Shown here piece by piece: positions 1 to 24,390 of a stretch of 24,390 nt of DNA. A program made the translations under genes and the position numbers. The DNA is from a virus. Under the pieces are notes generated by a model. It worked only from the letters and a program-made list of their open reading frames with translations, had not been told where the DNA came from and did not search any database. Location of the stretch: positions 1 to 24,390 of the IMG/VR virus record IMGVR_UViG_3300032053_000497; one strand, written 5' to 3'. Numbering within the stretch: position 1 is the first letter of the stretch; each line of letters opens with the position of its first letter.

Positions 1-874
1 GACCATAATATCCATATTGTGGAGAAATTAAATATTTTGATTCTATTTTTTCAATAATACTTTTCTTTGCACAATATTTATTAAAAATATCACAAATTAT
101 CGCAATATATATTTCATCTTTAGATTCTGCTTCTAATATAGGAATATTATAAGTATCTAAAAATGAATTAATATCAGTTATAATAATATCATAAAAATCT
201 CTTGATATGTTTGTTTTTTCATAAGCTTCATTAAGTAAATCAAATTCATAAGATATAATTTGAGTTAATTTATCTCCTGACTTAATAATTATACCTTCAA
301 TAATATCTTCTTTAGAATAAGATACACCAAAGGTTTTTTCTATCATTTTAGCAAATGTTAAATCTGTTCCTTCATATTGTTTTGTGTCATATGCAATAAG
401 AAGTTTCTTTTGTTCTTCATTAAGTTTTCCTTGAAATATAATCGGAGGTCTTCCCATACATAATTCACTAGCCCATTGAGTAACTTCTTCATAATTACAT
501 GATTCTATAATTTTTCCATTTTTTCTTTTTGTTACGTCAGTTAAAATATAACGTGGAAGTTTCGAATAAGGGATTCTTATAGGTCTTTCGCACGGAACAT
601 AGGCTAATGAAAATCTACAACCTTCGGGTATCTTTGCTTCTCGTATTATTATAGGAATTTCTAAAATAGCATTTTCATAAATATCTGATAAACATCTATC
701 GACCAATGTTATAGGTTTATTATCTTTTTTATAAAAAATTATATTATCATTATATTTTTCAAAAGAAAGTCTAAATACATCTAATTTTTCAGTAATAATT
801 ACAACATTACTAAGAAAATTTTCAATATAAGCATTCCCTTGTTTATTTAATACATCTGAGAGTTTATTTAACAT
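1..874 (-). CDS. Nucleotidyltransferase of the ATP-dependent DNA/RNA ligase superfamily (partial)
   Basis: The reading frame is open from an ATG at 872-874 to the left edge; 291 residues are visible and the C-terminus is missing. It has the layout of the covalent nucleotidyltransferase fold: a motif I-like ITEKLDVFRL with candidate nucleotidyl-lysine K30, a motif III-like strand RYILTDV (residues 108-114), and motif IV EGIIIK (residues 193-198). Ligases of this type join nicked RNA or DNA through a lysine-AMP intermediate. The usual motif I is K-x-D-G, and here the glycine is replaced by V33, so the catalytic role is not certain. No Shine-Dalgarno precedes the start; the leader is AT-rich and ends AAACTATG. 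The family call is by motif pattern only. The alternative is a catalytically altered homologue. The gene is separated from the module genes upstream of it by a terminator at 942-963. Confidence 0.55.
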   Translation of the reverse strand, partial: MLNKLSDVLNKQGNAYIENFLSNVVIITEKLDVFRLSFEKYNDNIIFYKKDNKPITLVDRCLSDIYENAILEIPIIIREAKIPEGCRFSLAYVPCERPIRIPYSKLPRYILTDVTKRKNGKIIESCNYEEVTQWASELCMGRPPIIFQGKLNEEQKKLLIAYDTKQYEGTDLTFAKMIEKTFGVSYSKEDIIEGIIIKSGDKLTQIISYEFDLLNEAYEKTNISRDFYDIIITDINSFLDTYNIPILEAESKDEIYIAIICDIFNKYCAKKSIIEKIESKYLISPQYGYYG

Positions 875-941
875 AGTTTAAATATTTTTAATTAGTAATC
901 ATTTAATTATAAAACGCTTTTATTATATATTCTAAATAAAA

Positions 942-963
942 AAGAGTGATTTATTTCACTCTT
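942..963 (-). terminator. Rho-independent terminator, minus strand
   Basis: An 8-bp perfect stem (AAGAGTGA with TCACTCTT) encloses a 6-nt loop. Read on the minus strand it is followed by TTTTTTATTT. It closes the four-gene run that starts at 2881. The out-of-frame stop discussed for 951-1027 lies inside this hairpin. Confidence 0.75.
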
Positions 964-1027
964 AATAAAGTTCCTTTGTTATCATAAATATATCGATATT
1001 TATGTCCTAAATCAATTGCAAAAGCAG
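951..1027 (-). other. Possible frameshifted C-terminal extension of the 1028-1558 gene
   Basis: Past the TAG stop at 1028, another frame reads on for about 27 codons with a protein-like composition (ELAAFAIDLGHKYRYIYDNK, then GTLLRVK) and ends at TAA 951-953 inside the terminator. One extra A in the GAAAAG run near 1030-1036 would join it to the upstream frame. The segment contains an IYDNKG that resembles IYDKNG near the annotated C-terminus. It has no ATG of its own. It is either a real frameshift, a programmed slip, or an assembly error. Confidence 0.4.
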
Positions 1028-1558
1028 CTAGTTCTTTTCATTAACGTGCAAATTACCATTTTTATCATATATAAATGTTCGAGTAAAACCATTGCTTCCT
1101 CCAGTAAATTCCCAATCATATTGTAAAGTTATTTTAAATCCTCCTTCTGGAAAAATAACATATTTAGATACTATTTCTACTGTTTTCATAATTGCAGAAA
1201 AAACTCCAGTACTTGATGAATCATATCTTATTGAATGAACACCCGGTGAACAAAATGTAGAATATGTTGAAGTTTCCATAAAAAATTCAGTATCCCTATA
1301 TATTGGAAGATTTAAATTATATTGTTTATTAAGTTTTTTTATTTCTCTTTTTAAAAGTTTATTTAATATAGGAATTTCTTCTCTTACTCTTCTTCTGATA
1401 GCATTTACTTCTTCTCTTGTCATCGGTAATTTATGTTCATTAGCGAATGGAAGTTGATCGTATAATGGTAATTTATACATAGTATCTTTAAGTTCTTCAA
1501 CAGATCTTGGAGAAAGATGTTTGATAGCTTCGTTAATATGTTCAGATACTAAGTTCAT
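1028..1558 (-). CDS. IKHL-module protein, unknown payload (176 aa)
   Basis: The protein starts MNLVSEHINEAIKHLSPRS, the shared N-terminal module of this window, followed by an acidic helix start (VEELKD). The rest is a charged helical segment (about residues 25-85), then a probably beta-rich C-terminal half with aromatic strands. No family is recognised. I chose ATG 1556-1558 over an in-frame TTG two codons earlier, because the ATG overlaps the TGA stop of the preceding gene (TGATG) and puts the module at residue 1. It is the last gene of a coupled four-gene run, 2881 to 1028. The C-terminus may be cut short by a frameshift, since coding-like sequence continues to 951 in another frame. Confidence 0.8.
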   Translation of the reverse strand: MNLVSEHINEAIKHLSPRSVEELKDTMYKLPLYDQLPFANEHKLPMTREEVNAIRRRVREEIPILNKLLKREIKKLNKQYNLNLPIYRDTEFFMETSTYSTFCSPGVHSIRYDSSSTGVFSAIMKTVEIVSKYVIFPEGGFKITLQYDWEFTGGSNGFTRTFIYDKNGNLHVNEKN

Positions 1559-1821
1559 CACCAATCTTTAATTATTTTTTTCATAGCAGTTTTTATACTG
1601 TCTTTATCAATAGTTTTTAATAATTTTCCAATAACGCCTATTGCGTTATACGAAGATCTATAACGAATACTCTGTAAATACTCATAAAAACTAAAGAATA
1701 CGTTATTACTATTATTAAACCATTCGTCTATTTGTTCATCTAACATTTTTTCTTGTTCTTCTTGAGATCTTGGAGCAAGATGCTTTATAGCTTCATTCAT
1801 ATGTTCAGAAACTAAACTCAT
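1558..1821 (-). CDS. IKHL-module protein, small unknown payload (87 aa)
   Basis: It opens with MSLVSEHMNEAIKHLAPRS and an acidic QEEQEKM segment, so it carries the shared module with M in place of I before NEA. The payload is only about 60 residues, mostly predicted helix, ending in a basic patch (KKIIKDW). It overlaps the upstream gene by ATGA and the downstream gene by TGATG, which points to translational coupling. No signal peptide or membrane segment is seen. The function is unknown. Confidence 0.8.
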   Translation of the reverse strand: MSLVSEHMNEAIKHLAPRSQEEQEKMLDEQIDEWFNNSNNVFFSFYEYLQSIRYRSSYNAIGVIGKLLKTIDKDSIKTAMKKIIKDW

Positions 1822-2168
1822 TTGTTTAAATTATATTTTTCTATTATTCGTTTTAAATCATCACTTATATAATCTATTAAGCCTATATCATCGCTATTTT
1901 GTATTTTAAAATCACGAAGTGTATAATATTCTATATATCGAAGCATGTTAGATAAAAATTCAACAGATAGTCTTCTATTGATATTAGTTCTCATTCGCGC
2001 AGCATTCTCTCTTAGTTCTAATTTAACTCTACGTAATAATTCTTTTTTAATAACTGGTGTATATCCCGCTTCATCTAATATTTTTTGCACTTCACCCTTA
2101 ATATCTTCTTCAGATCTTCCGGTAAGATGTTTGATAGCTTCGTTAATATTTTCTGGTACTAAATTCAT
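1818..2168 (-). CDS. IKHL-module protein, helical payload (116 aa)
   Basis: It begins MNLVPENINEAIKHLTGRS, then EEDIKGEV. The payload is probably all-helical, with an Arg-rich stretch around residues 45-65 (RRVKLELRENAARMRTNINR) that could bind nucleic acid. That is composition only. Its ATG overlaps the TAA stop of the preceding gene (TAATG), and its own stop overlaps the next start (ATGA). The family is unknown. A plus-strand open frame lies antisense to it and is treated as a shadow. Confidence 0.8.
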   Translation of the reverse strand: MNLVPENINEAIKHLTGRSEEDIKGEVQKILDEAGYTPVIKKELLRRVKLELRENAARMRTNINRRLSVEFLSNMLRYIEYYTLRDFKIQNSDDIGLIDYISDDLKRIIEKYNLNK

Positions 2169-2881
2169 TATCTAAATTTATTTGGAAATATTCTTCTCCA
2201 TTCGTGGCCTTGAGGAACTTGCGATGCTTTAACCCCAAATATTTTTTGCTCAGGACATGGATCTTCTCCATTTATTAAAAAGTTATTATTACAAGCCCAT
2301 GTTTCAATATTTCTTGACATTATTTGTCCTAATAAAAATGGAAATCTTACACGTTGAGGATTATCGATTGCTCCTATTCTGCCATCAGGACCTTTATGAA
2401 CAGTAATAACTATACGAGGGTTATTTTTATTTGTGAAGACATCTTTACGAGATCCATATACAGTCTCATTAACATTAAATCGTTTAAATCCTAAAGCAGT
2501 CCATTTATCACTAGGTTTTTTAACTAAATAATCTAATTTACTTAATAATTCTTCTATTGTACATTGTCCTGCATCTCTTCCTTTATTTGTAAACCAACAA
2601 AACCAACAAATCCAAAACGATTTTGAATTTGGACGATGTATGTCTAGATCATATTGACATCTAATCCAACATCTATCTGCTAATGAAATAATAACAACAC
2701 CATAACTAAACTGCACGTTATATTTAATATTTAACTTATCTAATTTTTTAAGAATAGATTTAATATATTTTTTGTCAGGTATTTCGTTCAATTGTGCAGC
2801 AACTGCTTTATTTATTTCATTATCAGAACGTGGAGATAGATGTTTAATAGCTTCATTAATATTTTCAGGTACTAATTTCAT
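2168..2881 (-). CDS. IKHL-module protein with Cys/Trp-rich payload (237 aa)
   Basis: The N-terminus is MKLVPENINEAIKHLSPRS, then DNEINK. The 210-residue payload is the largest of this run. It has a Cys/Trp-rich patch around residues 70-108 (WIRCQYD, WICWFCWF, QCTIEE) that might form a metal site or buried core, and further cysteines near the C-terminus. It also contains GPDGRIGAIDNPQRVRFPF, which reads like a folded enzyme or binding domain, but I recognise no family. It is the first gene of the coupled run ending at 1028. The gap to the previous gene is 13 nt. Confidence 0.8.
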   Translation of the reverse strand: MKLVPENINEAIKHLSPRSDNEINKAVAAQLNEIPDKKYIKSILKKLDKLNIKYNVQFSYGVVIISLADRCWIRCQYDLDIHRPNSKSFWICWFCWFTNKGRDAGQCTIEELLSKLDYLVKKPSDKWTALGFKRFNVNETVYGSRKDVFTNKNNPRIVITVHKGPDGRIGAIDNPQRVRFPFLLGQIMSRNIETWACNNNFLINGEDPCPEQKIFGVKASQVPQGHEWRRIFPNKFR

Positions 2882-2894
2882 ATTTCATTTCATT

Positions 2895-3302
2895 TTAAAA
2901 TCCAAAAGAATCTATCCATACATTATTGTCATCTGCCCAATCATATAACATATTCATTACATAATCTACTTCATCAGGTTCTGGATATGAATCTAACATA
3001 TTAAATTCATCAATAATTTCTTGAAATTTGTCTACTTCATAATCTTCCATAAAATCTTGAAGATATTCTATTTTTGAAGTTAAAATATCAATCATACCCA
3101 TTCTAAATTCTTCAGTATCACCGCCTTCATCATCGTCTTCATCGTCATCGCCATTATAAGCTTTCATTAATGGCGCAATATTTATAGTGAATTTCCATTT
3201 ACCACCATTTTTTGTAAATCCTTTTTTAACGAGTTCTGCTTCTTCTTCAGGAGTTCTTGGAGATAAATGCTTTATACCTTCGTTAACAAGTTTTGCTCTC
3301 AT
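2895..3302 (-). CDS. IKHL-module protein with acidic payload (135 aa)
   Basis: It carries a shortened module, MRAKLVNEGIKHLSPRT, followed by PEEEAEL. Compared with the full module the P-E-H-I segment is absent and the small residue after E is G. The payload holds a highly acidic tract (NGDDDEDDDEGGD, about residues 51-63) and acidic helices to the end, giving a strongly negative protein that could mimic DNA or bind a basic partner. This is inference from charge only. Upstream lie a hairpin terminator (3333-3351) and an AATATATAAATA element 9 nt before the ATG, so it probably starts its own transcript. Confidence 0.8.
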   Translation of the reverse strand: MRAKLVNEGIKHLSPRTPEEEAELVKKGFTKNGGKWKFTINIAPLMKAYNGDDDEDDDEGGDTEEFRMGMIDILTSKIEYLQDFMEDYEVDKFQEIIDEFNMLDSYPEPDEVDYVMNMLYDWADDNNVWIDSFGF

Positions 3303-3311
3303 ATAGGTTTT

Positions 3312-3323
3312 TATTTATATATT
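3312..3323 (-). promoter_or_regulatory. Candidate phage promoter element (AATATATAAATA)
   Basis: The minus strand reads TTTTAATATATAAATAAAAA just before the gene starting at 3302 and just after a terminator. The element recurs before many starts in this window and contains TATAAATA, the same octamer as the T4 late promoter. Confidence 0.45.
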
Positions 3324-3332
3324 AAAATAAAA

Positions 3333-3351
3333 AGGAGCTTAATGAGCTCCT
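3333..3351 (-). terminator. Rho-independent terminator, minus strand
   Basis: A 7-bp perfect stem (AGGAGCT with AGCTCCT) with loop TAATG is followed on the minus strand by TTTTTATTTT. It ends transcripts covering the genes from 4529 to 3372. Confidence 0.75.
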
Positions 3352-3371
3352 CAAATATTTAAATTTATAAG

Positions 3372-3518
3372 TTATTTAGATTTTTTAGGTTTTTCTTTAG
3401 TATCTCTTTTAAAACCAAGAGCCAATGCAACTAATTTTATAACTTCCCAAGTAATTAAACCTATTATAAAGAATACAAATAGATATAAAGGTATAAATGC
3501 AGGTTCAATTTTTATCAT
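3372..3518 (-). CDS. Small single-pass membrane protein (48 aa)
   Basis: ATG 3516-3518 overlaps the TAA stop of the upstream gene (TAATG), and the frame ends at TAA 3372-3374. Residues about 7-36 are strongly hydrophobic (FIPLYLFVFFIIGLITW and following), with a lysine-rich C-terminal tail (KRDTKEKPKKSK). This suggests one transmembrane helix with a cytoplasmic basic tail by the positive-inside rule. The coupled start, the membrane-like composition and the terminator right after it support a real gene. It might act in lysis or as an inner-membrane accessory, but nothing in the sequence decides this. Confidence 0.65.
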   Translation of the reverse strand: MIKIEPAFIPLYLFVFFIIGLITWEVIKLVALALGFKRDTKEKPKKSK

Positions 3519-4066
3519 TATCTTGTCTTTATTTTTACTATAAATTTCTTTTGAGGTGTTACACTTTCAGATAATTCTTTATGAATATTTTTTGTGAATT
3601 CATCTACAGTATTTGAGAATGTTTCAAAAATAATATTTTTTATCATATCGGGGGTTAAGATATCTTTAAGTGAAGATGCGTTAAGTTGATTATACATACT
3701 ATCTATAACGTCATATAATTTCCATTTAAGTTCTGATTGTCTTACAGTTTCATTAATAACTGTTTGTACTTTAGTTTTTAAGAAATTTTTCTTTTGTTGA
3801 GAAGTTGAGTTCTCATTAAGTATTAAAGAACGTTTAGCCATAAATTTTTCACCTTTTTCGCTTAAACCTTCTTCTTCACTCCAGTAGTGATTAAGCTCAG
3901 TTAAAAATGATAATTGAGATTCTTCATCTAATTCATGGATAGAAGTAATAGAGTAATGCTCTAACATCATGTTATAAACATTTCTAAAATCAGTAAGAAC
4001 TTTAGATTCTTGAATTTCTTCTGCCTTAGATATTTTTTCCTTATATAACTCTTGGAATTTTTTCAT
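3518..4066 (-). CDS. Helical protein, possible capsid-core/virion component (182 aa)
   Basis: The protein starts MKKFQELYKEKISKAEE and is predicted to be almost entirely helical, rich in E, K, S and N, with no Cys or membrane segment. It lacks the IKHL module, but its amphipathic Lys/Glu leader loosely resembles T4 leaders of the M-K-T-Y-Q-E-F type. Candidate (I/L)-x-E sites lie inside (for example LILNEN and VINETV). Abundant coil-forming helices would suit a scaffold/core or internal virion protein, but I cannot name a family. A GAATATATAA element on the minus strand sits 19 nt before the ATG, overlapping the end of the upstream gene. Confidence 0.7.
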   Translation of the reverse strand: MKKFQELYKEKISKAEEIQESKVLTDFRNVYNMMLEHYSITSIHELDEESQLSFLTELNHYWSEEEGLSEKGEKFMAKRSLILNENSTSQQKKNFLKTKVQTVINETVRQSELKWKLYDVIDSMYNQLNASSLKDILTPDMIKNIIFETFSNTVDEFTKNIHKELSESVTPQKKFIVKIKTR

Positions 4067-4085
4067 ATAATTATTCTGTTTTGTT

Positions 4086-4095
4086 TTATATATTC
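4086..4095 (-). promoter_or_regulatory. Candidate promoter element overlapping a stop codon
   Basis: The minus strand reads GATGAATATATAAAACAAAAC. The TAA inside the element is the stop codon of the 4086-4529 gene, so the last codons (M-N-I-stop) and the promoter-like motif share bases. It lies 19 nt before the 4066 start. Confidence 0.4.
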
Positions 4096-4529
4096 ATCGT
4101 CTTTCGTACAAAGTTACCGATTTTGATATCTTCATATAATTTTAGCGCTGCTATAATAAAAGATCCATATTTTTCTAAATAAGGGATCCATTGTTCTGTA
4201 CAATTTATTCTATCTTCTAATAGATCCATAGTAGCATGTTCTTTAAATCGACTTGGGCCTCCACTAGGAAAATATGCATGTAATACAATTCGATTGTTAT
4301 CAGAAAAAGTAATTACAAGATAAGTAGAATCATTAGTAACTCTTCCAGTAACAGAAGTTGTTTTTATTTCATGTTTTTCATTATAGTTTTTAAGTTTTTT
4401 ATATTCATTATCCCATTGACCTTCCATATCATCTGTATATTCTACATCGAACTCAAGAGCTCGCGCTATTTCATTTTCTGATCTTGGAGAAAGATGCTTA
4501 ATTGCTTCAGATATAAATTTAGCTTTCAT
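4086..4529 (-). CDS. IKHL-module protein, unknown payload (147 aa)
   Basis: The module is a short form, MKAKFISEAIKHLSPRS, then ENEIARAL. The E-A junction is kept (FISE-A). The payload appears alpha/beta: a Tyr/Asp-rich segment (residues 28-45), a strand-rich middle (TTSVTGRVTNDSTYLVITFS, residues 57-76), a Gly/Pro loop (FPSGGPS), then helices. No family is recognised. The ATG is preceded within 3 nt by an AATATATAA element on the same strand. It is the first gene transcribed leftward from the divergent region 4530-4681. Confidence 0.8.
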   Translation of the reverse strand: MKAKFISEAIKHLSPRSENEIARALEFDVEYTDDMEGQWDNEYKKLKNYNEKHEIKTTSVTGRVTNDSTYLVITFSDNNRIVLHAYFPSGGPSRFKEHATMDLLEDRINCTEQWIPYLEKYGSFIIAALKLYEDIKIGNFVRKTMNI

Positions 4530-4532
4530 AAA

Positions 4533-4541
4533 TTATATATT
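4533..4541 (-). promoter_or_regulatory. AATATATAA element next to a start codon
   Basis: The minus strand reads AATATATAATTTATG, with the ATG of the 4529 gene only 3 nt from the element. If it is a promoter of the T4-late kind, the transcript would be leaderless or begin within the gene. It could instead be an upstream A/T-rich translation signal. Confidence 0.3.
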
Positions 4542-4618
4542 ATAAAATTTTAAAATATTAATTATATTTAACGATATTTTAACAAAAAAATAATTCTGTA
4601 AATGAAATTTAATTTAAT

Positions 4619-4650
4619 TTTGACAATATTTATATTATAATCTACTTTAT
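4619..4650 (+). promoter_or_regulatory. Candidate Bacteroidota-type promoter
   Basis: TTTG at 4619-4622 and TACTTTAT at 4643-4650, spaced 20 nt, approximate the Bacteroidota consensus TTTG / TAnnTTTG. The start at 4682 follows 31 nt later. A TATAAATA also lies at 4672-4679, immediately before the ATG. Confidence 0.4.
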
Positions 4651-4681
4651 AATTGAATAAATAAAATAAAATATAAATAAT

Positions 4682-5557
4682 ATGAAAAAACTTTTATTAT
4701 TAATCGCATTATTAATACTATCATTAATAGCGACAGCTCAATTAGATACTACTGGTATGACAGCATATGAAAAGTATTATTATATTAAAACTGGAGAAAT
4801 AGACACAAATAAAATAATTAAAAAAACTAATCCAAAATACACAACTATTTTTAATTATAAAAAACAACAAAAAGAACAATCTAAAGAATACAAAGAAGCA
4901 TATACTGAAGATTATCAAGAAGGTTATCAAACTGCATATTATCTAGATGATCCATTTTATTATACTATAATGATAAATAGATTTTCTTTAGGATTTTGGA
5001 CGTATCCTTATTATAATTATTTTTATGATCCTTGGTATTATTCTTATTATGGATGGGGTTATCCTTATATGTGGGGTTATCCATATTATTCTTATGGTTA
5101 TATAAATTATAATCATAGATATAATTATAGATCTCATAATTATTCGAATGGAAATATAAATTATAAAAATTTTAATAATACGCACATTAGAAGAAGCAGC
5201 AATACATATACTAATAAAAGAACCTTATCAAATATGATTGATAAATCTAGAACTGTACAATCACGAAACATAAATAAAAGTAAATCATATACACCTAGTT
5301 ACATACAGCGCAGAACTAATTCTCGTCCTCTATATAATAATAGTAAAATATCATCACAACAAAGAACATCTGTTCCAATTCAAAAACAAACACAATCAAG
5401 ATATTCTACATCATCTAAAAGAAATTCTAATTTTTCTAAAAGTTATTCAATGCCCATAAAAAATTCAAGTTCGAGATATTTAACTCCTTCAAATAATTCA
5501 TCATTTAGTAGATCAAGCGGAAATAAAAATTCATATAGTAGTGGACATCGAAAATAA
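4682..5557 (+). CDS. Secreted Tyr-rich low-complexity surface protein (291 aa)
   Basis: A clear signal peptide opens the protein (MKKLLLLIALLILSLIATAQ), with likely cleavage after ATA. After a charged region (residues 40-95) there is an aromatic tract (about residues 98-150) full of Y, W, G and P, for example DPWYYSYYGWGYPYMWGYPY. The C-terminal half is rich in S, N, R, K and Q. Secreted proteins with such aromatic tracts are common in Flavobacteria and relatives and rare in phage cores, so it may be a host-derived accessory gene acting at the cell surface. It is transcribed against its neighbours, has its own putative promoter, and ends in a strong terminator. The function is unknown. Confidence 0.8.
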   Translation: MKKLLLLIALLILSLIATAQLDTTGMTAYEKYYYIKTGEIDTNKIIKKTNPKYTTIFNYKKQQKEQSKEYKEAYTEDYQEGYQTAYYLDDPFYYTIMINRFSLGFWTYPYYNYFYDPWYYSYYGWGYPYMWGYPYYSYGYINYNHRYNYRSHNYSNGNINYKNFNNTHIRRSSNTYTNKRTLSNMIDKSRTVQSRNINKSKSYTPSYIQRRTNSRPLYNNSKISSQQRTSVPIQKQTQSRYSTSSKRNSNFSKSYSMPIKNSSSRYLTPSNNSSFSRSSGNKNSYSSGHRK

Positions 5558-5583
5558 GAAAAGGGAGTTAACTCCCTTTTCTT
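5556..5583. terminator. Bidirectional terminator between convergent genes
   Basis: A 28-nt perfect palindrome centred on 5569/5570 (AAGAAAAGGGAGTT and its complement) gives A/T tracts on both flanks. It therefore serves both the plus gene ending at 5557 and the minus gene ending at 5584, with the stops at its edges. Confidence 0.85.
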
Positions 5584-7029
5584 TTATTTTTCAAATAATG
5601 GTGACATTAATAAATCATCTTTATCTTTATATAATTTAGGTTTTGAAATTGGTCTTTTAGGACCAGGTGTCATAGGACCTCTAGGTTTTTTAGTTCCACC
5701 ACATCCACAACCTTCATTACACTCATCATCATTCTTAGAATTTTCAAAATCATCTTGATATTTTTTAGGTATTTCACTTCTTCCGTGATAAATAACGTTT
5801 CTCATATATTCATGATGACTTTTTTCTTCTTCATCATCTTCTTCTTCATTTTCATCATCTTCTTTATCTTTTACTTCATATATTTTAGAAAGTTTTGGCA
5901 TCATATAATCTTTATCAAAAGATTCTTTAGTCAATTTGTTTTTCCAATAATTCATAACCATATTTGTTAATTCATCTATAGATTTTTCTGTATTAATAGA
6001 AATCCAAGTTCCAGCAGATCTTTTAAATAGTGTATCTACAATACCTCTAAGCCATTTATTGTCTTCAACATCACCAAAATTATTCATATTTAACCAATTT
6101 CTCATATTATTTACAGTTTTAAATTTAATTTGTTTTTGAAATTTAAAAAGTATTTTCCCTATCATTTGTTTGATTTCTTCATGAGTTAACGGATGATCAT
6201 ATGTTTTTGTAATACGTTCATTAACAGATACTACATTTTCTTCTATTTTTTCTATATCTTCTTCTGATTCTATTCTATTTTTAAGTCCATTAACTTCTGG
6301 ATCATTAGGATTTGGAGAATTATGACCCATTAATACATCATCTATAGATATTGTTTCATCTAAAGATTCAAATGTTCTAATTGGTCTTTTCTTTTTTCTT
6401 TTAATAGTTTTATCTCTTTTAAAGTTAAGTAATATTTCATTTTTTGATCTTGGTTTAAGATGTTTAATGGCTTCATTAATAACATCTTCCCATATATCTA
6501 ATTCTGATTCTGGAAGATACTTACTAATTTTATCAAGTAATTCATAATCTTTGTTATCTATTGCTTGATTAACTATTTTTTCAATTTCACTTTTTCTCAT
6601 CTTTGAATAATCTTTATTTTGTGTATATTTTGGTTCTTCTTTTGTTTCGTATTCATCTATTTTTGCTAAAGCTTCTTGTACAACGTCTGTCATACCTGCA
6701 ACTCTCCAATTATTATCTATTTCAATTTCATCTTCTTCTCTATAATCTTTAAATCCATATTGATCTTCACCTAATAGAGTACTAAGGTACCATTGACCAG
6801 GTGTAAGCTGCCACATGCCACTTTTAGTCTTCATAAAGATTTTAAGTATCCATTCATCTTCTCTTTCAATATTATTTCCTTCTTTTCTTTTTGTTAAAAT
6901 TCCTCTATATAATCTATCTGCAAGTATATCGATAGGACGATTATTAAGTAAAATAGCATCATATGTACTTTTATTTATAAGCTTAATTACTTCATCATCT
7001 TCAGATTCATATAAACGTGTTTTTACCAT
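5584..7029 (-). CDS. Large acidic protein with an internal IKHL module (481 aa)
   Basis: The N-terminus is MVKTRLYESEDD, not the usual leader. A typical module lies inside at about residues 184-198 (DVINEAIKHLKPRSKNEI). The N-terminal 180 residues look like a folded domain with Trp-containing strands. After the module come a basic stretch (KRDKTIKRKKKRP), a middle helical domain with WLNMNNFGDVEDNKWLRG, and an acidic linker near residues 390-405 (DKEDDENEEEDDEEE). It ends in a Cys-Gly cluster (CNEGCGCGG) and a Pro/Lys-rich tail. If the module is a processing tag, the protein would be cut between two domains. No family is recognised. A GAATATATAAATA element lies 8 nt before the start. Confidence 0.8.
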   Translation of the reverse strand: MVKTRLYESEDDEVIKLINKSTYDAILLNNRPIDILADRLYRGILTKRKEGNNIEREDEWILKIFMKTKSGMWQLTPGQWYLSTLLGEDQYGFKDYREEDEIEIDNNWRVAGMTDVVQEALAKIDEYETKEEPKYTQNKDYSKMRKSEIEKIVNQAIDNKDYELLDKISKYLPESELDIWEDVINEAIKHLKPRSKNEILLNFKRDKTIKRKKKRPIRTFESLDETISIDDVLMGHNSPNPNDPEVNGLKNRIESEEDIEKIEENVVSVNERITKTYDHPLTHEEIKQMIGKILFKFQKQIKFKTVNNMRNWLNMNNFGDVEDNKWLRGIVDTLFKRSAGTWISINTEKSIDELTNMVMNYWKNKLTKESFDKDYMMPKLSKIYEVKDKEDDENEEEDDEEEKSHHEYMRNVIYHGRSEIPKKYQDDFENSKNDDECNEGCGCGGTKKPRGPMTPGPKRPISKPKLYKDKDDLLMSPLFEK

Positions 7030-7037
7030 TGTTTTAT

Positions 7038-7047
7038 TTATATATTC
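7038..7047 (-). promoter_or_regulatory. Candidate promoter element overlapping a stop codon
   Basis: The minus strand reads TGAATATATAAATAAAACA. Its TGA is the stop of the ankyrin gene (7046-7048), and the ATG at 7029 follows the core by 8 nt. It contains TATAAATA. Confidence 0.45.
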
Positions 7048-7537
7048 ATCTAAAAGATTTCTTAAATCTCTTTGATCTTACATATTTTTCATAAGCTTGC
7101 GCAAATCTCTTATCTTTAAATAATAAACGTAAGATTTGTGGAATTGGTTTAGTTTCAGGATGATTTTTTACTGTATCTTTTATAAGTTCTAATTCATTAT
7201 CTGCTGGATTAGCTCTACCATCATTTAACAAAAGTTTAACAATATCTATATGCTTGTAATATACAGCAGATCTTAGTGAAACACTTTCTAAATCTGCTGG
7301 ATTAACTCTATGAAATGTAAGCAAATATTTAACAATATTATAATGCCCTCCTTGACATGCCCAAAGTAATGGATGATTATTACTTATAGCTGGATCTGCT
7401 CCTTTTTCTATTGCTTCTTTAGCCATCCACAATAATCCTTCTTCACACGCAAATTTAAGCATTTCATAAGATGTCATATTTTTGGAAGATGCACGTAATT
7501 CTTCTTTAGATTTTGGAGATAAATGTTTTATACTCAT
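7046..7537 (-). CDS. Ankyrin-repeat protein with minimal IKHL module (163 aa)
   Basis: I take ATG 7535-7537, giving MSIKHLSPKSKEELRAS. The longer frame adds 15 residues (MNQLKEKIHILNIFI) unlike any other module gene. Only the IKHLSPKS core of the module is kept. Residues about 25-135 hold three or four ankyrin-type repeats, visible as NNHPLLWACQGGHYNIVKYLL and SLRSAVYYKHIDIVKLLLND, each with the A-x-x-x-G/K-H-x-x-I-V-x-x-L-L pattern. The C-terminus is basic (RSKRFKKSFR). Ankyrin repeats bind proteins, so this payload probably acts on a host or virion partner. Downstream, its stop lies within the next promoter-like element. Confidence 0.8.
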   Translation of the reverse strand: MSIKHLSPKSKEELRASSKNMTSYEMLKFACEEGLLWMAKEAIEKGADPAISNNHPLLWACQGGHYNIVKYLLTFHRVNPADLESVSLRSAVYYKHIDIVKLLLNDGRANPADNELELIKDTVKNHPETKPIPQILRLLFKDKRFAQAYEKYVRSKRFKKSFR

Positions 7538-7568
7538 TATAAATATATTTAATATATGTATCTTTTCT

Positions 7569-7856
7569 TTAAGTTGATTCATTTAAATGATTATAATACA
7601 TACTATACCATTTTGTATTTTTAATCATATTTATAAATCGTGAATTTCTATTTTTTAATTCTTTATAGATAGCTGCTTCTTCTGTAAAATCAACATTCCA
7701 TCCTGCCCAATCATCAAATAATTCTTTATCATTTTTAGATAAAAATGATTTTCTTAATTGTTTTAGCCTTTTATTAATAATAATAGAAATTTCTTTTTGA
7801 GATCTCGGAGTAAGATGTTTTATAGCTTCATTAATATGTTCAGGTACTAAGTTCAC
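7569..7856 (-). CDS. IKHL-module protein, GTG start (95 aa)
   Basis: It begins with the full module (MNLVPEHINEAIKHLTPRS, then QKEISII), read from GTG at 7854-7856. No nearby ATG would keep the module. The first 42 nt match the 17425 gene on the other strand at 40 positions by my comparison. The payload is short and helical: a basic segment (NKRLKQLRKSFLSKNDK) then acidic/aromatic residues (DDWAGWNVDFTEEAAIYKEL). The function is unknown. An AAATATATAA element lies 15 nt upstream. Confidence 0.8.
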   Translation of the reverse strand: MNLVPEHINEAIKHLTPRSQKEISIIINKRLKQLRKSFLSKNDKELFDDWAGWNVDFTEEAAIYKELKNRNSRFINMIKNTKWYSMYYNHLNEST

Positions 7857-7871
7857 GCTTATAGTTTTATT

Positions 7872-7881
7872 TTATATATTT
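7872..7881 (-). promoter_or_regulatory. Candidate promoter element (AAATATATAA)
   Basis: The minus strand reads TTTAAATATATAAAATAAAAC, 15 nt before the GTG start at 7856. The 95 nt between this gene and the helicase stop show no ORF and no convincing terminator. Confidence 0.4.
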
Positions 7882-7951
7882 AAACTAAAAAAGTGAAGTA
7901 TTTATAACGTATTAAGCATTCTTTATCATACACACGGAGAAAAAGATAAAT

Positions 7952-9490
7952 TTAAAGTTTAACATAATATGATTTAAATGGAAATCCTCTATCTTTATAA
8001 ATTCTTTCTCTTTCAGCCGCGTGACGCATCAAATAATTTACTTTCTGATATTTATGTGATCCATAAATAAAATTATCTCTAAAATCTATAACAATTATTT
8101 CACTTTTTCCTTCAGCTAATCTCATACCACGACCCAAAACTTGGCGAACTATATATTGAGAACGATAAGATTCTATAATAAATATATTATATAACTGTAA
8201 AATGTTTATTCCCTCGCTGAATGTCCCAATACTAGCTACAATTATAACCCCCTCTCCTTCTTCCATTCGTTTTTTAGCATAATCTCTATTATCAGCAGAA
8301 GTCCCACCATCAATATAAAAAACATCTTTTTCTGTATTTTCCTTTATCCAATTGAATACAGATCTTCCATATTCATTTTTGATATCTGAAAATAAAACTA
8401 ATGAATTTTTTGTAGATTTAGAAATAGTTTCACAAATATATTTAAATCTTTTTCTATCATTTCTAAGAATATCTTTTTCAAGAGTCAACAATTTAGCTCC
8501 ATCCTTTTCATCCATACTTACATTTCGAAGATCATATAATTTCTTTTTATATGAATCTTCTAGATAATCCATTTCAATTCCTACTACTTTTACAGGAGTA
8601 GCAAATTTAGCTGTAATAAGATAATCAGATGGAACAACATAAACACATGGTCCTAAATATCCTTGAATAATAAATGATTCATAAGAACTGTCAACTGGTA
8701 GAGTTCCAGTCATACCTACACTAAACTTATTATTATAGCACTTAACAATAATATTTTTAATACTGGTTGCTATAGTATGATGCGTTTCATCGATAAAAAC
8801 AATATCAAAACTTGAAAAATATTGTAAATCTTTTTTAGCTAATGATTGAAATGTTCCAAATATGATATTAGGTTCTATATCATCACTTTTCTTTGCTCCA
8901 CCAAAAACACACCGAGATTTCCATGTTGGTTTTTTTCCACAGAGTTCTTCAATTTGATAAAATTCTTCTTCTGTTTGATTTACTAATCCTATACTTGGAA
9001 CTACATAAAGCATTTTTTTAATTACTTGTTTATCAAAAAGATATTTAAATAACATAAATGCCATAAGAGTTTTACCACCCGACATAGATATTTCTTCGGT
9101 ACAATGTTTATATTTAAGAACTCTTGAAACTCCTTCTATTTGATAATCTCTTGGTTGTTTGTCAGATTCTTCAAAATATATATGAACCCATTCTATAAAT
9201 AAACTTTCATCATACTCTTTTTCATAGAGATTTTCTATACCTTCAATTTCTAAAGGAAATCTATATTTTTTAGCAAGTTTTTGAACTTCAGCCCAAAGGC
9301 CTATTGGGATCCTGTTAAATTTATCAATAAAACAATCTTCAAAATTTTTAGGTATATGTGTATTCTTATTTCGAATGGCTGCCCAATTTTTTCTTTTTTT
9401 AGTAAAAGACGACTCTAATTGAGAATACTCTAATTCTGTACTATTTATTAGTACTAAAAATTTTTTATCTTCACTTACTTTAAGTCTCAT
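7952..9490 (-). CDS. uvsW: UvsW-like superfamily 2 DNA/RNA helicase
   Basis: This is a 512-residue SF2 helicase. It has a Q-like motif PRDYQ (113-117), Walker A SGGKT (137-141), motif II DETHH (234-238), motif III TGT (261-263) and motif VI QVLGRGMRL near residue 455, followed by IVIDFRDNF. About 110 N-terminal residues precede the core, as in T4 UvsW, which is somewhat longer. UvsW unwinds R-loops and branches recombination intermediates, switching replication to the recombination-driven mode. The position two small ORFs away from a UvsY-like gene mirrors T4 order (uvsW - small ORFs - uvsY). Its ATG overlaps the stop of the upstream small ORF (ATGA). Confidence 0.85.
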   Translation of the reverse strand: MRLKVSEDKKFLVLINSTELEYSQLESSFTKKRKNWAAIRNKNTHIPKNFEDCFIDKFNRIPIGLWAEVQKLAKKYRFPLEIEGIENLYEKEYDESLFIEWVHIYFEESDKQPRDYQIEGVSRVLKYKHCTEEISMSGGKTLMAFMLFKYLFDKQVIKKMLYVVPSIGLVNQTEEEFYQIEELCGKKPTWKSRCVFGGAKKSDDIEPNIIFGTFQSLAKKDLQYFSSFDIVFIDETHHTIATSIKNIIVKCYNNKFSVGMTGTLPVDSSYESFIIQGYLGPCVYVVPSDYLITAKFATPVKVVGIEMDYLEDSYKKKLYDLRNVSMDEKDGAKLLTLEKDILRNDRKRFKYICETISKSTKNSLVLFSDIKNEYGRSVFNWIKENTEKDVFYIDGGTSADNRDYAKKRMEEGEGVIIVASIGTFSEGINILQLYNIFIIESYRSQYIVRQVLGRGMRLAEGKSEIIVIDFRDNFIYGSHKYQKVNYLMRHAAERERIYKDRGFPFKSYYVKL

Positions 9491-9663
9491 CTAATCTCAT
9501 CTAATGTATAAGATATTATATTTACTGGTTGTCCATTTATAATTTGTGTTGCATATCTATGTACTGTATATTTAGGTTTTCCTTTAACTATATTGGATAT
9601 TTTATCTTTAATTCTATTAAAGAAAACCTGAAATTTATTACGTGGTTTAAGATGCTTTATCAT
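9487..9663 (-). CDS. Small protein with minimal IKHL module (58 aa)
   Basis: ATG 9661-9663 opens MIKHLKPRNKFQVFF, the shortest form of the module, with everything before I-K-H-L removed. The rest is basic (NRIKDKISNIVKGKPKYTVH) and ends IISYTLDEIR. The TGA stop overlaps the helicase ATG, and the upstream stop is 1 nt away, so it is tightly coupled inside the recombination operon. It corresponds in position to the small ORFs between T4 uvsW and uvsY, though I see no sequence similarity to claim homology. The function is unknown. Confidence 0.65.
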   Translation of the reverse strand: MIKHLKPRNKFQVFFNRIKDKISNIVKGKPKYTVHRYATQIINGQPVNIISYTLDEIR

Positions 9664-9664
9664 T

Positions 9665-9850
9665 TTACCATCGTATTTGTCTAAAAATATCTAAACTAGT
9701 TTCAGAATCATATTCTTTTATCTCAAGATATTTTTGATTCGTATCTTTAAGATATTTTTCACATTTTTCTTTTTCTAACGAAAACCAAGATATTACATCC
9801 CACCACCCAGATATTTCCTTTACTTTACTAATTACTGCGTATATTTTCAT
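9665..9850 (-). CDS. Small unknown protein (61 aa)
   Basis: I choose ATG 9848-9850 (MKIYAVISKVKEISGWWDVI) over an in-frame ATG nine codons earlier inside the UvsY-like gene. The later ATG sits directly after the UvsY stop and is preceded by AGAGGAAAATAAA, one of the few Shine-Dalgarno-like stretches here. The protein looks alpha/beta with a Trp pair (residues 16-17) and an acidic middle. No family is recognised. It is coupled to both neighbours. Confidence 0.65.
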   Translation of the reverse strand: MKIYAVISKVKEISGWWDVISWFSLEKEKCEKYLKDTNQKYLEIKEYDSETSLDIFRQIRW

Positions 9851-9851
9851 T

Positions 9852-10322
9852 TTATTTTCCTCTTGATATTTGTTCAATTTCTACACGACGCGGAATAGCA
9901 TATATTATTGCATCAAGACTTTTTAAAGTTTCATCCATAAATTTCACATGATTATCTAAAGTTTCTCTAATTTCTACTAGATCTGCCAAATCTACTTTTA
10001 TTCTATTATCTTTTGCAGTTTCAGATGTATATCTTATTTGAGATTTGAATGTATAATAATCTTGTCTATCTGCATATCTAGCTTTATATGTTCTACTTAT
10101 ACCAATAGCTAAAGATATTAAATAATGATGATATTCTACAGCTCTTTGACGCTCTGTATAAAGATCTGTCATAAGAGTAGGAATATCAAATATTTGTTTT
10201 ATTTTATTTGACATGGATTCTATTTTATCAGTCCACTCTTCTCTTTCTTTCTGAAATTTATCTTTTAAAGATTCTTCAGGCTTAACATCAGGATTTATAT
10301 TAAAATAGTCTAATTTTACCAT
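9852..10322 (-). CDS. uvsY: UvsY-like recombination mediator
   Basis: This 156-residue protein compares with 137 in T4 UvsY. The pattern from about residue 60 matches: a helix with YKARYADRQDYYTFK, then IKVDLADLVEIRETLDNHVKF, and the end SLDAI-x-YAIPRRVEIEQISRGK. The T4 protein has a KARLDYYSG segment, LKVDTSLQYW, and an ALDAI...RAFEAGK end. UvsY loads the UvsX recombinase onto gp32-coated ssDNA. The gene lies in the gp32-primase-UvsY-UvsW block, four nt after a small ORF. The similarity is by eye and short; context raises confidence. Confidence 0.65.
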   Translation of the reverse strand: MVKLDYFNINPDVKPEESLKDKFQKEREEWTDKIESMSNKIKQIFDIPTLMTDLYTERQRAVEYHHYLISLAIGISRTYKARYADRQDYYTFKSQIRYTSETAKDNRIKVDLADLVEIRETLDNHVKFMDETLKSLDAIIYAIPRRVEIEQISRGK

Positions 10323-10326
10323 TTTA

Positions 10327-10494
10327 TTAAAATAATTTTGTACTTACATCTACAATTTTTTTCTTATATTTATGATTTATTATTTTATGTTCTTTAAGTT
10401 TTTTATTCAATTTCATATCAACATTGAATACTGGTATATCTATATCTATATCAAATTCAAAATCTATTTTTGTAATTAATTTTTTTGATTTCAT
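10327..10494 (-). CDS. Small unknown protein (55 aa)
   Basis: ATG 10492-10494 gives MKSKKLITKIDFEFDIDIDI followed by a lysine-rich second half (NKKLKEHKIINHKYKKKIVD). The stop is 4 nt before the UvsY-like ATG and the start 11 nt after the primase stop. The split acidic/basic composition and tight packing support coding, but the AT-rich repeat-like DNA (GATATAGATATAGATATA) could also give a chance frame. The function is unknown. Confidence 0.5.
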   Translation of the reverse strand: MKSKKLITKIDFEFDIDIDIPVFNVDMKLNKKLKEHKIINHKYKKKIVDVSTKLF

Positions 10495-10505
10495 TTTATT
10501 TAAAT

Positions 10506-11606
10506 CTACAAGTCAATTATATCAAGAGAATTATTTGAAAAATAACTATAAATATTTGGAAGTTTAACATTATTTTCTTTAGCCCAGATTTTTATATCTG
10601 TAATATCCCATTTTTGTCTATATGGTGCATTTATATCTTTTAAAAATTTACTCCACAAAAATATTTCATTCTCATTTTTAATTTTTTCAATAGCATGTTC
10701 TATTCCAGTTTTATCATAATCATATAAATATTTAATTTGTAAATCTAAAGGAAATGATTTATTGGCTCCACAATTTGCGATACAATTATTTAGAAGAAAT
10801 GCATCTAAAGGACCTTCGCATAATATAATGGGCTTATTTAAATTAATTAGACAAATATTAAATATCTGAGAAATTGTATCTATTTCATCAGGAATTTTAT
10901 TAGTTTTTCCCATTAATTCATATAATCTACTTAACTTAAATGTAAGATATTTACTTTTGCCTTTAAATAATCTTTTTTGAACACCTAAAATTTTTCCTGT
11001 TGAAGTTAAGTTAAGTATCAAAAGATGATTTTTATTTTGATTATATAAAAATTTAGAAACATCATATTGTAAACGATGTTTTAACCATATCCAAATAGAA
11101 GAATCTTTAGCTTCAATTAAATTAAAAAATTTTAAAAATTCTTCTTTATCGATAGCCAATTTATCAATCGACTCCATATCTAAGAAAAGTGACATATCGT
11201 ACTTATCATTAGATTGAATAGAAAAATCTTGTAAATTATTACTGATATAATTAATTATATCAAGTTGTAAATCTATTTTAAAATCTTTAAAAAATTGATC
11301 AATTCTATAAAATTTTGAACAATTAAAACATTTATAATAATTTTTAAATTTCCCTGTTAAAATTATATTTCCTCGTTGTTTCCATTGTGATTTCATACTA
11401 TCACCACAGATTGGACAACATCCGGTTATACGATCTTTATGTAAATTTATTTTTTGTTTTACTGGTTCATTTAAAAATCTTTGTTGATTAATTTTTTGAA
11501 AAGAAGAATATAAAAAATCTAAATATTCTTTTTCAGATATAATTTTATCTTCAAAATTAAATGAACTATCAAATATCATATTATTCTCTATAATTGAATT
11601 TGTCAT
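10506..11606 (-). CDS. DNA primase, T4 gp61-like
   Basis: The protein has 366 residues against 342 in T4 gp61. A zinc-binding module is at residues 63-96: CCPIC (63-67) and CFNC (93-96). A TOPRIM fold follows: PIILCEGPLDAFLL with E264, and YDYDKTG with D296 and D298 (TOPRIM E and DxD). This is the order in DnaG/gp61 primases, which make RNA primers for the lagging strand with the gp41 helicase. It lies downstream of gp32, separated by a large hairpin. The start ATG is 11604-11606, in an A-rich leader without Shine-Dalgarno. Confidence 0.85.
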   Translation of the reverse strand: MTNSIIENNMIFDSSFNFEDKIISEKEYLDFLYSSFQKINQQRFLNEPVKQKINLHKDRITGCCPICGDSMKSQWKQRGNIILTGKFKNYYKCFNCSKFYRIDQFFKDFKIDLQLDIINYISNNLQDFSIQSNDKYDMSLFLDMESIDKLAIDKEEFLKFFNLIEAKDSSIWIWLKHRLQYDVSKFLYNQNKNHLLILNLTSTGKILGVQKRLFKGKSKYLTFKLSRLYELMGKTNKIPDEIDTISQIFNICLINLNKPIILCEGPLDAFLLNNCIANCGANKSFPLDLQIKYLYDYDKTGIEHAIEKIKNENEIFLWSKFLKDINAPYRQKWDITDIKIWAKENNVKLPNIYSYFSNNSLDIIDL

Positions 11607-11640
11607 TTTTTACATATTCATTTTTTGATATATTGATAGA

Positions 11641-11704
11641 AAATATTTAAGCACATTGAAAGACTAGAATGAAAATTTTAGTCTTTCAATGTGCTTAAAT
11701 ATTT
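11641..11704. repeat. 26-bp perfect inverted repeat (gp32-primase intergenic hairpin)
   Basis: Arms at 11641-11666 and 11679-11704 are exact complements with a 12-nt loop. On the minus strand the hairpin begins 7 nt after the gp32 stop and is followed by TTTTCTATC. It could be an unusually long terminator or an RNase III site that separates gp32 mRNA from primase mRNA. Confidence 0.85.
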
Positions 11705-11711
11705 TTCGGGG

Positions 11712-12692
11712 TTAGATATTATTAAGAGCATCATCTAAGTCACCACCTATGCCACTATTTGAACTCATATTAATTTCAGGAATATCTAAATTTCCAAATG
11801 AACCTAATCCTATATTAAGATCATCTAATGTTAAATCTGATGATGTAATGCCGCTATTAACTTTTGGAGCATTACCCGGAACAGGTGTTCCAGAAGTTGG
11901 TTTATTCTTTATATCTGCATATGCAGTTGAAGGAATTTGACCTGTTACAGCCACTATAACTTGATTAACATATTCATGAGTGTCTTGATCCCATTCTTTA
12001 TATGCATATTTACTTAAATCGGGACTATTTTCTTTAAGATAATTAAAAACTGTTTCCTTTGGTGTTTTTTCATTAATAGGTTGAAGTTTTTCATTGATGT
12101 TTAAAATAAGTGGAATTTTCTTATCAAGAAATCTTGATTGATCATAGTTATTAAAACCTCCAACTTTAGATACTACAACAGCAAATACTTTTCCATCCAA
12201 AAGATCAAATGGTTCATGAGGATCACCAATAACTGGTTTCTTTTCAGCATTAATTTTATCCCATACTTTCTTTCCAAATTTCCACACCATTATTTTGCCT
12301 TCAAGTTCTTTATTTTGTTCGTCTTTAATAACTTGAATTAATGCAGCAAATGAATGACGTCTACTGAAAATTTCAGATTTTTTTTGTTCTTGAACAGATT
12401 CACTTTTTCTAAGTTTAAAAAACATATCTTGTAACACAGATGGTTTTCCAATAGATGACGGACAATCAATATATTTTCCTTTATCAGTTATTGGATCAAC
12501 AAGCCAGCATACCCATTTTTCAGAAATGGAATTATTTGGATTTTGCCACCAAGGAATAAAACGAACAATAGCTTTATACACGCCTCCCTGTCCTCTTTCA
12601 GAGGTAGGATTATATTCAATAGTACTTTTTGAATCAGTACCCATTTCAACTTGAGGGTGAAATAACGAATCAAGATCATAATTTGCTTTCAT
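11712..12692 (-). CDS. Single-stranded DNA-binding protein, T4 gp32-like
   Basis: The protein has 326 residues (T4 gp32: 301). Diagnostic matches to the T4 core are FGKKVWDKINA at 139-149 (T4 FGKKIWDKINA) and GGFNNYDQSRFL at 178-189 (T4 SGFSNYDESKFL), plus GVYKAIVRFIPW near residue 40. The C-terminus is Ser/Gly/Asp-rich and acidic (GGDLDDALNNI), like the T4 partner-recruiting tail. gp32 coats ssDNA during replication, recombination and repair. The T4 zinc site (His and three Cys with a C-x-x-C) is not visible. Only C62 and C77 are present, so this homologue probably lacks zinc. The leader carries A-rich repeats that may be its own operator. Confidence 0.85.
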   Translation of the reverse strand: MKANYDLDSLFHPQVEMGTDSKSTIEYNPTSERGQGGVYKAIVRFIPWWQNPNNSISEKWVCWLVDPITDKGKYIDCPSSIGKPSVLQDMFFKLRKSESVQEQKKSEIFSRRHSFAALIQVIKDEQNKELEGKIMVWKFGKKVWDKINAEKKPVIGDPHEPFDLLDGKVFAVVVSKVGGFNNYDQSRFLDKKIPLILNINEKLQPINEKTPKETVFNYLKENSPDLSKYAYKEWDQDTHEYVNQVIVAVTGQIPSTAYADIKNKPTSGTPVPGNAPKVNSGITSSDLTLDDLNIGLGSFGNLDIPEINMSSNSGIGGDLDDALNNI

Positions 12693-12720
12693 AATTTTTT
12701 AGTTTTTTTAGTTTAAATTT
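12693..12720 (-). promoter_or_regulatory. A-rich tandem leader before gp32, possible autoregulatory site
   Basis: The minus strand reads two copies of AAACTAAAA just before the ATG. T4 gp32 represses its own mRNA by binding an unstructured A/U-rich leader, and this stretch is likewise unstructured. A similar AAACTAAAAAATT precedes the gene starting at 16057. Confidence 0.35.
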
Positions 12721-13173
12721 AGATAATTAGTTTTTATTTTTATTTCAATAAAATTTTTATAGTTTATTAAATTTTTTCTTATATTTTAAAACAGTAAAAT
12801 TAAAAGCAGTTTTTCTACTTTCAAAAAAATATTATTTTTAATTGTGATTTAATTATAAGATTAATTACGTACTGGTTTTTATTCAAATTAATAGATACGT
12901 AATTATAAAATTTTCTTTCTTTCACCTTTAGTTTCTTAGTTTAATAATATCTTAGTATTTTAGTCTCTTTAGATATATATTAACGAAAGAAATAAAAGTT
13001 TTATTGGTTAGTGTTAAAATTTTGTTAACATAAATATATTATCTGTTTATAATTCAGCTTATATTCATTATACTTTTTGTTTATTTTATTTTTAATTTTT
13101 AATAACATTTTAACAATAATTTCAATAAATTTGAAAATTTTAATGAATATATAATACAACTAAATTTTTAATT
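12721..13173. other. Long AT-rich non-coding region upstream of gp32
   Basis: About 450 nt between divergent genes without a credible ORF. It contains a 9-bp inverted repeat (AATTACGTA at 12863-12871, TACGTAATT at 12896-12904), runs of A and T, and a plus-strand TTTTAATGAATATATAA element near its right end. It could house promoters for gp32 or an origin. No specific signal proves either. Confidence 0.5.
13138..13154 (+). promoter_or_regulatory. Candidate promoter element (TTTTAATGAATATATAA)
   Basis: It is one of the best copies of the extended motif TTTTAA-t-GAATATATAA, 19 nt before the ATG of the small plus-strand ORF at 13174. Confidence 0.45.
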
Positions 13174-13308
13174 ATGTTAGATATTCTTTATTATAATTAT
13201 CCACAACTTTGGCCTATATGTGCTATAAGTTTATTGATGATCAGTCATCTTTTTTGGAATATTCTTAAATTTATGGCTTTTATAGCTAAGAATTTATTTT
13301 CTAATTAA
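13174..13308 (+). CDS. Small hydrophobic protein (44 aa)
   Basis: The ORF runs from ATG 13174 to TAA 13306-13308. Residues about 10-38 form one hydrophobic segment (LWPICAISLLMISHLFWNIL and onward), so it is probably an inner-membrane peptide. A promoter-like element sits 19 nt upstream. Its 3' end overlaps the convergent gene ending at 13294 by 15 nt. The size and charge could fit a holin-like or host-modulating peptide, but nothing proves that. The plus orientation amid minus genes and the good upstream motif are the main support. Confidence 0.5.
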   Translation: MLDILYYNYPQLWPICAISLLMISHLFWNILKFMAFIAKNLFSN

Positions 13309-13857
13309 ATTCCAAATTTTGAAAATTATTTCAGATGAACAATTTTGATAATTTGTTTTAAAATTATTAAAATCATTATTTTCTATATCTTGTCTTAAAA
13401 TTGAAGCTGATATTGGTTTTCCTTCAAATTTATCTGTTCTATTTTTATATACTAAAGGACTACTATTTATATATAATTCAATTAATTTAACACCTTTTGA
13501 TAGTTTATGAATTTTATAATAATCGATAAGTCTTTTAATTCGTTTATAATCATTTTCCTTTGATGAAGAAGCTAATACATATTTTCCAGGTTTAGCAGAT
13601 TCTATAAATTTACATGCTGCACCAATAGGAGATACATCTTCTACTTTTTCTATAGAAACTTTAGGGTTATTAATTAACTGAAATATAACTTGATGCGATA
13701 TAGCTTCTGTTATAATTCCTCTAGTACTTGGACTAACAAATACTTTGACTTCTTTAACATCAGGATTATCAACATATCTTTGAATTAAATCTATATGTCC
13801 TGCATGCATAACTTTAAATGACCCAGAAAAAAGAACAATCACGTTTTTATTTTTCAT
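13294..13857 (-). CDS. Cytidylyltransferase-fold nucleotidyltransferase (187 aa)
   Basis: The signature G-S-F-K-V-M-H-A-G-H at residues 12-21 matches the (G/S)xFxxxHxGH motif of the HxGH nucleotidyltransferase family, which transfers NMP to a phosphate-containing substrate. Near the C-terminus ISASILRQD resembles the I-S-S-T-x-x-R motif. Length and pattern fit nicotinamide-mononucleotide adenylyltransferase or pantetheine-phosphate adenylyltransferase types, and phage NAD-salvage enzymes of this fold are known. The substrate cannot be decided from sequence alone. Its ATG overlaps the 3' end of a decayed endonuclease fragment by 11 nt, so that remnant runs directly into it. Confidence 0.75.
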   Translation of the reverse strand: MKNKNVIVLFSGSFKVMHAGHIDLIQRYVDNPDVKEVKVFVSPSTRGIITEAISHQVIFQLINNPKVSIEKVEDVSPIGAACKFIESAKPGKYVLASSSKENDYKRIKRLIDYYKIHKLSKGVKLIELYINSSPLVYKNRTDKFEGKPISASILRQDIENNDFNNFKTNYQNCSSEIIFKIWNLIRK

Positions 13858-14152
13858 TGAATATTTTTATTAAATTATTAAAATTATTATCAAGTATCAT
13901 ATAATATATAAAATTTTGTTTTTTACATTCCTTTTCTTTTAAATAACATATTTTTTCATGTAATTTTAAAAAATATGACGATTTAATCTCAAAAATTATG
14001 TTAGTATTTTTTATTTTATAATCAATATAATATAAATGGTTTTTTCCATCATCATTAATATATTTTATAGAAGGGCCTCTTTCTATCATATCGAGTTTAT
14101 TTATTTTTTCTAAATATTTAAGAAAATTTAATTCATATTCATTGTAGACATA
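13847..14152 (-). pseudogene. Remnant of a KYG-repeat homing endonuclease (nuclease domain only)
   Basis: An 80-residue frame from ATG 14089 matches the C-terminal nuclease domain of the three plus-strand endonucleases. RGPSIKY, YYIDYKI (for YPDFYIP), FEIKSSYFLK and YYMILDNNF correspond in order. In the same frame the match continues upstream of that ATG to 14152 (NEYELNFLKYLEKI, like SYELDFLEKYY), where a TAA (14153-14155) and then a terminator cut it off. The zinc fingers and KYG repeats are absent. The D and E-x-K catalytic residues survive. It is most likely a deletion remnant; a truncated protein could still be made. Confidence 0.8.
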
Positions 14153-14168
14153 TTAAATATAATAAAAA

Positions 14169-14193
14169 ATCCTGAACTTTATTAATTCAGGAT
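14169..14193 (-). terminator. Rho-independent terminator, minus strand
   Basis: ATCCTGAA and TTCAGGAT form an 8-bp perfect stem with a 9-nt loop, followed on the minus strand by TTTTTTATT. It ends the transcript of the 14206-15006 gene and its upstream neighbours. Confidence 0.75.
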
Positions 14194-14205
14194 GTTAAGT
14201 ATGTG

Positions 14206-15006
14206 TTAAACTTTTGTTTTATATTTATTGAAAAGTTTTTCAAATCCTTTAGGAATTTCACTATAACTATCTTCATCAAATAAATCTCTTGGAAGATTAA
14301 TTTTGTAAACTGCTCCATGCTCATTTGGATATTGAACTTTAGCTCTTATTTTCATCATGCCGACATTTTGTAAATCTGTAATATTAAATTTGTCTATTTT
14401 TATAATTTTTTCAACTCCTAATGCATCTTCATAATATTTTTTTCCATTTACTGTAACAGCTTTTTTATCTTCAAATCCTATAAATACATAAGTATTATAT
14501 TCTGCGTCATATTCTACAGCTTCTGCATCTCTAGTTAGTTTAGTTGATGTAATTTTAGCCTGTTTAATATCATGATCCCAATCTCTTCTAGAATGAAATC
14601 CACGTTTAGTATCATTGTAGATTATTTTTATATTTTCAATAAGTTCTAAAATTTCATCTTTTGATAAGCCGTCATTATACGCATCTTCTACTACATCACT
14701 AATTTTTTCTCTTCCTTTTTTTATACGGACTATTAATCTATCTTCAGGACTTAAATTTGATAATTCCTTTTTTATTTCATCAGTAGCATATAAATGTTGA
14801 TATGCATACATGTAGTCTATTTTTTCATCTTTAGGTAAATTAGCTTTTTCAATTTCAGCTTTCATCTCTTCTTTAGAAAATCCATATCTTTGCATATCTG
14901 CCAATCTTTCATTAAATGACAAATTATCTAAAGATCGTTTCATCTCTTCTTTAGTTTTAGGACTAAGATGTTTTATAGCTTCATTAACAGATTCAGGTAC
15001 GAGCAT
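14206..15006 (-). CDS. IKHL-module protein, large unknown payload (266 aa)
   Basis: It begins MLVPESVNEAIKHLSPKT, then KEEMKRSL. The first 130 residues after the module are charged helices with repeated short units (NERLADMQRYGFSKEEMKAE, PKDEKIDYMYAYQHLYA, LSPEDRLIVRI, GLSKDEILELI), suggesting a small helical-repeat domain. The C-terminal 110 residues are strand-rich (EAVEYDAEYNTYVFIGFEDK, KVQYPNEHGAVYKINLPRDL). No family is recognised. It lies 3 nt after the endolysin gene, and its ATG is preceded by AATATATAAAATAAACA, so it may be both read through from the endolysin and started separately. Confidence 0.8.
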   Translation of the reverse strand: MLVPESVNEAIKHLSPKTKEEMKRSLDNLSFNERLADMQRYGFSKEEMKAEIEKANLPKDEKIDYMYAYQHLYATDEIKKELSNLSPEDRLIVRIKKGREKISDVVEDAYNDGLSKDEILELIENIKIIYNDTKRGFHSRRDWDHDIKQAKITSTKLTRDAEAVEYDAEYNTYVFIGFEDKKAVTVNGKKYYEDALGVEKIIKIDKFNITDLQNVGMMKIRAKVQYPNEHGAVYKINLPRDLFDEDSYSEIPKGFEKLFNKYKTKV

Positions 15007-15009
15007 TGT

Positions 15010-15720
15010 TTATTTTATATATTTTAATGCTTTTAATAATTCTATTAATTCAGGCTGCGGATGGCAATCTGTTTTATCAGATGCAGGTCTATATGAACAA
15101 TGAGTCCATATTCCTGAAGTACCATCTAATGCTTTTGGAGAAACATCCCACATATCTTCATGATAGTCAAGAGGAATTCCATATTTATTATGCCAAAATA
15201 ATATAAGTTCACCTACTGTTTTTAATTGAGAATCTGAGTATTTTTCATAATATTCATATCCTCTAAATTTGTTAGGATAATGTTGTAATGGAACTGCTTC
15301 AGGATAACCATAATACGTATAGTATCGCCCTAATTCTGTTTGAACCATTTTTGGTTGTCCATTTTTCTTTTTTCCAAATTGTTTTACAGTTCCATCACCG
15401 GGAATAAGCCATCCCCAATTATCAAGCTCGACACCAATAGAGTGTCTATCTAAAACATGATTGCCTGCTCCTAAATGATATGCCCAATATTTAGATGAAA
15501 ATAGTTGCCAAGGAGTTCCAGCTCTATCAATTATAATACAAGTTCCTACAAGAGAAGGATCGTCTTCCCATGTTGAAATATCTCCATCTACACCATCACC
15601 CGATATTGTATGATGTATACATATCTGTGTTTTTGAATAAATTTCATGAAAATATTGATCATCTGGAAAAGGAACTATTTCTATTTTTGATAAATCTAAT
15701 GGTTTTAAGTTTTCCCACAT
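15010..15720 (-). CDS. N-acetylmuramoyl-L-alanine amidase (endolysin)
   Basis: This 236-residue protein fits the amidase_2/PGRP fold. ICIHHTISGDG carries the first zinc His (H36 or H37), SIGVELDNWG at 94-103 is the conserved core strand, and THCSYRPASDKTDCHP supplies H207 and C219 (or D218). These zinc enzymes cleave the bond between MurNAc and the stem peptide. No signal peptide is visible, so release at the end of infection would need a holin or similar factor. There is no separate wall-binding domain. The downstream module gene follows after 3 nt. Confidence 0.85.
   Translation of the reverse strand: MWENLKPLDLSKIEIVPFPDDQYFHEIYSKTQICIHHTISGDGVDGDISTWEDDPSLVGTCIIIDRAGTPWQLFSSKYWAYHLGAGNHVLDRHSIGVELDNWGWLIPGDGTVKQFGKKKNGQPKMVQTELGRYYTYYGYPEAVPLQHYPNKFRGYEYYEKYSDSQLKTVGELILFWHNKYGIPLDYHEDMWDVSPKALDGTSGIWTHCSYRPASDKTDCHPQPELIELLKALKYIK
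15015..15025 (-). promoter_or_regulatory. Candidate promoter element inside the endolysin 3' end
   Basis: The minus strand reads AAAATATATAAAATAAACA 8 nt before ATG 15006. It overlaps the last codons of the endolysin gene. Confidence 0.35.
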
Positions 15721-15724
15721 TATA

Positions 15725-16057
15725 TTATTTGATTATTTTATATGTTGCTCTAATTGCAAGTTCTCCTTTAGGAGTTAATTCATAGTCATCATCAGTTCTT
15801 ATTATCATTCCCTCTTTTATAAATAATGCAAATATAGCCACAGCAGTTTTCTTAGTTTCTTCAAGACATTCTTTTACTTCTGCATCATTAAGAATAGGTG
15901 TTCCGCCCGTAGATATCTTTTTATCAATATTATCTTTAATTCTTGTATAAAAAAGTTCTTTTGTCATAAACGGAAGTATTAAATATTTATCAAAATCTCC
16001 ATCTTTGATACGTTGGGCAATTTTGGATAAAAATACCTTGTTGTTTGGATTTTCCAT
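15725..16057 (-). CDS. Small unknown protein, possible winged-helix fold (110 aa)
   Basis: This is a helical protein starting MENPNNKVFLSKIAQRI. Residues about 75-105 read AIFALFIKEGMIIRTDDDYELTPKGELAIRA, the helix-wing pattern (L-T-x-K-G) often seen at the end of winged-helix DNA-binding domains. That suggests a small regulator, but the support is one short pattern. The gene stands 4 nt before the endolysin ATG, so it could be co-transcribed with it. Its leader carries CAAACTAAAAAATT, similar to the gp32 leader. Confidence 0.6.
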   Translation of the reverse strand: MENPNNKVFLSKIAQRIKDGDFDKYLILPFMTKELFYTRIKDNIDKKISTGGTPILNDAEVKECLEETKKTAVAIFALFIKEGMIIRTDDDYELTPKGELAIRATYKIIK

Positions 16058-16133
16058 AGTTTTAATTTTTTAGTTTGATATATCTATCTTTATTATAATG
16101 AAATATGAACTATGTTTTTAATATTTAACAAAA

Positions 16134-16152
16134 TTTTAATTGGAATATATAA
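16134..16152 (+). promoter_or_regulatory. Candidate promoter element for the plus-strand module array
   Basis: TTTTAATTGGAATATATAA followed by ATATATG. The core ends 4 nt before the chosen ATG at 16157. It also contains TATAAATA. Confidence 0.45.
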
Positions 16153-16156
16153 ATAT

Positions 16157-16726
16157 ATGAAACTAGTATCCGAACATATTAACGAAACTATTAAACATCT
16201 TAGTCCTAAAACTAATGATGAGCATTTTAATGCTCTTAAACAAACAGTAGAAGAATTTAGTAAAAGAGAAGATAATGAGTTTTCAGTAGATTTATTTAAT
16301 TTTTTTAATGATCCAGATGAAACATCGTTTAATATATGGGAAATTGTAAATGCGATGTGGCAAGAATTAGATGTTAAAACTAGAAAAAATCTAATATGGC
16401 ATTTAATAATGGAGTCATCTACATTTAATAGAAGTTTTCATAATATGATAAAAGATCATACTGATCAAATATATGATGAATTTTTATCTGAGTCTATAAA
16501 ACATTTATCTCCAAAATCAGAAGCAGATTTACAATCTGCTTATACAATGGCTATTAAAGAAATAGATGAAATTTATATACGAGATGATAAATTAAGTTAT
16601 CTTGAAAAATATTTAGACAAAGATTGGGAAAAAGTTTATTGGGATGTAATAATGTGGATGAGCGATAATGAATTTGATGAATTTTGTCATTATGTTATTA
16701 TGCATCCTGAAGAATATAAAGAATAA
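16157..16726 (+). CDS. Double IKHL-module protein (189 aa)
   Basis: I chose ATG 16157 because it puts MKLVSEHINETIKHLSPKT at residue 1. The longer frame from 16112 adds 15 hydrophobic residues across the promoter-like element. A second module lies inside at about residues 112-126 (EFLSESIKHLSPKSEADL), so the protein is two module-payload units fused head to tail. The first payload is about 90 residues (FSVDLFNFFNDPDETSFNIW) and the second about 60 (YLDKDWEKVYWDVIMWMSDN). Both are acidic and aromatic, with resemblance to the 16728 payload in Tyr/Asp spacing. It leads a plus-strand array of four module genes. Confidence 0.8.
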   Translation: MKLVSEHINETIKHLSPKTNDEHFNALKQTVEEFSKREDNEFSVDLFNFFNDPDETSFNIWEIVNAMWQELDVKTRKNLIWHLIMESSTFNRSFHNMIKDHTDQIYDEFLSESIKHLSPKSEADLQSAYTMAIKEIDEIYIRDDKLSYLEKYLDKDWEKVYWDVIMWMSDNEFDEFCHYVIMHPEEYKE

Positions 16727-16727
16727 T

Positions 16728-17033
16728 ATGAATTTAGTGCCTGAACATATCGATGAAGCTATAAAGCATCTTGCTGGTTTTTCAGAAGAAGAAGCAGAAG
16801 CTAATTTTCTAAAAGACATGGAAAAATTCAAAATAGATCCAAAAAATCCATATGCAGCTCACCAGTATATAGATAAAATAGGGTATCATGTTTTTGGTGG
16901 TGTATATGAAGAAAATGCTCAATTAACTTACAATGATTACAGAGAAATCGTAGGATTTATTCTTTATAACTTAGATAAAGAAGCTCTTAAAAAAGCGACA
17001 ATGCAAACTATAAATGATTATTTATTTGGATGA
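16728..17033 (+). CDS. IKHL-module protein, small payload (101 aa)
   Basis: ATG 16728, one nt after the previous stop, gives MNLVPEHIDEAIKHLAGFS and then EEEAEANF. An upstream in-frame ATG at 16668 lies inside the preceding gene and would bury the module, so I reject it. The payload is helical/acidic with NPYAAHQYIDKIGYHVFGGV and ends ATMQTINDYLFG. The stop overlaps the next start (ATGA). The function is unknown. Confidence 0.8.
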   Translation: MNLVPEHIDEAIKHLAGFSEEEAEANFLKDMEKFKIDPKNPYAAHQYIDKIGYHVFGGVYEENAQLTYNDYREIVGFILYNLDKEALKKATMQTINDYLFG

Positions 17034-17428
17034 ACTTAGTACCTGAAAATATCAATGAAGCTGTAAAACATCTTGGTGGAAGATCTGAAGAAGAAATAGA
17101 ACAAATAATGTCAGAGATGCCAGCAGATGAAAGATTTAATTATGCTATTGATCATAAAATAAAATTAACAGGTAATACAATAAACAAAATATTAATAGAT
17201 TTGCTACATGACAGATATGTAAAAACTAATGGTCAATATAATTGGCATTTCAGTTGGAAAGAAGGCGGATATAATGAAGTATGGGCTGCAACAGAAGATG
17301 AAGCTTATAAAAAGGCTTCACAAATATGTTCTTTACATCCTATTAAATCGTCTTTAAGAAAAAGAAAAACAGATTATAAAGATCTTATAGAAAAAATCAT
17401 AGATTATAAAGAAATGCGCGGATTATGA
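17030..17428 (+). CDS. IKHL-module protein, small payload (132 aa)
   Basis: It opens MNLVPENINEAVKHLGGRS, then EEEIEQIM. A helical stretch with ADERFNYAIDHKIKLTGNTI is followed by a Trp-rich strand region (YNWHFSWKEGGYNEVWAATE) and a basic end (KSSLRKRKTDYKDLIEKI). The phrase E-R-F-N-Y-A-I-D-H-K-I-K-L-T recalls L-P-F-A-N-E-H-K-L-P-M-T of the 1028-1558 payload, a possible distant payload relationship. It overlaps both neighbours by 4 nt (ATGA). No family is recognised. Confidence 0.8.
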   Translation: MNLVPENINEAVKHLGGRSEEEIEQIMSEMPADERFNYAIDHKIKLTGNTINKILIDLLHDRYVKTNGQYNWHFSWKEGGYNEVWAATEDEAYKKASQICSLHPIKSSLRKRKTDYKDLIEKIIDYKEMRGL

Positions 17429-17796
17429 ACTTAGTACCTGAACATATCAATGAAGCTATAAAACATATGCCAGGAATGTCAGTAGACGATTTCTGGAAAT
17501 CTCTCACAAAATTAAATGGAAAAGAAATAGCCGAAGCGTTAAGAGAACGTTTAGATATGTGGCCAGAAGAAGTTTTAAATAGTTTATTAAGTTTTGCGCC
17601 TGAAGATAAAATGCCTTTTAGAGATATTCTTGATATTATCGAAGATTTAAGATTTGCAACAATGAAAGATAGACTACGCAATATACAAAGACAAATTAGC
17701 GTAATAGAATTATACGCAAGAATATTCGATTCTTTAGAAGCAGAAGAAAAAGATAATGCATTAGAATTATTAAGAATGCATACTGATCAGGAATAA
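17425..17796 (+). CDS. IKHL-module protein, last of the plus array (123 aa)
   Basis: It starts MNLVPEHINEAIKHMPGMS, then VDDFWKSL. The M-P-G form of the core is shared with the 21526 gene (KHMPGRP). The payload is helical throughout, with Leu/Arg heptad-like spacing (IEDLRFATMKDRLRNIQRQI) and an acidic C-terminus (LEAEEKDNALELL), possibly a coiled coil. Its ATG overlaps the preceding stop (ATGA). The 5' 42 nt are almost identical to those of the 7856 gene on the other strand. Confidence 0.8.
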   Translation: MNLVPEHINEAIKHMPGMSVDDFWKSLTKLNGKEIAEALRERLDMWPEEVLNSLLSFAPEDKMPFRDILDIIEDLRFATMKDRLRNIQRQISVIELYARIFDSLEAEEKDNALELLRMHTDQE

Positions 17797-17881
17797 TTTC
17801 TGCTCGAGTCTAGAGCACCTTTCCTTGAGGAATTCAGGTATCTTTTATATGCATCCCCGAAATTTGGTTTTATAAAATTTA
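17797..17881. other. Short structured intergenic patch, relatively GC-rich
   Basis: Between two convergent stops lie two adjacent hairpins. TGCTC/GAGCA has a 7-nt loop (17801-17817). ACCTTTCC pairs with GGAA and AGGT across a 3-nt bulge (17817-17839, loop TTGA). Base composition is visibly richer in G+C than the flanks. No T-tract follows, so it is not a classical terminator. Confidence 0.4.
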
Positions 17882-18586
17882 TTAAATTTGTGTTAAATTT
17901 TCTTTGACTCTATTTAGTTTGTTTTGATGTTGTTTTAAGTTACCTGCATCGAAAAATTTTCCACAATGATCGCATTTATATTTTTCTCTTTTTAATGCAG
18001 CAGTTTTACAATTATCTTTAGTAGATTGTGATCGTTTAGTACCTAAAATAGTATTTCGTATTTTGTTATTTTGCGTTTGTTTTCTTTTATCTGCTTCTTC
18101 TTTTCCATATTTTTCAATCCAGATATTATATGAGGAATTATTATACATTCCATTTTTTATTCCTGCTGAATTTTCTTTATTAGCTTTTCCTATTTTTAAT
18201 TTAGTTTCATTAGACAACGGTTTATTCCAATTAGGATGATCTTTTCCTACGCATTTTCCTTTTCTATTAATTGATATTTTTATTAGGCTTTCTTTAGCAA
18301 AACAACCTTTTACATTATGACCACCTTTAGGACTTATATTATATCCGTTGGGATTTAACGTATTATATTTTTTAATATATTTTTCTTGAGCATTGAATGC
18401 TTCATTTTTTGAAGAAAATTGTTCAAGAATTTTCTTTTTAAAATTAATGTTTCCGTATTTTTTGATAGCTTTAACTATCAATAATCCACTTCCTAAATAA
18501 TTGTCATCTAAATTATCTGTAGAATGATCTCCGATATATTGTTTTCCATTAACTAAATTAGTGGTTAAATAAACAGTATGTATCAT
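17882..18586 (-). CDS. GIY-YIG homing endonuclease
   Basis: The N-terminal catalytic domain shows V-Y-L at residues 5-7 and Y-I-G at 17-19 (VYLTTNLVNGKQYIGDHS), the GIY-YIG hallmark. The middle contains NUMOD-like DNA-binding segments (SLIKISINRKGKCVGKDHPN, ETKLKIGKANKENSAGIKNG, YNIWIEKYGKEEADKR). It ends in a zinc-finger-like KCDHCGKFFDAGNLKQHQ (CxxC...H). Such free-standing enzymes, like T4 Seg proteins, cut a homologous locus to spread their gene. The ATG overlaps the stop of the RuvC-like gene (ATGA), so it is translated from the same message. It converges on the plus-strand module array. Confidence 0.9.
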   Translation of the reverse strand: MIHTVYLTTNLVNGKQYIGDHSTDNLDDNYLGSGLLIVKAIKKYGNINFKKKILEQFSSKNEAFNAQEKYIKKYNTLNPNGYNISPKGGHNVKGCFAKESLIKISINRKGKCVGKDHPNWNKPLSNETKLKIGKANKENSAGIKNGMYNNSSYNIWIEKYGKEEADKRKQTQNNKIRNTILGTKRSQSTKDNCKTAALKREKYKCDHCGKFFDAGNLKQHQNKLNRVKENLTQI

Positions 18587-19215
18587 AAAAGGTTTTCTTT
18601 AATTTGTAGTGTTTTTAATACGAAATATGCATCTACTAAATCATCGAGATGCGCAATCCAATTTTTACCATTTTTGTTCTTAAAAGACTGTATATTTTCT
18701 TTTAATTCATGGTTAAAGATGCAATGTGGGCCTTTTTGCATGAATGCATCTATCATTTCGTTTTTTCCCATTCCCTTTTTTGCACATCCCGCAACACTTT
18801 TTACAGTAATTGGAGAATAAGTAAACATATTATCTAATGGAACTTTTCTTGATAGTTCGCTCATAAGCATATATTTATAACCACCAAGTTGAAGGACTAC
18901 ATCACCTGAAGAAGCATAAGATAATCCTTCAAATGCTATATAAGTATCTTCATAAAGAAATGGTAATAAAGTATCATAAATAAGCTTAGATAAATACTGA
19001 GCATTTTGAACTTCATATCTCATTTTTGATGAAATATTCGGTCCTTTTTCTTTATCATCTAAACGCTCAATTATTTGAACTCCAGATTTTTGATATTGCT
19101 CTACTATTTTTTTAGATAAGTCATAAGGCCAACTTACGAAGTGGCAGAGATTATGATGAAACACACATGCGGCGGGTTTATTAATTGAAAAGTCTAATCC
19201 GATAAGATTTGCCAT
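18583..19215 (-). CDS. RuvC-like Holliday junction resolvase
   Basis: This 210-residue protein has the RuvC/RNase H-like catalytic layout: GLDFS with D8 at the first strand, AFEGLSYASSG with E96, and HLDDLVDAYFVL with D191/D192 and D195 near the C-terminus. It would resolve branched DNA from recombination or before packaging, a job done by gp49 in T4. The neighbouring genes are endonucleases rather than replication genes. The stop overlaps the GIY-YIG start. Upstream is a structured 100-nt gap shared with a divergent endonuclease gene. Confidence 0.75.
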   Translation of the reverse strand: MANLIGLDFSINKPAACVFHHNLCHFVSWPYDLSKKIVEQYQKSGVQIIERLDDKEKGPNISSKMRYEVQNAQYLSKLIYDTLLPFLYEDTYIAFEGLSYASSGDVVLQLGGYKYMLMSELSRKVPLDNMFTYSPITVKSVAGCAKKGMGKNEMIDAFMQKGPHCIFNHELKENIQSFKNKNGKNWIAHLDDLVDAYFVLKTLQIKENLL

Positions 19216-19225
19216 AAATTAAATT

Positions 19226-19315
19226 TTTTAATGAATATATAAATAAAGCAGTTAGACCTTGAGAAAGTCAACTAGACGGTTAAACTAGCTGTCCTGCTTT
19301 TAATATATATTCATC
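19226..19315. promoter_or_regulatory. Divergent regulatory region with inverted promoter elements and structured RNA candidate
   Basis: The plus strand carries TTTTAATGAATATATAAATA (19226-19245) and the minus strand GATGAATATATATTA (19301-19315), facing each other as an imperfect inverted repeat (18 of 21 positions). Between them, 19245-19300 can fold as a three-way junction: P1 AAAGCAG/CTGCTTT, P2 within GACCTTGAGAAAGTC, and P3 GACGGTT/AGCTGTC with two wobble pairs. Confidence 0.45.
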
Positions 19316-19332
19316 AAAATAAAACGGTAATC

Positions 19333-20265
19333 ATGAAAAAGTTTAGAAAAAATAAACAAAATCTTTTTGTATGCGAAGAATGTGAAAGAACATTTAAAGC
19401 ATATCAAGGATTACGAACGCATATAAGACATTCTCATAAAAATTTATCACAAAAAAATTATTATGATAAACATCTAAAAGAAGTTAGCGATGATAAATGT
19501 AAAATATGCAATAATGAAACTCTTTTTATTGGATTATATGATGGCTATAAAAATTGTTGTAGTAAAGAGTGTTCTAATAAATACAGATTTATAAAATCGA
19601 AAGAACAAGTATATAAATTATATAATGTTGAAAATCAATTTCAAAGAACTGAAATTAAAAATAAATGTAAACAAGCGCATTTACGAATTTTGGGGGTAGA
19701 ATATCCAAGACAATCACAAGAGATAATTGATAAAACAAAAAGAATTTGTTTAGAAAAATACGGTGATGAAAATTATACTAATACTGAAAAAAGGAAAGAA
19801 ACTTGTTTAGAAAAATATGGATATGATACAGTATTAAGAGATTCAGTTAAAATGAGAGCAGCTATAATGAAAAAATACGGTGTTGAGAATGTTATGCATT
19901 ATCCTGAAATATTTCAAAAACAACAAATGTCAGCATTTAAAGCTAAAACATATAAAAATACAACTATTTATTATAGAGGTTCTTATGAATTAGATTTTCT
20001 TGAAAAATACTATAATAAGTATTCAGATATTAAAAATGGACCTTCTATAAAATATAAATATAAATTAAAAAATAGAATATACCACACTGATTTTTATATC
20101 CCTAGTAAAAATTTAATAGTAGAAATTAAAAGCAGTTATTATTATAATAAATATAAAGAAATGTGTATCACAAAAGAAACAGCAGTTATTAAAAGTGGAT
20201 ATAAATATCTTTTAATATTAGATAAAAATTATGTTAACGACCAAGTGCGATGCCTATCGCTGTAG
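19333..20265 (+). CDS. KYG-repeat PD-(D/E)xK-type homing endonuclease, copy 1 (310 aa)
   Basis: The domains in order are: a C2H2 finger (C14, C17, H30, H33/H35); a treble-clef-like zinc site (C56, C59, C75, C80); and about five 20-23-residue repeats with a K-Y-G-V-E/D core (about residues 91-200). A nuclease domain follows (about 212-300): GSYELDFLEKYY, GPSIKY, HTDFYIP with D253, and VEIKSS with E264 and K266, a D...E-x-K pattern. It is most likely a free-standing homing endonuclease. It is antisense to its neighbours and its last 32 nt overlap the 3' end of the minus gene at 20234. The exact family name is uncertain. Confidence 0.75.
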   Translation: MKKFRKNKQNLFVCEECERTFKAYQGLRTHIRHSHKNLSQKNYYDKHLKEVSDDKCKICNNETLFIGLYDGYKNCCSKECSNKYRFIKSKEQVYKLYNVENQFQRTEIKNKCKQAHLRILGVEYPRQSQEIIDKTKRICLEKYGDENYTNTEKRKETCLEKYGYDTVLRDSVKMRAAIMKKYGVENVMHYPEIFQKQQMSAFKAKTYKNTTIYYRGSYELDFLEKYYNKYSDIKNGPSIKYKYKLKNRIYHTDFYIPSKNLIVEIKSSYYYNKYKEMCITKETAVIKSGYKYLLILDKNYVNDQVRCLSL

Positions 20266-20578
20266 TTACAAGCCTTGATGTTAAAAGTTTTCCTAAAGTT
20301 CCTTCTTGATCTATACCAAGAGCTTTACATATTGCTTTTCCTATTGCTGGCCCAATTAAAGCTCCAGCAGCTCCACCTATAACGGCACCAAAAAAACCTT
20401 CTTCTATATTTTCTCCTTTTTCAAGTTTTTCCAAAAGAAGAGCATAAGTTTTTTCGCCTTCACGAATTTGTTCAGTAGTTAAGCCTTTGATTTGTTCAGA
20501 CTCAAATATCATTGAAGTCTTTTTATTTTTTAAATCAAAATAAGTAGGCATCTCATTATATGTTGGCATTTTTTCCAT
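20234..20578 (-). CDS. Glycine-zipper protein, possible membrane or virion protein (114 aa)
   Basis: The N-terminal half is soluble and charged (MPTYNEMPTYFDLKNKKTSM, then EGEKTYALLLEKLEKGEN). From about residue 61 comes a Gly/Ala-rich hydrophobic segment GFFGAVIGGAAGALIGPAIG with G-x-x-x-G spacing, and a second hydrophobic helix at the end (LVTTAIGIALGR). Glycine-zipper pairs like this insert into or span membranes, as in some ejected virion proteins or pore formers. Whether it is virion-borne is inference. It has no IKHL module. The 3' end overlaps endonuclease copy 1, and only 37 nt separate its start from endonuclease copy 2. Confidence 0.75.
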   Translation of the reverse strand: MEKMPTYNEMPTYFDLKNKKTSMIFESEQIKGLTTEQIREGEKTYALLLEKLEKGENIEEGFFGAVIGGAAGALIGPAIGKAICKALGIDQEGTLGKLLTSRLVTTAIGIALGR

Positions 20579-20582
20579 TTTA

Positions 20583-20615
20583 TTTTAAGATATATAAAAT
20601 ATAAATTATATATTC
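20583..20615. promoter_or_regulatory. Divergent inverted promoter pair (37-nt intergenic)
   Basis: Plus strand TTTTAAGATATATAAAATA (20583-20601) and minus strand GAATATATAA (20606-20615) are mirror-arranged between ATGs at 20578 (minus) and 20616 (plus). The whole gap is A/T only apart from single G and C residues. Confidence 0.4.
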
Positions 20616-21539
20616 ATGAAAAAATTTAAACTTATTAATTCACATTTTGTATGTGAAGAATGCAGAGAAATGTTCTTATATAAAAAAACTTTAAGTTTAC
20701 ATCTCAACAAAAAACATAATTCAAAGGAATATTTTGATAAATGGATAAAAGAAGAAAACGATGATAAATGCAAAATATGTAATAATAAAACTCAGTTTTT
20801 AAATATAGGTAAAGGATATAAAAATTGTTGTTGTGAAAGTTGTTCAAAAAAATATAATTATCAGCAAACTGAAAAAACATGTTTATCTAAATATGGAGTA
20901 AAAAATGCTAATGTTTTAATTACTGTTAAAGAAAAAATTAAAAAAACTAATTTAAAAAAATACGGAAATGCATCACCGGCTCAAAATAATAAAGTTAAAG
21001 AAAAAATTAAAAAAACATGTTTAGAAAGATATGGTGTTGATCATCCGTTTAAATCTGATTATTGCAAAACAAGAAGAATTGAGGGAACTATGAATAAATA
21101 TGGCGTTATTAATATATCACAATTAAAAGAAACTCAAAGAAAAATAAAAAATACTCATTTAAAAAAATATGGCGTAGAACATCCTATGCAAAATACACAA
21201 TATTTTGAAAAAACTCAACGTAATAATTTTCTAGCAAAAAAATATAAAAATACAAATATTTATTATAGAGGATCATATGAATTAGATTTTCTTGAAAAAT
21301 ATTATAATAAATTCATTGATATTAAAAATGCTTCTTCAATAAAATATATGCTTAATAATAAAGAACATATATATTTTCCAGATTTTTACATTCCATCATT
21401 AAATATTATTATTGAAATAAAATCGTCATATTATCTTAAAAAATATAAAGATAAATGTATAGCGAAACAAATAGCAACTGAAACGCAAGGTTTTAAATAT
21501 ATTTTAATTATTGATAAAAATTATTCTACATTTTTTTAG
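20616..21539 (+). CDS. KYG-repeat PD-(D/E)xK-type homing endonuclease, copy 2 (307 aa)
   Basis: The architecture matches copy 1: a finger HFVCEECREMFLYKK (C13, C16, H29, H34), a second zinc site (C52, C55, C71-C73, C76), five KYG repeats (about residues 86-202), and a nuclease domain with YYRGSYELDFLEKYY, FPDFYIP (D256) and IIEIKSS (E267, K269). The repeat sequences differ from copy 1 while the nuclease end is nearly the same. The last 14 nt overlap the 3' end of the minus module gene at 21526. It starts 37 nt from the divergent glycine-zipper gene. Probable free-standing homing endonuclease. Confidence 0.75.
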   Translation: MKKFKLINSHFVCEECREMFLYKKTLSLHLNKKHNSKEYFDKWIKEENDDKCKICNNKTQFLNIGKGYKNCCCESCSKKYNYQQTEKTCLSKYGVKNANVLITVKEKIKKTNLKKYGNASPAQNNKVKEKIKKTCLERYGVDHPFKSDYCKTRRIEGTMNKYGVINISQLKETQRKIKNTHLKKYGVEHPMQNTQYFEKTQRNNFLAKKYKNTNIYYRGSYELDFLEKYYNKFIDIKNASSIKYMLNNKEHIYFPDFYIPSLNIIIEIKSSYYLKKYKDKCIAKQIATETQGFKYILIIDKNYSTFF

Positions 21540-22011
21540 ATCGTTTTTTCTTTGGATCATATTCTCTTACTATATTATCTACTGGCGCTTGTGGAATTTT
21601 TTCATCATACATTGTTACTGAAAAACTGTAATCTGAATTTCCAGGAAGCTGAATATTTACCCTATGTTTTAATAGTAATTCGGCAGTTTCAGGTTTATTA
21701 TTAAAAGTTAACATAAAACTTGAATGCTGTTCAAAATAAAAAACAAAATTTGTTTCTCTAGCGCTCCAAGGATTTTTATTTATTTGTTGTATTCTATAAT
21801 TTTGAGGAGAAGTTCCTAAAATATCTTCCAAAATAATTTTAATATATGGACGTTCTTGAATAAGCTTATGATATAGATCAAACATCATATGTTCATCATT
21901 AACATTATATTTCCATGAATCTTGTTTTAAAAAACCCCAGATTTCTTCATCAGGTCTTCCTGGCATATGCTTTATAGCTTCATCAATATGTTCAGGCACT
22001 AGTTTAGGCAT
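21526..22011 (-). CDS. IKHL-module protein, unknown payload (161 aa)
   Basis: It starts MPKLVPEHIDEAIKHMPGRP, then DEEIWGFL, the M-P-G variant of the module. A helical region (NVNDEHMMFDLYHKLIQERP) leads to a strand-rich C-terminal half (ETNFVFYFEQHSSFMLTFNN, VNIQLPGNSDYSFSVTMYDE) and a basic end (YDPKKKRSKKM). The beta-rich end with aromatic strands resembles a sandwich fold, but no family is identified. The ATG lies 8 nt inside the 3' end of the small gene at 22004. The stop overlaps endonuclease copy 2. Confidence 0.8.
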   Translation of the reverse strand: MPKLVPEHIDEAIKHMPGRPDEEIWGFLKQDSWKYNVNDEHMMFDLYHKLIQERPYIKIILEDILGTSPQNYRIQQINKNPWSARETNFVFYFEQHSSFMLTFNNKPETAELLLKHRVNIQLPGNSDYSFSVTMYDEKIPQAPVDNIVREYDPKKKRSKKM

Positions 22012-22183
22012 ATCTATCTAATAATATTTTTATAGTATTCCAAGAAATTAATTCTCTATTATCTCCAAGTATACCCTCTTTTCCGGCTTTCACTTTTTCA
22101 TTATTTATTTTTAATACATCAAAATGATGACCACCCATACTAATTGATTCGTCTAATTTTTCTTTTATAGTTTTTGCTCTCAT
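22004..22183 (-). CDS. Small unknown protein, perhaps a diverged module (59 aa)
   Basis: ATG 22181-22183 gives MRAKTIKEKLDESISMGGHH, ending NTIKILLDRYA at TAA 22004-22006. It sits 5 nt after the tail-tube-like stop and overlaps the next ATG by 8 nt, which supports a coupled real gene. The start MRAK and the E-x-I pattern recall the MRAKLVNEGIKHL form of the module at 3302, but the IKHL core is missing, so a relationship is only suggested. No domain is recognised. Confidence 0.55.
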   Translation of the reverse strand: MRAKTIKEKLDESISMGGHHFDVLKINNEKVKAGKEGILGDNRELISWNTIKILLDRYA

Positions 22184-22188
22184 AATTT

Positions 22189-22767
22189 TTATACTGATTT
22201 TCCTGCTGTATAATTTTCATCGTCTAATCTTCTTGTTATCTTAAATCTATTATAAACCATGTTCATTGTAAAAGTATTGAATTCTGCAGCAGTTGTAGCG
22301 TAACTTAAATTAAATTGAGACATTCCTGTTGGAACTATTTTTTCAAATTCAAAAACTAACAATTCAAAACCATGATGATCTAGAAAACTTATATACATTG
22401 ATGGCCAAAACGGATCCTTCAGCGCGTACTTCTGATATAGCTCGATTTGTTCGAATAACATCCAATAGGTGATAAAACCTTCCATTAGTTTGAATGTAAC
22501 GGTGAGGTTCTTGTCCAATATAGGTTCGAGTTCTTTACCACCACGATATTTGATATTAAACATAACCTGTGGCTGATTAACAGGCGCTAAAGACATTTCA
22601 GGAAACGAAACATTTTGTACAGAAGCGTTAAGAAAGTCTTCTAATGTTTGATACTGAAGTTTTAATCTTTTAACAATAGGCGTCCATCTCTGTTCAATTT
22701 CCGGATAGAAAAAATTCTTAGGGAACCAGACAGTATATTGTGATAACTTCGAATTAAGGATAGACAT
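22189..22767 (-). CDS. Tail-tube-like structural protein (192 aa)
   Basis: The length is near T4 gp19 (163). The middle and C-terminus follow the tail-tube beta pattern: NVSFPEMSLAPVNQPQVMFN, NLTVTFKLMEGFITYWMLFE, and the closing FEFEKIVPTGMSQFNLSYAT followed by FNTFTMNMVYNRFKI. In gp19 a ...P...L...F-x-V-T-L-A-L-D-Y strand ends the protein. This is by pattern, not identity; a gp54-type or other tube-fold protein is equally possible. The gene is visibly less AT-rich than its neighbours, as expected for a strongly expressed structural gene. It lacks the IKHL module. Confidence 0.5.
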   Translation of the reverse strand: MSILNSKLSQYTVWFPKNFFYPEIEQRWTPIVKRLKLQYQTLEDFLNASVQNVSFPEMSLAPVNQPQVMFNIKYRGGKELEPILDKNLTVTFKLMEGFITYWMLFEQIELYQKYALKDPFWPSMYISFLDHHGFELLVFEFEKIVPTGMSQFNLSYATTAAEFNTFTMNMVYNRFKITRRLDDENYTAGKSV

Positions 22768-22773
22768 ATGATT

Positions 22774-22814
22774 TTTTTTTAAGAATATATAATAAAAATA
22801 TAATTTATATATTT
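22774..22814. promoter_or_regulatory. Divergent inverted promoter pair (47-nt intergenic)
   Basis: Plus strand TTTTTTTAAGAATATATAA (core 22783-22792) and minus strand AAATATATAAA (22804-22814) face outward between ATGs at 22767 (minus) and 22815 (plus). This is the third endonuclease head junction with the same arrangement. Confidence 0.4.
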
Positions 22815-23927
22815 ATGAAAAAACCGGCTAAAAATCAAGAAAACAAATTTATTTGTGAAGAATGTCATCATTTATATAAAAGATTTTGTGATTTATCTAA
22901 ACATATAGGTTTAAAACATAATAGTAAAATATATTATGATAAAAATTTAAAAGAAGATAATGAAGAAATATGTCCTATTTGTGGAAATGAAAATCTATAT
23001 TTAGATAGATGGGATAGAGGATATAAAAAAACATGTTCAAAATCATGTGAATACATATTAGCAAAACAAACTTCTAAAAAAACTTGTTTAAAAAGATATG
23101 GAAATGAACATTATAATAATACTTTTCAAATTCAAAAAACGTGTTTAGAAAGATATGGAAATGTTTGTGCTGCACAATCAGAAAAAAATCAAGTAATAAT
23201 CAAACAGAATTTAATTAAAAAATATGGAGTAGATAATCCTCTTAAATCTGAAGAAATTCAAAAAAAATGTAGAAAAACTATGAAAGAAAAATACGGTGTT
23301 GAATATTGTATGCAATCACCAGAAATAGTAGAAAAAATTAAAAAAACTAATATAGAGAGATATGGTGTTGAATATCCCGTTCAAAATAGTGAAATTCATG
23401 ATAAAATAAAAAAATCAACCAAAAAATCTACTGGATTTGAATATAATTTTCAAAATAAAGAATTAATGGAAAATTCTTTAATGAAAAAATATGGAGTTAC
23501 TAATTCTTTTCAGTCTCCTGCTGTACAAAAACTGTGTCGTAAAGTAATGAAAGAAAAATATGGAGTAGAATATTCAATGCAAAATATAGATATATTTGAA
23601 AAGGGACAAAAAACACGATTTTTAAGAAAACAATTTAAAGATACAGATATATGGTATCAGGGCTCTTATGAATTAGATTTTTTAGAAAAATTTTATCAAA
23701 AATATAATATTCAACGCGGTCCTACTATTAAATATATCTTAGATGATAAACAAAAAGTCTATTATCCTGATTTTTATATTCCATCTTTAAATCTTATAAT
23801 TGAATGTAAAAATAAATATTTATTAAAAAAATATAAAATTCTTTGTAATCTTAAGAAAAAAGCAGCCATAGCTGCTGGATTTAATTATATTATGATAGTT
23901 GATAAAAATTATAGTTTCTTAAGCTGA
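22815..23927 (+). CDS. KYG-repeat PD-(D/E)xK-type homing endonuclease, copy 3 (370 aa)
   Basis: It has the same layout as copies 1 and 2: a finger FICEECHHLYKRFCDLSKHI (C14, C17, H30, H35), a second zinc site (C53, C56, C74, C78), and a nuclease domain (about 280-365) with YQGSYELDFLEKFY, RGPTIKY, YPDFYIP (D319) and IIECKNK (E330, K332). The repeat block is longer: eight units (about residues 88-266), one degenerate (STKKSTGFEYNFQN). That explains the extra 60 residues. The last 19 nt overlap the 3' end of the minus gene at 23909. Probable free-standing homing endonuclease. Confidence 0.75.
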   Translation: MKKPAKNQENKFICEECHHLYKRFCDLSKHIGLKHNSKIYYDKNLKEDNEEICPICGNENLYLDRWDRGYKKTCSKSCEYILAKQTSKKTCLKRYGNEHYNNTFQIQKTCLERYGNVCAAQSEKNQVIIKQNLIKKYGVDNPLKSEEIQKKCRKTMKEKYGVEYCMQSPEIVEKIKKTNIERYGVEYPVQNSEIHDKIKKSTKKSTGFEYNFQNKELMENSLMKKYGVTNSFQSPAVQKLCRKVMKEKYGVEYSMQNIDIFEKGQKTRFLRKQFKDTDIWYQGSYELDFLEKFYQKYNIQRGPTIKYILDDKQKVYYPDFYIPSLNLIIECKNKYLLKKYKILCNLKKKAAIAAGFNYIMIVDKNYSFLS

Positions 23928-24390
23928 TTTTGAAAAATCACTATTAATTTCATTGGTGGTTTAGTTACCAAAGTTCCATTAATATTGTATTTATTCTTAT
24001 CTATTTCAGTAACATATCTCCATTGCATTTTTTCACCAGCTACTAATCTAGCATTATAAAGATCATTTCCTTTTAGTACTATGTAATTGTAAAAATCTGA
24101 AGTATCATTATTCTTGTAAATTTGAAAATGAGTTTTATGAAAATCATAAGCTTCATTCATATCTTCATGTCTTTTCGATTTTATTCTAGCTTCAAAATAC
24201 CTCTTTATACATTGATGAATTAACTTAGGAGAAAGATAAAAATCTTTTGATAATTGCTCTAAATGCGCAGGAGAAAAACTAACATGATCATAAGGAAAAT
24301 GTAAATTAAGATAATCATAAAAATCATCTATAAGTTCTGGTTGTTTTTTTAACATTTCTTCAGGAGACACTCCTTTAAGATGTTTTATAG
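23909..24390 (-). CDS. IKHL-module protein, partial at right edge
   Basis: The frame is open to the window edge. Codons 24371-24388 read I-K-H-L-K-G and are followed by VSPEEMLKKQ, so the true start lies beyond 24390, with the module N-terminal. An internal GTG at 24370 is not the start. The visible 159 residues include helices with HLEQLSKDFYLSPKLIHQCI and a basic KRYFEARIKSKRHED (a possible helix-turn-helix, weak), then a strand-rich end with MQWRYVTEIDK and KPPMKLIVIFQN. The function is unknown. The 3' end overlaps endonuclease copy 3. Confidence 0.75.
   Translation of the reverse strand, partial: IKHLKGVSPEEMLKKQPELIDDFYDYLNLHFPYDHVSFSPAHLEQLSKDFYLSPKLIHQCIKRYFEARIKSKRHEDMNEAYDFHKTHFQIYKNNDTSDFYNYIVLKGNDLYNARLVAGEKMQWRYVTEIDKNKYNINGTLVTKPPMKLIVIFQNQLKKL

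Follow-up and report, generated by a model that had tools for sequence, protein, structure and literature searches.

KYG units of putative phage homing endonucleases change in number in place, and their arrays are a candidate DNA-recognition module

The stretch of DNA analysed here, referred to as the window, comprises 24,390 bases of a virus record and has a low G+C content of 25.6%. Three plus-strand genes, A, B and C, lie among genes that are mostly on the minus strand, and each encodes a protein resembling a homing endonuclease with tandem units built on a KYG core. Copy A (19333..20265, +) is an open reading frame of 310 residues with five units, copy B (20616..21539, +) has 307 residues and five units of 23 residues each, and copy C (22815..23927, +) has 370 residues and eight units. 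All three match the Pfam family DUF7487 (PF24308), with E-values of 5.7e-28, 1.2e-35 and 4.9e-46 and scores of 98.8, 123.9 and 157.8 bits, all over the curated cut-off of 27 bits, and the PHROG families that match them are annotated as homing endonuclease or endonuclease. By these profile matches A, B and C belong to the homing endonuclease family, a known kind of protein. The C-terminal remnant of a fourth copy, consisting of the nuclease part only, lies at 13847..14089 on the minus strand (DUF7487 E-value 3.3e-5 at profile positions 164-218; also 7.2e-6).

An earlier note on this DNA had placed the repeats between zinc fingers and a nuclease, and the same architecture was found in A, B and C. 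In copy B, an N-terminal zinc-binding region with a C2H2-like finger and then a zinc ribbon (20616..20861, +), recognized from invariant Cys/His columns, is followed by the unit array with a 17-residue joint (20862..21221, +), located with a position-specific matrix, and by a PD-(D/E)XK nuclease domain (21222..21536, +) recognized from the motif PDFYIP...EIK and a match to Tn7_TnsA-like_N (E-value 0.0017). The corresponding parts of copy C are a zinc-binding region at 22815..23066 (+), assigned by Cys/His alignment and predicted with a pLDDT of about 95-98, a unit array at spacings of 19, 23, 23, 23, 23, 20 and 23 residues with its 17-residue joint at 23067..23609 (+), which was found with the matrix and also modelled separately, and a PD-(D/E)XK nuclease domain of TnsA/Vsr-like fold at 23610..23924 (+), assigned by fold match and invariant active-site residues. 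The array of copy A, also delimited with the matrix, occupies 19591..19929 (+), with five units of 23, 23, 19, 20 and 23 residues. Residues C14, C17, H30, H35, C53, C56, C74 and C78 (C numbering) are invariant in 8/8 aligned homologues, and the zf-C2H2 profile gives weak matches that are clearest for copy A. The interval first proposed for the repeat feature, 20874-23616, extends from the first unit of B to just past the array of C; it leaves copy A outside and takes in the unrelated minus-strand genes at 21526-22011 and 22189-22767.

The units were identified and counted by means of a position-specific matrix whose training set excluded the window proteins. The arrays of A, B and C scored 96.9, 143.6 and 224.6, whereas shuffled sequences scored at most 13.6 (2000 shuffles each), and the resulting counts of five, five and eight agree with those given before. 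Most units are 23 residues long, as had been described, but a minority class of 19-20 residues (units 3-4 of A, units 1 and 6 of C) had been missed. Because two units of A are degenerate (KLYNV and RILGV), a strict search for YG finds only three units in that copy. The two ends of the array had been called constant, and this is borne out by 73 homologues, in which the array starts with a unit whose G is close to residue 95 and its last unit is placed 17 residues before the nuclease; in a larger set, the 17-residue gap is present in 90/106 proteins with a DUF7487 nuclease. The arrays carry a net charge per residue of +0.098, compared to +0.015 for the open reading frames of the window.

AlphaFold2 predicted protein C with a pLDDT of 91.8 and a pTM of 0.42, and the array of C alone with a pLDDT of 89.8 and a pTM of 0.51. 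Such values, high for local and low for global confidence, agree with an extended chain whose units have no fixed geometry to each other without DNA, and they do not favour a single non-DNA-binding fold, the outcome named in advance as counting against a DNA reader. In the model each unit passes from a loop through a three-residue turn into a helix of some 15 residues that ends at the G. The helix-turn unit postulated earlier is thus supported as far as the predicted turn and helix and the unit-wise conserved letters are concerned, and DNA recognition by such units is what we infer from them. By sequence, no solved relatives of A, B or C were found, and the array of C alone gave neither a Foldseek match in the PDB at E <= 0.001 nor a VIA match with Z >= 2, which is not evidence for a new fold. 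NUMOD3 is a motif with known DNA contacts; its profile has no match in A, B or C, and in an hhalign comparison of the KYG unit with NUMOD3 the helices align in the expected register at a probability of only 1.5%. The nuclease domain of C matches the folds of TnsA (Z 9.1), Vsr (Z 7.7) and the catalytic domain of I-Bth0305I (Z 7.6), and E286, D319, E330 and K332 (C numbering) are invariant in an alignment of 49 sequences. Judged by fold and conserved residues, it is a predicted PD-(D/E)XK domain with an intact D-ExK site.

A 405-kb phage contig, IMGVR_UViG_3300027899_000001 (hereafter G001), is syntenic with the window. At the equivalent loci it carries orthologues of A (61.6% identity, with the spacing 23, 23, 19, 20 kept) and of C (54% identity, eight units). 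G001 lacks copy B, the genes that would flank it being directly adjacent there, and no copy of the 13847-14089 remnant is found at its syntenic place either. Copy B therefore shows the presence and absence at one site expected of a free-standing homing endonuclease, as far as a comparison of genomes can indicate. G001 contains 16 DUF7487 match segments in at least a dozen places and also 17 NUMOD3 matches, together a very heavy load of homing endonucleases. A GIY-YIG-like homing endonuclease gene in the window (17882-18586, -), with weak matches to NUMOD3 and to a C-terminal C2H2 finger, adjoins a RuvC-like gene and is absent from the syntenic place in G001. A short AT-rich leader, for example TATAATTTATATATTT, stands just before the ATG of B, C and homologues at the C locus; it may be a promoter carried along when the gene moves.

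The number of units, which had been noted to differ between the copies, also changes within one locus: in six phages the C locus carries proteins with 8, 8, 5, 5, 5 and 3 units. In the three-unit protein (L051) the zinc-finger region has 73-75% identity to those of the eight-unit proteins, but units 1-3 share 55-62% identity with the five-unit proteins and only 35-38% with the eight-unit ones, the composition of a natural array mosaic as judged from these identities. In another lineage, a protein with eight units, L198, was compared to L210 and L209 with three; their flanks are 93-94% identical in DNA and their nucleases 96-98% identical in protein, and about 300 bases covering units 3-7 have been deleted in frame in L210/L209 relative to L198. 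In L009, neighbouring units are 95% identical in DNA, which marks a recent tandem duplication. Over the family, adjacent units are no more alike than distant ones (similarity 0.35 vs 0.34), so the arrays are mostly old and not homogenised. As far as the sequences and the literature searched indicate, such in-place change of unit number is a new finding here. Since alleles with 3, 5 and 8 units occupy the C locus, the site where a gene inserts does not dictate how many units it has; the precise target may nonetheless differ among alleles of the same locus. One locus can also hold unrelated arrays, which makes the locus a poor proxy for the target. The idea that the array predicts the insertion locus better than the protein ends was dropped: over all 5565 pairs the AUC was 0.80 for the array, 0.84 for the zinc-finger region and 0.85 for the nuclease, and earlier values of 0.78 for the array against about 0.60 for the ends came from a biased filter on different-locus pairs.

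Matched units of orthologous arrays stay in register. Shuffling the units reproduced the observed agreement in 0/5000 trials for C and its G001 orthologue, 0/5000 for the set at site C and 28/5000 for the A pair, and this retention of individual unit identity between orthologues appears to be new as well. To compare single positions, these were numbered from the G of the unit (position 0) in 16 orthologue groups, in which the locus was confirmed for 37/52 orthologue pairs. Over the family, few positions vary more than -9, -5, +3, +4, +5 and +7 (identity 0.11-0.23), yet between matched orthologous units these reach an identity of about 65-74%. Positions -11, -7, -3, +8 and +9 are variable too, but their matched-unit identity is only about 39-44%; position -2 is intermediate. 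The sharpest signal is at -5, with an identity of 0.70 in matched and 0.09 in shifted units, and the matched-minus-shifted difference is positive in 14/16 orthologue groups. The positions were chosen after viewing the data, and as a check the position profile gave a rank correlation of 0.72 between the largest group and the rest and a mean of 0.51 between random halves. On the predicted helix, -13/-12, -9 and -5 are four residues apart and lie on one face beside the conserved K-10 and T-6. Polar residues (N, S, H, R, K, T) are found at +3 and +7 and account for much of -9/-5, and +4 and +5 are often hydrophobic. The pattern at -9, -5, +3 to +5 and +7 is as expected of target-reading residues, and unit-to-unit packing could partly account for it. 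A fixed set of variable positions conserved unit by unit is, on the alignments at hand, a third new finding.

Scans of IMG/VR revealed many relatives of A, B and C. At least two KYG units occur in 155 distinct proteins, with up to 9 units and a spacing of 23 residues in 470 cases and 19 residues in 99; proteins with the DUF7487 nuclease have 2-9 units. By profile, 43/155 proteins are without a nuclease of the DUF7487 type, and some of these are fragments. Besides this nuclease, at least four other kinds of nuclease are linked to the array, including Vsr/Hef-type, HNH, DUF559-like and other PD-(D/E)XK domains. Because it is joined to several unrelated nuclease types, the array would, judging by architecture, behave as a nuclease-independent recognition module. 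Structure matches to the array model reach Klosneuvirus, Marseillevirus and an iridovirus, and a scan of cellular genomes yielded at least one relative, on a contig labelled Lokiarchaeota. In one subgroup (L198, L200-L206 and L208), the KYG/DUF7487 nuclease is followed by an extra C-terminal domain of about 250 residues, which seems to resemble the C-terminal region of Hef-type proteins.

Several described systems share features with these proteins. DUF7487, whose profile spans KYG units and nuclease and which A, B and C match far above its cut-off, carries no description beyond that of a family with unknown function; because the profile mixes array and nuclease, it also matches proteins with other nucleases. 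Hef-like enzymes, such as F-LimVIII of phage LIMEstone1, those of the Acj9 and FL44 genes between nrdA and nrdB, and Hef of phage U5, are likewise encoded by free-standing genes in phage genomes and have a zinc ribbon and KYG units N-terminal to the nuclease. F-LimVIII, which has been classed as Hef-like (PMC3296691), combines six units with a zinc ribbon and a Vsr-like domain, whereas the Hef-like forms between nrdA and nrdB differ from A, B and C in having only one or two units; Hef of U5 cleaves nrdB, according to a review (PMC2988022). The Hef-like nuclease is Vsr-like and is accompanied by an extra C-terminal domain, unlike A, B and C, which lack the Vsr-like EDxHD active site and have D...ExK where F-LimVIII has EFNGLYWHS. 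I-Bth0305I (EDxHD, PDB 3r3p) resembles the nuclease of C in fold (rmsd 2.8 over 79 residues), but its active-site motif differs and the likeness covers the catalytic domain, the DNA-binding region being absent from 3r3p; in this enzyme the cleavage domain is tethered to a long DNA-binding region and the dimer has a target of nearly 60 bp (PMC3943268). The T5orf172 homing endonucleases of ICP1 and others contain repeated zinc-finger domains; their repeats recombine, and gp174 is an allele with an in-frame deletion (PMC10448857). Recognition repeats are thus present in both groups, but theirs are zinc-finger domains on a T5orf172 nuclease and not 23-residue units. Families that read DNA with stackable units are few, and they are important for gene targeting. 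Like KYG arrays, TAL effectors and zinc-finger arrays are built of similar units that vary in number and, within each unit, at only a few residues. TAL repeats are about 34 residues long with two helices, whereas the KYG unit has 23 residues and one long helix, and no base rule is known for it. In our literature search no paper contained DUF7487, none combined KYG, homing endonuclease, phage and repeats, and none gave a KYG recognition rule; the original Hef and I-Bth0305I papers lay outside the search, and a prior description is possible there.

Taken together, these data make it probable that a T4-like jumbo phage encodes A, B and C as free-standing homing endonucleases. The sequences themselves show the domain order, the number of units and its changes in place, the identity kept by single units and the pattern of positions; contact with DNA, reading by segments, cleavage and homing are inferred. 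The zinc-finger region would anchor the protein and the KYG chain would lie along the target DNA, its units contacting successive segments; in each unit a short turn spanning +1 to +8 is combined with a helix of some 15 residues. The C-terminal PD-(D/E)XK domain would cut a set distance away from the last unit, and repair of the cut would copy the gene into alleles that lack it. The best candidates for reading the target are -9 and -5 on the helix and +3 to +5 and +7 in the turn; the conserved K(-10), T(-6), Y(-1) and G(0) may serve as scaffold or touch the backbone. The protein would be retargeted when tandem duplication adds units, in-frame deletion removes them or enzymes exchange them. We consider this explanation as a whole, homing endonucleases that read their target segment by segment through the KYG chain, to be somewhat favoured. 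Within it, the array is likely a DNA-recognition module, and putative segment-by-segment reading with a footprint proportional to unit number is plausible. A broader proposal is more tentative and, in our judgement, has the odds somewhat against it: that KYG units form a new modular system in which -9, -5, +3 and +7 of each 23-residue (or 19-residue) unit read one short DNA segment of fixed length, with a footprint linear over 2-9 units, and which plugs into unrelated phage nucleases and, by structure matches, serves giant viruses too.

The array could instead be a spacer or ruler between the zinc-finger site and the cut, with units that only bind the DNA backbone or hold length, read no sequence and set the distance by their number. 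Such a role would suit the constant joint to the nuclease and the change of unit number in place, and the linker of I-TevI has been described as a 'protein ruler' (PMC2988022). However, a ruler predicts no unit-specific letters, yet the identity at -5 is 70% in matched against 9% in shifted units and the register of units is conserved between orthologues, which leaves this reading unlikely. Somewhat less probable still is that the units bind DNA loosely and unspecifically, that zinc fingers and cut-site preference do the targeting, and that the position pattern reflects packing and shared descent. The units are lysine-rich and positively charged, array similarity predicts the locus no better than the ends do, and part of the pattern positions are hydrophobic, all of which would agree with loose binding; the polar residues at +3, +7 and much of -9/-5, conserved unit by unit, argue against it, as does the AlphaFold2 model of separate small units instead of a packed domain. 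A role in protein-protein contact (dimerisation or recruitment) and not in DNA contact seems very improbable. Helical repeat proteins often bind proteins, and the closest Foldseek rows in the PDB are TPR domains, but at E >= 1.9 and a probability of 0.06 no TPR-like match is significant; moreover, the array is positively charged and, in the sequences examined, KYG units occur only beside zinc ribbons and nuclease domains.

With a small set of candidate letter positions and natural alleles of 3, 5 and 8 units at one locus, it would be directly testable whether one unit corresponds to one DNA segment, and the duplication, deletion and swapping of units would explain how homing endonucleases change targets. 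If the array is only a spacer, the analysis still assigns a function to a Pfam family that had none.

Apart from these genes, about 13 otherwise different proteins of the window start with a shared N-terminal peptide, M(K/N)LV(P/S)EHINEAIKHLSPRS. Their genes lie on the minus strand at 1028-1564, 1558-1821, 1818-2168, 2168-2881, 2895-3302, 4086-4529, 7569-7856, 14206-15006 and 21526-22011, and on the plus strand at 16112-16726, 16668-17033, 17030-17428 and 17425-17796. The tag resembles the capsid-targeting sequences of T4, which are cleaved after E, and the tagged proteins may be internal head proteins. Many comparable proteins of G001 carry a different tag, M(K/N)(L/I)VREYINEKFKEESDPI; one tag per phage lineage, if true, would be notable. 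The motif IKHL(S/K)P(R/K)S also occurs internally, at residue 184 of a 481-residue protein (5584-7029, -), and slightly offset in an ankyrin-like protein (7046-7582, -), which would fit a fusion of the tag or a shift of start sites.
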